DNA from: Pseudoxanthomonas sp. GM95 | GTDB taxonomy: Bacteria; Pseudomonadota; Gammaproteobacteria; Xanthomonadales; Xanthomonadaceae | Length of the DNA stretch: 64,000 nucleotides | Direction of reading: 5' to 3' | NCBI RefSeq assembly: GCF_900109775.1 | Contig: NZ_FOAX01000003.1 | Coordinates: 372,001-436,000 of the forward strand | In this document: positions 1-64,000 of the stretch, one piece after another | Layout of the letters: every line of letters begins with the position of its first letter | Position numbering within the stretch: the first letter of the stretch is position 1 | Position numbers and translations under genes: made by a program | The notes under the pieces: generated by a model | The model's input: the letters and a program-made list of their open reading frames with translations, nothing else | Databases searched by the model: none | Told to the model about the DNA's origin: nothing

Positions 1-31
1 AAGGTGGTGCGTCACCCGCGCTGCTGCCCCG

Positions 32-619
32 ATGCCTGCTGCTTCCGCCCCTTCCCGCCTTCGCGCCGACGCCGCGCAGAACCGCATGCTGTTGTTGCAG
101 GCGGCCGAAGAGGTGTTCACCGAGCACGGCGTGCAGGCGCCGCTGGAGCTGGTGTCCAGCCGCGCCGGACTGGGCCGGGCCACGCTGTTCCGCAACTTCC
201 CCGACCGGCAGACGCTGGTGCTGGCGCTGCTGGAGCGCGGCCTGGACACCATCGCCGCGGAAGCCGAGCGCCTGCACGACACGCCCGATGCACTGGTCCA
301 GCTGCTGCGCTTCGTACTGGAGCGCGTGGCCACGCACGCGCCGCTGGTGGAGTACTGGCAGACCGTCGGCCGCAGCCAGCCGGAGATCGAGGCGGCGATG
401 ATGCGGCTGGTGACGATCTTCGATCCCGTCGTGCAGGCCGCGGTGGCCCAGCGTCGCTGTCGCGCCGACCTGGTGGCCACCGACATCCTGCTGTTGCTGA
501 AGCTCTTCAGCGCCTGCGCCGCGCCGATGATGCAGGAGCTGGCGCCGTTCGAGCGCATCTGGGGCTTTGCCCTGGACATCGTCCAGCCCGCCGAGCCCAA
601 GCGCCCGCGCAAGGCATGA
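32..619 (+). CDS. TetR/AcrR-family transcriptional regulator
   Basis: A 195-residue protein of normal TetR length. Residues about 15-65 form the N-terminal helix-turn-helix DNA-binding domain; the recognition part reads GLGRATLFRNFPDR, typical of the family. The rest is a helical ligand-binding domain with a TetR_C-like core and a basic tail. The ATG at 32 is the first that keeps the whole HTH, but no strong Shine-Dalgarno is visible. It points toward the NmrA-like oxidoreductase and ends 42 bases before that gene's stop codon, so the two converge. The target is not evident: any divergent partner would lie left of the window edge. The family assignment is firm; ligand and target are unknown. 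Confidence 0.88.
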   Translation: MPAASAPSRLRADAAQNRMLLLQAAEEVFTEHGVQAPLELVSSRAGLGRATLFRNFPDRQTLVLALLERGLDTIAAEAERLHDTPDALVQLLRFVLERVATHAPLVEYWQTVGRSQPEIEAAMMRLVTIFDPVVQAAVAQRRCRADLVATDILLLLKLFSACAAPMMQELAPFERIWGFALDIVQPAEPKRPRKA

Positions 620-661
620 AGCCGACCCGCCGCGCGCTGGCGACGGGCCGGCGTTGCCCAT

Positions 662-1279
662 TTAGTAGGCGATGCTGAAACGCTGCTTCACGTGCTTGGG
701 TGTTTCGATCTCGTCCAGCAGCGCCACCGCGTAATCCTCATAGGAAATCGCGCTGTTGCCTTCGGCATCGGCCATGAAGGCATCGCCGCCCAGGCGGAAC
801 GTGCCGGTGCGCTCGCCCGCATGGAAATACGCGGCCGGCGACAGGAAGGTCCAGTCGAGGTCGTCCACGGCCTTGAGGTCGCTCAGGAACTGCGCGCCGG
901 GCACGGCTTCGGACTTGTACTCGGCGGGGAACTCGGGGCTGTCGAGCAGGCGCACGCCCGGCGCCACTTCCAGCGAGGCGGCGCCGCCGACGACCAAGAC
1001 GCGCTTGATGCCCGCCGCACGCGCAGTGGTGAGCACGTGGTCGGCCATGACGGTGGCGAAGCGGGCCGAGCTGACCAGCACGTCGTGGCCGGCGAGTTTC
1101 GCGCCCAGGCCGGCCGGATCGGCGGCGATGTCGCCTTCGACGAAGGACACGCCTGCGCCGGCGAGGTCATCGGCCGGCTTGCGGGCGACGATGGTGACGG
1201 TGTGGCCGCGGCGCAGGGCCTCGGCCAGGATGCGGCGGCCAACGTTGCCGGTGCCGCCGATCAGGGCGATGGAAGACAT
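662..1279 (-). CDS. NAD(P)-binding NmrA/YwnB-like oxidoreductase
   Basis: A 205-residue protein starting with the Rossmann dinucleotide motif GGTGNVGRR at about residues 8-16, which marks the atypical short-chain dehydrogenases of the NmrA/NAD(P)H-binding type. The acidic residue pattern after beta-2 (IVARKPADD) and the segment near GGAASLEV fit the YwnB/YesF-like group, which tends to include stress- or quinone-related proteins. The start is supported by GGAG seven bases upstream of the ATG. It diverges from an HxlR regulator, a very common pairing in which the regulator senses electrophiles or quinones and controls the reductase. The substrate cannot be read from sequence. Confidence 0.85.
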   Translation of the reverse strand: MSSIALIGGTGNVGRRILAEALRRGHTVTIVARKPADDLAGAGVSFVEGDIAADPAGLGAKLAGHDVLVSSARFATVMADHVLTTARAAGIKRVLVVGGAASLEVAPGVRLLDSPEFPAEYKSEAVPGAQFLSDLKAVDDLDWTFLSPAAYFHAGERTGTFRLGGDAFMADAEGNSAISYEDYAVALLDEIETPKHVKQRFSIAY

Positions 1280-1291
1280 GGGTGACTCCAG

Positions 1292-1310
1292 TGGTTACGA
1301 AAAGGAACCA
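1292..1310. promoter_or_regulatory. Candidate HxlR operator (inverted repeat)
   Basis: An inverted repeat TGGTT-N9-AACCA lies 12 bases upstream of the NmrA-like start codon, in the 120-base divergent region shared with the HxlR gene. HxlR-type winged-helix dimers bind short inverted repeats in such regions. Only the symmetry and position support this. Confidence 0.4.
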
Positions 1311-1399
1311 TGGCATGATGGGCGCCCGGACCGCCCCTGCCAAGAAGGGAGCGCGGCGTGTCCAGGTGACCTGCGTGTAACCCCCGACGAGCCCGTGCC

Positions 1400-1780
1400 A
1401 TGACCCTGCACCGTTCCAATGCCCCCTATGCCGCGCTGTGCCCGGTGCGCGATGTGCTCGACCGGCTGGCCGACCGCTGGAGCACGCTGGTGCTGCAGGC
1501 GCTAAAAGAGACGCCGCTGCGCTTCTCCGTGTTGCAGCGGCGGATCGACGATGTCTCCAAGCGGATGCTGGCCAAGACCCTGCGCGGACTGGAGGAGGAC
1601 GGCCTGATCACGCGCACGGTGTTCCCCAGCAAGCCGCCGGCGGTGGAATACGCGCTGACGCCGATGGGCCGCAGTGTCCTGCCGCACATCGAGGCGCTGG
1701 TGGTGTGGGCCGACACCCACCACGACGCCATCCGCGCCGCGCGCGCGACCTATCGCGAGCAGCTCGACGAAGTCGCCTGA
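1400..1780 (+). CDS. HxlR-family transcriptional regulator
   Basis: A 126-residue protein with the HxlR winged-helix domain filling almost the whole length (about residues 12-105). The family's N-terminal cysteine is present ([10 protein letters not shown]), followed by [11 protein letters not shown] and the recognition segment ISKRML-like ([19 protein letters not shown]). The conserved Cys is often redox- or electrophile-sensing in HypR/YodB relatives, which suits its position divergent from an NAD(P)-binding reductase. The ATG overlaps nothing and is the first in frame after the divergent promoter region. Likely local control of the 662-1279 gene and itself. Confidence 0.92.
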
Positions 1781-1794
1781 CGCCTTGCCGGAGT

Positions 1795-2886
1795 TCAGCG
1801 CGAGCCGACCCCACCGCCTGGATTGGCCTGCGGCGCGGGTGCGCGCGGCCACCAGCGCTTGAGCCTGCGTCGCACCCAGGCCAGCGCCGGATTCTCGAAC
1901 AGCCGGTGATAGGCCACGCCGGCGGCAATGGCGGCGACCAAGCTCAGCAGCACGTTCGCCGCCCAGTGGTGCAGCAGCGGCACCCGCGCCGAGATGCGCG
2001 CGACCGCCGACATCAGCGGCATATGCAGCAGGTAGATCGCATAGGACGCGTTGCCCAGGCGCACCAGCGCGCGCGGGACGCCGAATGCACCGGCGTCTTC
2101 CAGCCGCACCAGCGGCACCAGCAGGCAGGCCAAGCCAAGGCCGAACAGATACGAACTGCCGCGCGGGTATCCCAGCCACGCGAACAGTCCCAGGCTCGCC
2201 ACGGCGCCCAGCACGAACGGCCACGCCGTGCGCAGGCGCGTGCCCAGCACCAGCCAGGCCGCGGTCATGCCGAACACGAATTCCAGGTTGAGCGGATTCA
2301 ACAGGATCGAAGCCAGCGACGTATCGACCGGCAGCTGGAACGGCGGCGCCGTGAGCAGCCGCGCCACGATCGCCAGCGCCCACAACGCGCCGCACAGCAG
2401 CGGCCGACGCAGCTTGAAGAACAGCAGCGCCCACAGATAGAAGTGCAGCTCGAACGCCAGCGTCCACGCCGTGCCCAAGGCCGACTGCGAACCCAGCGGA
2501 ATCAGCGTCAGCGTGGCCAGCACGCTCCAGGTGCGGCCGGATTCGGCCAGGCGCGGGAACAGCAGGTACACCGACAGCAACGCGATGGCCACCGGCAGAT
2601 AGGGCACGTAGATCCGGGTCAGGCGGCTTTCCACGTAGCGCGCGGTCCAGCCACGCCTCTGGCTGCTGTCATAGTTGACGTAGTAGAGGATGAAGCCGGA
2701 CAGCACGAAGAAGAAATCCACGCCCAGATAGCCGCGCTCCATCAGCGTGTTCAGCGCGACCGGAATCGGCGCCACCAGATGGTTGGTGGGAAACGTCACG
2801 TGGATCATCACCACCGCCAGGGCAGCCAGCGCGCGGCCGGCCTGCAGGACGTCGATGGTGCGATGACGTGACATGGGCAGGGACAT
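1795..2886 (-). CDS. Acyltransferase 3 family membrane protein (OafA-like)
   Basis: A 363-residue polytopic inner-membrane protein. It carries the acyltransferase-3 hallmarks: an N-terminal IDVLQAGRALAALAVVMIH segment with the conserved His, then GYLGVDFFFVLSGFI around residues 65-80, and about ten hydrophobic segments. Such enzymes O-acetylate or acylate surface sugars such as O-antigen, exopolysaccharide or glucans. An upstream in-frame start exists at 2967, but an AGGAGG-type Shine-Dalgarno sits nine bases before the ATG at 2886, so that start is chosen. It converges with the HxlR gene (14-base gap). No polysaccharide genes flank it, so the acceptor is unknown. Confidence 0.9.
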   Translation of the reverse strand: MSLPMSRHRTIDVLQAGRALAALAVVMIHVTFPTNHLVAPIPVALNTLMERGYLGVDFFFVLSGFILYYVNYDSSQRRGWTARYVESRLTRIYVPYLPVAIALLSVYLLFPRLAESGRTWSVLATLTLIPLGSQSALGTAWTLAFELHFYLWALLFFKLRRPLLCGALWALAIVARLLTAPPFQLPVDTSLASILLNPLNLEFVFGMTAAWLVLGTRLRTAWPFVLGAVASLGLFAWLGYPRGSSYLFGLGLACLLVPLVRLEDAGAFGVPRALVRLGNASYAIYLLHMPLMSAVARISARVPLLHHWAANVLLSLVAAIAAGVAYHRLFENPALAWVRRRLKRWWPRAPAPQANPGGGVGSR

Positions 2887-3191
2887 GGCTTCACCTCCTG
2901 TGGGCAACTGCACGCGGCGCGCACCCGACTGCGCTACCGCATCACGCGCGCGACATCGGCACGCCACAATGTTTCCACGACAACGCCCGCCGCATCGTGC
3001 ATCGGCCGCCGTGGCGTTCGAGACGGTTCATCTGCACATGAACATGTGCCATGCAGCGTGCACGCCCCAGCACGGCGTCATGCATCGACATCCATTGCGC
3101 AGGTGATGCCCCGCTGGGCTTCCAATTCTGTCAGGCGCGCGGTGAGCGCGGCATGCACGCGCGTGTAGGCAGCGCTGCCCAGCAGCAGGCG

Positions 3192-3347
3192 ATGATCGCG
3201 CGCACCCGCTTGTCGACGGATGCGCTGGTGCGCGTGCTGGAAGCCTGGTGTCCGCCGATGCCGGGCCTGTTCCTCTACTACCCGGGCCACCGCCATGTGC
3301 CGGCGGGGCTGAAGGCCTTCGTCGCCGTGTTGCGCGAGCTGACGTAG
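3192..3347 (+). pseudogene. Remnant of a LysR-type regulator, C-terminal end only
   Basis: About 50 codons ending in a stop read LVRVLEAWCPPMPGLFLYYP and then a HVPAGLKAFVAVLREL tail. This is the characteristic C-terminus of LysR-type regulators, the end of the co-inducer domain. No LysR N-terminal helix-turn-helix or middle domain precedes it: upstream codons in this frame (from 3051) have no LysR features. It is therefore a truncated relic rather than a small gene. It lies in the otherwise empty 506-base interval between the acyltransferase and the glucosylglycerol phosphatase gene. Confidence 0.7.
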
Positions 3348-3392
3348 CGCGTCTTGGCGCGCCCGCCACGCGCCGCTGGTTACCCTGTGCGC

Positions 3393-4679
3393 ATGAAGTC
3401 GAAACAACCCGTCTTTTCGCAGGACCATGACGCCCTGCTCGCCGCGCTGGCCACCACGCCGAACCTGCTGCTGATCCAGGACCTGGACGGCGTGTGCATG
3501 GGCCTGGTGCATGACCCGCTCACGCGCACGCTGGAGCGCCGCTACCTGGAGGCCGCGCACCAGCTCGGCGATGCGTTCCAGGTGCTGACCAATGGCGAGC
3601 ACATCGGCGCACGCGGCGTGAATGCGATCGTCGATCGCGTGTTCGATCACGATGCCGCGGCGCCGTCGCACGGCTGTTATCTGCCGGGCTTGGCCGCCGG
3701 CGGCGTGCAGCACCAGGATCGCTTCGGCCACGTGACGCACCCGGGCGTCAGCGAGGCCGAACTGGCCTTCCTGCACACGCTGCCGATGCGCGCCACGCGA
3801 TTCCTGTCATCGCTGCTGCTGGGCGCGCCGTATCACCTGGAAGCCCATCGCGTTGCCTCGCTGGTGGCCACGGTGGTGCTGGATAACCCAGCCTCGCCCA
3901 CGCTCAACCTCAATGCGCTGCATCACCTGTTCCAGGCGCAGCCTGCGCTGTACGCGCAGCTGCAGGCGCAGGTAAGCGAGTTCATGGATGAGCTGCTGCA
4001 TGAAGCCGAAGTCGCCGGGCTGCACGGCGCGTTCTTCGTCCATTACGCGCCCAACCTGGGCCGCGGCGACGATGGTCTGGAGCGCATGAAACCGGCCGAC
4101 GCCGACAGCGCCGGCACCACGGATTTCCAGTTCATGCTCACCGGCGCGGTCAAGGAAGCCGGCGTGCTGATGCTGCTCAACCAGTCCGTGCATCGCCGCA
4201 CCGGCCGCTGGCCGCTGGGCCAGGACTTCAACGCGCGCCAGGCGCCGCGCACGCTCGATGCGCAGGTGGCGCTGGTGCGCGAGCGGATTGCGCATGAAGA
4301 CATGCCAATCCTCGTCGGCGTGGGCGATACAGTCACCAGCCTGGCGCACACCGATGCCACCGGCACGCGCCAGCTCCTCCGTGGCGGCAGCGATCGCGGC
4401 TTTCTCACCTTGATCCAGCGGCTAGGCGAGGCGTTCGAAACAGAGAATCGCGTGGTGTACATCGACAGCAGCGGCGATGAAGTCAAGCGGCCGGCGCTGG
4501 ATGTCGCGCATCTGCAGCGCAGTGCGGGCAATGCGTCGCTCTCGATCTTCGATGCGGCGCGCGGCATCACCGATGCGGACGATCCGCTACGGCTGGACGT
4601 AGTGTTTCCGGGCGGGCATCGGCAGTACGTGGAATTTTTCTGCGCGCTGGCGCAGCGACGTGCCGCATCAAGCGGCTGA
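3393..4679 (+). CDS. stpA: Glucosylglycerol 3-phosphatase (StpA/GgpP-like)
   Basis: A 428-residue protein, close to the roughly 420 residues of cyanobacterial GgpP/StpA, with the family's start region LLLIQDLDGVCMGLVHDPLT at about residues 25-44, where Asp30 and Asp32 form the HAD-like phosphatase motif. It would remove phosphate from glucosylglycerol-3-phosphate to give the compatible solute glucosylglycerol during salt or drought stress, in the cytoplasm. The ATG at 3393 is preferred over 3354 because similarity begins immediately after it. The partner synthase GgpS is not in the window, so the gene is separated from its pathway partner. Family assignment rests on motif and length. Confidence 0.82.
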   Translation: MKSKQPVFSQDHDALLAALATTPNLLLIQDLDGVCMGLVHDPLTRTLERRYLEAAHQLGDAFQVLTNGEHIGARGVNAIVDRVFDHDAAAPSHGCYLPGLAAGGVQHQDRFGHVTHPGVSEAELAFLHTLPMRATRFLSSLLLGAPYHLEAHRVASLVATVVLDNPASPTLNLNALHHLFQAQPALYAQLQAQVSEFMDELLHEAEVAGLHGAFFVHYAPNLGRGDDGLERMKPADADSAGTTDFQFMLTGAVKEAGVLMLLNQSVHRRTGRWPLGQDFNARQAPRTLDAQVALVRERIAHEDMPILVGVGDTVTSLAHTDATGTRQLLRGGSDRGFLTLIQRLGEAFETENRVVYIDSSGDEVKRPALDVAHLQRSAGNASLSIFDAARGITDADDPLRLDVVFPGGHRQYVEFFCALAQRRAASSG

Positions 4680-4747
4680 CCGCGTTCTTCTCTTCGCGTT
4701 GCGAAAGGAGACACAGCACGCGTGGCCTCCTTGCTTGCCGCGTCCGA

Positions 4748-5083
4748 TCAGGCCGCGGCGCTGTCCAGCAATGCCAGGCCACGCTGCACGTCCTCGGCCG
4801 AACGCGGCCGGATCATTCGCGCCACTTCCACGCCTTCGCGCATCAGCACCACGGTCGGCCACAGCTTGACCCGGAACGAGCGGCCCAGCGGACGGCCGCG
4901 GCCGTCTTCCACTTTCACGTGGGTAATGTCGGGGCGCGCATCGAGCGCCTGCTGCAGCGGTGACTGCGCCGAGATGCAGTGCGGGCACCAGGCGGTGCCG
5001 AATTCAACGGCGGTGATGCCGGGCAAGGCATCGATCATGTCGCGTGCCGGTTCCGGCGTGGAAAAGCGTCCGGTGTAAGCCAT
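4748..5083 (-). CDS. Thioredoxin-like protein with CPHC active site
   Basis: A 111-residue single-domain protein with a thioredoxin fold pattern: beta strand ITAVEFGT, then WCPHC at residues 32-36, and the cis-proline segment LWPTVVLMREG at about residues 74-84. CPHC is the dithiol of DsbA-like and some glutaredoxin-like proteins and differs from the CGPC of classical thioredoxin. No signal peptide is visible, so it is probably cytoplasmic. The start is not strongly marked by a ribosome-binding site. It faces the end of the stpA-like gene (68-base gap). It is likely a protein-disulfide reductase or thiol-stress protein; the partner is unknown. Confidence 0.85.
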   Translation of the reverse strand: MAYTGRFSTPEPARDMIDALPGITAVEFGTAWCPHCISAQSPLQQALDARPDITHVKVEDGRGRPLGRSFRVKLWPTVVLMREGVEVARMIRPRSAEDVQRGLALLDSAAA

Positions 5084-5161
5084 CGTGCGCCCCTCCCAAG
5101 GCTGGTCGATCCGCGCACCCTACCCGAGCGCACATGACGCGAACACAAACGGCGGTCGCAC

Positions 5162-5992
5162 TCAGAGCGAGCGCACGTAAAGATGCTTGCCGCCGTTGGC
5201 GCCCGGCGCGGGCCGCTCTTCCACCGCGAAATGCTTGGACTGGCTGCGAAACAGGCCGCTCAACTTGGCGTGCCCATACAGGCGCTGGTCGAAGTCCGGG
5301 CGGATCTTGTTGAGGTAACCGCCGACCGCGCCAAGGAACGCCCAGCCCGATTCGTCGGACGCCTCTTCGATGGCCTGGCGCAGCAGCGACAGCGGCGGCG
5401 TGTTGCCTTTCTGCGGCGCGGGCACCGGAGCGGCCGCCTCGGGTTCGACGATCGGCGCCTTGCCGGCGGCACGCTTCTTTGCCGGCTTGGGCGCGGCGAC
5501 CACGCGCGCGGTCTCCTGCGGCTCGGCCATGCGCAGCACGTCGTTGTAGATGAACTTGTCGCAGGCCTGGACGAAGGCGTCCGGCGTCTTGCGCTCGCCG
5601 AAGCCGTAGACCACCAGCCCTTCCTCGCGTAGCCGTTGGGCCAGGCGGGTGAAGTCGCTGTCGCTGGACACCAGGCAGAAGCCGTCGAAGCGATGCGTGT
5701 ACAGCAGGTCCATCGCATCGATGATCAATGAGCTGTCGGTCGCGTTCTTGCCACTGGTGTAGGCGAACTGCTGCACCGGCGCGATCGAATGCTTCAGCAG
5801 CGCTGCCTTCCACTGGGTCATGCGGGTGCTGGTGAAATCGCCATAGATGCGCTTGACGCTGGCCACGCCGTACTTGGCCACTTCGGCCAGCAGGCCTTCG
5901 ATCACCGACGGCTGGGCGTTGTCGGCATCGATCAGCACGGCCAGGCGCTGCTGGTCGTCGTCGTCGGATTTGAGCGGCGTCTTGGATTTCAT
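5162..5992 (-). CDS. NYN-domain (LabA/DUF88-like) ribonuclease with OST-HTH/LOTUS domain
   Basis: A 276-residue protein. Residues about 14-150 are a NYN/PIN-like domain: the acidic LIDADNA motif at 20-26, ATDSSLIIDAMDLLY, and LVSSDSDF, which supply the Asp residues that bind metal in PIN-type nucleases. An Ala/Pro/Lys-rich linker follows. The C-terminal 70 residues (LLRQAIEEASDESGWAFLGAVG) match the OST-HTH/LOTUS RNA-binding module. This two-domain form is widespread in proteobacteria and expected to act on RNA. The second of two close ATGs (5992) has GAGGA at good spacing, while the ATG at 5998 has it too close. It is monocistronic. Confidence 0.88.
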   Translation of the reverse strand: MKSKTPLKSDDDDQQRLAVLIDADNAQPSVIEGLLAEVAKYGVASVKRIYGDFTSTRMTQWKAALLKHSIAPVQQFAYTSGKNATDSSLIIDAMDLLYTHRFDGFCLVSSDSDFTRLAQRLREEGLVVYGFGERKTPDAFVQACDKFIYNDVLRMAEPQETARVVAAPKPAKKRAAGKAPIVEPEAAAPVPAPQKGNTPPLSLLRQAIEEASDESGWAFLGAVGGYLNKIRPDFDQRLYGHAKLSGLFRSQSKHFAVEERPAPGANGGKHLYVRSL

Positions 5993-6064
5993 CGGCATTC
6001 CTCGCGAGAGCGCCGACTGTACTGCGATGCCTGGCAAGGCTGTGTCGATCGGGTCTACTGCTGT

Positions 6065-6127
6065 TGTGGGAGCCACTTCAGTGGCGATGGCTTTCCCCTA
6101 AAAGCCCCTGCTGAAGCAGCTCCCACA
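6065..6127. repeat. REP-like inverted repeat (BIME-type)
   Basis: Two 17-base arms face each other: TGTGGGAGCCACTTCAG at 6065-6081 and its near-complement at 6111-6127, matching at 15 of 17 positions. The left arm continues as GGCGATG-CTTT, which recurs near 58971. It sits between the NYN gene's start and the end of the PQQ dehydrogenase gene, a usual place for extragenic palindromes. It may act in transcript processing or as a rho-independent-like hairpin. Confidence 0.75.
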
Positions 6128-6154
6128 TCATCAAATTCCACATGCCCGCATGCG

Positions 6155-8245
6155 CTACCTGCGGCAACGGCGGCGCTTCCACCACCAAACCGGGCCTCCG
6201 CTCAGCAGCGCAAGCACCAGCACGCCCGCGACCGCCAGCACCGTCATCCGCACCGCCACGCCGTGCTGGAACACGAGGTCCTTGCCTGTGCCGTCGAGGG
6301 TATAGACCACCAGTGCATCGTCCAGCTTGCCCAGGCCTTCGCGTCCGCCGGCGGCGATGGCGATGTACTGCGTGCCGTTGACCGCGTACACCGACGGCGT
6401 GGCATGGCCGCCGGCCGGCAGCTTGCTGCTCCAGAGTTCCTTGCCGGTCATGCTGTCGAACGCACGCAGGCGCGCATCGGCCGCCGCGGCGATGAAGGTC
6501 AGGCCGCTGGCCGTGCTCACCGCGCCGCCCAGCATCGGCATGCCCACTTCCAGCGGCAGCCACGGCAGCATGTCTTCGAGCGTGCCCAGCGGGCGCTCCC
6601 AGGCGACGGTGCGCGTGCGCAGGTTCACCGCGACCAGCTTGCCCCACGGCGGCGCCACGCACGGCGTGCCGCTGGGCGAGAGCAGCGTGCCGCGGCGCAT
6701 CGCGTACGGCGTGCCGTCCATGCTGTTGAACTCCTGGCCGGGGAAGCGCGTGCGCGCTTCTTCGGAAGTCAGCGCGTCATAGTCGGCGCGCGGGATCAGC
6801 GCGACCTGCATCGGCACCTCCATCACCGGCATGATCGCCAGCTGCCGCGCGGGGTCGATGGCGATCCCGCCCCAGTTGATGCCGCCGCCCCAGCCCGGCG
6901 AGGCGATCGTGCCGCGAACGCTGGGTGGGGTGAAAATGCCTTCCGAACGCAGGCCGCCGATCAGCTTCGCGCAGGCCTGTTTACTGCTGGGAAGCACACC
7001 CCAGGCGTCGGCGGCGGTCAACGGGGCGTGGCGGGCCAGGCGCAAAGCAGGCTCGGGCATCGGCTGGGTCGGCGAGGCATGTTCACCCGGCACGTCGGAG
7101 GCCGGCACCGGCACTTCACTGATCGGGAAGACAGGTTCTCCGTTGCGCCGGTCGAAGGCGAACAGGAAGCCGGTCTTGGTCGCCTGCAGCACCGCCTCGC
7201 GCGGGCCTTGCGCGGTCTGCACCGTGGCCAGCGCCGGCTGCGAGGCCAGGTCGTAATCCCACAGGTCGTGGTGCACCAGCTGCTGCGCCCAGACGCGGCG
7301 GCCGGTCTTGGCATCGAGTGCGACCAGCGAGTTGGCATCGCGGTTGTCGCCCACGCGCTCGCCGCCGTAGTAATCCGGGCTGGCCGAGCCGGTCGGCACG
7401 TAGACCAGGCCCAGCGCCGGATCGACCGACAGCGGCGGCCAAGCATTGGCCGAACCGACCGTGGACGCCTGGTCGACCTGCCAGCCGGCCGCGCGCGGGT
7501 CGTCGGCGTTGCGCGGCACCGGATCCCAGCGCCACACCAGCTGGCCGGTGCGCACGTCATAGCCACGCACCACGCCCTGCTCCTGCTTGTGCGCGCGGTT
7601 GTCGCCGACCGAGCTGCCGCTCACCAGCACATCGCCGGCGATCACCGGCGGCGAAGTCACCGCGTAGTTGCGCCAGGGGCTTTCGGACTGGTCGCGGCTG
7701 TCGATGCCCACGTGCAGATCGATCGTGCCGGCCGTGCCGAAGCCCGCGCAGGGCTGGCCGTTGCCCGCATCCAGCGCGATCAGCCGCGCGTCCAGCGTGC
7801 CGAACACGATCCGCGTCGCGCAGGCGCTGCCGGCGGCGGCCTGCGGATCGCGCCAGTAGGTGACCCCGCGCGAGGCCGGATCGCTGTAATGCTTGTCGCG
7901 CGCGATCTTCGGATCGAACGACCAGAGTTTGATGCCGGTCGCCGCATCCAGCGCGAATACGATGTCGGTGCCGGTGGTCAGGTACATGCGCCCGTCCACC
8001 ACCAGCGGGTTGGCCTCGAAGCGCCGGCGCTCAGGATCGGGCAGGCCCGCGCCCTGCTCGCCGGTGTGGAACGACCAGGCGACCTTGAGCCGGCCGACGT
8101 TGCCCGGCGTCACCTGGGTCAGCGGCGAATACTGGCCGCCGCCCGGCGCGCCGCCGTAGTGCGCCCAGTCGCCCTCGCCGGCCCAGCCGCTGCCGGCCAA
8201 GAACGCCATTGCCACGCCCGCCAGCCCTGCCTGCCATCGCTTCAT
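6155..8245 (-). CDS. PQQ-dependent quinoprotein dehydrogenase, C-terminally membrane-anchored
   Basis: A 696-residue protein with a signal peptide (GLAGVAMAFLAGSGWAGE, cut near residue 23), then an eight-bladed quinoprotein propeller of the glucose/quinate dehydrogenase type: DWAHYGGAPGGGQYSP start, LVALDAKTGRRVW tryptophan-docking repeats and WGGGINWGGIAIDP. It would oxidise an alcohol or sugar in the periplasm using PQQ. Unlike gcd it lacks the five N-terminal membrane helices. Instead one hydrophobic helix (MTVLAVAGVLVLALLSGG) followed by WWWKRRRCRR ends the protein, a predicted C-terminal inner-membrane anchor. The GGGAGG ribosome site eight bases before 8245 fixes the start. Substrate unknown; no cytochrome domain or PQQ-synthesis genes nearby. 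Confidence 0.88.
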   Translation of the reverse strand: MKRWQAGLAGVAMAFLAGSGWAGEGDWAHYGGAPGGGQYSPLTQVTPGNVGRLKVAWSFHTGEQGAGLPDPERRRFEANPLVVDGRMYLTTGTDIVFALDAATGIKLWSFDPKIARDKHYSDPASRGVTYWRDPQAAAGSACATRIVFGTLDARLIALDAGNGQPCAGFGTAGTIDLHVGIDSRDQSESPWRNYAVTSPPVIAGDVLVSGSSVGDNRAHKQEQGVVRGYDVRTGQLVWRWDPVPRNADDPRAAGWQVDQASTVGSANAWPPLSVDPALGLVYVPTGSASPDYYGGERVGDNRDANSLVALDAKTGRRVWAQQLVHHDLWDYDLASQPALATVQTAQGPREAVLQATKTGFLFAFDRRNGEPVFPISEVPVPASDVPGEHASPTQPMPEPALRLARHAPLTAADAWGVLPSSKQACAKLIGGLRSEGIFTPPSVRGTIASPGWGGGINWGGIAIDPARQLAIMPVMEVPMQVALIPRADYDALTSEEARTRFPGQEFNSMDGTPYAMRRGTLLSPSGTPCVAPPWGKLVAVNLRTRTVAWERPLGTLEDMLPWLPLEVGMPMLGGAVSTASGLTFIAAAADARLRAFDSMTGKELWSSKLPAGGHATPSVYAVNGTQYIAIAAGGREGLGKLDDALVVYTLDGTGKDLVFQHGVAVRMTVLAVAGVLVLALLSGGPVWWWKRRRCRR

Positions 8246-8370
8246 GTCCCGCGCCCTCCCGTTGATGGGGCGAGTCTGGGAAGCAAACCCGCGCCCCGCC
8301 AGCCTCGGGGGACCAGCCCGCGGCGGTCTGGGACCAACCGCGGGCAGGCGGGGACGAATGCGGGGTGCGG

Positions 8371-8976
8371 TCAGGCGGCCAGCGCAGCCGCGCGCGCGAT
8401 CGCCGCCGCGCGGGTGGCCGCCGCGTCGGGCAGCTTCATGCCTTCGGCGCGTACCACTTCGATGTCGGTCAGGCCGATCAGGCCCAGCACCACCTTCAGG
8501 TACGGCACCAGGTGGTCCATCGCCGCGGCCGGCCCCGCGCTGTAGACGCCGCCGCTGGCGGTGAACACCAGCACGCGCTTGCCTGGCGGCAGCAGGCCTT
8601 CGGGGCCGGTCTCGGTATAGCGGAAGGTGCGGCCGCCCCGGATCACATAGTCCAGCCACGACTTGAGCGTGGAAGGAATGGTGAAGTTGTAGAACGGCGC
8701 GCCCAGCACGATCACGTCGGACTGCTCCAGCTCGGTGATCAGCGCGTCGGACAGGGCAGCCGCTTCGGCTTCCAGGCCGGGCTGGGCCGGCTGGCCGAAC
8801 AGCGACGGGATGATCTCCGGCGGCAGGTGCGGCAGCGGGTCGGCGGCCAGGTCGCGTTCGATCACGCGGGCCTCCGGGTTGGCGGCGCGGACCCTGGTCA
8901 GGTAGGCCTCGGTCATCGCGCGCGAGGCGGAAGCGGACGGGTTGAGGCTGTTGTGGAGGACGAGGAGCTGGGTCAT
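8371..8976 (-). CDS. azoR: FMN-dependent NADH-azoreductase
   Basis: A 201-residue flavodoxin-like protein matching AzoR: an N-terminal phosphate-binding loop LVLHNSLNPSASASRAMTEA, the FMN segment GAPFYNFTIPSTLKSWLDYV at about residues 107-126, then IRGGRTFRYTETGPEGLLPG-like GKRVLVFTASGG. AzoR dimers reduce azo dyes and, physiologically, quinones with two electrons from NADH. It diverges from a LysR gene with 99 bases between start codons, the usual control arrangement. The PQQ dehydrogenase gene follows 125 bases downstream on the same strand, probably as a separate unit because it has its own leader. Confidence 0.93.
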   Translation of the reverse strand: MTQLLVLHNSLNPSASASRAMTEAYLTRVRAANPEARVIERDLAADPLPHLPPEIIPSLFGQPAQPGLEAEAAALSDALITELEQSDVIVLGAPFYNFTIPSTLKSWLDYVIRGGRTFRYTETGPEGLLPPGKRVLVFTASGGVYSAGPAAAMDHLVPYLKVVLGLIGLTDIEVVRAEGMKLPDAAATRAAAIARAAALAA

Positions 8977-9002
8977 GGCGGGAGGCCTTTGAAGTCAGGA
9001 GA

Positions 9003-9021
9003 TGGCGTAACGTACGCGCCA
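9003..9021. promoter_or_regulatory. Candidate LysR operator in the azoR/lysR divergent region
   Basis: The inverted repeat TGGCG-N9-CGCCA is centred between the two divergent start codons. Its size and A/T-ended half-sites resemble LysR recognition sequences (T-N11-A core). Support is symmetry plus position only. Confidence 0.4.
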
Positions 9022-9075
9022 AACTCCACACAAAAAACCGGGATGGATTCGATCATGTCCACAAAGGATCTCGAT

Positions 9076-9975
9076 ATGGAGACCTTGTCCATCGACCAGC
9101 TGCGGGTCTTCCTGGCAGCGGCCGACCATGGCAGTTTCTCGGCCGCGGCGCGTGCGCTGGGCCGGACGCAGTCGCTGGTCAGCTACGCGATCCAGCGGCT
9201 GGAGGAACAGGTGGCGCTGGTGCTGTTCGACCGCAGTGGCTATCGACCAGTGCTGAGCGCGGCCGGCCAGGCCCTGCTGCCGCGCGCACGGCGCATCGTC
9301 GGCGAGGTCGGCGCGTTCCACGCGCTCTCGCGCGGGCTCGCCACCGGCGTTGAGGCCGAGGTCTGCCTGACCGTCGACGGCATGTACCCGATGTGCCGCC
9401 TGCTGCAGGCGCTGCTGGCGTTTCGCGCGCAGTGGCCGGCGGTATCGCCCCGGGTGCTGGTGGACAACATGGGCGCAGCGGCCGAACAGGTGCTCGACGG
9501 TCGCTCGATGCTGGGCGTGCTGAACCCGATCGCCGCCGAACTGCCCGAGCTGGAAGTGCGCCCGGCCGCGTCGATCACCATGGTGCCGGTGGCCGCCCCG
9601 CACCACCCGCTGGCCCAGCAGCCCGGCGAGCTGCTCAGCGAACATCTGCGTGACCACGTGCAGCTGGTGCTCACCGACCGCGCGCAGCATCTGTCCGGTC
9701 CGGACCGCGGCGTGTTTTCCAGCCAGACCTGGCGGCTCAACGACCTGGGCGCCAAGCACGCGATGCTGTTGGCCGGGCTGGGCTGGGGCGGCATGCCCGC
9801 GCACCTGGTCCGCGACGACCTCGCCAGCGGCAAGCTGGTGCAGCTGCCGTCGCCGTACTGGGACCCGCAGCGCCTGATGCCGATGTTCGTGGCCTATCGC
9901 CGCGATGCCGCGCTCGGCCCCGCGGCGCAGTGGCTGGCCACGCACCTGGCCTCGCTCAACGGCGAGGAGCCCTGA
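9076..9975 (+). CDS. LysR-family transcriptional regulator
   Basis: With the ATG at 9076 this is 299 residues, the standard LysR length. The winged helix-turn-helix begins METLSIDQLRVFLAAADHGS and continues SAAARALGRTQSLVSYAIQR (residues about 1-62); the remainder is the periplasmic-binding-protein-like effector domain. Earlier in-frame ATGs at 9043 and 9055 exist, but AGGA sits about eight bases before 9076 and LysR proteins normally begin just before the first helix. It diverges from azoR and is the likely regulator of that gene. Effector unknown; a quinone or dye-like electrophile would fit the target. Confidence 0.9.
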   Translation: METLSIDQLRVFLAAADHGSFSAAARALGRTQSLVSYAIQRLEEQVALVLFDRSGYRPVLSAAGQALLPRARRIVGEVGAFHALSRGLATGVEAEVCLTVDGMYPMCRLLQALLAFRAQWPAVSPRVLVDNMGAAAEQVLDGRSMLGVLNPIAAELPELEVRPAASITMVPVAAPHHPLAQQPGELLSEHLRDHVQLVLTDRAQHLSGPDRGVFSSQTWRLNDLGAKHAMLLAGLGWGGMPAHLVRDDLASGKLVQLPSPYWDPQRLMPMFVAYRRDAALGPAAQWLATHLASLNGEEP

Positions 9976-9997
9976 CCGCGCGCGGCGCGGCGCGCCC

Positions 9998-10861
9998 TCA
10001 GTTTTCAGATTCCAGAACCTTGAGCGTGCCGATTGGCGCTGCTTCCAGCAGCGCGGAGAGCTGCTGCGCCACGGTGGCGGCCATGTCCTGGATCTGGCGG
10101 ATCAACGCGTCATCCAGCTGCGCAGGTTCTGGGTCGAGCGCGCACAGCGTGCCGAACAGCGCGCCATCGGCCAGCACGATCGGCACGGAGATATACGACT
10201 TGAAGCCGTAGATCACCGGCGTGTGGTGCCGCGAAAACTGCGGGTGGGTCGTGGCGTCGTTGAAGGTAATCGCCTGGCCGGACTGCCGCAGGTCGTTGCA
10301 GATCGTGGTCTCGAGGATCAGGTCCTGGCCCGGCTTCAGGCCAAAGGCCAGCAGGTCATGCACCGCACACGTCGTCCACCGCGTGTCGGTGACCCGGGCG
10401 ATGGCGCTGAATCGCATGCCGGTTAGCTTGCCGACCTCGGCCAGCAGGTCCTGCACGTTGTGGACCCGGCTGACCAGCGCGACCTCCTGGGCTCGAACAT
10501 CCGGCATACCGAGGTCTTCGCCGGCTGGCGTATCGGCGCGGCGCGGCGACGACGCTGCATGCCGACCGCCGAAACACAGGCGAGAGACATCGGACATCAG
10601 CTCCTGGATGGCCGGTGCCAGCGTGCGCAGGCGCTGGCTGTTACCTATCACGGTCAGATGCGTACCGATCAGGCGCACCTCTTCCAGCTGATGCTCTGTC
10701 CTGAACTGCTCGGCACGGGCGATGAAGGTCTGTTGCCAGCGGATCCCCGGGGTCACATCGAGCAACGCCGTCAGCGTGGTGCGCGTTTCGGCCGGCGCCG
10801 ATACGCCAGGCATGTCGAAGCCCACAAGCTGAGGATGGTCAGTGAAAGGAGCGGGTTTCAT
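9998..10861 (-). CDS. GAF-domain sensory protein
   Basis: A 287-residue soluble protein. Residues about 130-280 form a GAF domain: FSAIARVTDTRWTTCAVHD, LILETTICNDLRQSGQ and GFKSYISVPIVLADGALFGT, with the central ETTICNDL motif seen in bilin- or light/redox-type GAF proteins. The N-terminal 110 residues contain VRLIGTHLTVIGNSQRLRTL and have no recognised catalytic output, so it is a GAF domain without an attached kinase or cyclase. The start at 10861 is chosen because more upstream codons are low-complexity, but the ribosome site is weak. It converges with the LysR gene (22-base gap). It might modulate another protein; the partner is unknown. Confidence 0.78.
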   Translation of the reverse strand: MKPAPFTDHPQLVGFDMPGVSAPAETRTTLTALLDVTPGIRWQQTFIARAEQFRTEHQLEEVRLIGTHLTVIGNSQRLRTLAPAIQELMSDVSRLCFGGRHAASSPRRADTPAGEDLGMPDVRAQEVALVSRVHNVQDLLAEVGKLTGMRFSAIARVTDTRWTTCAVHDLLAFGLKPGQDLILETTICNDLRQSGQAITFNDATTHPQFSRHHTPVIYGFKSYISVPIVLADGALFGTLCALDPEPAQLDDALIRQIQDMAATVAQQLSALLEAAPIGTLKVLESEN

Positions 10862-11227
10862 GGCGATAGGCAATCGAAGGAGGCCCGAACCTCCGCGCAT
10901 GGAGGTCGTAGCGCGTCGGGTCCGGAAGGCTTGTTTGCTCCGAAAGGCATGCCGCGACGGAGCACAGGATAGCCGATCGGCTGCCGGCACCAGCCGCCGA
11001 TCGCGCGCCTTTCATGAAGGCAAACAGTGAACCTGCCAGGTCCCGTCCAGGCGCTCGGCCGCGCAGGCCCGTCCAAGCTCAGGGCGGCCGCCGGCCAGAC
11101 AGGAAAAATGAAGCGATGCGATATCATGCGGCCCGCCGGACATGGCCACAGTGCGCTGACCGTCCTCGCGCGCCGGCACGCCCATGCCCGGCATCCCCAC
11201 CCTCCAGATAGTCCGGTATTCCGCGGT
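10862..11227. other. Intergenic region between divergent GAF and pyrC genes
   Basis: These 366 bases carry the divergent promoters. In-frame upstream ATGs for pyrC occur at 11027 and 11108 (the latter after AGGAAAA), but the encoded extension lacks dihydroorotase features. No palindrome or further gene is apparent. Confidence 0.5.
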
Positions 11228-12274
11228 ATGACCCCCATGCGCCTTGAACTGACTCGTCCCGATGACTGGCACCTGCACCTGCGTGATGGCGAGGCGCTGT
11301 CCTCGGTCGTCGGCCACACCGCCGCGCAGTTCGCCCGCGCCATCGTGATGCCCAACCTCAAGCCGCCGGTGGCGACCGTGGCGCAGGCCGACGCGTATCG
11401 CCAGCGCATCCTCGCCGCGCTGCCGGCCGGGTCCACCTTCCAGCCGCTGATGACGCTCTACCTCACCGAGGACACCTCGCCCGAGGAAATCGCCCTGGCC
11501 AAGGCCAGCGACAGCGTGTTCGCGGTGAAGTACTACCCCGCCGGTGCCACGACCAACTCGCAGTCCGGCGTGCGTGAACTCTCGCGCGTCTACGCAGTGC
11601 TGGAGGCGATGGAAAAGCACGAACTCCCCCTGCTGCTGCACGGCGAGGTCACCGACCCGGCGATCGACATCTTCGACCGCGAGAAGATCTTCATCGAACG
11701 CCATCTGCTGCCGCTGCAGGCACGCTTCCCCGGCCTGCGCATGGTGCTGGAGCACATCACCACCAAGGACGCGGTGGACTTCGTCACCGGCGCGCCGGCA
11801 AACGTGGGCGCCACGCTCACCGCGCACCACCTGCTGCTCAACCGTAATGCACTGTTCGAAGGCGGCATCCGCCCGCACAACTACTGCGCGCCGATCCTCA
11901 AGCGCGAAACGCATCGCCAGGCACTGCTGCAGGCGGCGACCAGCGGCGACACGCATTTCTTCCTCGGCACCGACAGCGCCCCGCATGCGCGCGAGACCAA
12001 GGAAACCTCGTGCGGCTGCGCCGGCCTGTACACCGCGCATGCCGCGATCGAGCTGTACGCCGAGGCCTTCGAGCAGGCCGGCAAGCTGGAGAATCTGGAG
12101 GCGTTCGCCAGCTTCAACGGCCCGGACTTCTACCGCCTGCCGCGCAACACCGACCGCATCGTCCTGGAGCGCACCGCGTGGACCGTACCGGCCAGCTATC
12201 CGTTGGCGGGCTCGGCTGTCGTGCCGATGCGCGCCGGTGAACAGATCGCCTGGTCGCTGGTGCAAGGCGGCTGA
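11228..12274 (+). CDS. pyrC: Dihydroorotase (PyrC type)
   Basis: A 348-residue amidohydrolase, exactly the length of the E. coli type enzyme, that interconverts carbamoyl-aspartate and dihydroorotate in de novo pyrimidine synthesis. All metal ligands are visible: His15 and His17 in [10 protein letters not shown], carboxylated-lysine candidate Lys101 in AVKYYPAG, His138 in LLHGEV, His176 in LEHITT, and catalytic Asp249 in GTDSAPH. The start at 11228 gives the expected N-terminus ([13 protein letters not shown] within the first 20 residues); an ATG three codons later is an alternative. Cytoplasmic and monocistronic. No other pyr genes are in the window, which is usual for this class. Confidence 0.96.
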
Positions 12275-12318
12275 CCTGTAGGCGCGCGCAGACCACACGA
12301 CCTGCCGCTTCTGATTGA

Positions 12319-12975
12319 TCAACCCGCCGGCGGCTGCGATGCCAGAAACACCGCTTCCTGCGCGGCGAACGCGCGCCGATACGCCGGCCGGGCCGTGGCG
12401 CGGGCGAGGAAGGCGGCAAGATTCGGATACGCATCGACGATCCCGCTGCTGCCCAGGCGCAGCAGCACGCTAGCCATCAGCAGGTCGCCCGCACTGAAGT
12501 CGCCGTCCAGCCAAGGCCCATCGCCCAGGCGTCGTGATAGCTCATCCAATCGCTGGCGCACGCGCGTATCGAGCATCACGATGCGCGAGGCGTACCAGGG
12601 CTGCTCACGCTCGAACAGCCACGCCATCGAACGCTCGACGATCGATGGCTCCACGGTATTGAGCGCGGCGAACATCCAGCTGATCGCGCGCATCCGTGCG
12701 TGCGGGTCCTGCGGCAACAGGCCGGTGTGTTGCTCGGCCAGCCTCAGCACGATCGCGCCGGACTCGAACAGGGTCAGCCCGTCTTCCTCGTAAGTGGGAA
12801 TCTGGCCGAACGGATGCAGCGCCACGTGCGCCGGCTGCTTCATCTCGGCGAATGTCACCAGCCGCACCTGGTAAGGCTGGCCGACTTCCTCCAGCGCCCA
12901 GCGCACGCGCATGTCGCGCGCCAGGCCCTTGCCACGATCGGGCGAGGCCGCGAAGGCGGTGATGGTCGGGGTCAT
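12319..12975 (-). CDS. Glutathione S-transferase family protein
   Basis: A 218-residue protein with the GST two-domain plan. The N-terminal thioredoxin-like domain includes RWALEEVGQPYQVRLV and the glutathione-binding cis-Pro and SNAIL-like segment HPFGQIPTYEEDGLTLFESG at about residues 53-72. The C-terminal helical domain contains GPWLDGDFSAGDLLMASVL, the conserved N-capping/hydrophobic staple region, near residue 153. It would conjugate glutathione to electrophiles or act as a glutathione-dependent thiol enzyme. It converges with pyrC (44-base gap). Substrate class cannot be settled from sequence. Confidence 0.92.
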   Translation of the reverse strand: MTPTITAFAASPDRGKGLARDMRVRWALEEVGQPYQVRLVTFAEMKQPAHVALHPFGQIPTYEEDGLTLFESGAIVLRLAEQHTGLLPQDPHARMRAISWMFAALNTVEPSIVERSMAWLFEREQPWYASRIVMLDTRVRQRLDELSRRLGDGPWLDGDFSAGDLLMASVLLRLGSSGIVDAYPNLAAFLARATARPAYRRAFAAQEAVFLASQPPAG

Positions 12976-13220
12976 GGGCGGCTCCGTTGAAGAGGTGTTT
13001 GCCGATGCGACGGCTGAGCGTGCCGGAAATCGACACGGGGTGGAAGCAGTCGCCTTCTGCCTCCGGCCGCGCGTCCCCCAACGCTAAAAACGAGGCGAAA
13101 CCGCAGCTACGAGCGGCCCTCAAGCGCCATCGCGACGTCGCCCCCCGCCGCAGCACGGCGTGCAATCCGGCACGGCCATCGGCCACACTTGGGGCCTGTT
13201 TTCCGAACAAGGCATCACGC

Positions 13221-14636
13221 ATGTCGAGCTGGCTGCGCCGCAAGGACATCAATACCGTCACCGTGCACGAGGCCGGGCGCCAGCTGGTACCTACGCTGGG
13301 CTGGCCGCACCTGATCGCGCTGGGCATCGGCGCCATCGTCGGCACCGGCATCTACACGCTGATCGGCGTGGGCGCGAACCTGGCCGGGCCGGCGGTGCTG
13401 ATCTCGTTCCTGGCCGCCGGCATCGTCTGTGCCTGCGCGGCGCTGGCCTACGCCGAGATGTCCACGATGATGCCCGCGGCCGGCAGCGCCTACACCTACA
13501 GCTACACCGCGCTGGGCGAGACTATCGCCTGGGTCGTGGGCTGGAGCCTGATCCTGGAATACTCGCTGGTGGTCAGCACCGTCGCGGTGGGTTGGTCGGG
13601 CTATGCGGTGGGCTTCCTCAAAGGGCTGGGCGTGGACCTGCCGCTGGCGTTGACGGCCGGGCCGCATGCCGGCGGCCTCCTCAACCTGCCGGCGGTGGTG
13701 ATCACCTTCGTCGTCGCCGGCCTGCTGATGGCCGGCACGCGCGAGAGCGCCACGCTCAATGCGATCCTGGTGGTGGTGAAGATCATCGCGCTGAGCATCT
13801 TCGTGGCGATCGCGCTGCCGCACTTCGATGCGGGCCACATGCAGCCGTTCATGCCGTATGGCTTTGCCAAGTCGGTCGGCGCCGATGGCGTCGAGCACGG
13901 CGTGATGGCCGCGGCGGCGATCATCTTCTTCGCGTTCTACGGCTTCGATGCGATCTCCACTGCCGCCGAGGAAACCAAGAAGCCCGAGCGCGACCTGGCG
14001 ATCGGCATCATCGGTTCGATGGTCGGCTGCACGCTGATCTACGTACTGGTGGCGCTGGCCGCCGTCGGCGCGATGAGCTACACGGTCTTCGGCCACAGCG
14101 CCGAGCCGCTGGCGATGATCCTGCGTGAGCTGGGCTCGCCAGGTGCGGCCAAGGTGATCGGCGCCGCGGCGGTGATCGCGTTGCCGACGGTGCTGCTAGC
14201 GTTCCTGTACGGGCAGAGCCGCATCTTCTTCGTGATGTCGCGCGACGGCCTGCTGCCGCGCGGTTTGTCCAAGGTCAACGCGCGCACCGGCACGCCGGTG
14301 GCGACCACGCTGTTCACGGCGGTGCTGGTCGCCGCGCTGGCCGGCGTGGCGCGCCTGGATGAAATCGCCGCGCTGGCCAACGCCGGCACGCTGGCCGCGT
14401 TCACCGCGGTGGCCGCGTGCATGCTCGTGCTGCGCAAGCGCGAACCCAACCGCACCCGCACCTTCCGCACGCCGCTGGCCTGGATCGTCGGCCCGCTGGC
14501 AATCCTGGGCTGCCTGTATCTGTTCCTCAGCCTGCCGAGCAAGACCCAACTGTACTTCGCGATCTGGAACGTGATCGGGCTGATGGCGTATGTGGCGTAC
14601 GGGCGGCGCAATGCGGTGCTTGCGAAGGACGCATAA
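13221..14636 (+). CDS. APC-superfamily amino acid permease
   Basis: A 471-residue inner-membrane transporter with twelve predicted helices. TM1 carries the APC substrate-binding signature GIGAIVGTGIYTLIGVGAN at about residues 35-53, and TM6 has FFAFYGFDAISTAAEETKKP, typical of the cationic-amino-acid/YfnA-like branch. It likely imports amino acids with protons. The start at 13221 removes a long low-quality upstream extension and begins MSSWLRRKD, as expected just before TM1. A 245-base leader separates it from the divergent GST gene. The small hypothetical gene at 14644 follows within eight bases and may be cotranscribed. Confidence 0.93.
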   Translation: MSSWLRRKDINTVTVHEAGRQLVPTLGWPHLIALGIGAIVGTGIYTLIGVGANLAGPAVLISFLAAGIVCACAALAYAEMSTMMPAAGSAYTYSYTALGETIAWVVGWSLILEYSLVVSTVAVGWSGYAVGFLKGLGVDLPLALTAGPHAGGLLNLPAVVITFVVAGLLMAGTRESATLNAILVVVKIIALSIFVAIALPHFDAGHMQPFMPYGFAKSVGADGVEHGVMAAAAIIFFAFYGFDAISTAAEETKKPERDLAIGIIGSMVGCTLIYVLVALAAVGAMSYTVFGHSAEPLAMILRELGSPGAAKVIGAAAVIALPTVLLAFLYGQSRIFFVMSRDGLLPRGLSKVNARTGTPVATTLFTAVLVAALAGVARLDEIAALANAGTLAAFTAVAACMLVLRKREPNRTRTFRTPLAWIVGPLAILGCLYLFLSLPSKTQLYFAIWNVIGLMAYVAYGRRNAVLAKDA

Positions 14637-14643
14637 GACCGCA

Positions 14644-14994
14644 ATGAATTCACAGCGATGGAACGCAAAGCGTATCTTGCTGTGGTGCTGCACCTGGACC
14701 CTGCTGGCTTGCGCGACCGGAATTTTTCTCGCGCAGCGCCTGCGCCAGCCAGGCGCACCGCACATCGCAACATGCAAAGCAGCCCCTCTCTTTAGTCCCC
14801 AAATCGGGCCTGCGCTAACGCCATCTGATGCGGCTCATGCGCTGAATTCTTACAAGAAGTACAACGCGACGCAGCTTGAGACCTTATTGCGCCGTGGCAA
14901 CACCGTCCATGTATTCGCGACCGACGTCACTGACGGGTACATCGTCATGCGCGGCCCATGCTATGTCGATCACGTGATCTCGAGGATTCGTTAG
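14644..14994 (+). CDS. Small membrane-anchored or secreted hypothetical protein
   Basis: A 116-residue protein with an N-terminal basic stretch and one hydrophobic helix (ILLWCCTWTLLACATGIFLA, about residues 10-29), then a soluble tail with THE segment YKKYNATQLETLLRRGNTVH and two cysteines. Not recognised. It starts eight bases after the permease stop codon and may be translated from the same transcript. Codon use is visibly less GC-rich than that of the neighbours, as in the next gene, so both may be accessory genes. Confidence 0.6.
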   Translation: MNSQRWNAKRILLWCCTWTLLACATGIFLAQRLRQPGAPHIATCKAAPLFSPQIGPALTPSDAAHALNSYKKYNATQLETLLRRGNTVHVFATDVTDGYIVMRGPCYVDHVISRIR

Positions 14995-15043
14995 CAATAA
15001 GCGGGCTTGTTGGCTCACGAACACCATGGAGGGATCGATCAGG

Positions 15044-15400
15044 ATGAAAAGGTTCGGACAACGTCGGTCAGACCTCTATCGCGGCTGTGTTTGCTTGCTG
15101 GCGTTTGTGCTGCTCGCCGCGAGCTGCACGGATCGTGGCGTGCACGAGCGCGATCTCATTTTGGAAACATCGCGCGACGTCGTGCCTGTGGAAGCGCGAA
15201 ATCGCGACGGCTCGCTGTTTACGGGTGCAGCCTACGGCACCTTTTTCGGCGAACGAAGCCTGGATGCGATCGAATGGCGCGGACCTTTCAAGGATGGCTT
15301 GCCCGACGGGGAGTTCCTGATCTTTCACGACAGCGAATCTTCAACGCCGCTGAAGCTCACATACGTCAAAGGCAAGCGCGTCAGCGCGCTCGAACGCTGA
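15044..15400 (+). CDS. Lipoprotein with a MORN-like motif, function unknown
   Basis: A 118-residue protein with a lipoprotein signal: basic N-terminus, hydrophobic CLLAFVLLAAS and a lipobox Cys at about residue 29 (LAASC). The mature part holds WRGPFKDGLPDGEFLIFHD near residues 78-96, which resembles a single MORN/YwqK-type repeat (GxxKxGxxxGxW pattern). GAGGGA lies at good distance from the second ATG (15044), so it is preferred over 15026. Its stop codon overlaps the left arm of a hairpin that separates it from cpdB. Role unknown. Confidence 0.65.
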   Translation: MKRFGQRRSDLYRGCVCLLAFVLLAASCTDRGVHERDLILETSRDVVPVEARNRDGSLFTGAAYGTFFGERSLDAIEWRGPFKDGLPDGEFLIFHDSESSTPLKLTYVKGKRVSALER

Positions 15401-15422
15401 CGATGCGTGCGTGCATCGTCAG
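15397..15422. terminator. Hairpin between convergent lipoprotein gene and cpdB
   Basis: A perfect 10-bp stem CTGACGATGC / GCATCGTCAG with a six-base loop. It overlaps the stop codon of the plus-strand lipoprotein gene and lies 20 bases beyond the cpdB stop. A U-tract is short, so it may act as a processing or bidirectional stop signal. Confidence 0.55.
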
Positions 15423-15442
15423 TTCAGCGCAATGAGTCCGCC

Positions 15443-17443
15443 TCACTTCCCCGACAGATCAATCGCGCACTGCGCACTACCGTTGCCGTCGTTACTCAGC
15501 TCGCGGATCGGCGGCAGTTTTTCGGCCTTGGCCACGTCCAGCTTGCCGGGCGGGCAGGCGAAGGTCAGCGGGCCGGCAGCCTTGACCGGTGCGAAGCGCC
15601 ACGAGGTCGGCTCGATGTCTTTTGCGGTCACCGTGCCCTTGTCCTTCAGCCACGCGGCGAGGATCTCGCGGCTGCCGTCGGGCGCGGCCAGCACCACGTT
15701 CTTGCCGTCCAGGCCGGGGAAATTGCCGCCGCCGCTGGCGCGGTAGTTGTTGGTCACTACGATGAAGGGCTGCGTGGGCGTGATCGGCTTGCCCTGGTAG
15801 GTGAGCGCGGTGATGCGCTGGCCCACCGGCTTGGTGACATCGACCACATAGGCGATGCCGCCCTGCAGCTGGTCGACGTTGTAGCCCTCGTAGCGCGGGT
15901 TGATCAGCGGCTGCGCGCCGGCCTTTGACGGGTCGATGCGCTGGTAGCGCTCGGCGGATTTCTCCAGCCAGGTTTTGACGCCGGCACCGTCCACCTTCAC
16001 CGCGGTCAGCGTGTTGGGGAAGAAATACAGATCGGCCGCGCTGCGCAGGGTCAGCGTGCCGGCCGGCACGTCGGTGTAGTCGTCCGGCCCGCCGAAGCCG
16101 GTGCGGAACGGCGCGGCGGCGGTCAGCACCGGCACATCGGCCAGCTCCGGATGCAGGCGCGGCAGTTCGCGCAGCACGTAGTCGCGCTGGGCGGCGTTGA
16201 CCACGGCCAGCGCCGAGCTGTTGCCCTGGTCGGTGAAGTAGCTGGTGAAGCGCACCTCGCTCTTGCCGATCGGCGTGTTGACGTAGGCCTGCGCGGCTTC
16301 GTGCGCCTGCGCCACCAGCGGCGCGATCGCCGGATCGGCGGCGACGCAGTCGGTCTTGGTCTTGCAGATCGGGCGCACCTCGCTGTGCGTGGTGGTCGGG
16401 TCAATGGTCCAGCGGCCGTCCTTGCGCACCAGCTGCAGGTCGATCACGCCCAGGTCCTTGCCGTAGAAGCCGCCCATCACCGCCGGCTTGCCGCGCACGA
16501 ACCCGCGCGTGGCGTCGGTGTCGGGCAGGTCCTTGTAGCGCGGGCCGGGGAACTCGGTATGCGAGTGGCCGAGCAGCAGCACGTCGATGCCGTCCAGGCC
16601 GGCCAGGTGCCAGCCGCCGTTCTCCATGTCCGGCGTGTACGGCGCGGCGTTGAGGCCGCCGTGGAGGATGCCGACCACCAGGTCCGGATGCTGCGCTTCC
16701 AGTTCGGGCAGGTAGCGCTGCGCGGCTTCCATCACGCCGGTGACCTTCACCTTGCCTTCGAGATTCTGCTTGTCCCAGGCCATGATCGGCGGCGGGGTGA
16801 AGCCGATGATGCCCACGCGCAGCGACACCGATTGCGGCTTGCCGTCGGCGCCGGTGACGGTGATCGTCTTGGTGACGATGGTCCACGGCTTGAAGATCGG
16901 CTGGTCATCGCGCGTGCTGTAGACGTTGGACAGCACCAGCGGATAGTTCGGACCCTTGCACTTTTGCGTGGTGCCGCCGTCGACGTTCATCGGCGTGCCG
17001 CTGACCTGCGACAAAAAGCCCAGGCCATAGTTGAACTCGTGGTTGCCGGCGGTACCGCCGTCGTAGCCCATCGCGTCGAAGGCCTTGTAGATGCCCAGCT
17101 CCTCATCGCATCTGACCCGCTGCACCTTGGCCTGGAAATCGGCCAGCACCGTGCCCTGGATCGTATCGCCGCTATCGAACAGGAAGCTGTTGGGAAACTC
17201 ACTGCGTGCCTGCCGGATCAGCGTGGCCACGCGCTCGTAGCCCAGCGACGGATCCGCTTTCTGCTTGTAGTAGTCGTAGCTGAGGATGTTGGAGTGCACA
17301 TCGGTGGTCTCCAGGATCGCCACCTGCGCGGTGGCGCCATCGGCCAGCGCGGCATGGGAGGCAGTGGGACCACTCGCGCATGCGCCCAAGGCGGCAGCGG
17401 CGGACAGGGCAAGGACAGCAGGACGCAGGGAGCGCAAGGACAT
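15443..17443 (-). CDS. cpdB: 2',3'-cyclic-nucleotide 2'-phosphodiesterase/3'-nucleotidase (CpdB)
   Basis: A 666-residue periplasmic or lipid-anchored enzyme that hydrolyses 2',3'-cyclic nucleotides and 3'-nucleotides for phosphate and nucleoside scavenging. The N-terminus has a signal with a lipobox-like LGAC near residue 21. The metallophosphatase domain has ETTDVHSN at 45-52, DSGDTIQGT, GNHEFNYG and GHSHTEFPG. The C-terminal 5'-nucleotidase domain has TNNYRASGGGNFPG near the substrate-stacking site and NTLTAVKVDG. Length matches the E. coli enzyme. It is monocistronic, converges with the small lipoprotein gene, and is separated from proP by 112 bases. Confidence 0.95.
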   Translation of the reverse strand: MSLRSLRPAVLALSAAAALGACASGPTASHAALADGATAQVAILETTDVHSNILSYDYYKQKADPSLGYERVATLIRQARSEFPNSFLFDSGDTIQGTVLADFQAKVQRVRCDEELGIYKAFDAMGYDGGTAGNHEFNYGLGFLSQVSGTPMNVDGGTTQKCKGPNYPLVLSNVYSTRDDQPIFKPWTIVTKTITVTGADGKPQSVSLRVGIIGFTPPPIMAWDKQNLEGKVKVTGVMEAAQRYLPELEAQHPDLVVGILHGGLNAAPYTPDMENGGWHLAGLDGIDVLLLGHSHTEFPGPRYKDLPDTDATRGFVRGKPAVMGGFYGKDLGVIDLQLVRKDGRWTIDPTTTHSEVRPICKTKTDCVAADPAIAPLVAQAHEAAQAYVNTPIGKSEVRFTSYFTDQGNSSALAVVNAAQRDYVLRELPRLHPELADVPVLTAAAPFRTGFGGPDDYTDVPAGTLTLRSAADLYFFPNTLTAVKVDGAGVKTWLEKSAERYQRIDPSKAGAQPLINPRYEGYNVDQLQGGIAYVVDVTKPVGQRITALTYQGKPITPTQPFIVVTNNYRASGGGNFPGLDGKNVVLAAPDGSREILAAWLKDKGTVTAKDIEPTSWRFAPVKAAGPLTFACPPGKLDVAKAEKLPPIRELSNDGNGSAQCAIDLSGK

Positions 17444-17555
17444 GACGACACGACCAGGGAAAGAACCGCTGGAAAGTTAGCAGATCGCCATGTCCGCACA
17501 ATGGCAGGCCATCGCCTGGATGGCCGCGATTGCGGCTTGTTTCAGCCCGTCCTGC

Positions 17556-19037
17556 TCAGGTCGGCATCGCCTGCGACGGCGGTGCCGGCGGCGGCGGCAA
17601 TTCAGGCAGTGCGTCATCCACGGTGACCGGCTCGTCGCTACGCACCAGCGCGCGGGCTTCGGCCGCGCTGGCCACCGCCGGTGGCGAACCACGCAGCGGC
17701 AGGTTCGCGGTTTCGCGCACGAACAGCATGGTCACGATGCCGATCACCGCCGCGCCCATCAGGTAATACGCCGGCACCAGCGGATCGCCGGTGCGCTCGA
17801 CCAGCCACGCGGTGACCAGCGGCGTGGTGCCGCCGAACAGCGACACCGACACGTTGAAGGCGATCGACAGCGCGCTGTAGCGCACCGGCGTGTAGAACAG
17901 CGCCGGCAGCGTGGACGGCATCGAGCTGGTGAAGCACACCAGCGCCAGCCCCAGCAGCATCAGGCCGAGGAAAATCAGCGCATCGTTGCCGGTGCCGATC
18001 AGCAGCAGGCACGGGATCGCCAGCACCAGCAGCGCGACGCACGCACCGATCACCATCGGCTTGCGGCCGAGCCGGTCGCTGAAGACGCCACCGACCACGT
18101 TGAGCGGCATCATCACCAGCATCACGATGATGATCAGCAACAGCCCCTTGCTTTCGGCGTAGCCCATCGTGACGCTCAGGTAGCTGGGCATGTAGGTCAG
18201 CAGCATGTAGTCGGTGACGTTGAACACCAGCACCAGGCCCACGCACTTGAGCAGCTGCGGCCAATGGATGCGGAACAGTTCACCCAGGCCCGGCGTGTCC
18301 TGCTCGCGCTTGCTGGCTTCCTCGGTGTAGGCCTGGAAGGCCGGGGTTTCTTCCAGCTTCATGCGCATGTACAGGCCGAGCAGGCCCAGCGGTCCCGCGA
18401 TCAGGAACGGGATGCGCCAGCCCCAGTCCAGCATTTGCGCATCGCTCAATACGAAGTGCAGCGCGGTCACCGTCGCCGCGCCGGCGATGTAGCCGCCCAG
18501 CGTGCCGAACTCAAGCCAGCTGCCCATGAAGCCGCGATTGCGATCGGTCGAATACTCGGCGATGAAGGTCGCCGCACCGCCGTATTCGCCGCCGGTGGAA
18601 AAGCCCTGCACCAGACGCGCGAGCAGCAGCAGGATCGGCGCCCAGATGCCGATGCTGGCGTAGGACGGAATCAGACCGATCGAGAACGTGCCCAGCGCCA
18701 TCAGGATCATGGTCGCGGCCAGCACCTTCTGCCGGCCGTAGCGATCGCCCAGTGGGCCGAACACCAGCCCACCCAGCGGCCGCACCAGGAACGCCACGGT
18801 GAAAGTCGCGAAGGTGGCGATCAGCTGCGCGGCCGGGCTGCCGGTGGGAAAGAACACGTGCCCCAGTGTCACGGCGATATAGCCGTACACGCCGAAGTCG
18901 AACCACTCCATCGCATTGCCCAGCGCCGCTGCGCCCACGGCTTTCTTCAGCATTGGCTTGTCGACGACGGTGACCTCGTCCACCTGCAGTTGGCGACGGC
19001 GCTTGAACCACCCGAAATGGGCGTGGGAATGGGACAT
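17556..19037 (-). CDS. proP: MFS metabolite:H+ symporter, ProP-like osmolyte transporter
   Basis: A 493-residue transporter with twelve helices of the ProP/KgtP metabolite:proton symporter family. NAMEWFDFGVYGYIAVTLG in TM1, the loop 2-3 motif GDRYGRQKVL, and RLVQGFSTGGEYGGAATFIA are diagnostic; the match to proline/betaine transporter ProP is good, although the ProP C-terminal coiled coil is replaced by a proline-rich tail (LPPPPAPPS). It would import glycine betaine or proline under osmotic stress. GGAG seven bases before 19037 supports this start over 19082. It could cooperate physiologically with the stpA-like gene in osmoprotection, an inference only. Confidence 0.85.
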   Translation of the reverse strand: MSHSHAHFGWFKRRRQLQVDEVTVVDKPMLKKAVGAAALGNAMEWFDFGVYGYIAVTLGHVFFPTGSPAAQLIATFATFTVAFLVRPLGGLVFGPLGDRYGRQKVLAATMILMALGTFSIGLIPSYASIGIWAPILLLLARLVQGFSTGGEYGGAATFIAEYSTDRNRGFMGSWLEFGTLGGYIAGAATVTALHFVLSDAQMLDWGWRIPFLIAGPLGLLGLYMRMKLEETPAFQAYTEEASKREQDTPGLGELFRIHWPQLLKCVGLVLVFNVTDYMLLTYMPSYLSVTMGYAESKGLLLIIIVMLVMMPLNVVGGVFSDRLGRKPMVIGACVALLVLAIPCLLLIGTGNDALIFLGLMLLGLALVCFTSSMPSTLPALFYTPVRYSALSIAFNVSVSLFGGTTPLVTAWLVERTGDPLVPAYYLMGAAVIGIVTMLFVRETANLPLRGSPPAVASAAEARALVRSDEPVTVDDALPELPPPPAPPSQAMPT

Positions 19038-19477
19038 GTGATGCTCCAGGAACATGGGGATGTGGCCTCCCCGCCCGCGCAAGCATCAGGGCTGTGCAGA
19101 ACCCGCGGTGCGGCGCAGTGCGCGCGACCGGTGTTGTGCGAAGGGAGCAATCCCGGACGGCCGCGTGGACACCACGGCGCTGCAGGATCGAAAGGGACAG
19201 AGCGGTCGGGCAAGGCCACGCAAGGCTCGGTTAGCCCACGCATGATACACCACGGCCCGCTTCGGCCGGACCGACAGTGTCCCAAAACGCAGCGAAAACA
19301 CCGTGAAATTCGCCGTATTGCCGCGATGACGGCAGCACGCGCGTGAGCGGACATCACAGGGAACGATGCAGTGCGACCCCGCAGCGGACACAACGCCCAT
19401 ACGCCCGCGAACGTGGCCCCGCGGTGGCCCGGCGGATTAAGATGCCGCGCGCACAGCATTCCATCGAGGCATTGATT
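19038..19477. other. Divergent intergenic region proP / fabV
   Basis: These 440 bases hold the leaders of two divergent genes. No convincing ORF, strong palindrome or riboswitch-like structure is seen. Upstream ATG codons in the fabV frame (19343, 19442) encode sequence unrelated to FabV. Confidence 0.5.
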
Positions 19478-20683
19478 TTGATCATCCACCCCAAGGTCCG
19501 CGGCTTCATCTGCACCACCACCCACCCGCTTGGTTGCGAGCTCAACGTGCGCGACCAGATCGCCGCCACTCGCGCGCATGGCGTGCGCAGCGATGGCCCG
19601 AAGAAGGTGCTGGTGATCGGTGCCTCCAGCGGCTACGGCCTGGCCGCGCGCATCTCGGCCGCGTTCGGCTTCGGCGCCGATACGCTGGGCGTGTTCTTCG
19701 AAAAGCCCGGCAGCGAGAAGAAGGCCGGCACCGCCGGCTGGTATAACGCCGCGGCGTTCGACAAGTTCGCCAAGGCCGAAGGCCTGTACAGCCGCTCGAT
19801 CAACGGCGATGCGTTCTCCGATGAAGCGCGCGCCAAGGTGATCGAACTGATCAAGACCGAGATGGGCGGCCAGGTGGACCTGGTGGTGTATTCGCTGGCC
19901 TCGCCGGTGCGCAAGCTGCCGTCCACCGGCGAACTCAAGCGCTCGGCGCTCAAGCCGATCGGCCAGCCGTACAGCTCCACCGCCATTGACACCAACAAGG
20001 ACGCCATCACCCACGCCTCGATCGAGCCGGCCACCGAGCAGGAGATCGAGGACACCGTGACCGTGATGGGCGGCCAGGACTGGGAACTGTGGATCAACGC
20101 GCTGAGCGAGGCCGGCGTGCTGGCCCCGGCGACCAGGACGGTGGCCTTCAGCTATATCGGCACCGAGATCACCTGGCCGATCTACTGGCACGGCGCACTG
20201 GGCAAGGCCAAGGTCGACCTGGATGCCACCGCGCAGCGCCTCAACGCCAAGCTCGGTGCCGACGGCGGCAGCGCCAATGTCGCGGTGCTCAAGTCGGTGG
20301 TGACCCAGGCCAGCTCGGCGATCCCGGTGATGCCGCTGTACATCTCCATCGCCTTCAAGGTGATGAAGGAACAGGGCCTGCACGAAGGCACGATCGAGCA
20401 GCTGGACCGCCTGTTCCGCGAGCGTATGTACCGCACCGATGGCGCGACGGCGGAAGTGGACGATGAAAACCGCCTGCGCCTGGACGACTGGGAACTCAAG
20501 CCCGAAGTGCAGGCTGCCGCCAAGGCGATCTGGCCACAGGTCACCACTGAGAACCTGTTCGAGCTGACCGACTACGCCAGCTACAAGCACGAGTTTCTCA
20601 AGCTGTTCGGCTTCGAGCGCGACGACGTGGACTACGACGCCGACGTGAATCCGGACGTGACCTTCGACGTGATCGAACTCTGA
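19478..20683 (+). CDS. fabV: Trans-2-enoyl-ACP/CoA reductase FabV
   Basis: A 401-residue NADH-dependent enoyl reductase that completes each fatty-acid elongation cycle; FabV is the triclosan-tolerant alternative to FabI. With a TTG start at 19478 the protein begins [20 protein letters not shown], the invariant FabV N-terminus; GAGG lies nine bases upstream. The ATG-initiated reading frames from 19343 are too long. Rossmann motif [15 protein letters not shown] spans about 44-58. The family's enlarged catalytic pair Tyr-x8-Lys is present as Tyr236 and Lys245 in [10 protein letters not shown]. Followed by a strong terminator, so monocistronic. Essential if no FabI is encoded elsewhere. Confidence 0.97.
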
Positions 20684-20711
20684 TCGCGGCGTCGCCATTG
20701 CGTTGAAGAAG

Positions 20712-20735
20712 AGCCCGCCTCGTGCGGGCTTTTTC
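20712..20735 (+). terminator. Rho-independent terminator of fabV
   Basis: AGCCCGC-CTCGT-GCGGGCT followed at once by TTTTCTT, 28 bases after the fabV stop codon. A 7-bp GC-rich stem with a U-tract is a standard intrinsic terminator. Confidence 0.9.
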
Positions 20736-20898
20736 TTGGCCGGCACGCAGGCATGCGGCGTGCTTGGGCCGCTGCCGCATCACCGCGTGTTGCACGGCAT
20801 GACACACGGCGACACGCCGGTCACGGCGCGCATGCCGCATTGGGGTAGCCTCGTCTGCCTCGCACGCCAGACGGCACCCCCACGCCGTGACCGCCACG

Positions 20899-22182
20899 AT
20901 GAAACCCGCTTCGCCTCCACACGGTGCGTCCGCGATCTTCCGCGTGACCGCAGGCAACTTCCTGGAGATGTTCGACTTCATGGTCTACGGCTTCTATGCC
21001 GCGGCCATCGGCCGGACGTTCTTCCCCACCCAGAGCGCGTTCGCCTCGCTGATGCTGTCGCTGGCGACCTTCGGCGCGGGCTTCTTGATGCGGCCGCTGG
21101 GCGCGCTGGTGCTGGGCGCGTATATCGATCGCCACGGCCGGCGCAAAGGGCTGATCGTGACGCTGGCGCTGATGTCCTTCGGCGTGCTGCTGATCGCCTT
21201 CGTGCCGGGCTACGCGACGCTGGGCGTCCTGGCGCCGGCGCTGGTACTGCTGGGCCGGTTGCTGCAGGGTTTTTCCGCCGGCGCCGAACTCGGTGGCGTA
21301 TCGGTGTATCTGGCCGAAATCGCCACGCCGGGGCATCGCGGCTTCTACGTGGCCTGGCAGTCGGCCAGCCAGCAGGTCGCGGTGGTCGTGGCCGGTGCGC
21401 TGGGCGTGGCCTTGCACACCTGGATTGCGCCGGCGCAGATGGATGCCTGGGGCTGGCGCATCCCGTTCTTCATCGGCTGCCTGATCGTGCCGGTGATTTT
21501 CTTCATCCGTCGCTCGATGGAGGAAAGCCCGGAATTCAGCGCGCGCACCGAGCGCCCAGATGCACGCGCGATGCTGCGCTCGCTGCGCGACAACGCCGGG
21601 CTGGTGCTGGCCGGCGTGGGCCTGGTGATGATGACCACGGTGTCGTTCTATTTGATCACCGCCTACATGCCGACCTACGGCCGCGAGGCGCTGAAGCTGA
21701 GCGATCTGGATGCGCTGCTGGCGACCTGCTGCGTGGGCATTTCCAACTTCATCTGGCTGCCGGTGATGGGCGCCTTGAGCGACCGCATCGGCCGCAAGCC
21801 GCTGTTGATCGCCGCGACCGTGGCCACCCTGCTCACCGCGTGGCCGCTGCTGCAGTGGCTGGTGGCCGCGCCGTCGTTCACCCGCCTGCTGCTGGCCGGC
21901 GAGTGGCTCTCGCTGCTGTACGGCGCCTACAACGGCGCGATGGTGGTCGCCCTGACCGAGCTGATGCCGGTCGACGTGCGCACCACCGGGTTCTCGCTGG
22001 CCTACAGCCTGGCCACGGCCACGATGGGCGGCTTTACTCCGGCGATGTCGACCTGGCTGATCCACGCCACCGGCAGCCGCGCGGCGCCCGCGCTGTGGCT
22101 GGACCTGGCCGCGCTGGCCGGGCTGGGCTGCACGCTGTGGCTGTTCCGGCGGCGTCCGCGTGCCGCGTCGGCCCATGCCTGA
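20899..22182 (+). CDS. MFS metabolite:H+ symporter, citrate/tricarballylate type
   Basis: A 427-residue twelve-helix transporter of the same broad family as the ProP-like protein but closer to the citrate/tricarballylate proton symporters (CitA/TcuC): TM1 reads [20 protein letters not shown], and loop motifs [13 protein letters not shown] and [21 protein letters not shown] follow. A GTG at 20887 is in frame, but the ATG four codons later is chosen. It would import a di- or tricarboxylate with protons. It is followed after 177 bases by a LacI-family regulator reading the same way, a possible but unproven regulatory link. Substrate specificity is uncertain. Confidence 0.85.
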
Positions 22183-22303
22183 AACGCGCTGTCGCGGCAG
22201 TCTTCGAGGCAAATCCGGCGCGGTGGATTAGGATGCGGGCTCGGTCCTGACGCGAAATGCGCAGGATTGGACGTTGACCTGCCATGCCACCGCCGGCTGT
22301 CAC

Positions 22304-22328
22304 CGATGCCCGCCCTGCGCGGGCATCG
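22304..22328. terminator. Hairpin ahead of the LacI-family gene
   Basis: A perfect 10-bp stem CGATGCCCGC / GCGGGCATCG with a five-base loop lies 122 bases after the MFS stop and 31 bases before the LacI-family start. There is no U-tract. The stem shares GATGCCCGC/GCGGGCATC with the terminator at 30198. It could end the MFS transcript or sit in the regulator's leader. Confidence 0.5.
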
Positions 22329-22359
22329 TCGGTTCGGCCCCATCGAAGCACCCGCTGAC

Positions 22360-23394
22360 ATGCCCACCCGCAAAACCAGTTTCCAGGACATCGCCGAACT
22401 CGCCGGTGTCAGCCCCAGCACCGTCGACCGCGTCATGAACGGTCGCGCCGGCGTCTCCGCCGTGCGCCGCCGCAAGGTGATCGAAGCCGCGCGCCAGCTC
22501 GGCAGCAACCGCCTTCCCGCCGTGCCCGACGACTACGCACTGCGAGTGTTGGTGGTGCGCACGGCCGAGGACGACGAGTACTTCGCGCGCATGGACAGGG
22601 CGCTGGACGAAGCCGCCGCCGCGCTGCGCCCGCGTGTGGAGCTGACCCGCGTGCACCACGTGCGCGCCGCCGATGGCCTGGGCGCGCTCATCCGCGAAGC
22701 CAGCCGCCACTGCCACGGCATGATCGTGCTGGCCCACGACGGCGCCGAGATCCGCAAGGCGCTGGGCCGCGTGGCCAAGGCCGAAGTGCCGATCGCCACG
22801 CTGACCAGCGATATCACCTTCCAGCAGCAACGCACCTACGTGGGCATCGACAACGTGGCGGCCGGGCGCAGCGCGGCCTTCATGATGAGCCGCTTCATGC
22901 AGCAGCCCGGCCGGGTGCTGCTGATGACCGGCCCGCAGTCCTACGTGGTCCATCGCCAGCGCACGGCCGGGTTCGTCGAAGGCCTGGCCCAGCACGCACC
23001 GTGGCTGCAGCTGATCGGGCCGGTGGACGTGGGCGACGTCAACGCGCGCGCGCAGACGGCGATGCGCAACGCGCTGCACGGGCATTCGCGCCTGGTCGGC
23101 GTGTACAACACCGGCGGTGCCAACGACGGCGTGCGCGCAGTGCTGGAAGGCCTGTCGCCGGCCGAGCGCCCGCTGTGGTTCACCCACGAAACCCACCCGG
23201 GCAACGTCGACCTGCTGCGCCGGGGCGTGATGTCGCTGCTGATCGACCAGGATCCGGCCGCGCAGGCGGTGGTCGGCCTGCAGTCGATCCTCTACGCCAA
23301 CGGCGAGATCGCGCGCGCGCCCGATCCGCACGTGCGCTTCCACCTGGTGACGATGGAAAACATCGAATCGGCCCGGGCGCTGCCGATCGCGTAA
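22360..23394 (+). CDS. LacI-family transcriptional regulator
   Basis: A 344-residue protein. Residues 7-55 are the LacI headpiece (DIAELAGVSPSTVDRVMNGR), and the rest is a periplasmic-binding-protein-like sugar sensor. The form SPSTVDRVMNGRAGVS with Asp rather than Ser in the third position, plus VYNTGGANDGVRAVLE late in the protein, resembles the group near RbsR/inositol-type regulators. The hinge helix is less conserved than in LacI itself. No sugar-catabolic operon adjoins it: upstream is a citrate-type transporter and downstream gcd. Either could be a target, but this cannot be decided here. Confidence 0.88.
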   Translation: MPTRKTSFQDIAELAGVSPSTVDRVMNGRAGVSAVRRRKVIEAARQLGSNRLPAVPDDYALRVLVVRTAEDDEYFARMDRALDEAAAALRPRVELTRVHHVRAADGLGALIREASRHCHGMIVLAHDGAEIRKALGRVAKAEVPIATLTSDITFQQQRTYVGIDNVAAGRSAAFMMSRFMQQPGRVLLMTGPQSYVVHRQRTAGFVEGLAQHAPWLQLIGPVDVGDVNARAQTAMRNALHGHSRLVGVYNTGGANDGVRAVLEGLSPAERPLWFTHETHPGNVDLLRRGVMSLLIDQDPAAQAVVGLQSILYANGEIARAPDPHVRFHLVTMENIESARALPIA

Positions 23395-23666
23395 ATCAGT
23401 TTTCTGGGCAGATCGCGTCAGATTGCCGCTGGCTGACGGTTTGGCCCGTTCGGCCGCTGTTTAACATCCCGCCCGCGCTGGCCTGCATCGCGTATCGCCA
23501 AGCAGGTATCGCCTTTCTCAGGGTCTCGTCGGGCCCCGGCAACGTGTGAGTCATCCGCGTGCGGCCTTGCGGCCGTGCCAACGGGAGTGCTTGTGCGCGG
23601 AGAAAGGCCCCGGCGCTTTTTCCACGGCCGCCGGGCACCCACGCCCGGGGCACTCACGAGGCGTGT

Positions 23667-26114
23667 ATGCGAAAACTATTGACGGGGCTGACCATCGTGG
23701 TCGGCATCGCCCTGGTCCTGGCGGGCCTGGGTTTGGCGGGAGGCGGCGCGTACCTGCTCTCCCTGGGCGGTTCCTGGTTCTACCTGCCGGCCGGCCTGGC
23801 CATGGCCGCGGTCGGTGGCCTGCTGGTCGCGCGCCGGGCGCTGGCGCTGTGGATCGCGCTGGGCCTGCTGGTGGTCGCTGCGGTCTGGGCCTTCTCCGAA
23901 GTGGGCACCGATTTCTGGCAGCTGGTGCCGCGCCTGATCGCCTTCATCGTGATCGCGCTGCTGGCCTCGGCCGCCGCGCCGCTGCTGCGTCGCAAGGACG
24001 GCAGCCCGGCGCTGGGCTGCAAGGTCGCCGGCGTGCTGGCGGCGGTGTTCGCGATCGGGCTGGCGGGCTTCTTCACCGGCATGTTCCGTCCGCACCCGAC
24101 CGTGGTGGCCGACGCCGGCGCCGATGCGCCGGTGATTCAGCCCGACGCCGGCAAGGCCGATGGCAACGACTGGACGGCCTACGGCCGCAACACCAGCGGT
24201 GACCGCTTCGCCCAGTTCGACCAGATCAACAAGGCGAACGTGAAGGACCTCAAGGTCGCCTGGACCTACCGCACCGGCGACATGGCCGTGGACGGCGCGG
24301 AGTACCAGGTCACCCCGCTCAAGGTGGACGACACCGTCTATCTGTGCACGCCGCTGAGCAAGGTGATGGCCGTCGACGCGACCACCGGCAAGGAAAAGTG
24401 GCGCTTCGATCCCAAGGCCGTCGTCAGCGCCAGCACCAAGGGCTGGAAGCGCTGCCGCGGCGTCGGCTATGCCGACCTGGACAAGCTGGCTTCGGCCACG
24501 CCCGTCGCCGCTGACCCGGCCGCGCCCGCGACCGATGCCACCACCGCGATCGCCCCGGCGACCTGCCGAAAGCGCATCATCGAAACCACCATCGACGCGC
24601 GCCTGCTGGCGCTCGACGCCGAGACCGGCACGCTGTGCGAGGACTTCGGCGACCACGGTTACGTCGACCTGAGCAAGGGCATCGCGCCGGCGCCGGCCGC
24701 CAGCGACCAGGGCACCTACAACGTCACCTCGGCCCCGCTGGTCGCCGATGGCGTGGTGATGGTCGGCGGTCGCCTCAACGACAATCTCAGCGTCGGCGAA
24801 CCCGGCGGCGTGGTGCGCGGCTACGACGTGGTCACCGGCAAGATCCTGTGGGCCTGGGACGCCAAGCGCGGCACCACCGACGGCCAGCTCGCCGAGGGCG
24901 AACTGTTCCCGCTGGAAACCCCGAACTTCTGGGGCACCGCGGCCTACGACCCGAAGCTGGGCCTGGCCTACTTCCCGCTGGGCAACCAGACGCCGGACTT
25001 CTGGACCGGCAACCGCCATCCGTATTCGGATGAGTACAACGATGCGATCGTCGCGGTCGACCTGAAGACCGGCAAGGAAGCCTGGCACTTCCGCACGGCC
25101 AACCGCGACCAGTTCGATTACGACGTCTCCTCGCAGCCGATCCTGTACGACATTCCGCAGAAGGACGGCAGCAGCACGCCGGTGATCATCCAGGCGACCA
25201 AGCGCGGCCAGATCTTCGTGCTGGACCGCCGTGACGGCAAGCCGGTGTTCCCGGTCGAGCAGCGCGCAGTGGCCACCGATGCGATGCCGGGCATGAACGT
25301 CGCCCCGACCCAGCCGTACTCGGCGCTGTCGGTAGGCACCACGCCGTTCAAGGAATCGGACATGTGGGGCGCGTCGATCTTCGACCAGCTGGTCTGCCGC
25401 ATCGAGTTCAAGCAGATGCGCTGGGAAGGCGAGTGGACGCCGCTGTCGGACAAGCAGCGCACGCTGATCTTCCCGGGCTACTACGGCGGCATGAACTGGG
25501 GCGGCGGCGCGGTCGATGCCGCGACCGGCACGCTGATCATCAACGACATCCGCATGGCGCAGTGGGGCCGCTTCATCAAGCAGGACGTGGCCAAGGCCAC
25601 CGGCCTGAAGCCCTCGACCGAAGGCGAGTACTCCACCCAGACCGGCACGCCGTGGGGCGTGGAGCGCTCGATGTTCGTCTCGCCGCTGGGCGTGCCGTGC
25701 TTCAAGCCGCCGTTCGGCACCATGACCGCTATCGATCTGACCACCGGCAAGACCAAGTGGCAGGTGCCGATGGGCAGCATCCAGGACGCGCCGGTGCACG
25801 GCATCGTGCCGGGCGTGCGCATCCCGCTGGGCATGCCGACCATGGGTGGCCCGCTGGTGACCAAGGGTGGCCTGACGTTCTTCCACGGCACGCTGGACTA
25901 CTACGTGCGTGCGCTGGACAACGACACCGGTGCCGAACTGTGGCGCGGCCGCCTGCCCGTCGGTGGCCAGGGCGCGCCGATGAGCTACATCGGCAAGGAC
26001 GGCAAGCAGTACATCGTGGTGGTGGCCGGCGGCGCGACGCGCACCGGCACCAATGCCAATCGCGGCGACTACGTGATCGCCTACGCGCTGCCGGACAAGT
26101 CGTCGGCACCGTGA
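23667..26114 (+). CDS. gcd: Membrane-bound PQQ-dependent glucose dehydrogenase
   Basis: An 815-residue protein matching Gcd (about 800 residues in E. coli). Five hydrophobic helices cover residues about 5-140 and contain the ubiquinone-interaction region; the periplasmic propeller follows from about 168 (DWTAYGRNTSGDRFAQFDQI). Visible signature pieces are NVKDLKVAWTYRTGD, the PQQ-site HFRTANRDQFDYDVSSQP and GGMNWGGGAVD. It oxidises glucose to gluconolactone in the periplasm and passes electrons to ubiquinone, which in related bacteria acidifies the medium and helps dissolve phosphate. GAGG six bases before 23667 supports the start. A bidirectional terminator follows. PQQ synthesis genes are not in the window. 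Confidence 0.96.
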   Translation: MRKLLTGLTIVVGIALVLAGLGLAGGGAYLLSLGGSWFYLPAGLAMAAVGGLLVARRALALWIALGLLVVAAVWAFSEVGTDFWQLVPRLIAFIVIALLASAAAPLLRRKDGSPALGCKVAGVLAAVFAIGLAGFFTGMFRPHPTVVADAGADAPVIQPDAGKADGNDWTAYGRNTSGDRFAQFDQINKANVKDLKVAWTYRTGDMAVDGAEYQVTPLKVDDTVYLCTPLSKVMAVDATTGKEKWRFDPKAVVSASTKGWKRCRGVGYADLDKLASATPVAADPAAPATDATTAIAPATCRKRIIETTIDARLLALDAETGTLCEDFGDHGYVDLSKGIAPAPAASDQGTYNVTSAPLVADGVVMVGGRLNDNLSVGEPGGVVRGYDVVTGKILWAWDAKRGTTDGQLAEGELFPLETPNFWGTAAYDPKLGLAYFPLGNQTPDFWTGNRHPYSDEYNDAIVAVDLKTGKEAWHFRTANRDQFDYDVSSQPILYDIPQKDGSSTPVIIQATKRGQIFVLDRRDGKPVFPVEQRAVATDAMPGMNVAPTQPYSALSVGTTPFKESDMWGASIFDQLVCRIEFKQMRWEGEWTPLSDKQRTLIFPGYYGGMNWGGGAVDAATGTLIINDIRMAQWGRFIKQDVAKATGLKPSTEGEYSTQTGTPWGVERSMFVSPLGVPCFKPPFGTMTAIDLTTGKTKWQVPMGSIQDAPVHGIVPGVRIPLGMPTMGGPLVTKGGLTFFHGTLDYYVRALDNDTGAELWRGRLPVGGQGAPMSYIGKDGKQYIVVVAGGATRTGTNANRGDYVIAYALPDKSSAP

Positions 26115-26170
26115 TCGGTTGAACCAGGCCTTCGGTGTGGCACGCGCTGCATCGAGGTCCTTGCAGAAAA

Positions 26171-26199
26171 GACGAAGCCCGCGTGATGCGGGCTTCGTC
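26171..26199. terminator. Bidirectional terminator between gcd and the sulfonate-type operon
   Basis: A perfect 12-bp stem GACGAAGCCCGC / GCGGGCTTCGTC with a five-base loop. On the minus strand it is followed by TTTTCTGC, and on the plus strand by GTTTCC. It sits 57 bases after the gcd stop and 27 bases beyond the permease stop, so it can end both convergent transcripts. Confidence 0.9.
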
Positions 26200-26225
26200 G
26201 TTTCCGGCATGCCTCAAACATCAGC

Positions 26226-27107
26226 TCAACGCTGCATGCCCCAGCGGCGCACGGTGATGCGCTCGATCCCGGAGAACACCACCGCCTCGACCAGCAGGCC
26301 GAGCAGGATCACCAGCGCCAGCCCGGCGAACACGCGATCGGTGTAGAGCTCGTTGCGGTTCTGGAAGATGTACCAACCCAGTCCGCCCTGGCGCGAGGTG
26401 GCGCCGAACACCAGCTCGGCCGCGATCAGCGTGCGCCAGGCGAAGGCCCAGCTGATCTTCAGGCCCGACAGGATCGCCGGCAGCGCGGCCGGCACCAGCA
26501 GCTGGAACACATAGCGCGGCCCACGCAGGCCAATGTTGCGGCCGGACATGCGCAGCGTCTCGGGCACCGACTGGAAGCCGGCGAAGATGTTCAGCGCCAG
26601 CGGCCACAGCACCGAGTGCACCAGCACGAACACCAGGCTGCCGTTGCCCAGGCCGAACCACAGCAGCGCCAGCGGCAGCAGCGCGATGGCCGGCAGCGGG
26701 TTGAACATCGCCACCAGCGTGCCCAGCACGTCGCGGCCGATGCGCGTGGAAGCGGCCAGCGCGGTCAGCACGAAGGCGCCCGCCACGCCCAGCGCATAGC
26801 CCTGCGCCAGCACGATGAGCGAGGCGGCCACGCGCCGCGGCAGTTCGCCGGACACAAACCCTTCGTAAAACGCGCGCGCGGTTTGCAGGAAGCTGGGCAG
26901 CAGTAGGTCGTCGCCGACGATGCGCGCGGCGATTTCCCAGGCGATGGCCAGCACCACCAGCACCAGCGCACGCCGCGCGCCGGCGGGCAGCTCGCGCTGG
27001 CGCGCCTGCGGGGCGATCGGCAGGCTGGCTTCGATGCGGGGGACGACGCGCTCGTATTCCGGTCGCACCGGCGGCGTGCGCCGCAGCGGCGTGGCGGCCG
27101 CGGTCAC
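26226..27107 (-). CDS. ABC transporter permease, SsuC/TauC type
   Basis: A 293-residue inner-membrane permease with about six helices and the BPD_transp_1 EAA-like loop (NIGLRGPRYVFQLLVPAALP at about residues 195-215, then GLKISWAFAWRTLIAAEL). This subfamily imports sulfonates, taurine, nitrate or thiamine precursors. Translation begins with GTG at 27107, inside a four-base GTGA overlap with the ATPase stop codon, a sign of translational coupling. It is the last gene of the four-gene minus-strand operon. Confidence 0.9.
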   Translation of the reverse strand: MTAAATPLRRTPPVRPEYERVVPRIEASLPIAPQARQRELPAGARRALVLVVLAIAWEIAARIVGDDLLLPSFLQTARAFYEGFVSGELPRRVAASLIVLAQGYALGVAGAFVLTALAASTRIGRDVLGTLVAMFNPLPAIALLPLALLWFGLGNGSLVFVLVHSVLWPLALNIFAGFQSVPETLRMSGRNIGLRGPRYVFQLLVPAALPAILSGLKISWAFAWRTLIAAELVFGATSRQGGLGWYIFQNRNELYTDRVFAGLALVILLGLLVEAVVFSGIERITVRRWGMQR

Positions 27108-27928
27108 GGCGTCGCCTCCTGGCGCGCGCGCAACGGCGCGGCGATGTCGGCCGGTTCATCGAACAGCAACCGGTGGATGCGCGCACTGGCCTGCTGGAAG
27201 GCGACGCTGGCGCCGCTGCTCGCGTCGAACTGGTGCGCGTTCAACTCCGCGCGCACCTGGCCCGGATGCGGCGACAGCAGCAGCACGCGCGTGCCGACCA
27301 CTAGCGCCTCTTCGATCGAGTGGGTGACGAACAACAAAGTGAAACGCAGCTGCTCGGCCAGCTCCAGCAGCAGCGCCTGCATGCGCTGGCGAGTGAGTGC
27401 ATCGAGCGCGGCGAAAGGCTCGTCCATCAGCAGCACGCGCGGGCGCATCGCCAGCGCGCGTGCAATGGCCACGCGCTGCTTCATGCCGCCGGACAAGGTG
27501 TGCGGATAGGCCTCGGCGAAGCCCGCGAGGCCGACGCGTTCCAGCGCCTCGTCGGCGCGGGCGATGGCATCGGCGCGGCTCAATTTCTTCTCCGCCGCGC
27601 GCAGGCCGAACACGACGTTCTGGCGCACGGTCTTCCACGGCGCCAGCTGGTCGAACTCCTGGAACACCACCACACGGTCCGGACCCGGCGCACTGACGGC
27701 CTTGCCGTCCAGGCGGATCTGGCCTTCGCGCGGGGCGATGAAGCCGGCCACGGCCTTGAGCAAGGTCGACTTGCCGCAGCCCGACGGCCCCAGCAAGACG
27801 AAGCGGTCGGCCTCGTGCACGTCGAAACTCACCCGATGCGTGGCGCGCACGATTCGCGCGCCATCGGCGTATTCCAGGCTGACGTTGTCCACCTGCAGCA
27901 GCGGCGTCGGCAGCGCGTGCACCGTCAT
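27104..27928 (-). CDS. ABC transporter ATP-binding protein, SsuB/TauB type
   Basis: A 274-residue cytoplasmic ATPase. Walker A GPSGCGKSTLLKAVAGF at about residues 47-63, Q-loop VFQEFDQLAPWKTV, signature LSGGMKQRVAIARAL at about 145-159, Walker B VLLMDEPFAALD, and the switch His in FVTHSIEEAL. The Q-loop wording (FQEF/LAPWKTVRQNV) is that of the nitrate/sulfonate/taurine group. Four bases separate it from the binding-protein stop, and it overlaps the permease start. It energises the importer formed with the genes on either side. Confidence 0.95.
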   Translation of the reverse strand: MTVHALPTPLLQVDNVSLEYADGARIVRATHRVSFDVHEADRFVLLGPSGCGKSTLLKAVAGFIAPREGQIRLDGKAVSAPGPDRVVVFQEFDQLAPWKTVRQNVVFGLRAAEKKLSRADAIARADEALERVGLAGFAEAYPHTLSGGMKQRVAIARALAMRPRVLLMDEPFAALDALTRQRMQALLLELAEQLRFTLLFVTHSIEEALVVGTRVLLLSPHPGQVRAELNAHQFDASSGASVAFQQASARIHRLLFDEPADIAAPLRARQEATP

Positions 27929-27932
27929 CGGA

Positions 27933-29003
27933 TCAGCTCCCGCCCGCGATCAGCGGGTCATCGAAGAAGTAGTCACTGACGGCCGCCGGCGCCTGCTTGA
28001 TCGCGCCGACCTGCTGCATGAACTTGCCCAGGCCCAGCGTGTTCTGCGGCGCGATCTTGAACTGCACCTGCGGGTCCTTGAGCACCTGCAGCACCAGCGC
28101 GCGATCGCTGGAAGGATTGCGCTTGACGAAGATGTCGGCGGCTTCCTCCGGATGCGCGGCGATGAACTTGGCGGCCTCGTCCAGCGCGGCGACGAAGGCG
28201 TGGTAGAGCTTCGGGTTGTCCTGCTGGAACTTGGCCGTGGCGTACAGCACCGTGGCCGAGGACGGCCCGCCCAGCACCTGGTAGGAATCCAGGATCACGT
28301 GCGCCTTCGGATTGCGCACCAGCTCCTGCTGCTGGTACGGCGGCGAGGAAAAATGCGTGTTGACCTCATTGCCACCGGAAATCAGCGCGGCGGCGGCATC
28401 CGGGTGCGGCAGTGCGACCTGCAGCGCGTCCAGTTTCAGCGCTTGGTCCTGGCCCCAGCGCTGGGCCGAGGCGTACTGCAGGATGCGCGACTGCACCGAC
28501 ACCCCGGTCGCCGGCACCGCGATGCGGTCGCCCTGGCCCAGGTCGTCGATGCTTTTCACGCGCGGTGCGTTGCTGATCAGCTGATACGGGAAGTTGCCCA
28601 GCGAGGCGATGCCGCGCACGTCCTGGCGTCCACGCGTGCGATCCCAGATGGTGAACAACGGCCCGGTGCCCGCGCCGGCGATGTCGATCGCCCCGCTCAG
28701 CAGCGCATCGTTGATCGCCGAGCCACCGGAGAGCTGCTGGCTCTGCACGGTGACGTCGATGCCGGCGGCCTTGGCCTGCTGTTCGATCAGGCCGCGCTCC
28801 TGCGCCACGTCCAGCAGCAGGTAAACGATGCCGAACTGCTGGCCGATGCGCAGCGTGGCTTTCTCGGCCTGCGCGCCGTCCGCGCCGGCCTGCGGCTGCG
28901 CCTCACCGCCGCAGGCGGCCAGCAGCACGGTGCACAGCGCCGCGATCAGCAACACGGACAGGCCGCGCGCGCGGCGCGGAGCGAAAGACGGACGTGGGTT
29001 CAT
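27933..29003 (-). CDS. ABC transporter substrate-binding lipoprotein, sulfonate/taurine type
   Basis: A 356-residue protein with a lipoprotein signal: basic start, LSVLLIAALCTVLLAAC with the lipobox Cys near residue 31, then a short Gly/Ala-rich linker. The mature SsuA/TauA-like fold begins LRIGQQFGIVYLLLDVAQER and continues GSAINDALLSGAIDIAGAGT and VPATGVSVQSRILQYA. It captures the substrate in the periplasm for the permease/ATPase encoded downstream. Lipid anchoring of the binding protein is less usual in Gram-negative sulfonate systems but common in Xanthomonads. Ligand class is inferred from the operon. Confidence 0.92.
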   Translation of the reverse strand: MNPRPSFAPRRARGLSVLLIAALCTVLLAACGGEAQPQAGADGAQAEKATLRIGQQFGIVYLLLDVAQERGLIEQQAKAAGIDVTVQSQQLSGGSAINDALLSGAIDIAGAGTGPLFTIWDRTRGRQDVRGIASLGNFPYQLISNAPRVKSIDDLGQGDRIAVPATGVSVQSRILQYASAQRWGQDQALKLDALQVALPHPDAAAALISGGNEVNTHFSSPPYQQQELVRNPKAHVILDSYQVLGGPSSATVLYATAKFQQDNPKLYHAFVAALDEAAKFIAAHPEEAADIFVKRNPSSDRALVLQVLKDPQVQFKIAPQNTLGLGKFMQQVGAIKQAPAAVSDYFFDDPLIAGGS

Positions 29004-29045
29004 GGGACAGCTCGTGGGAAAGGAGTCGAGTCGATGCGCCGCGGA

Positions 29046-29945
29046 TCAGAACGGCACGTCGCCCTCGATGGTGGTGCGGTACAACTTGCGACGTTCGTGA
29101 TCGGGCGTGCCGGCGGCCAGGTGCATCACCGAGCGGTTGTCCCAGAACACCATGTCGTTGGCCTGCCACTGGTGGCGATAGACCAGCGAATCACGCGTGC
29201 TCAGCGCGAACAGTTCGGCCAGCAGCGCATCGCTCTCGTCCTTGGGCAAGCCGACCACGCCGGTGGTGAAGTGCTCGCTGACAAATAGCGCACGGCGGCC
29301 GGTTTCCGGATGCGTGCGCACGATCGGATGCTGCACCGGCACCACTTCGTCGATCTGCGCCTGGGTCAGCGCCGGGCGCCACGGGCTGCGCGCGCGCAGC
29401 TCCTCGTACTTGGCCAGGTAGCTGTGCTCGGCCAGGCGACCGTCGATGGCGCGACGCAGTTCGTCGGGCAGCGTTTCGAAGGCCAGATGCTGGTTGGCAA
29501 ACAAGGTGTCGCCGCCTTCCTTGGGCAGCTCCTGCGCATGCAGCAGCGAACCCAGGCTGGGCTTGTCCTTGTAGGACAGGTCCGAGTGCCAGTAATGGCC
29601 GGCATCGCCCAGGCCGATCGGCTCGCCGTTTTCCTTGATGTTGGAGACCACCAGCACTTCCGGCGTGCCCGCCAGCTGGAACTTGCGCAGCACGTGGATC
29701 TGCAGCGGCCCGAAGCGGCGGCTGAAATCCACCTGCTGGGCCGGGGTGATGCTCACATCGCGGAACACCAGCACGTGGTGGTCCAGGTGCGCCTGGTGGA
29801 TGCGCTTGAAGGTCGCCGTATCCACCGGCTGCGACAGGTCCAGGCCGATCACCTCGGCGCCCAGTGGCGCGTCGAACGGCAGGATCTGGACCTCGCCGGC
29901 AGGAGACGAAGCGGTGGGAGAGACGGCAAAGGCGGCGCTGGCCAT
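29046..29945 (-). CDS. TauD/TfdA-family Fe(II)/2-oxoglutarate dioxygenase
   Basis: A 299-residue enzyme with the complete iron and co-substrate set: His120 and Asp122 in HYWHSDLSYKDKPS, distal His275 in SVMHLAAG and Arg290 in LYRTTIEG. It oxidises a substrate with O2 and 2-oxoglutarate; in TauD, hydroxylated taurine releases sulfite. As first gene of an operon with a sulfonate-type ABC importer (42 bases before the binding-protein start), it probably liberates sulfur from an imported sulfonate or sulfate ester. The exact substrate (taurine, alkylsulfate or other) is not decided by sequence. Confidence 0.9.
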   Translation of the reverse strand: MASAAFAVSPTASSPAGEVQILPFDAPLGAEVIGLDLSQPVDTATFKRIHQAHLDHHVLVFRDVSITPAQQVDFSRRFGPLQIHVLRKFQLAGTPEVLVVSNIKENGEPIGLGDAGHYWHSDLSYKDKPSLGSLLHAQELPKEGGDTLFANQHLAFETLPDELRRAIDGRLAEHSYLAKYEELRARSPWRPALTQAQIDEVVPVQHPIVRTHPETGRRALFVSEHFTTGVVGLPKDESDALLAELFALSTRDSLVYRHQWQANDMVFWDNRSVMHLAAGTPDHERRKLYRTTIEGDVPF

Positions 29946-29997
29946 GACACGTACCTGGACACGAAAGGGAATCCGCGCACTTCAGCGCAGGGTGCCC

Positions 29998-30026
29998 ACC
30001 CTAGGCACCGCGCCCGGGCCGGTGAA
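29998..30026 (-). promoter_or_regulatory. Candidate promoter of the dioxygenase-ABC operon
   Basis: On the minus strand, TTCACC (complement of 30021-30026) and TAGGGT (complement of 29998-30003) are separated by 17 bases, the spacing of a sigma-70 promoter. It lies 53 bases upstream of the dioxygenase start. The -10 form TAGGGT resembles TAGGMT-like boxes seen upstream of other genes here. Confidence 0.45.
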
Positions 30027-30136
30027 ATGGCGATCGGCACCACACATATGAGCTTTCGGCCATAAGCAAGCGCATCAGCGCCCGTGACAGCCTCCCCGTT
30101 TGGGTGGCAGTGGGGTGCGCGGGATTAGGCTGCAGC

Positions 30137-30230
30137 GGCGTCCGGGCCTGCCATACACCGCCCGGACAGGCGGTTTAGGGCGCGCCGATTGCGCTTGCAG
30201 ATGCCCGCTTCGCGCGGGCATCTGATTTTT
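30137..30230 (+). ncRNA. Possible small RNA or structured leader
   Basis: A plus-strand stretch with two strong hairpins: GTCCGGGC (30040-series arm at 30140-30147) pairing with GCCCGGAC (30160-30167), and the terminator at 30198-30230. A -10-like TAGGCT lies at 30126-30131. There is no plus-strand gene upstream for the terminator to serve, so the transcript may be a roughly 95-base small RNA. The alternative is an attenuating leader of the TerC-family gene, whose start is 134 bases downstream. Confidence 0.35.
30198..30230 (+). terminator. Orphan rho-independent terminator
   Basis: A perfect 11-bp stem CAGATGCCCGC / GCGGGCATCTG with a five-base loop followed by ATTTTT. Oriented for plus-strand transcripts, yet the only gene to its left is divergent (minus strand). 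Confidence 0.88.
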
Positions 30231-30364
30231 GCCGCATGCACAGGCCTTGCTCCAAGCGGCCCTGCAGCCCGCCCCACGCCGGCATGACAACCCTGACAGC
30301 CGGCAACGGCGCCCTCACGGCTGCGTGCGAGACTGCGCGGCCTGACGCGATCTGAGACGTAACG

Positions 30365-31906
30365 ATGGAATGGCTTGCCGACCCCTCGATTTGGGTGGGT
30401 CTTCTGACACTGGTTGTCCTGGAAATCATCCTGGGCATCGACAACCTGGTGTTCATCGCCATCCTGACCGACAAGCTGCCGCCCGCGCAGCGCGACAAGG
30501 CCCGCCTGATCGGCCTGAGCCTGGCGCTGGGCATGCGCCTGATCCTGCTGGCGACGCTGTCGTGGATCATGAAACTCACCGATCCGCTGTTCGCCATCGC
30601 GGGCAAGGATTTCTCCGGACGCGACCTGATCCTGCTGATCGGCGGCGCGTTCCTGCTGTTCAAGGCGACGATGGAGCTGCACGAGCGGCTGGAACCCAAC
30701 GACGCGCACAACGGCCAGGCCAAGGCGTTTGCCAGCTTCGGCCTGGTGATCACCCAGATCGTGGTGCTGGATGCGGTGTTCTCGCTGGACTCGGTGATCA
30801 CGGCGGTCGGCATGATCGACCACCTGGGCGTGATGTACGCGGCGGTGATCATCGCGATGGCGGTGATGATGCTGGCCAGCAAGCCGCTGACGCGCTTCGT
30901 CGGCAAGCACCCGACGGTGGTGATCCTGTGCCTGGGCTTCCTGCTGATGATCGGCTTCAGCCTGCTGGCCGAAGGCCTGGGCTTCAAGATTCCCAAGGGC
31001 TATCTGTACGCGGCGATCGCTTTCTCGATCCTGATCGAGGCGTTCAACCAGTGGTCGCGCTTCAACCGCGAGCGCCACGCCAAGCAGAAGCCCTTCCGCG
31101 CGCGCACCGCCGATGCGGTGATGCGCCTGCTCGGCGCGCGCCCGGGCGACAGCGAGGCCCACGCCGATCCCGAGCAGACGCAGGATGCGAGCGAAACCCT
31201 GCATCCGGCCGAGCACGACATGATCCGCAGCGTGCTGACCCTGGCCGAACGCACGGTATCCACGGTGATGACCGTGCGCGCCGACCTGGACTGGGTCGAT
31301 GCCAACCGTGATCCGGCTTCGACCGTGCAGAAGCTGATCGACACGCCGCACACGCGCCTGCTGGTCTGCGATGGCGAGCTGGACAGCCTGCACGGCGTGG
31401 TCCAGAGCCGCGACCTGCTGGCCAGCGTGCTGCGTGGCGAGGCCCTGGATCTTGTCAGCGCGGCGCGCGAGCCGCTGATCCTGCACGAGAGCACCACCGC
31501 GCTGCGCGCACTGGAACAGATCCGCGAGCATCCGATCCCGCTGGCGGTGATCGTGGACGAATACGGCGGTATCGAAGGCCTGGTCACGGCCAACGACCTG
31601 CTGGCCGCCATCGCCGGCGACCTGGCCGATACGCAGGACGCCGACTACGGCGTGGAGACGGTCAGCGAAGGCGTGTGGATCATCGACGGCTCGATGAGCA
31701 TGGACGAGATCGAGCGCGCCACTGGCGTGTCGCTGCCGCGCTCGGCGCAGTACCAGACGCTGTCGGGACTGTTCCTAAACGCGTTGGATCGCCTGCCGAT
31801 CGCCGGCGACACGCTGACGCTGGACTCGGTCATCGCCGAGGTCACCTCGCTGGAGCGCCGCCGCGTCGGCAAGGCCCGCCTGAGCCTGCGCGACACCGCC
31901 GCCTGA
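30365..31906 (+). CDS. TerC-family membrane protein with CBS pair and CorC domain (YoaE/YegH-like)
   Basis: A 513-residue inner-membrane protein. Residues about 1-230 are the TerC domain with seven helices and the metal-site motifs [12 protein letters not shown] and [19 protein letters not shown]. Two CBS domains follow at about 300-415, and a CorC/HlyC-type domain ends the protein (about 430-505; [20 protein letters not shown]). This layout is that of E. coli YoaE/YegH. TerC proteins are linked to metal export, often manganese, in other bacteria; the CBS pair would bind an adenine nucleotide. Ribosome binding site is weak. A large hairpin follows the stop. Confidence 0.92.
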
Positions 31907-31910
31907 CGTC

Positions 31911-31952
31911 GCAAAGCACCTGCTGCGTTGTGCGACGCAGAAGGTGCTTTGT
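31911..31952. terminator. Long hairpin after the TerC-family gene
   Basis: GCAAAGCACCT (31911-31921) pairs with AGGTGCTTTGT (31942-31952), and an inner GCTGCGT pairs with ACGCAG. The U-tract is minimal, so it is a stem-type 3' end or processing signal; it begins about five bases after the stop codon. Confidence 0.6.
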
Positions 31953-31999
31953 GAGATGCGCAGGCACCATGGCGCGCCATCGGTTACGAGTGTCGCGCC

Positions 32000-33838
32000 A
32001 TGCCCGTCGTGTCTTCCGTCCGCGTCGCCCTGGCCTGCGTAATGCTGGCATTGGCGGCCACCGCGCAGGCGCAGGCGCAGGGCACGCGCACCTGGGCCAA
32101 TCCGGTCGACCTCGACTACCGCTACAACTTCGAACTGCTCAACGAAGGCATCAGCTTCCGCACCGGCGCCGATCCGGTGATCGTCCGCCACGGCGATGCC
32201 TATTACCTGTTCCTGACCATCGCCGATGGGTATTGGCGCTCGACCAACCTGCTGGACTGGCATTTCGTCACGCCCAGCCGCTGGCCGTTCGAACCGCTGG
32301 TCGCGCCGGCCGCGGTGTCCGATGGCAAGACGTTGGTGCTGATGCAATCGGCCTACGCGCCGCGGCCGGTGCTGCAGAGCACCGATCCAGCCAGCGGAAA
32401 GATGGATTTTCTCACCCGCCTGTTGCCGGAACTGCCGACCGCAGTGAAGGCCAACTTCGACGACCAGGTGCCGCCAGGCATGCTGCCGTCGGGGCCGTGG
32501 GACCCTGACCTGTTCATCGACGATGACGGCCAGTGGTATCTGTACTGGGGCTCGTCGGACAAGTTCCCGCTGTACGGGCTGCCGCTGGATCGCACCGCAC
32601 ATGGTTTTGCCTATCGGGGGACGCCCAAGCCGCTGGTCGCGCTAGACCCGGAGCACCACGGCTGGGAGCGCTTCGGCCAGGACCATCGCGGCGCGTTCTT
32701 CGCCGATGGCAAGCCGATCGGCAACTATCTGGAAGGGTCGTGGATGACCAAGCACAACGGTCGCTATTACCTGCAGTACGGCGCGCCCGGCACCGAACAC
32801 AACGCCTACGCCAACGGCACCTACGTGAGCGATTCGCCGCTAGGGCCCTTCACCTACGCCGCGTACAACCCGATCGCCTACAAGCCCGGTGGCTTCGTGC
32901 AGGGCGCCGGGCATGGCTCGACCTTCCAGGACGCGCACGGCAACTGGTTCAACAGCGGTACGCCGTGGATCGGGGTGAACCAGACCTTCGAGCGGCGCAT
33001 CGCGATGTTCCCCGGCGGGTTCTACGACGATGGTCAGATGCGGTTCTCCACGCGCTTCGGCGACTTTCCGCACTGGATGCCGGAGGGCAAGGTCGACGAT
33101 CCCGAGGCGCTGTTCACTGGCTGGATGCTGCTGTCGTATCGCAAGCCCGCAACGTCGTCCTCGGACGACGGCACGCATCGCGCGCCCAATGTCACCGACG
33201 AGAATCCGCGCACCTTCTGGGTGGCCAGCAGCACGCGCGCCGGAGAAACGCTGACCGTGGACCTCAAGGGCGAGAAGACCGTGCGCGCGGTGCAGGTGAA
33301 CTTTGCCGACTACCAGTCCGGGATCTTCGGCGATGGCGCGCAGGTCTACACCAGCTTCCAGCTGCAGCATTCGCGCGATGGCAAGCAGTGGGAACCGCTG
33401 GCCGACGTGAGCGACGATCCGGCCACGCGCCGCGACCGTCCCAATGCATATCTGCAGCTGCCCGCGCCGGTGCGCACGCGTTACATCCGCTACGTACATG
33501 GCCACGTCGGCGCGGCGCACCTGGCGATCAGCGACCTGCGCGTGTTCGGCAATGCCGACGGTCACGCCCCGCCTGCGCCGACCGGCATCACCGCCACGCG
33601 CGACGCCGATCGCCGTAACGCGACGATCCGCTGGAAGCCCGTGCCCGGCGCGGTCGGCTACAACGTGCGCTGGGGCCTGCGCCGGGATCGGCTGACCCTG
33701 ACCTACCAGGTCTTCGCCGATCGCGGCACCACGCTGGAACTGCGCGCGCTCAACACCGATCCGGCCTATGCGATCTCAGTGGAAGCCTTCGACGAACGCG
33801 GCGTGTCGCCGCTGGGCGCGGTGTTGTCCCTGCCCTGA
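32000..33838 (+). CDS. Secreted glycoside hydrolase family 43-like protein with discoidin and Fn3 domains
   Basis: A 612-residue exported enzyme. A signal peptide (VALACVMLALAATAQAQAQG) ends near residue 27. Residues about 30-370 form a five-bladed GH43-type propeller: general-base region TGADPVIVRHGDAYYLF, then SGPWDPDLFIDDDGQWYLYW and LEGSWMTKHNGRYYLQYGAP, which supply the acidic triad (Asp, Asp, Glu). A coagulation factor 5/8-type carbohydrate-binding domain follows (about 390-515; VDLKGEKTVRAVQVNF, YIRYVHGHVG), then an Fn3-like domain to the end. Likely an arabinosidase, xylosidase or related plant-polysaccharide enzyme. Monocistronic; no uptake genes adjoin. Confidence 0.88.
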   Translation: MPVVSSVRVALACVMLALAATAQAQAQGTRTWANPVDLDYRYNFELLNEGISFRTGADPVIVRHGDAYYLFLTIADGYWRSTNLLDWHFVTPSRWPFEPLVAPAAVSDGKTLVLMQSAYAPRPVLQSTDPASGKMDFLTRLLPELPTAVKANFDDQVPPGMLPSGPWDPDLFIDDDGQWYLYWGSSDKFPLYGLPLDRTAHGFAYRGTPKPLVALDPEHHGWERFGQDHRGAFFADGKPIGNYLEGSWMTKHNGRYYLQYGAPGTEHNAYANGTYVSDSPLGPFTYAAYNPIAYKPGGFVQGAGHGSTFQDAHGNWFNSGTPWIGVNQTFERRIAMFPGGFYDDGQMRFSTRFGDFPHWMPEGKVDDPEALFTGWMLLSYRKPATSSSDDGTHRAPNVTDENPRTFWVASSTRAGETLTVDLKGEKTVRAVQVNFADYQSGIFGDGAQVYTSFQLQHSRDGKQWEPLADVSDDPATRRDRPNAYLQLPAPVRTRYIRYVHGHVGAAHLAISDLRVFGNADGHAPPAPTGITATRDADRRNATIRWKPVPGAVGYNVRWGLRRDRLTLTYQVFADRGTTLELRALNTDPAYAISVEAFDERGVSPLGAVLSLP

Positions 33839-33862
33839 TTCCGGCGCGCTTTCATGACGGGC

Positions 33863-33888
33863 AAAAAGAAGGCCGGGGTGATCCGGCC
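33863..33888 (-). terminator. Minus-strand intrinsic terminator
   Basis: GGCCGG-N6-CCGGCC followed on the minus strand by TTCTTTTT. It lies 213 bases beyond the stop codon of the 34102-34284 gene, an unusually long 3' stretch, and converges on the GH43 gene end. Confidence 0.7.
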
Positions 33889-34101
33889 AAGAAGGGGATA
33901 GCCCCCGACCCTGCATGCGACCGGCTCAGTGGTCGCGCCCGGGGTCCTTGCTGAGCGGCATCCGTTGCCGGTGCGGGGCTGCTGTCGGGGGCGGGACCAG
34001 CATGCCCGCCCGTGCCGGCCGCGTCTGTCGGCCAACGGCCTGATGACCTGTAGGAAAAGTCCGAGCGGGTCGCGGCGGCGAGTCAACCGCCGTCGCCAGC
34101 G

Positions 34102-34284
34102 TCAGAGGTCGAGCGCGTTTTCCAGTTCCTGCAGCGGGATCGCGCCGTTGGCCACGTCCTCGGCCAGGGTGAAGTCCAGATCGGATTCGGCATCGTCGGC
34201 ATGGAGGGTGTAGCCATGGCGTTCGAGCAGCGCGCGCTTCTGCGCGACGTTCAGGAGGAACAAAACGGACGGGAATTTCGACAT
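34102..34284 (-). CDS. Small conserved acidic protein, function unknown
   Basis: A 60-residue protein, MSKFPSVLFLLNVAQKRALL then a strongly acidic stretch (HADDAESDLDFTLAEDVANG) and a leucine-rich end. No transmembrane segment or known domain. Codon use and amino-acid composition look real, and the same frame upstream of 34284 is arginine/serine-rich shadow sequence. Not recognised beyond resembling small conserved proteins of Xanthomonads. The next minus-strand gene (34370-34708) lies 85 bases upstream and could be cotranscribed. Confidence 0.6.
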   Translation of the reverse strand: MSKFPSVLFLLNVAQKRALLERHGYTLHADDAESDLDFTLAEDVANGAIPLQELENALDL

Positions 34285-34369
34285 CAGCAGGCGATGGGGC
34301 GACGGGCCGGGAGCGGGAAACCCGGCGATTCTAACGAGGCCGGCGCCCGATCGCGGCCCCGCGGGCGGA

Positions 34370-34708
34370 TCAGGCCGCGCGGTCGTCCACTGCGGCGGTC
34401 CGCAGGGCCACGCGCAGGCCCTCGCGGGCAATGCTCCAGCTGGGACAGCCGAAACTGACCAGGATGGTGTCGGTGGCGATTTCGAACGCCACGGTCTGCT
34501 GCGGGGTGAAGTTGCGCGAGAGATCGTCGTAGACCTCGCCGAAGGCGCTCCACCACTCCACTTCGCTACCGGCGTTGTGCATCTGGGTGCTGACGTACTC
34601 GCGGATGAGGCTGATGGCCTGGCGGACTTCCTGGTCACTGACGCCACGACGAAAGATGCGGATTTCGACATCGGACGCGTCCTGCGTCCTGGGGTTCACT
34701 GCGTTCAT
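34370..34708 (-). CDS. Conserved hypothetical protein
   Basis: A 112-residue soluble protein: MNAVNPRTQDASDVEIRIFR, an acidic helix with QAISLIREYVSTQMHNAGSE, and a strand-rich end FEIATDTILVSFGCPSWSIA. No signal peptide or catalytic motif. Good GC-biased third codon positions support coding. Start 34708 removes a long basic extension (to 34876) that looks non-coding. Function unknown. Confidence 0.65.
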   Translation of the reverse strand: MNAVNPRTQDASDVEIRIFRRGVSDQEVRQAISLIREYVSTQMHNAGSEVEWWSAFGEVYDDLSRNFTPQQTVAFEIATDTILVSFGCPSWSIAREGLRVALRTAAVDDRAA

Positions 34709-35034
34709 GCGATGCCACGGGGACTGAAGTGGGGCGGCATGGTGGTGCCTGTGTTGTTTACGGCAGGTGTACGCAAACCGCACTTCCCGTGACGCCTCGC
34801 GCGCAGCGGCGCAATGCCGCAATGCACCACGCCGCGCTGCGCTTTTCGGGACGGGCGGCACGCGGTTTTTCGCCACGTGCTGAACCGTTTTTGTCTGCGA
34901 GCCATCGCCGGGCTGACGATGCCGTCATGCGTGATGGCGCGTCGTGGTGTGGCGATCGCCCCATCACAGCGCGCGCAATGCATGCGGCACAGCACAACGC
35001 ACATGCGCGCGTGTTGATGCCGACGCGCGCGTGC
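34709..35034. other. Intergenic region without an evident gene
   Basis: 326 bases between the hypothetical gene start and the end of the PerM gene. Several short GC-rich inverted repeats occur (for example around the CGCGCGTG repeats near 35009-35034), but no coding frame or clear terminator. It contains the promoter of the 34370-34708 gene. Confidence 0.4.
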
Positions 35035-36090
35035 TTAATCGACCTGCGTGTCTGCCGCGGTCCGGCCCGGGATCGGCGTTTCAGTATCGAGCGCTCCGAC
35101 CACGTACAGGCGCTTGACCAGTACGTACAGCACCACCGTCAGCGGCGCGGCCAGCAGCACGCCCGGCGGCCCCAGCAGCGCGCCGATGCCGAACAGCGAG
35201 AACAGCAGCAAGGCGGGCGGCAGGTCCACCGCGCGCTGCTGGATCAGCGGCTGCAGCAGGTGGCCTTCCAGCTGCTGCAGCACCACGAACAGCACGAGCG
35301 TGGCCAGCGCGATCTCCGGGCTGACGGTGAAGGCCAGCAGGATCGCCGGGATCGCGGCGAGGATCGGCCCGACGATGGGCACGAAATCCAGCAGCGCGGT
35401 GATGATCCCCAGGCCCAGCGCCACCGGCACGCCCAGCGCCCACAGGCCCAGGCCGGTGAGCAGGCCAACGACGGCCATCGCCACCAGCTGCCCGCCCAGC
35501 CAGGCACGCAGCGCGTAACCACTGGCATCCAGGGCATCGTCCACCGCCGGGCGCGAGCGCATGGGCAGCAGCTTGAGCAGGCCGGTGCGATACAGCTGCG
35601 GCTGCGCGGCCAGATAGATGCCGCCGACCAGCACCAGGAACATGTTGGCGATGCCGCCGGTGGCCGACATCGCCAGCGCGCCGGCGCGCGCGGCCACCGT
35701 GGACACGCTGGACTGCGCGCGCTGGGTCAGCTCGTGCACGGTCGGCCCCAACGGGCTGTTGCCCAGCCAGGCCTGGAAGTGCGCCCAGGCCGCCGGCAAG
35801 GTCTGGCGCAGCGTCGCCACCTGCGCGGCCAGCTGCGAGCCGAACAGCCACATCGCCAGCGCGAAGCCAGCCGCCAGCACCAGCACGGTCACGCCCAGCG
35901 CCACGCCTTCGGGCAAGCGGGTGAAGCGCACCACCTGGCCGACGATGGCGCGCAGCAGCGCCGCCACGACCACCGCGCCGAAGATCAGCAGCACCAGGCC
36001 GGACAGCTGCCACAGCAGCAGGCCGAAGGCGACCAGCGCCAGGGCAATCACCACGCGGGCGGTGTAGGAACGGAGGTCGGAAGCAGGCAT
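35035..36090 (-). CDS. AI-2E/PerM-family transporter
   Basis: A 351-residue inner-membrane protein with about eight helices in the PerM (AI-2 exporter-like) arrangement. It contains the family region VPIVGPILAAIPAILLAFTV and LVLFVVLQQLEGHLLQPLIQ near residues 240-285, followed by GIGALLGPPGVLLAAPLTVV. Family members are proposed to export autoinducer-2, or sodium in some cases, or to act as general permeases; no ligand can be assigned. The ATG at 36090 gives the expected start before TM1. It is separate from the NUDIX gene (128 bases). Confidence 0.9.
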   Translation of the reverse strand: MPASDLRSYTARVVIALALVAFGLLLWQLSGLVLLIFGAVVVAALLRAIVGQVVRFTRLPEGVALGVTVLVLAAGFALAMWLFGSQLAAQVATLRQTLPAAWAHFQAWLGNSPLGPTVHELTQRAQSSVSTVAARAGALAMSATGGIANMFLVLVGGIYLAAQPQLYRTGLLKLLPMRSRPAVDDALDASGYALRAWLGGQLVAMAVVGLLTGLGLWALGVPVALGLGIITALLDFVPIVGPILAAIPAILLAFTVSPEIALATLVLFVVLQQLEGHLLQPLIQQRAVDLPPALLLFSLFGIGALLGPPGVLLAAPLTVVLYVLVKRLYVVGALDTETPIPGRTAADTQVD

Positions 36091-36218
36091 GGGCGTCGCT
36101 CTGGGATCGGGACGCCGTCGGCACGTGCCAACGGACGCGGCACGGTAGCCATGCGCGTGAGAAGACGCCGTGTGCGTGGCGCGTGTGCGCGCGGTGCGAT
36201 ACCGCGCGCGGCGTGTGC

Positions 36219-36635
36219 TCAGTCCAGGTGTTGAAGCGCGGCCGTCGCCGAACGGGTCAGCGGCGCCGGCAGCGCGTCCAGTGCGAACCAGCCCAGGTCG
36301 GTCAGCGCCTCGGGCTCCTGCAGCTGCGCCGCTTCGCTGCCGACGATCCGCACCAGATACACCGGCGCGACCCAGTGCTGCTGCAGGACAGGTTCGAAAT
36401 GATCGACCACGCATAGCAGTCGCTCGATCGTCACCTGCAGCGCGGTTTCCTCCAGGGTTTCGCGCACCACGGCCTGTTCGACCGTTTCCATCCAGTCGAC
36501 CTTGCCGCCGGGCAGGCCCCAATGGCCACGTTCGGGCTCGCGCCCACGCTGGATCAGCAGCAGGCGGCCATCGGCGCGGCGGATCACGGCGCCACAGCCG
36601 ACGCGCGGACGTTGCTCAACAGATGCGTGGCTCAC
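36219..36635 (-). CDS. NUDIX hydrolase
   Basis: A 138-residue NUDIX protein. The Nudix box is complete: GGKVDWMETVEQAVVRETLE-E-T around residues 42-63, matching GX5EX7REUXEEXGU with a terminal Thr-Ala instead of Gly-hydrophobic. It opens VGCGAVIRRADGRLLLIQRG. Such enzymes clean nucleotide pools or hydrolyse nucleoside diphosphate derivatives; the specific substrate is not evident. Translation starts at GTG 36635, supported by GGAG six bases upstream. It diverges from the serine hydrolase gene across 171 bases. Confidence 0.88.
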   Translation of the reverse strand: MSHASVEQRPRVGCGAVIRRADGRLLLIQRGREPERGHWGLPGGKVDWMETVEQAVVRETLEETALQVTIERLLCVVDHFEPVLQQHWVAPVYLVRIVGSEAAQLQEPEALTDLGWFALDALPAPLTRSATAALQHLD

Positions 36636-36806
36636 GCGCAGCTCCGACTCTTCAAAGCGCCATTGTCGGTGTGCTCCGCGCAGAAGAACACCGCACCATC
36701 CGCAGGTCTTGCCAGACACCCGCAACACGCCAGCGCGTGACCCCGTGCGATGCAGGCGCGCGCGTCGTATCGCAAGATGCAGTCCGCCCTCGCCACGGTG
36801 CCCGCC

Positions 36807-38009
36807 ATGCCTGTTGTCCGCCTGCTCGCCTTTGCCCTGCTGTTCGCCACCGGCGTGGCGCGCTCCGCCGAACCCGTCGCCACCGCGCGCGTCACCTTCG
36901 ACCGCGATGGGATCACCGGCACGCAGGTGCATGGGCTCGCCGACGTGGCCGCCGGGCGCGCGTTGACCGCGGACGATCCTGTGCGCGTGGCCTCGATCTC
37001 CAAACTGGTGGTGGCCATCGGCGTGATGCGCCTGGTCGAGGCCGGCACGCTGGACCTGGATGCCGATGTCTCCCAGTACCTTGGCTGGACGCTGCGCAAC
37101 CCGCGTTTCCCGAAGCAGCCGATCACCCTGCGCCTGCTGCTGTCGCACCGCTCCAGCCTCACCGATGCGGCCGGCTACTACGCCACGCCGCTGGACGGGC
37201 AGTTGAAGGACACGCTGGACGATCCGCGCGCCTGGGATCCCGCGCACGCGCCGGGGCGCTACTACCGCTATACCAATCTCAATTTTCCGCTCGTTGCGGC
37301 GGTGATGGAGCGCGCCACCGGCGAGCGCTTCGACCGGTTGACGCAGCGGCTGGTGCTGGCGCCGCTGCAGCTGGAGGCCTGCTACAACTGGGATACCTGC
37401 AGCGAGGCCACCACCGCACGTGCGGTGGTGCTGTACGACAAGACCGGTGCGGCGGTGAAGGACGACCAGCACGGCGCCAAGCCGGCGTGTTCGGTGGTGC
37501 CGGCTGCCGACGGCCGCTGCGACCTGTCAGTGTGGAAGTCCGGCGCCAACGGCGCCACCTTCGCCCCACAGGGCGGGCTGCGGATCTCGGCCCATGGCCT
37601 GACCAAGGTCGGCCGGCTGCTGTTGAACGAGGGCCAGGTCGATGGCGTGCGCCTGCTCACCCCGGCCTCGGTGCGCACCATGGAGCGCCCGCTGTGGACC
37701 TACGCGCCCGGCAACGGCGACACCGCCGAGGACGATGGCAGCGCCCCGGCGCGGCCGATGATCTGCCGCTACGGGCTGGCCGTGCAGACCCTGGCCACGC
37801 CGCGCAAGGACTGCGGCGATGACCTGTTCGGTGACGGAATCGCCCGGGTCGGTCATGCCGGCGAGGCCTACGGGCTGCTGTCGGGCCTGTGGATCGACCG
37901 CAAGGCCGGCACCGGCGTGGCCTACTTCGCCACCGGCGTGGAGGGCACCGCGCCGGGCACGCATTCGGGCTTCAGCGCGATCGAAGAGACCCTGGCGCGC
38001 GGCCAATAG
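36807..38009 (+). CDS. Exported serine hydrolase of the class C beta-lactamase family
   Basis: A 400-residue protein with a signal peptide ([18 protein letters not shown], cut near 21). The penicillin-binding/beta-lactamase fold is shown by Ser63-x-x-Lys66 in VASISKLVV, the Tyr-x-Asn motif at 155-157 in RYTNLNF, and a C-terminal HAG motif (GHAGEAYG) in place of KTG. These define the EstB/AmpC-like serine hydrolases, which may be esterases, D-peptidases or lactamases. Substrate cannot be read. Earlier in-frame ATGs (36750, 36777) would put extra residues before the signal peptide. Periplasmic or secreted; monocistronic. Confidence 0.88.
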
Positions 38010-38134
38010 GCGCCACATGACGGCACATGGTCAGGACGATGGCCGTTTTCAGAAATGGATTGTCTCGCGTAGCGGTCTAGTTGCCGGCCGGCCACCTGCT
38101 TAGGCTGGTGGCACTTTCCCACCGGCCCATCAAC

Positions 38135-38734
38135 ATGACCAACGCCTTCCTCGACGCGCTCAAGACCCGTCGCACCCAGTATTCCCTCGGCAAGACCCTG
38201 CCGCTGTCGCAGGACGAAGTCACCGCGCTGATCCAGGACGCGGTCAAGCACGCGCCGTCCTCGTTCAACTCGCAGAGCTCGCGCGCGGTGATCCTGTTCG
38301 GCGCGCAGAGCGACAAGTTCTGGGAGATCGTGAAGGCCGAGCTGGCCAAGATCGTCCCGGCCGAGGCCTTCGACGGCACCGCGCAGAAGATCAACAGCTT
38401 CGCCGCCGGCGCCGGCACTGTGCTGTTCTATGAAGACCAGGACGTGGTGAAGGGCCTGCAGGAGCAGTTCGCCCTGTACGCCGACAACTTCCCGGTGTGG
38501 TCCGAGCAGTCCGGCGGCATGGCCCAGCTGGCCGTGTGGACCGCCCTGGCCACCGTCGGCATCGGCGCCAGCCTGCAGCACTACAACCCGCTGCCCGACG
38601 CCGCGGCTGCGGCCGAGTGGAACCTGCCGGCCAGCTGGAAGCTGCGCGCGATGATGCCGTTCGGTTCCAACGAGGCACCGTTCGGCGAGAAGGGCTTCAT
38701 GGACGACGCCGAGCGCTTCCGCGTCTTCGCCTGA
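38135..38734 (+). CDS. Nitroreductase family protein (Frm2/Hbn1-like)
   Basis: A 199-residue FMN protein. The N-terminal RRTQYSLGKTLPLSQDE and APSSFNSQSSRAVILFG segments (about residues 13-58) and late GSNEAPFGEK match the small nitroreductase group with yeast Frm2/Hbn1 and bacterial relatives, rather than the NfsB type. It would reduce nitro or quinone compounds or act in lipid/redox signalling. A TTAGGCT -10-like box sits about 30 bases before the start. Two hairpins follow, so it is monocistronic. Confidence 0.88.
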   Translation: MTNAFLDALKTRRTQYSLGKTLPLSQDEVTALIQDAVKHAPSSFNSQSSRAVILFGAQSDKFWEIVKAELAKIVPAEAFDGTAQKINSFAAGAGTVLFYEDQDVVKGLQEQFALYADNFPVWSEQSGGMAQLAVWTALATVGIGASLQHYNPLPDAAAAAEWNLPASWKLRAMMPFGSNEAPFGEKGFMDDAERFRVFA

Positions 38735-38745
38735 TCCAATGCCCA

Positions 38746-38824
38746 GCGCGGGCCGCATGAGGCCCGCGCACGCTGCACCGCAACGCCCCCGGTGGACGCC
38801 CGTCCCCGGGGGCGTTGCGTTTTG
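38746..38824 (+). terminator. Double hairpin terminator after the nitroreductase gene
   Basis: First a perfect 9-bp stem GCGCGGGCC / GGCCCGCGC (38746-38754, 38761-38769), then a 14-bp stem CGCAACGCCCCCGG / CCGGGGGCGTTGCG (38779-38792, 38806-38819) followed by TTTTGG. The second is a strong rho-independent terminator for the plus strand. Confidence 0.88.
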
Positions 38825-38901
38825 GGGATGCGAGTCGCGCACCCCATTGCCGAAGGCCGCGCGGCATCGGATAGTGACGCCGTTCAAACTTTGGGTCGCT
38901 C

Positions 38902-40011
38902 ATGGACGTTGCGATGTGGCTGTTCGCTGCTGTGTTCCCGCCTGCGTGCTGGCTGCTATGGCGGCAGCGCCGGCGTGCGGCACGTGTGTCCGCGCACGCG
39001 CCGGTCGAACGTGCGTCCGCCGCGCCGATGGCGCCAGAGGCCCACCCCGGCACGCCGGCCGAGCCCGCGCTCGTGCCACGCCTGCATCCGCTGCTCCGCC
39101 GCCTGTATGCGGTGACCATGCGCGCGCCGGAGCTGGCCGAGCCGCAGGTCGCCTTCGACGGCGTGCAGGCGCAGGTGTTCGAACAGGCGAAGTCGATCCT
39201 GGACTGCCTGGACCTGCAGCCGCAGTACATGCCGCGGCGCCCGCACCTGTTGCCGCAGCTGATGCGCGCGGTCAACGACCCGGCCGCCAACGGCCACGCG
39301 ATCGCCTCGATCATTGCCCAGGACCCGGCCCTGGCCACCAACCTGCTGCGCATCGCCAACAGCGCGCTGTATCGCCCGCACGGCGCCACCCCGGTGGACA
39401 GCCTGGAGCGCGGCGTCGCCCTGATCGGCACCGATGGCCTGCGCCAGATCGTGGCCACCGCGCTGATGCAGCCGGTGCTGAGCCTGGAGGGCGGCGTGTT
39501 CGCGCACCTGCCCAGCGCGATCTGGCAGTACGCCCTGCATGCGGCCGCGGCCGGCGCCGACCACGCCGGCCGTCACGGCCGTGGCGACGACGCGCTGTCC
39601 GCGCAGTTGCTCGGCCTGCTACAGGGCCTGGGCGCGGTGGTGGTGATCCGCGTGCTGCAGGAAACCTATGCCCGCTACGATGGCGCCACGCCCAGCCTGT
39701 CGGTGGCCGCCGCGCTGCTGGACCGCTACACGGTCTCGACCGCGCGCACCGTCGCCGCCGGCTGGGATCTGCCCGCGACGCCGGGCGAAGCGCTGATGGA
39801 CCAGCGCCCGCAGCGCGATGGCCTGGCCCCGGCCACCCCGCTGGCCACCGCCGTGCGCTATGGCCGGCTCGCGGCGGTGCTGTCCGAGCTGGTGAACAAG
39901 GACCACGACGCCGAAGAAGCAGCGCTGGCGATGCTGGCCACGCTGGAACCGGACACCGCCGCCAACCTGCGCCTGTGGTCACGCATGCGCGCCGACACGC
40001 TCATCGGCTGA
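38902..40011 (+). CDS. HDOD-domain signalling protein with N-terminal membrane segment
   Basis: A 369-residue protein. A hydrophobic N-terminus (MWLFAAVFPPACWLLW) suggests membrane attachment, followed by a Ala/Pro-rich linker to about residue 58. The HDOD domain spans about 110-320: LLPQLMRAVNDPAANGHAIA, IIAQDPALATNLLRIANSAL and GVALIGTDGLRQIVATAL. HDOD proteins lack the HD metal residues and act as scaffolds in motility, surface attachment or c-di-GMP signalling; the HDOD protein GsmR of Xanthomonas affects motility, a precedent not a proof. It converges with the porin gene (9-base gap). Confidence 0.87.
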   Translation: MDVAMWLFAAVFPPACWLLWRQRRRAARVSAHAPVERASAAPMAPEAHPGTPAEPALVPRLHPLLRRLYAVTMRAPELAEPQVAFDGVQAQVFEQAKSILDCLDLQPQYMPRRPHLLPQLMRAVNDPAANGHAIASIIAQDPALATNLLRIANSALYRPHGATPVDSLERGVALIGTDGLRQIVATALMQPVLSLEGGVFAHLPSAIWQYALHAAAAGADHAGRHGRGDDALSAQLLGLLQGLGAVVVIRVLQETYARYDGATPSLSVAAALLDRYTVSTARTVAAGWDLPATPGEALMDQRPQRDGLAPATPLATAVRYGRLAAVLSELVNKDHDAEEAALAMLATLEPDTAANLRLWSRMRADTLIG

Positions 40012-40020
40012 CGCGTTCGG

Positions 40021-41508
40021 TCAGAACGCCACCTGCGCGCGCACGCCGACGGTGTTGCCCGAATCCGGTCCCTGGTAGCTGCCGACCTTGTTGTCGGTGC
40101 GCCAGTGCACGACGTTGAGCATCAGCCGCGCGAAGTTGGTCAGGTACCAGTTGACGCCGAAGGTGTAGGCCGACCCTTCGCCACCACGCGCGGTATCGGT
40201 GTAGTCGTAGTCGTCGTAGCGCGCCAGCACCTCGAACGCACCCCAGCCGCCTTCGGTGACCGGATTGAGCACCTTGGTGGTGGTCCACACGCCCGAGCGC
40301 GAGGAGAAGCCCGGCTTCTCGCCGGTCAGCAGCCAGCCGGCGTAATAGCTGCTGGCCTTCTGGTCGCGCGAGGCTTCGGTGTCGGAGTTGATGGTGCGCA
40401 CCGTGGTCTCGGCGAACGCCCAGCCGCTGCGCCAGGTGCCGCCCAGCTCCGCGCCCCAGGCGTGGTCGTCGGTGACGCCGCTGATGGAACTCGCCGAGAC
40501 GGCCACCTCGCCGTTCCAGCCCAGCGCGACCGGCGAGGTCTTGTTGATGCTGGTGACGTCATCGCCCAGCTTCTCGTACCAGTACCAGCCGCCGACATGC
40601 AGGAAGCCGGCGGGGGTCTTGATCGGGTTCCAGTGCGCACGCGCGGTGTAGGCGACGGTGTCGCTGGCATCGCTGTCGTTGCCGATGTCGTCGCCGGTCA
40701 CCGCCAGGCTGGCGTGCCAGTTGCTGCCGTAGAGCTTGGTCGACACGCCCAGGCCGAAATAGCCGCTCTGCATGCCGCCGACCGAGCCGACCGCGTTACG
40801 CTCCATGAACGGCGTGGTGGTGCCGCCGGTGGCGCCATCGATGCTGCGGTCCTTGAGCTTGTTGCCGATGTAGACCTCAGCCGGCAGGCCGCCCAGCTTG
40901 GTGTCCCAGGACAGGTAGACGTCCTTCATGGTGACTTCATTGCCGGCAAAATCCGCCTCGATCTTGTAGCCCAGCGGACCGGCTTCACCTTCGGCGCCGA
41001 GGCGGCCGCTGGCCATGTCGGTGCCGGTGACATTACGCGCGTCGAAGCCCGAGCCATGCGTGCTGCTGAAGTCCATCAGCACGCGTCCACGCGGATGGAA
41101 GGTGAAGGTGCCATCGGCGCTCTTGAACTCCGGCCCGCCATCGCTCCAGCTGACGTTGCCATCGCTTTTCGTACCACCGCCGGTGACGGCCATCTGCGCG
41201 ACCTGCGCCTTGAGGATCGCCAGTTCGTCATCGGTGCGCGTGTCGGCGACCGCTGCAGCCACCTGCACCTGGGTCGGATCGACCGGCGTGGTCACGCTCG
41301 CCGCAGCGGGCTTGCTGCCTTCCAGCGCGGACAGGCGTGCGTTCATGGCGCTGAGCTGTTGCTGCTGTTGCGCGATCTGCTGCGCCTGCAGCTCGACCAT
41401 CTTGCGCAGCTGCGCCTCGGTGGCGCTGTCGGCCAGCGCAGGCGTGCTGATTGCGGACAAGGCGCTGGCGATCGCCGCGGCCAGCGCGGCGTGTCGGACG
41501 TGCTTCAT
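40021..41508 (-). CDS. OprO/OprP-like outer-membrane porin
   Basis: A 495-residue outer-membrane protein: signal peptide (AAIASALSAISTPALAD, cut near residue 26), a Gln-rich coiled-coil-like segment (QLRKMVELQAQQIAQQQQQL, about 34-55) and a beta-barrel from about 130 (FHPRGRVLMDFSST) to the C-terminal Phe of RAQVAF. The plan is that of the phosphate-selective porin O/P family, which in Xanthomonads is diverse in substrate. It lies 42 bases downstream of the esterase-like gene on the same strand, so they probably form an operon in which the porin admits the substrate or product of the hydrolase. Phosphate specificity is not assumed. Confidence 0.88.
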   Translation of the reverse strand: MKHVRHAALAAAIASALSAISTPALADSATEAQLRKMVELQAQQIAQQQQQLSAMNARLSALEGSKPAAASVTTPVDPTQVQVAAAVADTRTDDELAILKAQVAQMAVTGGGTKSDGNVSWSDGGPEFKSADGTFTFHPRGRVLMDFSSTHGSGFDARNVTGTDMASGRLGAEGEAGPLGYKIEADFAGNEVTMKDVYLSWDTKLGGLPAEVYIGNKLKDRSIDGATGGTTTPFMERNAVGSVGGMQSGYFGLGVSTKLYGSNWHASLAVTGDDIGNDSDASDTVAYTARAHWNPIKTPAGFLHVGGWYWYEKLGDDVTSINKTSPVALGWNGEVAVSASSISGVTDDHAWGAELGGTWRSGWAFAETTVRTINSDTEASRDQKASSYYAGWLLTGEKPGFSSRSGVWTTTKVLNPVTEGGWGAFEVLARYDDYDYTDTARGGEGSAYTFGVNWYLTNFARLMLNVVHWRTDNKVGSYQGPDSGNTVGVRAQVAF

Positions 41509-41550
41509 GGTGGTAATTCCCGTGCAAGGGCGGCCCGCGGGCCGCGGGCA

Positions 41551-42537
41551 TCAATCGCCGTCGGTGGCGGTCGGTGAAGCGGGGTCGAGGGCGGGCGCGT
41601 TGGCATCTCGCATGAAGCCGTGCATGCGCGCCCAGGTGGCGAACAGCCGCGGCCACTGTGCCGGTTCGCTGCCCGGTTTGCCCAAGCCCCAGCTGTGGCC
41701 GCCGCGTTCGAAGATATGCAGCTCCACCGGCACCTTGGCCTTCAGCGCGGTCTGGTACATCAGCAGGCTGTGGCCGACATCGACGATGGGATCGTCCACC
41801 GCCTGGGCCAGGAACACCGGCGGCATGTCGGCGCGCACGTGGTCTTCGACCGAGTACGCGGTGAGGTAATCGGACTGCGTGGACAGCTCACGCGCGCTGC
41901 GGGTCTTATCCAGCGGCGGCTTCACCGACACCACCGGATACAGCATCGCCAGGAAGTCCGGCCGCGCGGACAGCGCATCGGCCGCATCCGCGCGCGGATA
42001 GAAATCGTGATCCCAGCGCGTGGCGATGATGCCGCTCAGGTTCGCGCCGGCCGACGAGCCGATGATGCCGATCTTGTTGGCATCGATCTGCCAGTCCGCC
42101 GCGTGGCTGCGCATCAGCCGCATCGCGCGCTGTGCATCCTGGAACGGCGCCTCGGCTTTCCAGCCATCGCCCGGCAGCCGGTAATACAGCACCGCGCTGG
42201 TCACGCCGATCGAGGCCAGCCATTGCGCCATCGGTCGTGCCGCACTGCCGACCTGGATGCGGAAATAGCCACCACCGCCGACGATCAGCGCGGCAGTCCC
42301 GTTGGGATGCGCCGCGCGGTAGATCTCGATCCGTGGATTGGACACCTGGCTCACCGAGCCGGTGGCGCTGCCCTGCTTGCCGACCTTTTCAGGCCCTTTC
42401 ACCACCTGCGGCAAGCTGCCTTCAGGCCAGAGCGTGAGTGTCTCGGTGGGTGCATCGTGGGTCTGCGCCCACGCCGGCATCGTCGCCAGCACCAGGCATG
42501 CCACACACCCGCGCATCGTGCGCATCAGTCGCTGCAT
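41551..42537 (-). CDS. Exported alpha/beta-hydrolase, acetyl-xylan/carbohydrate esterase-like
   Basis: A 328-residue protein with a signal peptide (GCVACLVLATMPAWAQ). Catalytic triad is visible: nucleophile Ser162 in GSSAGANLSG, Asp in AVDDPIVDVGHS, His in RGGHSWGLG. Opening TLWPEGSLPQ and the oxyanion region VGGGGYFRI place it with BD-FAE/acetyl esterases that deacetylate plant polysaccharides. First gene of the operon with the 40021-41508 porin. An inverted/direct repeat region at 42675-42706, 138 bases upstream, is a candidate control site. Exact substrate unknown. Confidence 0.87.
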   Translation of the reverse strand: MQRLMRTMRGCVACLVLATMPAWAQTHDAPTETLTLWPEGSLPQVVKGPEKVGKQGSATGSVSQVSNPRIEIYRAAHPNGTAALIVGGGGYFRIQVGSAARPMAQWLASIGVTSAVLYYRLPGDGWKAEAPFQDAQRAMRLMRSHAADWQIDANKIGIIGSSAGANLSGIIATRWDHDFYPRADAADALSARPDFLAMLYPVVSVKPPLDKTRSARELSTQSDYLTAYSVEDHVRADMPPVFLAQAVDDPIVDVGHSLLMYQTALKAKVPVELHIFERGGHSWGLGKPGSEPAQWPRLFATWARMHGFMRDANAPALDPASPTATDGD

Positions 42538-42674
42538 CGTCCGCCCCTCCCAAGGCCGTGATCACCATCGCGCCTGACATCGACGACAGGCACGATGGAA
42601 CCGAAGCGGAGTTATAGACCCGCAGCGTCCCGCAGCAGATAGCACATTGGAGCTAGTGCCTAGGTCGTAAGGGC

Positions 42675-42706
42675 TGCGTGTCATCGACACGCATGTACGA
42701 CACGCA
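42675..42706. promoter_or_regulatory. Triple 8-base repeat upstream of the esterase-porin operon
   Basis: TGCGTGTC-ATC-GACACGCA is a perfect inverted repeat, and GACACGCA recurs after five bases as a direct repeat. It lies in the 264-base gap between the esterase start and the SDR stop. This pattern suits a regulator binding site; no other feature explains it. Confidence 0.45.
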
Positions 42707-42801
42707 CTGCGACAGTAAAAAAGCGAGGGCGATGCCATCGAAGGCAGCTCGCGATACACACGCATGCCCATCACGAGGCGCGTCTCGCTCATGCCAGCAC
42801 T

Positions 42802-43557
42802 TCAGATCCCCTGCCCACCTGAAACCTCGATCCGCTGTGCGTTGATCCAGCGGTTGCCCGGCGACAACAGGCTGGCGATCATCGGGCCGATGTCATCGGG
42901 CACGCCGGCGCGGCCCAGCGCGGTCATGCCGGCAAACAGCTGGTTGATCTCGGGATTGTCACGCACTGCACCGCCGCCGAAGTCGGTTTCGATTGCACCG
43001 GGCGCGACGGTATTCACCGCGATCCCGCGCGCGCCCAATTCTTTGGCCAGGTACACGCTCAACACTTCCACCGCGGCCTTCACTGCGGCATAAGCCGCGT
43101 AGCCAGGAAACGACACGCGCGTCAGTCCCGAGGACACATTTACGATGCGTCCACCATCGGCGATCCGCGGCAGCAGCGCCTGGGTGAGGAAGAACACGCC
43201 TTTGAAATGCACGTTCACCAGTCCGTCGAACTGCGCATGTGTGGTGTCTTCGATCAACGCGTAGTCGCCGTGGCCAGCGTTATTGACCAGATGATCGAAG
43301 GTGTCGCGTTGCCAGGTCTCACGCAGCGCCGCATCCAGTAACTCAGAGAACGCTGCGAAGCCATCGACATCCCCGGCATCGAGTTGCAACGCGACGGCCT
43401 TGCGGCCAAGCGCCTGGACCTGGGCGACGACAGCCTGTGCATCCTCGGTGCCGCTGCGATAGGTCAGCACCACATCACCGCCGGCGCGGGCAATGCTCAG
43501 TGCGGTGTTGCGGCCCAGGCCGCGGCTGGCGCCGGTGACGAGGCTGATCGTGGTCAT
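42802..43557 (-). CDS. Short-chain dehydrogenase/reductase
   Basis: A 251-residue classical SDR. Cofactor loop TGASRGLGRNTAL at residues 8-20, NNAGHGDY, catalytic Ser in VNVSSGL, and Tyr-x3-Lys in YAAYAAVKAAVE. The acceptor strand wording (VVLTYRSGTEDA) suggests NADP(H). AGGAG precedes the ATG by six bases. It diverges from an AraC regulator across 132 bases, a pairing that recurs at 49725-51630. Substrate unknown; a carbonyl compound is likely. Confidence 0.9.
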   Translation of the reverse strand: MTTISLVTGASRGLGRNTALSIARAGGDVVLTYRSGTEDAQAVVAQVQALGRKAVALQLDAGDVDGFAAFSELLDAALRETWQRDTFDHLVNNAGHGDYALIEDTTHAQFDGLVNVHFKGVFFLTQALLPRIADGGRIVNVSSGLTRVSFPGYAAYAAVKAAVEVLSVYLAKELGARGIAVNTVAPGAIETDFGGGAVRDNPEINQLFAGMTALGRAGVPDDIGPMIASLLSPGNRWINAQRIEVSGGQGI

Positions 43558-43689
43558 GGAAGACTCCTGCGTTGAATGGGCCGCCAATGTCGGCCCGCAC
43601 GCATCCCCTGGGTTGCCGGAAGCTGGACGTTGTTTGCCTGATCCTCCAGCACCCGTGCGTACGTCGGCTGGATACGGCAGGATCGCCGC

Positions 43690-44586
43690 ATGACCGAGAC
43701 GCTGCTTACCGTGGTTCGTCGCTACACCGAGGCCCATGCCGACGGCGCAGGCCTTGCCCGAACCCCCATTCCCGGGCTGACCACCATCCGTTCCACCACG
43801 CCGACCGAGCTGGACCATGCCATCTCCCGGCCCCTGGCCTGCCTGGTCCTGCAGGGCAGCAAGCAGGTCACCACCGGCACACGCAGCCACAGCTTCGATG
43901 CGGGCGATTCACTGCTGATCACCGCCGACGTGCCCACCGTCAGCCAGATCACGCGCGCCAGCGCGGTAGCGCCGTATCTATCGCTGGTGCTGGACCTGGA
44001 TGCGGCCGTCATCGCCGACCTCAGTGCGCAGATGCCCGCCGTCTCCCACCGACCCGGCGAAGCGGTACGCGCCGAACCCACCGAGGCCGAGGTGACAGAT
44101 GCCGCGCTGCGCCTGATGCGCCTGCTCGATCGCCCCGCCGCCCTGCCCGTGTTGCACGCACAGCTGGTACGCGAGCTGCACTACTGGCTGCTGGCCGGCC
44201 GTCATGGCGATGCCATCCGCCAACTCGGCTGGCCCGAGGGTCATGTGCAGCGCGTCGCGCGCGCCGTGGCCCTACTGCGCGCCGAATACACCCAGCCGCT
44301 GCCGGTCGAGCGCCTGGCCGCGGCGGCAGGCATGAGCGCTTCGGCTTTCCACCAGCACTTCCGCAGCGTCACCTCGCTCTCGCCACTGCAGTTCCAGAAG
44401 CAGCTGCGCCTGATTGAGGCGCGTCGCCTGATGCGTTCCGATGGCGTCACTGCCAGCAGCGCTGCCTTCACCGTCGGCTACGAAAGCATCTCGCAATTCA
44501 CCCGTGAATACGGCCGCATGTTCGGCCTACCGCCGGTGCGGGATACCCAGCGGATACGCAGGGCTGCGAATCGCGCGGCACCCTGA
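43690..44586 (+). CDS. AraC-family transcriptional regulator
   Basis: A 298-residue regulator with the AraC_N-type (cupin-like) sensor over about residues 30-180 (ISRPLACLVLQGSKQVTTGT) and an AraC/XylS DNA-binding domain at about 195-290 with two helix-turn-helices: VERLAAAAGMSASAFHQHFR and AFTVGYESISQFTREYGRMF. It diverges from an SDR gene and likely controls it. This is the same family combination as the 50650 gene, with clear but limited similarity. Confidence 0.92.
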   Translation: MTETLLTVVRRYTEAHADGAGLARTPIPGLTTIRSTTPTELDHAISRPLACLVLQGSKQVTTGTRSHSFDAGDSLLITADVPTVSQITRASAVAPYLSLVLDLDAAVIADLSAQMPAVSHRPGEAVRAEPTEAEVTDAALRLMRLLDRPAALPVLHAQLVRELHYWLLAGRHGDAIRQLGWPEGHVQRVARAVALLRAEYTQPLPVERLAAAAGMSASAFHQHFRSVTSLSPLQFQKQLRLIEARRLMRSDGVTASSAAFTVGYESISQFTREYGRMFGLPPVRDTQRIRRAANRAAP

Positions 44587-44630
44587 AATGCAGTCAGCCA
44601 AAGACTCGGCGTGCATCACGTAAAGAAGGA

Positions 44631-44656
44631 CCACTGCCGCGCGTTGGCGGCAGTGG
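44631..44656. terminator. Bidirectional hairpin between AraC and amidohydrolase genes
   Basis: A perfect 10-bp stem CCACTGCCGC / GCGGCAGTGG with a six-base loop, flanked by GAAG and CTTC that extend the pairing. It lies between the two convergent stop codons. Confidence 0.7.
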
Positions 44657-44671
44657 CGTCTTCTGAAGCGC

Positions 44672-46087
44672 TCAATAATCCAGCGTCTTGGAAAAGTCGG
44701 ACACCTTCTTGGTGACCGCGCCCCACTCTTGCCGCTGCTTGTCCAGGTCGATCGTCAGCACCTTGCCGTCGCGGGCGACGATGCGGCCGTTGACGATGGT
44801 GGTGTGGATGTCGCCGGCATTGGCCTGGTAGACGATGGCCGCGTACACGTCGTACATCGGCTGCATGTTGAGCGAGTGGGTGTCGATCAGGATCACGTCG
44901 GCGGCCTTGCCCACTTCCAGCGAGCCGATGCGCTTGTCCATCTTCAGTGCGCGCGCACCGCCGATGGTCGCCATCGTCACCAACTCCGGTGGCTTGAAGG
45001 TGGTTTCCTCCGGGTGACGGATGTTGGCCACGCGCTTGGCGTAGCCCATCACCGAGACGATATCCATCTGGTTGCCGCTCAGCGGACCGTCGGTGCCCAG
45101 GCCCACGTCCATGCCGGCGTGCACCATTTCCAGCGCCGGGGACAGACCGCCGTGGCCCTTGGTATTGGCCTTGGGGTTGTGCGACACGCCCACATCGCGC
45201 GCCTTGAGCAGGGCGATGTCGGCATCGCTGGCACGCAGCACGTGCGCGGCCAGCAGGCGCGGGCTGAGGATGCCGGTGGAATCCAGGTAAGCGAGTTCAT
45301 CATTGAACTTGGCCGCCTCCGGGAACTTGGTCTTGACCCGCTCCCACTCATCCGGCGGCTCGGCCAGGTGCATCAACACCGGCACGTCGTACTGCTCGGC
45401 CGCCTGCTGGATCTTGGTCAGCATCTGCGGCGACACCGAGTACGGCGCATGCGGTGCGAATGCCGGGGTGATCAGCGGATCGCCCTTGAACTGTTTGATG
45501 AAGTCCACCGCGTAATCGAAGCCGCCGTACGGCTGCGGCGCATCGACCACGGGGAAGTTCATCACCGTCTCGCCCAGCACGCCACGAATGCCGACATCGC
45601 GCACGGCCTTGGCCACTTCGTCCTCGTGGTAGTACATGTCCACCACGGTGGTCACGCCGCCCACGGCCAGTTCCATCGCCGCCTGGCGCGAGGCCACGTT
45701 GATCAGCTGGCGGTCGAGCATCTTGCTCTCCAGCGGGAAGAAGAACTTGCGCAGCCGGTCATCGGTGCGGTACTCGCCCAGCCCGCGGAAAGCCATCATG
45801 GCGATGTGATTGTGCGCGTTGATCATGCCGGGCATGGCGATGTCGCCGTGCGCGTCGATGGTCTGCGTGGGCGCGTAATCGCGCTCCAGGCCGGCATCGC
45901 CCACGGCGACGATGTTGCCGCCGTCGATGATCAGCGTGCCGTTGTCATAGACGTGCAGCGCGCCGTCCATCGTCACCACCTTGGCGTTGACGATGGCCAG
46001 CGAAACCGGCTTGCCGGCCGCCAGCGCGGCGGGCGCCAGGGCAAGGCCCAGCGCGGCGCTGACCGCGAGGGAAAGCAGCTTGTTCAT
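44672..46087 (-). CDS. Exported amidohydrolase of the TRZ/ATZ (MTA/SAH deaminase-like) family
   Basis: A 471-residue metal-dependent hydrolase. It has a signal peptide (LLSLAVSAALGLALAPAALA, cut near 24), which is unusual because most relatives (5-methylthioadenosine/S-adenosylhomocysteine deaminase, guanine deaminase, triazine hydrolases) are cytoplasmic. Metal ligands are visible: His92 and His94 in NAHNHIAM, HLAEPPDEW, AHVLRASDADIAL and Asp in GLGTDGPLSGNQMD. The C-terminal WD-type composite domain ends near IVNGRIVARDGKVL. AAGGAG precedes the ATG at 46087. It lies 148 bases downstream of a TonB receptor on the same strand, suggesting joint uptake and processing of a heterocyclic or amine compound. 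Confidence 0.9.
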   Translation of the reverse strand: MNKLLSLAVSAALGLALAPAALAAGKPVSLAIVNAKVVTMDGALHVYDNGTLIIDGGNIVAVGDAGLERDYAPTQTIDAHGDIAMPGMINAHNHIAMMAFRGLGEYRTDDRLRKFFFPLESKMLDRQLINVASRQAAMELAVGGVTTVVDMYYHEDEVAKAVRDVGIRGVLGETVMNFPVVDAPQPYGGFDYAVDFIKQFKGDPLITPAFAPHAPYSVSPQMLTKIQQAAEQYDVPVLMHLAEPPDEWERVKTKFPEAAKFNDELAYLDSTGILSPRLLAAHVLRASDADIALLKARDVGVSHNPKANTKGHGGLSPALEMVHAGMDVGLGTDGPLSGNQMDIVSVMGYAKRVANIRHPEETTFKPPELVTMATIGGARALKMDKRIGSLEVGKAADVILIDTHSLNMQPMYDVYAAIVYQANAGDIHTTIVNGRIVARDGKVLTIDLDKQRQEWGAVTKKVSDFSKTLDY

Positions 46088-46194
46088 TTCAAAACTCCTT
46101 GAAGCGGTGCCCGCGCCAACCATCTCGCGATGACAGCGGCGCACCAGGAAGAAGGCAGCGTCGTCCCCGCTTACGCAAGGACGAGGTGTGATCG

Positions 46195-46229
46195 GATGCG
46201 ACGCCAGGCGCGAAGCCCGGCGCCGCATC
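46195..46229. terminator. Hairpin between TonB receptor and amidohydrolase genes
   Basis: GATGCG (46195-46200) pairs with CGCATC (46224-46229), and inner CGCC/GGCG and GGC/GCC pairs continue the stem with mismatches between blocks. It starts seven bases beyond the receptor stop codon. With no U-tract it may attenuate or stabilise the transcript, giving unequal expression of the two genes. Confidence 0.5.
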
Positions 46230-46235
46230 ACTCGA

Positions 46236-48476
46236 TCAGAAGTGCAGCGAATACTCCACGCCGATGATGCGCGGATCGTTCACCATCGCGGCCCGGCTGA
46301 TGAAGCTGGAGGTGGCGATGATCACGCGACGGTCGGTGAGGTTGCGTGCATACAGCGCCACTTCCTGCTTGCCCAGGTCCCAGTTGTAGCCCACGCGCAG
46401 GCCACCCAGCAGCACGGCCTTGCTGTTGTATTCCACCGAGTTGTACAGGTACTGGTTGAGCTTGCTGCGGTAGTTCCAGTCGGTATAGGCGAACACCTCG
46501 CCCGTATCGCCCACCGGCAGGCTGTAGCGCGCGGTGAAGGCGCCGATGTACTTGGCCGCACGCGGCAGGCTGTTGCCGTCGATCAGCGCGCGGCGGTTGG
46601 CGTTGCGCGGGTCCAGCACGGTGCAGTTGCTGCACGCGGCCACGGCCAGGTCCGGGTCCTTGATCTCGGTCTCGTTGTAGCTGCCGCCCAGGGTGAAGGC
46701 CCAGTTCGCATTCGGGCTGAATTCCAGGTCGAACTCGGCGCCGTAGCCATCGGTACGGTCGATGTTGACCAGGTCGGTGGCGTTGCTGGTGGCGGCCACG
46801 GCAGTGACCTGCTGGTCATGCATGACGAAGCCGTAGACATCGGCGTTGAAGCGCAGGCGGCCGTCCAGGCCGGTGCTCTTCACGCCGAACTCCAGCGAGT
46901 TGATCGTCTCGGCCTTGGCGGTGGAGATGTTGTTCTTGCCGGTCAGGCGGCCCTGCACGCTGGGCGCGCGGAAACCGTTGGCAAAGCGGCCGTACACGCT
47001 GACGCGGTCGGTCAGGGTGAAGGTGCCGGTCAGGTCGCCGCTCCAGTGCGCGTCACCCTGGTCCACGTCGATCGGGCCCAGCGCGCCGGTGTAGCCGTAG
47101 AAGCGCTGCACGGTGTAGTCCTTGTCCTCGTGCGAGTAGCGCAGGCCGGCGCGCACGTCGAAGCGGTCGGTGAAGCGATACGCCAGCGAGCCGAACACCG
47201 CCGCCGCGCTGGTGGCCTGGTGCTGGCGCACCGCCGCCGTGCGCGTGGTGCCGGTGTGGTCGTAGTTGAAGTTGTTGATGTCGATGTTTTCGTAGAAGTA
47301 GTACAGGCCGGTCTGCCAGCGCAGGCGCGCTTCAGCGTCGTTGGCCACGCGCAACTCCTGCGTGATCTGGCGGTGCTGCGGGATCTCGTCAGCGGTCTGC
47401 GAGAACGAGGTCAGCGCGCTGGACGGCATCGCCCACACCGGCGCACCGGCGCTGGCCAGGTAGCCGCCATCCACGTCGCCCAGGCTGAAGGCGCGCACGC
47501 GCTCCAGGCCGGTGATCGAGGTGAAGGTCAGGCCATCGCGGTACCAGTTGAGCTTGGCGCTGGCGCCCCAGCTGGTGACGCTCTCGGTGTTGCGGCCATC
47601 GGAGGCCACGCGGTCGATGTCGAAGCCCGGCACCAGCGCCGGCGTGCCCTGCTGCACGGCGTTGGGGCGGAAGATCGCCGCGCTGCCGTCGTAGTCGCGC
47701 ACGTGCGCGCTCAGCAGCGCATCGAAATCTTCGCCGGTGTACATCGCCTGCAGGCGCAGCGCGCGGTCGTTGTAGCCGCCCAGCGCGTCGTGCTTGCCGG
47801 TGTAGGCATTGTCGATCCAGTGGTCGCGGTGCTGCACCAGGAACGAGGCGCGGCCGGTCCAGCCGTTGTTGCCCAGCTTGCCGCTGATGGCGCCTTCCAC
47901 GTTGGCGGTGCCGAAGGTGCCGTAGGACACCTTGGCGTAGCCCTCGGTCTCTTCGGTCGGCTTGGCCGAATCGAACTTCACCACGCCGGCCGGCGAGTTG
48001 CGGCCGAACATCGTGCCCTGCGGGCCACGCAGCACTTCCACCTGGTCCAGGTCGAACATCGGGAAGCCCTTCAGCAGCGGGTTTTCCTGCACGATGTCAT
48101 CGAACACCAGCGACACCGGCTGCGACGCATTGGCGTCGTAATCGGTGTTGCCCAGGCCACGGATGTAGAAGCGCGGGAAGGTGCGGCCGTAGCTGCTTTC
48201 CACCTGCAGGCTCGGCGAGCGGCCGGCCAGCTGCACCAGCGTGTCGCCGGAGGCGCCATAGGCAGCCAGCTTTTCCGGATCGACGACCGAGATGGACATC
48301 GGCACCTTCTGGATGTCCTCGGGACGCTTGTCGGCGGTCACCGTGACGTTCTTCAGCGTGTGCGCGGTGGAATCGGCCTGGTCCTGCTGGGCCAGTGCAA
48401 GGGAGGGGACGGTCGCCAGGGCGAGCGCGATCGCGCTGCCGAGCCGGAGCTTCGGAAGCCGGGTGTGGGAGATCAC
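46236..48476 (-). CDS. TonB-dependent outer-membrane receptor
   Basis: A 746-residue protein: signal peptide (GSAIALALATVPSLALAQQ), a TonB-box-like VTVTADKR near residue 45, the plug domain (SYGRTFPRFYIRGLGNTDYD and VEVLRGPQGTMFGRNSPAGV, about residues 60-170), then a 22-strand barrel ending in YSLHF with C-terminal Phe. It imports a ligand across the outer membrane using TonB-ExbBD energy. The GTG at 48476 with AGGAA upstream is the only start that begins at the signal peptide. The amidohydrolase downstream may process the ligand. The plug resembles receptors of organic solutes rather than a clear siderophore class; the ligand is not deducible. Confidence 0.92.
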   Translation of the reverse strand: MISHTRLPKLRLGSAIALALATVPSLALAQQDQADSTAHTLKNVTVTADKRPEDIQKVPMSISVVDPEKLAAYGASGDTLVQLAGRSPSLQVESSYGRTFPRFYIRGLGNTDYDANASQPVSLVFDDIVQENPLLKGFPMFDLDQVEVLRGPQGTMFGRNSPAGVVKFDSAKPTEETEGYAKVSYGTFGTANVEGAISGKLGNNGWTGRASFLVQHRDHWIDNAYTGKHDALGGYNDRALRLQAMYTGEDFDALLSAHVRDYDGSAAIFRPNAVQQGTPALVPGFDIDRVASDGRNTESVTSWGASAKLNWYRDGLTFTSITGLERVRAFSLGDVDGGYLASAGAPVWAMPSSALTSFSQTADEIPQHRQITQELRVANDAEARLRWQTGLYYFYENIDINNFNYDHTGTTRTAAVRQHQATSAAAVFGSLAYRFTDRFDVRAGLRYSHEDKDYTVQRFYGYTGALGPIDVDQGDAHWSGDLTGTFTLTDRVSVYGRFANGFRAPSVQGRLTGKNNISTAKAETINSLEFGVKSTGLDGRLRFNADVYGFVMHDQQVTAVAATSNATDLVNIDRTDGYGAEFDLEFSPNANWAFTLGGSYNETEIKDPDLAVAACSNCTVLDPRNANRRALIDGNSLPRAAKYIGAFTARYSLPVGDTGEVFAYTDWNYRSKLNQYLYNSVEYNSKAVLLGGLRVGYNWDLGKQEVALYARNLTDRRVIIATSSFISRAAMVNDPRIIGVEYSLHF

Positions 48477-48814
48477 TGCGGGTAATTCCTGTGGGGAGGG
48501 GAGCCTGAGGAGGACAAACAACCTGGCCCGCGGGGCCAGCCCGCCATTTTCGGTGCTGCGGCCGGCAAAATCGACCTTTCTGCAGCACAAAAAGATGACA
48601 AGCCGATGCCATACGCCGGGGAATGTGGGCGATAAACGCCTGTTTTCCCGCATGTAGCCCTGCATGTTGTCCTGCACGCAATGACACCGGCCGCCGATGC
48701 CATCGGCGGCAAGTCCCCCCGCGCCTAAGACTTCGCGGGCACGCAGCGCCGCCACGGCCTCGTGACGCCGCATGGCCCAGCATCGTCCCGACATCGACAC
48801 GCAAGGCCATCGCC
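48477..48814. other. Divergent leader region with short direct repeats
   Basis: 338 bases without a gene. Near 48653-48685 a direct repeat occurs: TGTAGCCCTGCA followed by TGTTGTCCTGCA. It may be a regulator site for the TonB receptor gene, which has a leader of over 100 bases here. The short gene at 48815 needs a promoter in this interval as well. Confidence 0.4.
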
Positions 48815-49186
48815 ATGCAGCACGTGCTCTACGTCGGGCAGGACCCGACCACTGTGGATTTCTCCGATCCATCGCTGCCGCCAGGCATGGACGCCGGCAA
48901 GATCCAGGCCGGCATCGACAAGGCCGCGCAGGCACTCACCGCGCGCGGCTGGGACGCAAGGACCTGCATGATCACGCCCGATGACGCCGGCATCGCCGTG
49001 CTCACCCACCAACTGGAAAGCGCGAGCTACGCCTGCGTGGTGATCGGGGGTGGCCTGCGCATTCCCAAGACGCTGCGCCTGTTCGAGCAGATCATCAATG
49101 CGATCCATCGCCACGCGCCGCAGGCGGCCATCGCCTTCAACACCTCGCCGGACGATACCGCGGAGGCGGCGGCGCGCTGGCTTTGA
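48815..49186 (+). CDS. Conserved hypothetical protein
   Basis: A 123-residue soluble protein, MQHVLYVGQDPTTVDFSDPS with an alternating strand/helix pattern and the stretch ACVVIGGGLRIPKTLRLFEQ near residues 73-92, suggesting a Rossmann-like or receiver-like fold. No signal peptide. It is recognised only as a conserved protein of unknown function in proteobacteria. The ATG at 48815 is chosen because upstream codons are arginine-rich shadow. It converges with the interrupted gene at 49193-49624 (six-base gap). Confidence 0.65.
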   Translation: MQHVLYVGQDPTTVDFSDPSLPPGMDAGKIQAGIDKAAQALTARGWDARTCMITPDDAGIAVLTHQLESASYACVVIGGGLRIPKTLRLFEQIINAIHRHAPQAAIAFNTSPDDTAEAAARWL

Positions 49187-49192
49187 TGCGCC

Positions 49193-49624
49193 TCAGAGCC
49201 ACTGCGCCTCGATACCGCGCGCACGGAAGTCCTGCAGCAAGCCATCGCCACGTCGGTCGTAGAACAACGTCACCGACTTCAGCGCCGGCAGCAGCGCGGC
49301 ATCGTCGGCGGATTGCAGGTTGAACGCATCGTCCTCGCCATCCCAGTACGGGCAGACCTACAGGTAGATGTGGTTGCCGCCATCCATGTAGAGCGTGTCG
49401 ATGTGCTGCAGCAGCGCGACCGGTACCGGCAGGTCGGCGAAGAACTGCCGCACCTCGGGGAGCGGGTCGTCGCCTTCTTGCTCGATGTCGATCGTGCGCG
49501 CGGTGTAAGCCGCAACGAACGCGTGCACATCGAACCTCGGCTGCAGCAGGCCTTGCTCGTACATCAGCACCTGGATGACGGCCAGCTTGAAGTTGGGGTC
49601 CTTGAAGTGGGCGAACTCAGTCAT
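49193..49624 (-). pseudogene. Gene interrupted by an in-frame amber codon (DUF6892-like)
   Basis: Two coding blocks share one frame and are split only by TAG at 49358-49360. The first, 88 residues, starts MTEFAHFKDPNFKLAVIQVL and ends GGNHIYL. The second, about 54 codons, continues VCPYWDGEDDAFNLQSADDA and ends RGIEAQWL. The joined protein would be 143 codons, with the second block giving the WDGEDD/F-type motif expected of a DUF6892-like protein. A single CAG-to-TAG change would explain it (Leu-Gln-Val in the intact form). The first block alone could still be made; sequencing error cannot be excluded. Confidence 0.75.
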
Positions 49625-49724
49625 CGCGTTGGCGCCTTGCGTGCGGTGCGTGTGGGAAGCTGCGCACGTTACAGGCGCGGGCATGGCAAGCGCATGAACC
49701 CGCACCCGGAAAACGAGCACGCGC

Positions 49725-50558
49725 TCAGCCGTCAGTCGAGACCGTCAGCGCTTCCCATTGGGTCAGTTCGTCCTGCAGCGCGACCAGCTTCTCGCGCACC
49801 AGCTTCAACGCATCGCTGCCCAGCAGCAGGTGTGCCGGCGGCGCGTCGCTGTCGATCGCGGCCAGCATCGCGCGTGAAGCCTTTTGCGGATCGCCCAGTT
49901 GCTTGCCGCTGACGTCCTGCCGGCGCTGGCGGATGGGATCGAACACTGCGTCGTAATCGGCAATCGTGCGCGGCGCGCGCACCATCGAGCGGCCGGCCCA
50001 ATCGGTGCGGAACGAGCCCGGCGCCACCGAGGTCACGCGGATGCCCAGCGCGGCCACTTCCTTGCCCAGCACCTCGCCGATGCCTTCCAGCGCGAACTTG
50101 CTGCCGCAGTAGTAGGCGATACCCGGCATCGTGATGAAGCCGCCCATCGAGGTGATGTTGAGGATGTGGCCGGCGCGGCGCGCGCGCATGTGCGGCAGCA
50201 CCGCCTGGATCATCGCCACCGCGCCGAACACGTTGACGTCGAACTGCTTGCGCATCGCGTCCAGCGGCGATTCTTCCAGCACGCCTTCGTGGCCGTAGCC
50301 GGCGTTGTTGACCAGCACGTCGATGGCGCCCAGCGTGGCTTCCACCTCGTCCACCACCGGCGCGATGGCCTCAACGTCGGTGACATCCAGCAGGCGCGCG
50401 AACGCGCGGCCCGGCGCGAGCGCTTCCAGCTGCGCGGCGGCCTCGGCATTGCGCACGGTGCCGACGACGCGATGCCCGGCGGCCAGGGCTTCGACCGCGA
50501 GCGCGCGGCCAAAGCCGCTGCTGGCGCCTGTGATGAGGAGGAGTTTCGAAATGGACAT
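49725..50558 (-). CDS. Short-chain dehydrogenase/reductase (retinol-dehydrogenase-like)
   Basis: A 277-residue SDR. Cofactor loop TGASSGFGRALAVE at residues 10-23, VTDVEAIAPV acidic loop, NNAGYGHEG, catalytic Ser in NITSMGG and Tyr-x3-Lys in YYCGSKFALEGI. The longer C-terminus (substrate-binding region PGSFRTDWAGRSM) fits the oxidoreductase subgroup that many AraC/LysR modules carry. It diverges from an AraC gene across 91 bases. Substrate unknown. Confidence 0.9.
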   Translation of the reverse strand: MSISKLLLITGASSGFGRALAVEALAAGHRVVGTVRNAEAAAQLEALAPGRAFARLLDVTDVEAIAPVVDEVEATLGAIDVLVNNAGYGHEGVLEESPLDAMRKQFDVNVFGAVAMIQAVLPHMRARRAGHILNITSMGGFITMPGIAYYCGSKFALEGIGEVLGKEVAALGIRVTSVAPGSFRTDWAGRSMVRAPRTIADYDAVFDPIRQRRQDVSGKQLGDPQKASRAMLAAIDSDAPPAHLLLGSDALKLVREKLVALQDELTQWEALTVSTDG

Positions 50559-50649
50559 GGCAATCTCTGCGGTGTGCGGAAGCTGTGCACAATACGCAGG
50601 CCGCGCCCTCGATCTAAGGCGCAGATCGCTCACATCCTTGCCTATTCCT

Positions 50650-51630
50650 ATGACACGCCGAACAGCCAGCTCCGCCCAAAACCTCACCGACGGCCTGCTG
50701 CCGCTGGCCCCGCTGGTGCTGGCGCTGGCCCCGCACGAGGGCTACAGCCTGACCGCGCTGGAAGGCGTGCGGATGCTGCGCTCGGACCGGCCGCTCGCGC
50801 GCACGCCGGTGCTGTACGACCCTGGCATCGTGATCGTCTGCCAGGGCTGCAAGCGCGGCTATTTCGGCCAGCGCACCTACGTATACGACGCGCATCAATA
50901 CCTCGCCGTCTCTGTGCCGGTGCCCTTCACCATGGAAACCGACGCCAGCGCCGAGGAACCGCTGCTGGCGCTGTACCTGCATCTGGACTTTCCGCTGGCG
51001 GCCGAACTGATGCTGCAGATCGACCAGCACGACGATGCTTCGACGCGCGCCACCTCCAGACGCGCTGCGCCGCAAAGCATGCTCTCCAGCCCGATCGACC
51101 CCGCCCTGCACCAGGCGGTGCAGCGCCTGCTGCAGGCGCTGGCCACGCCGATGGACGCCGCCATCCTGGGGCCGCAGTGCTTGCGCGAGCTGTACTACCG
51201 CATTCTCACCGGCCCGCAAGGCCCCACGCTGCGTGCAGCGCTGGCGATGCAGGGCCACTTCGGCCGCATCGGCAAGGCCTTGCAGCGCATCCACGCCGCC
51301 TACGACCAGCCGCTCACCGTCGCGCATCTGGCCGAGGACGCCGGCATGAGCGCGCCTTCGTTCCACAGCCACTTCAAGGCCATCACCTGCGCCTCGCCCA
51401 TGCAGTACCTCAAGTCCACGCGCCTGCACCAAGCGCGCCTGCTGATGGTGCGCGAACGCATGACCGCCGCCGCGGCCTGCCACGCCGTCGGCTACGAAAG
51501 CCCCTCGCAGTTCAACCGCGAGTTCAAGCGCCTGTTCGGCCTGACCCCTGCGCGCGAAGTGCAGCGCATGCGCGACCACTTCGCGGTACCGCCGAAACAA
51601 GCGAATGCGACGTTTGTGTCGTCGCACTGA
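50650..51630 (+). CDS. AraC-family transcriptional regulator
   Basis: A 326-residue regulator. The sensor half (about 30-190) carries GIVIVCQGCKRGYFGQRTYV and YLHLDFPLAAELML in the AraC_N pattern; the DNA-binding half (about 215-315) has VAHLAEDAGMSAPSFHSHFK and CHAVGYESPSQFNREFKRLF. Divergent from an SDR, as with the 43690 gene. It likely activates that SDR on sensing a small molecule. The two AraC/SDR modules could be distant duplicates. Confidence 0.92.
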   Translation: MTRRTASSAQNLTDGLLPLAPLVLALAPHEGYSLTALEGVRMLRSDRPLARTPVLYDPGIVIVCQGCKRGYFGQRTYVYDAHQYLAVSVPVPFTMETDASAEEPLLALYLHLDFPLAAELMLQIDQHDDASTRATSRRAAPQSMLSSPIDPALHQAVQRLLQALATPMDAAILGPQCLRELYYRILTGPQGPTLRAALAMQGHFGRIGKALQRIHAAYDQPLTVAHLAEDAGMSAPSFHSHFKAITCASPMQYLKSTRLHQARLLMVRERMTAAAACHAVGYESPSQFNREFKRLFGLTPAREVQRMRDHFAVPPKQANATFVSSH

Positions 51631-51746
51631 GGCGTCCAAGTCGGCGAGACGATCGCTTTGCCACTCGATCGTCTCGCCCGCAGGATTTGGGTTTCCGCCA
51701 AGACCGCCCGTGCGTAGACTTCCCTGCAGACACATGGGGGCTTTGC

Positions 51747-52514
51747 ATGAACATCATCAGGGGGCTGCTCGCCGCAGCGCTTTTCATTGCCGCTGCGCCA
51801 GCGATTGCGCTCAAGTTGAACGCTGCGGATTACGCGGTCCCGGTTCCTCGTACGGCGACGCCGCAGGACGCACACATCACCGTCATCGACCAGCGCCCCT
51901 ATGTATTGGACGGCAGTAGCAACGAGTCCTACGAAGGCGTCAGCCGTGAGCTTTACGGCATCCCGATCAGCCGTGATACCGCCGACAAGTCGCCGCTGGC
52001 GACCTTCCTGGGCAAGCGAATCGAGATCGGCTTTCAGCAGGCCGGTTATACGCCGCACTACCTCGCCAGTCGCAAGGGCACCTCGCTCGCTGACGCCGTG
52101 GGCGCCTTCGAGGGCGGGGGCGAACGTATCGTCCTGACGCTGCGCGAATGGCAGTACGACCAAGGCGGGTTTAATCCCACCTTCGACTACGACGCTACGA
52201 TCGACGTGTTCGATGCCTCCGGCACGCACTTGGTCTCACGCGTCCTGAAGGGAACCGAGAGCATGCCCAAGGGTGGCTTCAAACACTTCAAGCGCCGCTG
52301 GTCCGAGCTCTACCAGACCATCCTTGGCCGCGCTTTCGCCGAACACGACGTGGTACTCGCGTTGCAGGGACAAAGCACGCTCGCACCCGCAGCGGATGCC
52401 GAGACCGCCACGGTCGCCGAGCGTCTGTCGAAGCTCAAGGCACTCAGGGCTGACGGAATCATCGACGACGCCACCTTCGAACGCGAACAGGCGCGCATCC
52501 TTCAGGCGCTCTGA
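51747..52514 (+). CDS. Exported protein with a C-terminal SHOCT-like helix pair
   Basis: A 255-residue protein with a signal peptide (GLLAAALFIAAAPAIALK). Its main body (about 20-205) has no recognised fold; phrases include VLDGSSNESYEGVSRELYGI and GERIVLTLREWQYDQGG. The last 30 residues (ERLSKLKALRADGIIDDATF) match the SHOCT motif, a short domain that commonly ends bacterial proteins and may bind or oligomerise. Starts with GGGG at suitable distance. Periplasmic location is expected. A TAGACT -10-like box lies about 30 bases before it. Function unknown. Confidence 0.8.
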   Translation: MNIIRGLLAAALFIAAAPAIALKLNAADYAVPVPRTATPQDAHITVIDQRPYVLDGSSNESYEGVSRELYGIPISRDTADKSPLATFLGKRIEIGFQQAGYTPHYLASRKGTSLADAVGAFEGGGERIVLTLREWQYDQGGFNPTFDYDATIDVFDASGTHLVSRVLKGTESMPKGGFKHFKRRWSELYQTILGRAFAEHDVVLALQGQSTLAPAADAETATVAERLSKLKALRADGIIDDATFEREQARILQAL

Positions 52515-52526
52515 GCGCCCCGCCCT

Positions 52527-52854
52527 CTATTCTCTCGGGATGTAGCTCTTACCCCCGTCGGGCTTCAGGCAATACCGGCCACCGCGCGGGCCGGTACAGA
52601 ACGTGGCCGCGCTGCAGGAGCAACTCCCTGACGCCGTGGGGGCCGGGCAGTGCCGACTGCAGTGAATTAGTGGCGTCTTCGTCTTCGCCACTGCTGCAGA
52701 TGCGCTTGGACGCGCTGATCGAGCCATCGTTGCAGACAAAGCGCCCGTTGGCGCAGTGATTCACGCCGCCCTTCGATCCCGAGCACGGCGTATTGGCGAA
52801 GGCAGCCGACGCGATCCCCCAGATGCAGAGCATCAACAACACGTTCTTGAGCAT
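52527..52854 (-). pseudogene. Frameshifted small secreted cysteine-rich protein
   Basis: The first frame gives a signal peptide and MLKNVLLMLCIWGIASAAFA, then PCSGSKGGVNHCANGRFVCN with a cysteine pattern. Toward the 3' end the sense frame shifts: the alternate frame reads SCSCSAATFCTGPRGGRYCL then KPDGGKSYIPRE and stop at 52527, whereas the first frame runs on to a stop at 52549 in arginine-rich text. A five-G run at 52638-52642 on the plus strand (C run on the coding strand) is the likely point: one base fewer joins both blocks as LPGPTASGSCSCSAATFC. Either a real frameshift or a homopolymer sequencing error. Confidence 0.72.
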
Positions 52855-53025
52855 CCTGCCTATCCCCTAAGCCGCACGACGACGCTGCGGCGGTTGCCAC
52901 CCTAGAGCAGTCGCCATCGACGCGCATCGGCGGCCGCCCGCCACTATCGGTCACCTCCTTTGTTTGAACGCCACAATCCCGCTTGGCTTGGTTAGGACCG
53001 GCCTGCAATACACAGGGGACATCGC

Positions 53026-53472
53026 ATGGATCGCGCCACGACCGCCTATTGGGCGGTGCTACTTGCCGTCATCGGACTGACCTCGGCTGCTGTTATGCCA
53101 GCCACTGCGCAAACCGTCCGCTCGGCGGTCGGCACCCCGCAGCGCCCATATATCCCGCCGACGCGGCAGCCCCACAGCTCAACCGCCAAGGACGCCACGC
53201 CTCTGCATTGCGAGCAGTACCGCACCCACCCAAATCCGGGGATGGTGCGCTACTGCGAAGGTCTGGAGAACACGCTGCTGCAGAACGAAGCGCAGCGGCA
53301 GGGAAAGCCCGCGCCATCTCGATCGGTCATCCAGCTGCCCGGCCTCGGCACGCCGGAAGCGAAAGCATTGGGCTACGCCTGTGTCAACGGTCGCGCGCTC
53401 AAGCGTCTATCCAACGGATGGGCGCAGGTGTCCGCGGCTGACGGTGTTTGGCAGCGGTGTCAGGGCGGGTAG
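53026..53472 (+). CDS. Exported hypothetical protein
   Basis: A 148-residue protein with a signal peptide (YWAVLLAVIGLTSAAVMPAT, cut near residue 28), a proline-rich stretch (TPQRPYIPPTRQP) and a mature part with four cysteines (HCEQYRTHP, RYCEGLENTLL, YACVNGRAL, VWQRC) that could form disulfides. Not recognised. An AGGGGAC element precedes the ATG. Its stop codon ends three bases before the left inverted repeat of the adjacent cassette. Confidence 0.65.
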   Translation: MDRATTAYWAVLLAVIGLTSAAVMPATAQTVRSAVGTPQRPYIPPTRQPHSSTAKDATPLHCEQYRTHPNPGMVRYCEGLENTLLQNEAQRQGKPAPSRSVIQLPGLGTPEAKALGYACVNGRALKRLSNGWAQVSAADGVWQRCQGG

Positions 53473-53475
53473 AGG

Positions 53476-53493
53476 AAAGTGCACTCTGGCCCC
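53476..53493 (-). repeat. Left copy of the GGGGYCAGAGT repeat
   Basis: AAAGTGCACTCTGGCCCC, whose complement GGGGCCAGAGTGCACTTT matches the right copy (54077-54093) at 14 of 17 positions. Directly after the stop codon of the 53026-53472 gene. Confidence 0.75.
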
Positions 53494-53602
53494 TTTTCTG
53501 GACCCCGCTTTCTTCTCTTCGTCGCTTCAATCCAACTTCGGGATCAAAAAAACGTGCCCTTGAGCGAAAATCCAGCATCAAGCCGTGTTGCTCAGATCTC
53601 TC

Positions 53603-53992
53603 CTAATAAATAATTGGATGAAATCTCATAATAATAATTTCATTTCGAACTAGTGCATAGAAATCCTCAAAACCCTCACCCCTTATCCCAGAACAATTTA
53701 AATATCTAAGTTTATCCCCATCTCGAAACTCACCCATCATATCTATCCATTCGCCGTTGGTCTCTGGCTTCGGATTCCCCATGAGCCTGGACCCTTCGAG
53801 AACTTGACTAGAGGTCAAGGGGACTGATATGGCGCAACCCCGCATCCCCATTCGGGAAGCAAAGGAAGATCGCTCATAATCCCAAGTGAATCCATTGGCC
53901 GACGCGCAACCTGTTAATACCAGGAGTGAACTAGCAAGGAGTCTGCGTGCAAAGAAAAATAACGTCTGTGCCTGAGGATTTTTAAAATTCAT
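53603..53992 (-). CDS. Low-GC lipoprotein of unknown function
   Basis: A 129-residue protein with a lipoprotein signal (LFFFARRLLASSLLVLTGC, lipobox Cys near residue 28) and a mature part with FTWDYERSSFASRMGMRGCA and GEFRDGDKLRYLNCSGIRGE, so two further cysteines may pair. GAGGCGG lies before the ATG at 53992 and favours it over 54004. AT-rich codons contrast strongly with neighbours, indicating recent acquisition. It is the sole gene of the cassette. Role unknown. Confidence 0.65.
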   Translation of the reverse strand: MNFKNPQAQTLFFFARRLLASSLLVLTGCASANGFTWDYERSSFASRMGMRGCAISVPLTSSQVLEGSRLMGNPKPETNGEWIDMMGEFRDGDKLRYLNCSGIRGEGFEDFYALVRNEIIIMRFHPIIY

Positions 53993-54076
53993 CCGCCGCC
54001 TCATCGAAGGAAACCTGGTGCGCGTGATTATATTCCTTACTGCGAAACTAGGATTCGCCGAAACTTCAGCGAACCT

Positions 54077-54093
54077 GGGGTCAGAGTACAGTT
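54077..54093 (+). repeat. Right copy of the GGGGYCAGAGT repeat
   Basis: GGGGTCAGAGTACAGTT overlaps the final bases of the 54092-54562 gene (its stop codon begins at 54094 on the minus strand). Inverted relative to the copy at 53476-53493. Confidence 0.75.
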
Positions 54094-54562
54094 ATTCGCC
54101 AGCTTCTAATCCCTGCGCCGCTCTCCGCATCTGCTCCTCCGTCAACGGCGGCGGCCTCGCGATGGCGGGCTGTTCGTAAGGCCGCATACCGGTCGCTTTC
54201 TTGAAGACTTTCCAGGTCTCCCACAGCCCTTTGTTGAGGCCGTAGTTGACGTAGCCGCCATAGCCGCCGTCGCGGGGATCGCGGCCCATCTGTTCGGGGC
54301 TGATGCCGGTGCTGTAGGCCTTTTCGAAGCGGTTGGGATCGACGGCGATGGGGTTCTTGAACGTGTAAAGGTCCAGCACTTCCTCGTCCGGGCGTAGTGC
54401 CTGGATGCGGTCGAGCGTGGGGACCGGTGCGGCGGCTGTCTCGGGTGGCGATGGCGCGGGCGTTGGCGTGGCCTGTTGGGCCCGCGCCTTTAGCGCACAG
54501 CACAGCAGCAGGCAGGGCAGGCCGCTGCGGAGGCGCGACCGCACAGGCCGGCGGTCAGTCAT
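54092..54562 (-). CDS. Exported hypothetical protein, second of a tandem paralogous pair
   Basis: A 156-residue protein with a signal sequence (SGLPCLLLCCALKARAQ) and a proline-rich region. It shares with its neighbour the block EEVLDLYTFKNPIAVDPNRF and the later QPAIARPPPLTEEQM. Glycine/tyrosine-rich GGYGGYVNYGLNKGLWETWK follows. No known domain. Its start ATG overlaps the neighbour's stop over eight bases (ATGACTGA on the coding strand), so translation is coupled. Likely periplasmic. Confidence 0.7.
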   Translation of the reverse strand: MTDRRPVRSRLRSGLPCLLLCCALKARAQQATPTPAPSPPETAAAPVPTLDRIQALRPDEEVLDLYTFKNPIAVDPNRFEKAYSTGISPEQMGRDPRDGGYGGYVNYGLNKGLWETWKVFKKATGMRPYEQPAIARPPPLTEEQMRRAAQGLEAGE

Positions 54563-55037
54563 GCGATGGCGTCGGGGCAGCGGGCGCTTCCATCGCCGAC
54601 GTTTCGTCGCGGGCGCCCTGCGCGCTGATACGGGCGGCGCGCTCCATCTGCGCCAGGTCCAGCGGCGGTGGGCGCGCGATGGCTGGCTGCACCTGGCCCT
54701 TGATGCCGGGGATCTTCTGCAGGCCCTGGGCCGCGAAGCCGACCAGCTTGGCGAAGCCGTAGACCAGGTAGCCGCCGTTCTCGGTGATCTCCTTCGGCGA
54801 CGGCGGCGGGTGGTAGCGGTCGTTGAAGCGGTTCGACTCGACCTTGATGGGATTGTCGAACGTGTAGAGATCCAGCGTTTCCTCATCCGGCGGCAGGGCG
54901 CGGACTTCTTCGAGGGTGGTCACCAACGGCGGCGGTGTTTCTTGTGCAGGCGATGGCGGCGGCGCCTGCTGCGCGGCGGCCGGGCCGCACATTACCAGCA
55001 ATACGGCGCACACCCTCCGGTCGATCATCCTGGTCAC
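54555..55037 (-). CDS. Exported hypothetical protein, first of a tandem paralogous pair
   Basis: A 160-residue protein. Signal peptide CAVLLVMCGPAAAQ, then Pro/Gln-rich sequence, EETLDLYTFDNPIKVESNRF and QPAIARPPPLDLAQM, both shared with the downstream paralogue. GTG at 55037 has AGGAG six bases upstream; an ATG three codons later lies too far from it. Coiled-coil or enzymatic motifs are absent. The pair is unlike anything recognised here, and the conserved LDLYTF-NPI-V--NRF block may define a small family of Xanthomonad secreted proteins. Confidence 0.7.
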   Translation of the reverse strand: MTRMIDRRVCAVLLVMCGPAAAQQAPPPSPAQETPPPLVTTLEEVRALPPDEETLDLYTFDNPIKVESNRFNDRYHPPPSPKEITENGGYLVYGFAKLVGFAAQGLQKIPGIKGQVQPAIARPPPLDLAQMERAARISAQGARDETSAMEAPAAPTPSHD

Positions 55038-55243
55038 GTGTTGCTCCTTGTCGGCCAGCGCGCGCGGCGGGGTCGCGCGATACAGCGATGGCTCAGCGGC
55101 TTACTTTAGTGGCAAGGCCGCGCGGCAAGGGTTGGTTTTTCGTTGTGGCCACGCGGTGATCGACGGGCGTTCAGCGCGTCCTCAAGTGATCGCGGCGGCG
55201 ATGCATCGCAGATCCAGACATGCAGCGGCGCTGTATTGCCTCC

Positions 55244-56074
55244 TTAGCGTCGCAGCCACCGTTCGCCCGCCTGCGGTGGCGCATCCAGCACGCGCTTGGC
55301 CTGCGTGTCGCCGAGCAGCTGGGCCTGCAGGAAGGCGGTGCCGAGCTGCTGGGCGCGATCGAACAGCGCCGGCGACGCACCGCCGATGAGGTTGTGATCG
55401 CCGCCCTGCAACACCACCGCCGTCTTGTTGCCGGCCGGCGCGGACTGCACCGGATACAGGTGGTCGACCGGATCGGTGACGAAGCCCTGCACGCGGTCCT
55501 GGTCGCCGGTGATCAGCAGCACCGGAACGTCCAGCGTGGCGTAGGAGGCTGGACCGATCAGCCCGGGGATCTTGCCCGGCGAGGAATAGCCCAGCACCGC
55601 CACCACCGAGGGATCGCGCAACGGGCCGAGGTTGGCCAGCGCACCGCCGAGTGCGGCCGAGATCAAGGTGCCAAGGCTGTGCCCGGCGGCGATCACCGGC
55701 ACGTTGGGCCAGCGGGCGGCGGCGTAAGCACTGGCAGCGCGCATATCGGCGAAGCGTTCGAACAGGCCCTGCTGCAGCGAGAACTTCTCGCGCTCCGGAT
55801 ATTTGAGCGAATCCACGTGCAGCGGCGCGACCACCGCAAAGCCCGCATCTGACCAGGTCTGCAGCAAACGGTCGTAGTGCGCGGGCCAGCCGCCGTGGCC
55901 GCTGGAGAACAGCACCACGCCACGCACCTGCGCCGGCACCCAGACGTCCATCGTGGTGGCGCGCTGGGCCGACACCCGTAGCGGTAGCGTCTCGGTGGGT
56001 GTGGCCCACGCGGAAGGAAGGAACATCAACAGCAGCGTGGCCAACAGGCCGCGGAGGAAGAGCGCGCGCGTCAT
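55244..56074 (-). CDS. Exported alpha/beta-hydrolase
   Basis: A 276-residue protein with a signal peptide (GLLATLLLMFLPSAWAT). The nucleophile elbow is GHSLG (Ser133) in AAGHSLGTLIS, the oxyanion loop FSSGHGGWPAHY, with Asp in GDQDRVQGF and His in GGDHNLIGG completing the triad. The pattern resembles dienelactone-hydrolase/chlorophyllase-type esterases of the periplasm. Start 56074 leaves the signal peptide at the N-terminus. It diverges from the helicase gene across 196 bases. Substrate unknown. Confidence 0.86.
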   Translation of the reverse strand: MTRALFLRGLLATLLLMFLPSAWATPTETLPLRVSAQRATTMDVWVPAQVRGVVLFSSGHGGWPAHYDRLLQTWSDAGFAVVAPLHVDSLKYPEREKFSLQQGLFERFADMRAASAYAAARWPNVPVIAAGHSLGTLISAALGGALANLGPLRDPSVVAVLGYSSPGKIPGLIGPASYATLDVPVLLITGDQDRVQGFVTDPVDHLYPVQSAPAGNKTAVVLQGGDHNLIGGASPALFDRAQQLGTAFLQAQLLGDTQAKRVLDAPPQAGERWLRR

Positions 56075-56270
56075 TCGGGGCATCCCTGCAAGGAAGAAGA
56101 TGAAGGGACTTTGCCGGCCGGGCCCGAGCGCCACAGGTGCCCCTGGTCATCGAAACCAGGTGCCGGAAGTCACTTTCCGCCGGACGCCCGTGCAAGTCGT
56201 TGATGCACAACACGTCTCATGCGGTGAGACCGGGATCGATTCCCCTGTGTGTCTTTGGGGAAGATCGACC

Positions 56271-58823
56271 ATGGCCTACGCGCTGGCACGCCGCACCGAG
56301 GACGCCGAACGCGCCCTGGCCACCACCGATGGCCAGCCGTCGAAGGACGGCGCGCTGCTGACCGAGCGACTGGAGCGCCGCTACCACGACCGCATTACTG
56401 GCAGCTTCACCCTGCCCGGCCGCGAAGGCCGCTACGCGCCGATCCCCGATGACGTGCCGCCTGCGCTGGCGCTGGCGCTGAAAGCGCGCGGCATCGAGCA
56501 GCTTTACGCGCACCAGGCCGACGCCTGGGCCGCGACCCAGCGCGGCGAGCACGTGGCCATCGTCACGCCCACCGCCAGCGGCAAGTCGCTGTGCTACACG
56601 CTCCCCGTTGTGAGCGCGGCAATGACGCGCCAGGCCAAGGCGCTGTACCTGTTCCCGACCAAGGCGCTGGCGCAGGACCAGGTGGCCGAGCTGCTGGAAC
56701 TCAATCGCGCCGGCGAGCTTGGGGTGAAGGCTTTCACTTTCGACGGCGACACGCCGGGCGATGCGCGCCAGGCGATTCGCCTGCATGGCGACATCGTGGT
56801 GAGCAACCCGGACATGCTGCACCAGGCGATCCTGCCGCATCACACCAAGTGGGCGCAGTTCTTCGAGAACCTGCAGTACGTGGTGATCGACGAAATCCAC
56901 ACCTATCGCGGCGTGTTCGGCAGCCATGTCACCAACGTGCTGCGGCGGTTGAAGCGCATCTGCGCGTTCTATGGCGCCAACCCGCAGTTCATCCTGTGCT
57001 CGGCGACCATCGGCAATCCACAGGCGCACGCCGAGGCGCTGATCGAAGACCGCGTGCACGCCATCACCGAGTCCGGTGCGCCCACCGGCGACAAGCACGT
57101 GCTGCTGTGGAACCCGCCGGTGGTCAACCAGGATCTGGGCCTGCGCGCGTCGGCGCGTTCGCAGAGCAACCGCATCGCGCGCATCGCGATCAAGAGCGGG
57201 CTCAAGACGCTGGTGTTCGCGCAGAGCCGGCTGATGGTGGAAGTGCTGACCAAGTACCTGAAGGACATCTTCGACCACGATCCGCGCAAGCCGCCGCGCA
57301 TCCGTGCATATCGCGGCGGCTACCTGCCGACCGAACGGCGCGAGGCCGAGCGCGCGATGCGCGATGGCCGCATCGACGGCATCGTCAGCACCTCGGCGCT
57401 GGAGCTGGGCGTGGATATCGGCAGCCTGGACGTGGTGATCCTCAACGGCTATCCGGGCAGCGTGGCGGCGACGTGGCAGCGCTTCGGCCGCGCCGGCCGC
57501 CGCCAGCAGCCGGCGCTGGGCGTGCTGGTGGCCAGCTCGCAGCCGCTGGACCAGTACGTGGTGCGGCATCCGGATTTCTTCGCCGATGCGCCGCCCGAGC
57601 ATGCGCGCACGGCGCCGGACCAGCCGCTGATCCTGTTCGACCACATCCGCTGCGCGGCGTTCGAGCTGCCGTTCAACGCAGGCGAGTTCTTCGGCCCGGT
57701 CGATCCGCTGGTGTACCTGGAAGCGCTCGCCGAGAGCGAAGTGGTGCACCAGGAAGGCGAGCGCTGGGAGTGGATCGCCGACAGCTATCCGGCCAACGCG
57801 GTGAGCTTGCGCTCAGTGGCCGATGGCAACTTCGTCGTGGTCGACAAGAGCGACGGCAAGCAGACGATCATCGCGGAGGTCGATTATTCGGCCGCCGCGC
57901 TGACCCTGTACGAAGGCGCGATCCACATGGTGCAGTCCACGCCGTACCAGGTGGAGCGGCTGGACTGGGAAGGCCGCAAGGCCTATGTCACCCGCACGCA
58001 CGTGGACTACTACACCGACAGCATCGACTACACCAAGCTCAAAGTATTGGAGCGTTTCGACGGTGGCCCCGCAGGGCGCGGCGATGCGCACCACGGCGAG
58101 GTGCATGTGGTGCGGCGCGTGAGTGGCTACAAGAAGATCCGCTACTACACGCACGAGAACATCGGCTACGGCCCGGTCAACCTGCCCGACCAGGAGCTGC
58201 ACACCACGGCGGTGTGGTGGCAGTTGCCGCAGGCGACGCTGGGCAAGGCGTTCGCCTCCAAGCAGGACGCGCTGGATGGCTTCCTCGGTGCGTCGTATGC
58301 ACTGCATGTGGTGGCCACGGTGGCGGTGATGGCCGATGCGCGCGACCTGCAGAAGGCGGTGGGTAACGGCGATGGCGCGTGGTTCGCGCTGGCCGACCAG
58401 ACCGGCCGCGGCCAGCTGCGCGGCGTGGACGGGCAGGAAGGCACGGTGGAGCTGGAGCAGGCGTTCGTGCCGACGGTGTATCTCTACGACAACTTCCCCG
58501 GCGGCGTGGGCCTGAGCGAGCCGCTGTGGCAGCGCCAGGACGAACTCGTGCAGCGCGCGGGCGAGCTGGTGCAGCGCTGCGACTGCAAGGCCGGTTGCCC
58601 GGCGTGCGTCGGCCCGGTGCTGGCCGCCAGCGAAACCGGCAAGGGCGCATCGCCCAAGACGCTGGCGTTGAAGGTGCTGGCGCTGCTCTCGGAGCTGGGG
58701 ATGGAGGTGCAGGGCGATGTGGGATTGGATGCGACCGAGGTGTTCGCTTCCGTCGATCCCGCGCTGGCGGTGGCGCAGCGTGCACTGGATGATGACCGCG
58801 CTGCGTTGGATGCGTTGGCGTGA
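56271..58823 (+). CDS. mrfA: Hrq1/MrfA-like superfamily 2 helicase with C-terminal cysteine cluster
   Basis: An 850-residue DNA helicase. RecA-like domain 1 has Walker A TPTASGKSLCYTLP at about 99-112 and the DEIH box in VVIDEIHTYRGVFGSHV. Domain 2 has STSALELGVDIGSLDVVILN and QRFGRAGRRQQPALG (motif VI). The C-terminal DUF1998-type region ends RCDCKAGCPACVGP, a four-Cys metal cluster. This is the order of yeast Hrq1 and Bacillus MrfA (YprA), which unwinds damaged DNA in mitomycin-C repair. A gene matching its partner, the MrfB exonuclease, follows downstream, strengthening the call. Cytoplasmic; starts at 56271 with GGGGAA upstream. Confidence 0.9.
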   Translation: MAYALARRTEDAERALATTDGQPSKDGALLTERLERRYHDRITGSFTLPGREGRYAPIPDDVPPALALALKARGIEQLYAHQADAWAATQRGEHVAIVTPTASGKSLCYTLPVVSAAMTRQAKALYLFPTKALAQDQVAELLELNRAGELGVKAFTFDGDTPGDARQAIRLHGDIVVSNPDMLHQAILPHHTKWAQFFENLQYVVIDEIHTYRGVFGSHVTNVLRRLKRICAFYGANPQFILCSATIGNPQAHAEALIEDRVHAITESGAPTGDKHVLLWNPPVVNQDLGLRASARSQSNRIARIAIKSGLKTLVFAQSRLMVEVLTKYLKDIFDHDPRKPPRIRAYRGGYLPTERREAERAMRDGRIDGIVSTSALELGVDIGSLDVVILNGYPGSVAATWQRFGRAGRRQQPALGVLVASSQPLDQYVVRHPDFFADAPPEHARTAPDQPLILFDHIRCAAFELPFNAGEFFGPVDPLVYLEALAESEVVHQEGERWEWIADSYPANAVSLRSVADGNFVVVDKSDGKQTIIAEVDYSAAALTLYEGAIHMVQSTPYQVERLDWEGRKAYVTRTHVDYYTDSIDYTKLKVLERFDGGPAGRGDAHHGEVHVVRRVSGYKKIRYYTHENIGYGPVNLPDQELHTTAVWWQLPQATLGKAFASKQDALDGFLGASYALHVVATVAVMADARDLQKAVGNGDGAWFALADQTGRGQLRGVDGQEGTVELEQAFVPTVYLYDNFPGGVGLSEPLWQRQDELVQRAGELVQRCDCKAGCPACVGPVLAASETGKGASPKTLALKVLALLSELGMEVQGDVGLDATEVFASVDPALAVAQRALDDDRAALDALA

Positions 58824-58887
58824 GGGAGATGGTGTATCGCACTTTGGTGAGCTGTTTTAGCAGCGACGCGCTTGTGCGGAGAGTCCC

Positions 58888-59000
58888 ATCGCCGATGGAT
58901 CGGCTCCCACGAAGCGCGGAGATCGCGCGACGAAAAGTGGCTTCTCACCTCTGCGAGCCTGAAGCTCCTTGTGGGAGCTGCTTCAGCGGCGATGCTTTTG
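58888..59000. repeat. Pair of REP-like palindromes between mrfA and mrfB
   Basis: TGTGGGAGCTGCTTCAGCGG at 58971-58990 runs on as CGATGCTTTT and repeats the 6065 element closely. An inverted partial copy, CATCGCCGATGGATCGGCTC plus CCACG, lies at 58888-58912. The two face each other inside the 250-base gap between the helicase and exonuclease genes, where they could separate transcript stability of the two. Confidence 0.7.
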
Positions 59001-59073
59001 GTGGGAAGGCCACCGCTGTTGGAAGCATCACTTTCTCGCTGAAGCCGTTTTCGTCCACCGCAGGCCACCCCGC

Positions 59074-60429
59074 ATGAGCATCAGCGCCGATCGCCTGCGC
59101 GCCCTGCGCAAGCAGGCCGGCGATACGACCGTGCGCGAGGCGCCAACGCCTGCGCCCGCGGACGGCGTCGATCAATCGCCGGTGCGTGATGCTGTGCCCT
59201 CAACCGGCTTGCCGCAGGAAGCACAGGAAGCACAGGAAGCACAGGAAGCAGCTCAGTCTCCTGCTTCTGCCAAATCTTATCCGCACGCGCCGCTGCAGCC
59301 CTTCGGTGGAACAACATCGTCATCCCCGCGCACGCGGGGATCCAGGGACGTTGGCTCCGGACAGGCGACCGGCGTTGGATACCCGTCGGCAGGCTCGCGC
59401 CAAGACCGCGCCGGCCAAAGCGCGTCGGAGAGCAGCACCCCGATCTCCGGCCTTGCGCCAACGACATCCGAGAACAACCGCGCGATCACCTCCGGCCTCC
59501 AGCGACGCGCGCTTCCGGCCCCCAACACGGCGCGACCACGCGACCGCTCCGTCCTCGACTGGATGGAGCCGGCCGCAACGCCCGCCGCCAATGACAGCCA
59601 GCGCCGCGGCCTGCAGCCGCAGAACGTGGACGCGTTGCGTCGCCTGATCGCCACGCGCGAACGCAAGCCCGTGGCCGCCAGTCCTTCGGCACCGCGCCGC
59701 GCGGCAGTGATGGATCGCGCCCTGCCCGGTGAGGAAGTCGCGCCTGGGCTGCACCTGATCGAGGCCTTCCTGCCGCAGGCGATTCCTGGCGCCGCTCTGT
59801 CGCTGGCCTTCGCCAAGCGTCCGGAAGAGGCCGCCGCGCCACAACACCTGCTGTTCTTCGATACCGAGACTACCGGCCTGGCCGGCGGCACCGGCACGCG
59901 GGCCTTCATGATCGGCGCGGCCGATTGGCTGGACTGCACGCAACGCGGGCCGGGCCTTCGCATCCGCCAGCTGATGATGTCCACGATGGCCGCGGAAGGC
60001 CCGATGCTGCGCACGTTCGCGCAGTGGCTGACGCCGCAGACCGTGCTGTGCAGTTACAACGGCCGCAGCTACGACGCCCCGCTGCTCAAGACGCGCTACC
60101 GGCTGGCCCGTTTGCCCGAGCCGATCACCGCGCTGGACCACGTCGACCTGCTGCACCCCACGCGCCGGCGTTATCGCGGCACGTGGGAAAACTGCAAGCT
60201 GGCCACCATCGAGCGCCAGCTGCTGCGCATCGTGCGCGAGGACGACCTGCCCGGGTCCGAAGCGCCCGCCGCGTGGCTCACCTACCTGCGCGGCGGCAGC
60301 GCCCGCAACCTGCGCCGCGTCGCCCACCACAACCACCAGGATGTCGTGACCCTCGCCCTGCTGCTGCAGCGCCTGGTCCAGGCCGAAGACGACGACCGCG
60401 AAGTACTGGCGTTCGAGGAAGCGCCGTAG
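59074..60429 (+). CDS. mrfB: MrfB-like DnaQ-type exonuclease with a repeat-containing disordered N-terminus
   Basis: A 451-residue protein. From about residue 255 it has an RNase-H-like 3'-5' exonuclease domain: LLFFDTETTGLAGGTGTRAF (acidic DTE), LCSYNGRSYDAPLLKTRYRL (third Asp) and HNHQDVVTLALLLQRL (final Asp with preceding His), the DEDDh pattern of YprB/MrfB. It should process the damaged strand opened by the helicase. The first 200 residues are low-complexity Ala/Gln/Pro/Ser and include a nine-base tandem repeat (QEAQEAQEAQEA, about 48-59) and a REP-derived stretch (SSSPRTRGSRDVGSG). The helicase and this gene are co-directional, 250 bases apart with REP elements between, so separate transcripts are possible. 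Confidence 0.85.
   Translation: MSISADRLRALRKQAGDTTVREAPTPAPADGVDQSPVRDAVPSTGLPQEAQEAQEAQEAAQSPASAKSYPHAPLQPFGGTTSSSPRTRGSRDVGSGQATGVGYPSAGSRQDRAGQSASESSTPISGLAPTTSENNRAITSGLQRRALPAPNTARPRDRSVLDWMEPAATPAANDSQRRGLQPQNVDALRRLIATRERKPVAASPSAPRRAAVMDRALPGEEVAPGLHLIEAFLPQAIPGAALSLAFAKRPEEAAAPQHLLFFDTETTGLAGGTGTRAFMIGAADWLDCTQRGPGLRIRQLMMSTMAAEGPMLRTFAQWLTPQTVLCSYNGRSYDAPLLKTRYRLARLPEPITALDHVDLLHPTRRRYRGTWENCKLATIERQLLRIVREDDLPGSEAPAAWLTYLRGGSARNLRRVAHHNHQDVVTLALLLQRLVQAEDDDREVLAFEEAP
59318..59350. repeat. REP-type palindrome inside the mrfB reading frame
   Basis: A perfect 9-bp palindrome arm ATCCCCGCG / CGCGGGGAT (59322-59330, 59333-59341) with CGTC and CCAGGGACG on the sides, the form of the widespread CGTCAT-CCCGCG type repeat. 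In the mrfB frame it encodes SSPRTRGSRDV, in-frame with no stop. Confidence 0.75.
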
Positions 60430-60444
60430 CGCCTCGCGCGAACC

Positions 60445-61083
60445 TCAGACGTAAGGCGTCCCAGCCAGCGCGGCCTGCAGGCCGTCGTGGCCGCGATCGA
60501 TGAGAGCCAGGAAGGCGGCCTCCGCGGCCTTGGCCTTGCGCGTGGTGCGGAAGAGCTGGTGGGCGTGGATCAGCGCGGTGGCCCAGGTGGCGAGCAGCAG
60601 GTTGGCCGCCAGTTGCGCCTCGGAATCATTGGCTTGGCGCTGGACGCTGTCAGCGAGTGCTTGCGCAACGACCTGGGCGAACTCGTCGCGGATCGCGCGG
60701 GTGCGGGCCTTGAGCGCTTCGCTGGCGGCGATGGCGGCGACGAAGTCGCGGCTGTCTTTGGAGAACTCGACCAGCGGGCTCTTCTGCGCGATCAGCTGGT
60801 GCGCGTGGCGGCGCAGCGCCTCCAGCGGCGCGCTGCCAGCTTGGCGCTGCAGGATTGCCTCGCGCAGCAGCGCGCGCACTTCCCCGTCACGGTCGAAGAA
60901 CAGGTCTTCCTTGCGCGGGAAATGGTTGAACACGGTCATGCGCCCGACATCGGCGGCCGCGGCGATCTCGTCGATGGTCACCTTGTCGAAGCCGCGCTCG
61001 ACGAACAGCCGGGTGGCGACATCGGAAATGGCCTCGCGCGTGGCCAGGCGTTTACGGGAGCGACGGTCGGGCGGCGTTGACAT
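60445..61083 (-). CDS. TetR/AcrR-family transcriptional repressor
   Basis: A 212-residue regulator. The N-terminal DNA-binding domain (about 10-60) has ISDVATRLFVERGFDKVTID followed by EIAAAADVGRMTVFNHFPRK; the C-terminal 150 residues form the ligand domain. It is divergent from an FAD monooxygenase with a near-perfect palindrome in the 53-base gap, the textbook arrangement in which the repressor is released by a substrate or drug of the monooxygenase. The start at 61083 gives MSTPPDRRSRKRL; a longer in-frame ORF to 61149 would read through the operator. Confidence 0.92.
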   Translation of the reverse strand: MSTPPDRRSRKRLATREAISDVATRLFVERGFDKVTIDEIAAAADVGRMTVFNHFPRKEDLFFDRDGEVRALLREAILQRQAGSAPLEALRRHAHQLIAQKSPLVEFSKDSRDFVAAIAASEALKARTRAIRDEFAQVVAQALADSVQRQANDSEAQLAANLLLATWATALIHAHQLFRTTRKAKAAEAAFLALIDRGHDGLQAALAGTPYV

Positions 61084-61092
61084 GCCGATAGT

Positions 61093-61121
61093 GTACTCGG
61101 TACATTTTATGTACTGAGTAT
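61093..61121. promoter_or_regulatory. Palindromic TetR operator between repressor and monooxygenase
   Basis: GTACTCGGTACAT (61093-61105) and ATGTACTGAGTAT (61109-61121) form a 13-base inverted repeat with two mismatches and a three-base spacer. It lies between the divergent start codons (61083, 61137), where it overlaps any promoter. The AT-rich, symmetric sequence stands out from the surrounding GC-rich DNA. Confidence 0.8.
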
Positions 61122-61136
61122 ATTTTTGGATCTGGT

Positions 61137-62687
61137 ATGAACCGATCAACCTCCGACAGCGCGACCTGGGATGTCGTCATTGCCGGCGCCGGCCCGGTGG
61201 GCCTGTTCCTGGCCAGCGAATTGCGCCTGGCCGGCTGCACGGTGCTGGTGCTGGAGCGGGCCGCCTCAGCGGACGCCCCGCTCAAGCAGCTGCCGTTCGG
61301 CCTGCGCGGGCTGTGGGGATCGAGCATGGCGACCTTCCACCGGCGCGGATTGCTGGAGGCCATGCTCGCCGCGCCCGATGACGTGGCCGATGGCCAGCCG
61401 CGACCGCCCTCAGCCATCGCCAGCGATGCGTCGCAGCGACGCGGGCCGGCGGGGCACTTCGCCGGGCTGCAGTTCGACCTGGCCGATGTCGACACGACGC
61501 GCTGGGACTACCACCTCAGCGGGCCGTCCGACACGCGCGCCGGCATCAGCCTGGCGCACCTGGAGTCCGTGCTGGCCGCGCATGCCCTCGCTAACGGTGT
61601 CGTGGTGCGACGCGGCTGCGCGGTGGAAAGCTTCGAGGCATCCGACGATGGGGTCACCGTCGAAGCTGGCGGCCAGCGCTTCCACGCGCGCTTCCTGGTC
61701 GGCTGCGATGGCGGCCGCAGCATGGTGCGCAAGCTGGGTGGTTTCGAGTTCGCCGGCACCGAGCCGGAATTCACCGGCTACTCGATCCAGGCCACGTTCG
61801 AAGATCCCACGCTGCTGCCGCAGGGCCGGCACTTCAGCGCGCACGGCATGGTCACGCAGTGGCAGCCGGGGGTGATCGGGCTGGTGGACTTCGACGGTGG
61901 CGCGGCGCATCGGCTGGAGCCGCTGACGCTGGAGCACGTCCAGGCCGTCCTGCGCCGCGTGTCCGGCACGCAGGTCACGCTGACCGCACTGCACCTGGCT
62001 GCGACCTGGACCGATCGCAGCCGCCAGGCCACCACCTATCGTCGCGGCCGCGTGCTGCTGGCCGGCGATGCGGCGCATGTGCATTCGCCGCTGGGCGGCC
62101 AAGGCCTCAACCTCGGCCTGGGCGATGCGATGAATCTGGGCTGGAAGCTCGGCGCCACGCTGCGCGGCGAAGCGCCCGACGGCCTGCTCGATAGCTACAC
62201 CACCGAGCGTCATCCGGTCGGCGCGCGCATCCTCGACTGGACCCGCGCGCAGGTCGCGTTGATGCGCCCGGGCACCGAAGCGTTGCAGTCGATCATGCGC
62301 GACCTGCTGCACACGCGCGATGGCGCGACGTATTTCGCCGAGCGGTTGTGGGGCGTGTCGATTCAACATGGTCCAGGCGGCGCGCATCCACTGGTCGGGC
62401 GCAGTTGCCCGGATTTCGAACTGCGCGATGGCGTGCGCGTGGGCAAACTGCTGCGCGATGGCCATGGGCTGTTGCTGGACTTCGATCCCGCCACGCCGCT
62501 GCGTGCACTGGAGGGGCGCTGGGGCGCGCGCGTGCGCTACGTCGCCAGCGATGCAACGGAGCGCTTCGGGCTCAGCGCGGTGCTGGTGCGCCCCGATGGC
62601 GTGGTCGCGTGGGCCAGCGATGCGGCGCCCGATATCGCATTGCTCGAAGCCGCTGCGGCGTCCTGGTTCGTGCCGGCGCAAGACTGA
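61137..62687 (+). CDS. FAD-dependent aromatic monooxygenase (TetX/rifampicin-monooxygenase-like class A)
   Basis: A 516-residue flavoprotein. The N-terminal Rossmann fold VVIAGAGPVGLFLASELRLA is at about 12-31, the second FAD/NADPH motif VGCDGGRSMVRKLGG at about 187-201, and the GD motif GRVLLAGDAAHVHSPLGGQG at about 303-322. These define class A single-component monooxygenases (PheA/TfdB, polyketide and rifampicin hydroxylases). It has a C-terminal thioredoxin-like region (about 420-510), usual in the longer members. Repressor control next door suggests induction by an aromatic compound. Substrate not known. Confidence 0.9.
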   Translation: MNRSTSDSATWDVVIAGAGPVGLFLASELRLAGCTVLVLERAASADAPLKQLPFGLRGLWGSSMATFHRRGLLEAMLAAPDDVADGQPRPPSAIASDASQRRGPAGHFAGLQFDLADVDTTRWDYHLSGPSDTRAGISLAHLESVLAAHALANGVVVRRGCAVESFEASDDGVTVEAGGQRFHARFLVGCDGGRSMVRKLGGFEFAGTEPEFTGYSIQATFEDPTLLPQGRHFSAHGMVTQWQPGVIGLVDFDGGAAHRLEPLTLEHVQAVLRRVSGTQVTLTALHLAATWTDRSRQATTYRRGRVLLAGDAAHVHSPLGGQGLNLGLGDAMNLGWKLGATLRGEAPDGLLDSYTTERHPVGARILDWTRAQVALMRPGTEALQSIMRDLLHTRDGATYFAERLWGVSIQHGPGGAHPLVGRSCPDFELRDGVRVGKLLRDGHGLLLDFDPATPLRALEGRWGARVRYVASDATERFGLSAVLVRPDGVVAWASDAAPDIALLEAAAASWFVPAQD

Positions 62688-62702
62688 CGCTGAGCGCGTT
62701 GC

Positions 62703-63815
62703 TCAGGCCGGTGTTACCGTCGTCTCGATCTGCCAGTCGGCGAAGGCCTGTTCGAACTCGGCCAGGCTGATCAATCCGACGCAGGCATGCGCGCCGACGG
62801 GGAGCGGTTCGCCGCGCGCGAAGCGACGCACCAGCAGCACGGCGGCGAAACACGGAATCTCCGGGCCGTGCAGCATCGGCGCGGTCAGCTCCCAACGCAG
62901 CGCGTGGGCCTGGCCCTCGCGCGTGCCGCGCAGCTCGACCAGCATCCCGCCAAGTTCAGTGCCGAAGCGATCGAACCAGCGGCCCGCGCGCGCGAACACC
63001 TGCGCAAGATTCGCCATCGGCAATGGCACGCCCAGGCCACGCACCCCGGCGATCAACGCAAGACTGCGCTGCAGGAACGGCAGCTCCAGCGCGGCGCGGA
63101 ACTGCACGCGGCGCACGCCGGGATAGCGCTGCACCAGCAGGTCGTGATCGGGCACATCGCAGGGCGAGGCCAGGCGCGGCGCGAGCCGGGCGAACGCCAC
63201 CGGCTGCGGATCGGCCCAGCCGCGCGTCGCCTGCCATCGAGCATCGCACCACCAGCGAAACGGCTGGCCGCAATACGACAGCACCGCGCGCACCGTGGCC
63301 ATGCCCAGCGGCGTGGCCTGCGCCGGCGCGATCACCGTGGCGATCTCGTGCAACGCGGTGAACTGCGGCAGCAGCGCATCGACCACCGCGCTCGACAGCG
63401 CAGGCAACGTGCTGGCGCCACTGATCGCGCTGCGTCCTGCGGCGTGGGCCGCGGCATCGACTTGCGCGGCGAAGTCACGGACGAAGTCGCGGCCATCGGC
63501 CAGATCGATGTAGTGCATGTCGGCCTGCAGGCAGGCCAGGGCGACCTCGTAGCCCTGGCCCTGGAAAGGCCCGGCGGTATGCACCACCAGCTGCGCGCCG
63601 GTGGCCTGCAGCTGCGCGACCAGATCGGGCGCTTGTATCTCCACGCGGGTCAGCGTGATCCGTGCCAGCACCTCGCTGGAGAACACGGCTTTCGCAGCAT
63701 CCGGATGCCGCCCGGCCGCGATCACGTGGAGCTGCGGCGTTGTACTCAGCGCACGCACGATGCGTGCGCCGAAATGCCCGTAGCCGCCCAACACCAACAC
63801 GCTCACCGCTTCCAT
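62703..63815 (-). CDS. Saccharopine-dehydrogenase-like NAD(P)-binding protein
   Basis: A 370-residue protein. The N-terminal Rossmann motif LVLGGYGHFGARIVRAL (residues about 7-23) and the VVHTAGPFQGQGYEVALACL segment near 78-97 match the saccharopine dehydrogenase NADP-binding family (trans-acting enoyl reductase group). The remainder is a substrate domain with no recognised active-site signature. A lysine-pathway role is not implied: most such proteins have unknown substrates. It converges with the monooxygenase gene (15-base gap); the start at 63815 is preceded by GGGAAGCAGC. Confidence 0.82.
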   Translation of the reverse strand: MEAVSVLVLGGYGHFGARIVRALSTTPQLHVIAAGRHPDAAKAVFSSEVLARITLTRVEIQAPDLVAQLQATGAQLVVHTAGPFQGQGYEVALACLQADMHYIDLADGRDFVRDFAAQVDAAAHAAGRSAISGASTLPALSSAVVDALLPQFTALHEIATVIAPAQATPLGMATVRAVLSYCGQPFRWWCDARWQATRGWADPQPVAFARLAPRLASPCDVPDHDLLVQRYPGVRRVQFRAALELPFLQRSLALIAGVRGLGVPLPMANLAQVFARAGRWFDRFGTELGGMLVELRGTREGQAHALRWELTAPMLHGPEIPCFAAVLLVRRFARGEPLPVGAHACVGLISLAEFEQAFADWQIETTVTPA

Positions 63816-63866
63816 GCTGCTTCCCGATCTTCGCTCGGGAAGATTATGCGCGGCGTGTGGCCCGGC

Positions 63867-64000
63867 TCAGCCGTCGATGCGTTGGGCCAGGCCGTTGCGG
63901 ACGGCGCGGTCGAGCACGGCTTCGGCGTCCTTGGCGGCACGTTCGCTGATGTCGGCCTGCTGCTTGCCCAGATCGGCCTGGCGCAGTCCCAGCTCGGCCT
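63867..64000 (-). CDS. Partial gene, Ala/Gln/Glu-rich helical C-terminus
   Basis: The 3' end of a minus-strand gene running off the right edge. The visible 43 residues read AELGLRQADLGKQQADISER then AAKDAEAVLDRAVRNGLAQR and IDG with stop. The heptad-like alternation of Ala, Leu, Gln and Glu indicates a coiled coil. Some Xanthomonad periplasmic proteins end in similar repeats, but the family cannot be named from this fragment. Confidence 0.55.
   Translation of the reverse strand, partial: AELGLRQADLGKQQADISERAAKDAEAVLDRAVRNGLAQRIDG

Follow-up and report, generated by a model that had tools for sequence, protein, structure and literature searches.

The window, by which we mean the whole 64,000-nucleotide stretch of Pseudoxanthomonas DNA analysed here, carries a gene for a TonB-dependent receptor and, on the same strand, a gene for an exported amidohydrolase (Table 1). 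The first-pass annotation had described a receptor with a GTG start followed by a TRZ/ATZ-family hydrolase with a signal peptide and a gap of 148 bases between the two, and the open reading frames, the Pfam matches and the N-termini as read by eye confirm this arrangement, as does the length of the gap. In Pfam the receptor contains Plug (62.8 bits, cut-off 23.9) and TonB_dep_Rec_b-barrel (98.1 bits, cut-off 27), the domains by which a TonB-dependent receptor is recognised. Its N-terminus has a hydrophobic stretch ending in SLALAQQ, and AGGA can be read in the letters 10 bases 5' of the GTG. The hydrolase reads from an ATG at 46087 to a stop that ends at 44672; the longest in-frame open reading frame opens further upstream of the chosen ATG, and both close relatives have Met at the aligned start position. 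The N-terminus of the hydrolase (MNKLLSLAVSAALGLALAPAALAAGKP) is by eye a classical signal peptide, with a 12-residue hydropathy maximum of 2.27.

Table 1. Features of the receptor-hydrolase locus, with positions counted from the first base of the window
Feature	Position	Strand	Basis or remark
Terminator-like stem-loop, 11 pairs, just 3' of the hydrolase stop	44630..44657	-	Terminator scan
Exported TRZ/ATZ (COG0402-type) amidohydrolase, 471 aa, Arg111 clade; predicted, likely purine/adenosine-type deaminase	44672..46087	-	Domains, alignments, fold
Hydrolase signal peptide region, first 23 residues	46019..46087	-	Read from the letters
Receptor-hydrolase gap, 148 bases	46088..46235	-	GC-rich hairpin of about 15 pairs at its start, no T run; z -3.83
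TonB-dependent receptor, 746 aa, GTG start, signal peptide, plug and beta-barrel	46236..48476	-	Open reading frame, Pfam, 80-81% relatives in G038 and G066

Hairpins also occur in the receptor-hydrolase gaps of two related genomes, G038 and G066 (z -1.98 and -2.53). A terminator in the gap was considered and rejected, as a T run is absent from the hairpin and the terminator scan lists no site there; the hairpin was also rejected as a repeat, since a search allowing up to 3 mismatches finds it once in the window. Over 4.4 kb the scan gave 4 sites where shuffled sequences gave 2.5 (sd 1.7), which is not above chance by itself. Neither the window nor any of five related loci has a riboswitch match at the Rfam gathering score, so the xanthine riboswitch was not seen there. 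Flanking AraC and SDR genes were rejected as parts of the system, since they form a separate unit found without the pair in 3/3 sister genomes. A further SDR gene on the flank (49725-50687) finds matches, at a threshold of E 1e-70, in 8 of the 38 genomes of the genus. Base composition gave no support to a recent foreign origin of the pair: GC is 0.652 in the hydrolase and 0.669 in the receptor, and averages 0.676 (sd 0.025) over 1.4-kb blocks of the window.

The hydrolase matches Amidohydro_1 at 215.9 bits (Pfam cut-off 25) and has the features of the COG0402/TRZ-ATZ branch of the amidohydrolase superfamily. Its metal and catalytic residues H92, H94, H240, E243, H282 and D333 are invariant in an alignment of nine rows and kept in every row with the respective column in one of 28. 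It scores under the curated cut-off of every NCBIfam model among the 25 of 60 matches listed, and falls below those for MTA/SAH deaminase and TRZ/ATZ hydrolase (NF012037, 182.9 against 779; NF006549, 316.2 against 540). The structure model is of middling confidence (pLDDT 69.6, seven input rows, four of them about 30% identical), and its best structural matches, at Z 40, are 4f0r and 4f0s, the latter with bound inosine. The closest solved structures are adenosine, MTA and SAH deaminases; AtzA and TrzN rank lower. The first-pass annotation had counted triazines among the candidate substrates. The resemblance to TRZ/ATZ enzymes by name would favour a triazine or another xenobiotic heterocycle, but we rejected a triazine/atrazine route as highly improbable on this structure ranking and on the neighbourhood, where the links found are to purine genes.

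Relatives of the hydrolase form a clade in which a leader is present in 14 of the 15 members whose N-terminus is complete, which gives no support to export as a peculiarity of this locus. The clade forms are soluble in Xanthomonadales and Proteus, and predicted lipoproteins in Vibrio, Photobacterium and the fusobacterium Cetobacterium. The search of phage collections gave matches in 8 records, without annotation, of which the top two are about 39% identical. All 15 clade rows with the relevant column have Arg (Arg111 in the hydrolase) in place of the Trp found in 12/12 non-clade rows, which sets the hydrolase apart from the MTA/SAH deaminases. We take this site, in numbering and in the role of the Trp, to be that of Trp75 in TM0936, and Glu120, which the hydrolase keeps, presumably corresponds to a ligand contact in that enzyme. 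Trp occupies the Arg111 position in the five best PDB matches with alignments, among which there is no solved Arg-clade structure. Given the swap from Trp to Arg111, it is unsafe to carry over the substrates of MTA/SAH deaminases. Possibly, though we doubt it, the target of the enzyme is no plain nucleoside but an adenine compound that is modified or charged (MTA, SAH, 5'-deoxyadenosine, AMP or a cyclic nucleotide), with Arg111 binding the 5' group or a phosphate. MTA/SAH deaminases as the nearest solved relatives, the kept Glu120 with Arg in 15/15 clade rows, and a separate adenosine deaminase with a leader, which already covers adenosine in this genome, are all consistent with such a target. 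However, the roles given to these Trp and Glu sites are putative, and the five aligned structures are all of the Trp type.

The hydrolase was found at 83-85% identity in 3 of 395 sampled family genomes, that of the window included, and in all three the receptor is adjacent and co-directional; G038 and G066 are the other two. Among the 395 genomes sampled for the hydrolase and the 390 for the receptor, forms of 80-85% identity of either protein were found in these three genomes and in no others, in two different chromosomal settings. A lack of co-occurrence in related genomes had been proposed as grounds for discarding a link between the genes; the adjacency in 3/3 genomes with close forms speaks for the link, although the pair is rare. 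At E 1e-120 the receptor has relatives in 255/390 family genomes, nearly all below 51% identity, and around six relatives of 48-50% identity no purine gene was seen by eye, so the receptor family alone is uninformative on the ligand. The top NCBIfam match of the receptor is a broad siderophore-receptor subfamily, below cut-off, and the protein also stays under the curated cut-off of TIGR01783, the TonB-dependent siderophore receptor model (139.8 against 223.5 bits). Near clade members outside the three genomes, blastp of the open reading frames (E 1e-3) found receptor relatives in 0 of 13 stretches; the search is weak, as some stretches are short (3.5-19 kb) and it misses the divergent receptor of L071, and it speaks of close relatives only. 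The broad siderophore-receptor match and the result for the 13 stretches, together with the hairpin between the genes, would suit mere neighbours without a common pathway, a receptor for iron chelates beside an independent exported enzyme. Such a reading seems unlikely to us, however, because close forms of the two are adjacent in the same three genomes only and in two chromosomal settings.

Gene order in G038 and G066 is Rieske oxygenase, receptor, hydrolase and reductase, which places the pair between hpxD and hpxE in 2/2 relatives. HpxDE is a molybdenum-free xanthine hydroxylase, and HpxD relatives carry xanthine hydroxylase annotation. The Rieske copies of G038 and G066 are 69% and 65% identical to Klebsiella HpxD, and the LysR protein of G038 is 49% identical to an annotated HpxR. 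For the Rieske protein of the window's genome, HpxD-annotated proteins of Pantoea dispersa and Klebsiella are the best among the matches listed (75-77% identity over 94% of the length). The spacing of hpxD and hpxE is 4 bases in the window's genome, 1 in G089, 17 in G053 and 10 in Pantoea; the pair in G038 and G066 therefore splits a gene pair that is tight elsewhere. Beyond these genes the G038 locus encodes an NCS2 (purine-type) permease, a leader-bearing adenosine deaminase, another receptor and a nucleoside hydrolase. Because gaps of about 70-400 bases separate the genes at the G038 and G066 loci, a single transcript is not certain there. Receptor and hydrolase of the window may be co-regulated; the 148-base gap between them holds a strong hairpin. 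A search for a motif resembling the one between LysR and hpxD found no site before the receptor, and no more matches in the window than expected by chance.

Elsewhere in the clade, an XdhB-like (xanthine dehydrogenase) gene adjoins the hydrolase or lies one gene away in 4/7 genomes of another family, all of one genus and so counting as one event. Near a 41% relative in Qingshengfaniella are a nucleoside hydrolase, a phosphoribosyltransferase and an adenine-deaminase-domain gene. No purine gene is obvious around the relatives in Vibrio, Photobacterium, Proteus, Cetobacterium and G582. A purine is the most likely compound, because two relatives have the pair flanked by hpxD and hpxE and other clade members lie beside xanthine dehydrogenase or near a nucleoside hydrolase.

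In the window's genome the pair (contig C6) is not beside hpxDE (contig C9). There, hpxDE belongs to a xanthine-urate-allantoin cluster with PuuE, a xanthine permease, an AtzE-type amidase, a gamma-glutamyltransferase, an allantoate amidohydrolase, HpxZ and a hydroxyisourate hydrolase. Two leader-bearing enzymes, an adenosine deaminase and a nucleoside hydrolase, are encoded elsewhere in the genome. PF01979 gives 10 matches in this genome, of which one is the exported hydrolase and two are weak; the seven other named proteins are a TRZ/ATZ hydrolase, two of prolidase type, HutF, NagA, dihydroorotase and HutI. The genome's own TRZ/ATZ hydrolase, which lacks a leader and has a gene separate from that of the exported enzyme, passes NF006549. 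None of the seven named proteins passes the guanine deaminase cut-off. With a xanthine-urate pathway at hand and xanthine hydroxylase annotation on HpxD relatives, the hydrolase might supply the missing guanine-type deaminase, its product xanthine being the substrate of HpxDE. We consider this quite improbable, as the hydrolase itself scores 155.3 of the 375.4 needed for TIGR02967 and shares its APHAPY segment with adenosine/MTA-type enzymes, and the two weak PF01979 matches are unnamed.

We conclude that the pair is probably a purine-scavenging module, an importer with an exported purine (adenosine-type) deaminase, feeding purine catabolism. The uptake-and-processing route for a nitrogenous compound that had been suggested thus remains plausible from the 3/3 adjacency and the export signal, with the compound narrowed to most likely a purine. 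The receptor would carry a purine nucleoside or related adenine derivative across the outer membrane, and the metal-dependent amidohydrolase, of the MTA/SAH/adenosine-deaminase branch of COG0402, would take off the 6-amino group, presumably in the periplasm rather than at the surface, giving an inosine- or hypoxanthine-type compound and ammonia. Plain adenosine would be a redundant substrate, as a leader-bearing adenosine deaminase is already present. The product could enter by an NCS2-type permease, after a nucleoside hydrolase if it is a nucleoside; oxidation by HpxDE or xanthine dehydrogenase would then yield urate, allantoin and ammonia. More tentatively, deamination of adenine nucleosides or nucleotides outside the cytoplasm may be the task of the whole exported Arg-type clade, which in Xanthomonadaceae would have acquired a TonB-dependent receptor of its own and a place within hpxDE, amounting to TonB-driven purine uptake with periplasmic pre-conversion. 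If so, purine breakdown starts outside the cytoplasm, and an orphan TonB receptor and an exported amidohydrolase clade in at least two phyla gain a testable substrate class. Purines outside the cell act both as host signals and as nitrogen sources, and an exported deaminase could therefore also alter them.

The pair appears to extend known kinds of receptor and amidohydrolase; we found no description of the Arg-type exported COG0402 clade, and among the literature matches listed the titles and abstract openings held nothing on pair or clade. The MTA/SAH deaminases 4f0r/4f0s (Chromobacterium), 4dzh (Xanthomonas) and 1p1m (TM0936) are like the hydrolase in fold, in metal and catalytic residues, in the APHAPY-type segment and in the Glu120 position, yet differ in sequence (28-30% identity in the fold alignment), in the leader and in Trp for Arg111. 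The Klebsiella hpx system (HpxR, HpxDE, HpxO, HIUase) resembles the G038 locus, where hpxD, hpxE and LysR relatives surround the pair. The window's genome has a related cluster but the pair at another place, and one Klebsiella and one Pantoea record have no receptor or hydrolase relative within 9-12 kb of hpxD. Nucleoside and ribose scavenging in Bacteroides also ties SusC-type TonB-dependent uptake to nucleoside breakdown, but by SusC/D pairs and nucleoside hydrolases; we know of no COG0402 deaminase in it. The adenosine deaminase and nucleoside hydrolase loci of Xanthomonadaceae share with the pair the leaders, the extracytoplasmic handling of purine nucleosides and a TonB receptor in the locus, although their deaminase is of another family (PF00962) and their receptor is a different one.

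The 4.69 Mb genome of Pseudoxanthomonas sp. GM95, a member of the same family as Stenotrophomonas sp. MMGLT7, encodes a TonB-dependent receptor followed by a TRZ/ATZ-type (COG0402) amidohydrolase, hereafter the hydrolase. Signal-peptide-like N-termini are predicted for both by eye from the sequence, the hydrolase leader having a 12-residue hydropathy maximum of 2.27, and in alignments all of the amidohydrolase-superfamily catalytic residues are present. The pairing of a receptor with a predicted exported hydrolase was confirmed as real. The genes flanking the pair form a separate unit.

Features of the window, with positions counted in that stretch
Feature	Position	Strand	Remarks
TonB-dependent receptor, 746 aa	48476-46236	minus	GTG start
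Amidohydrolase, 471 aa	46087-44672	minus	148 bases 3' of receptor
GC-rich hairpin, about 15 pairs	46191-46230		just past receptor stop, in the 148-base gap
Phosphate-selective porin O/P family protein adjoining a BD-FAE/pectin-acetylesterase-like hydrolase	40021-42537		both on same strand; hydrolase with leader

By sequence and fold searches, the nearest solved structures to the hydrolase are MTA/SAH and adenosine-type deaminases. It matches 4f0r by sequence (E 2.4e-64), while a structure model of intermediate confidence (pLDDT 69.6) matches the folds of 4f0s (Z 40.4) and 4f0r (Z 40.3). The first-pass annotation, which suggested an uptake-and-processing route for a nitrogenous compound, is partly supported: the exported deaminase-receptor pair stands, likely serving purine scavenging. 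AtzA, TrzN and guanine deaminase structures rank below those of MTA/SAH and adenosine-type deaminases, which speaks against the triazine option. The hydrolase is under the curated cut-off of every NCBIfam model among the 25 of 60 matches listed. Because it retains the adenosine-type APHAPY segment and Glu120, whose equivalent is a ligand contact in TM0936, its most likely substrate is an adenine nucleoside, either as such or with a 5' substituent or phosphate. Guanine is less likely, although it would account for the absence of a guanine deaminase from the seven PF01979 matches that were named out of ten in this genome.

The main evidence for a purine role is gene neighbourhood. In two relatives carrying close forms of the pair, Stenotrophomonas sp. 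MMGLT7 and a Lysobacterales metagenome bin, the genes run Rieske oxygenase, receptor, hydrolase, reductase. Among solved structures the Rieske protein of these relatives matches NdmA and SxtT. Its 72% identical relative in GM95 is 75-77% identical (among 15 of 109 matches listed) to Pantoea dispersa and Klebsiella proteins annotated as HpxD, a molybdenum-cofactor-independent xanthine hydroxylase. Identity to Klebsiella HpxD is 69% for the MMGLT7 copy and 65% for the metagenome one, and the divergent LysR of MMGLT7 is 49% identical to annotated HpxR. Because hpxD and hpxE lie 1-17 bases apart elsewhere (4 in GM95, 1 and 17 in genomes G089 and G053, 10 in Pantoea), the pair splits an otherwise tight gene pair in the two relatives. 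The MMGLT7 locus continues with an NCS2 permease, an adenosine deaminase with leader, another receptor and a nucleoside hydrolase. A comparable run of genes in G089 does not include the pair; its adenosine deaminase and receptor were identified by domain scan, its permease and nucleoside hydrolase by eye.

At E 1e-60, HpxD-like genes were matched in 45 of the 395 genomes from the family; they are far commoner than the hydrolase, found at 83% identity or more in three, GM95 included, so most hpxDE units are without it. The rarity of the pair leaves few independent cases of the linkage. Receptor relatives of 80-81% are present in the other two of those three genomes, the next best being 50% (390 genomes). 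GM95 is the only genome of its genus with this hydrolase, the best matches in the other 37 being 29-32% identical. Across the class, 369 sampled genomes yielded one more relative (44% identity) at E 1e-90. An order-wide search with a profile of nine rows reached 10 of 299 genomes at E 1e-110, namely GM95, seven members of genus g330 and two members of genus g350. Plasmid-collection relatives (12 records, 41-48%) came from Vibrio, Photobacterium, Cetobacterium, Proteus and Qingshengfaniella.

Twenty-eight rows went into a quick maximum-likelihood tree, for which the program warned of long branches; among them were hydrolase relatives from five other genomes of the genus and GM95's own second copy of the hydrolase type, which passes NF006549. 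Sixteen rows, the window's among them, fell on one side of a branch with SH-aLRT 99; the Qingshengfaniella row is the foremost long branch and its position is uncertain. Position 111 is Arg in 15 of 15 rows of this clade having the column and Trp in all 12 others; the two g350 rows are without the Arg signature. The N-terminus is complete in 15 clade rows, 14 of which carry a hydrophobic leader (Qingshengfaniella is the exception), against 1 of 11 others with an intact one, so export is a trait of the clade rather than of this locus. In six of those 11 the domain is preceded by fewer than 12 residues; with no hydropathy value computed, they were scored as leaderless. All six copies from the genus lack a leader. 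The one Trp-type COG0402 relative with a signal-peptide-like leader (L115:2323-3798, another family of the order) places leaders beyond the Arg clade too. Three clade leaders, from Vibrio (L032), Cetobacterium (L033) and Photobacterium (L036), contain a lipobox, and these enzymes may be membrane-anchored.

A full-length XdhB-like protein is divergent from the hydrolase in four of seven g330 genomes (747-758 bits, under the 849.5 cut-off), immediately beside it in three and separated from it by a single frame in the fourth. Of the remaining three genomes, two have no XdhB-like gene in the fetched stretch and in the third a contig end truncates the stretch; the four cases, being of one genus, were counted as one event. 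The Qingshengfaniella hydrolase neighbours ABC transporter genes, a nucleoside hydrolase, a phosphoribosyltransferase and an adenine-deaminase-domain gene. Obvious purine neighbours were absent around the Vibrio, Photobacterium, Proteus, Cetobacterium and genome G582 relatives, contexts which thus give no support to the purine reading. None of 13 stretches outside the three genomes had a close receptor relative beside a clade enzyme. Gene linkage makes a purine-type compound the candidate ligand of the receptor.

Purine functions in GM95 are split among the window's pair, on contig C6, and two places on contig C9, an hpxDE cluster and a locus at C9:347895. The cluster encodes PuuE allantoinase, xanthine permease, AtzE-family amidase, gamma-glutamyltransferase, allantoate amidohydrolase, HpxZ and hydroxyisourate hydrolase, all over cut-off except gamma-glutamyltransferase (348.8 of 357.85). 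A further candidate for purine or ureide uptake, a TonB receptor of 998 aa that includes a carboxypeptidase-regulatory domain, is encoded between its PuuE and xanthine permease genes (L037:1035-4034; C9, about 1223000-1226000). C9:347895 has an adenosine deaminase (PF00962, over cut-off) and a nucleoside-hydrolase-like protein (under NCBIfam cut-offs), both with leaders, and by eye permease-like and receptor-like frames close by. Stretches from three genera (L125:5606-13531, L038:12849-19751, L071:103-7103) carry a purine-type permease, an adenosine deaminase with leader, a nucleoside hydrolase and a TonB receptor, some assigned by eye; the receptors of L125 and L071 have a common TSNTTNSNAT-rich N-terminus. 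This recurring series appears to be a nucleoside-scavenging locus in the family.

The hairpin in the gap could separate or tune expression of receptor and hydrolase. None of 200 shuffles matched its stability (z -3.83), and the MMGLT7 and metagenome gaps hold weaker hairpins of different letters (z -1.98 and -2.53). A terminator-like stem lies just 3' of the hydrolase, such sites not being in excess over chance. A motif search found no operator common to receptor and hpxD.

In the mechanism we propose, the receptor would import the substrate across the outer membrane, the hydrolase would perform 6-deamination in the periplasm, and the product would enter through an NCS2-type permease to be oxidised by HpxDE, and then onward to allantoin and ammonia. 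According to one paper (PMC7373994), Klebsiella hpxDE oxidises hypoxanthine and xanthine, and a xanthine riboswitch precedes hpxDE-like dioxygenases, guanine/8-hydroxyguanine-deaminase-like amidohydrolases and nucleoside transporters, associations that fit the proposed mechanism.
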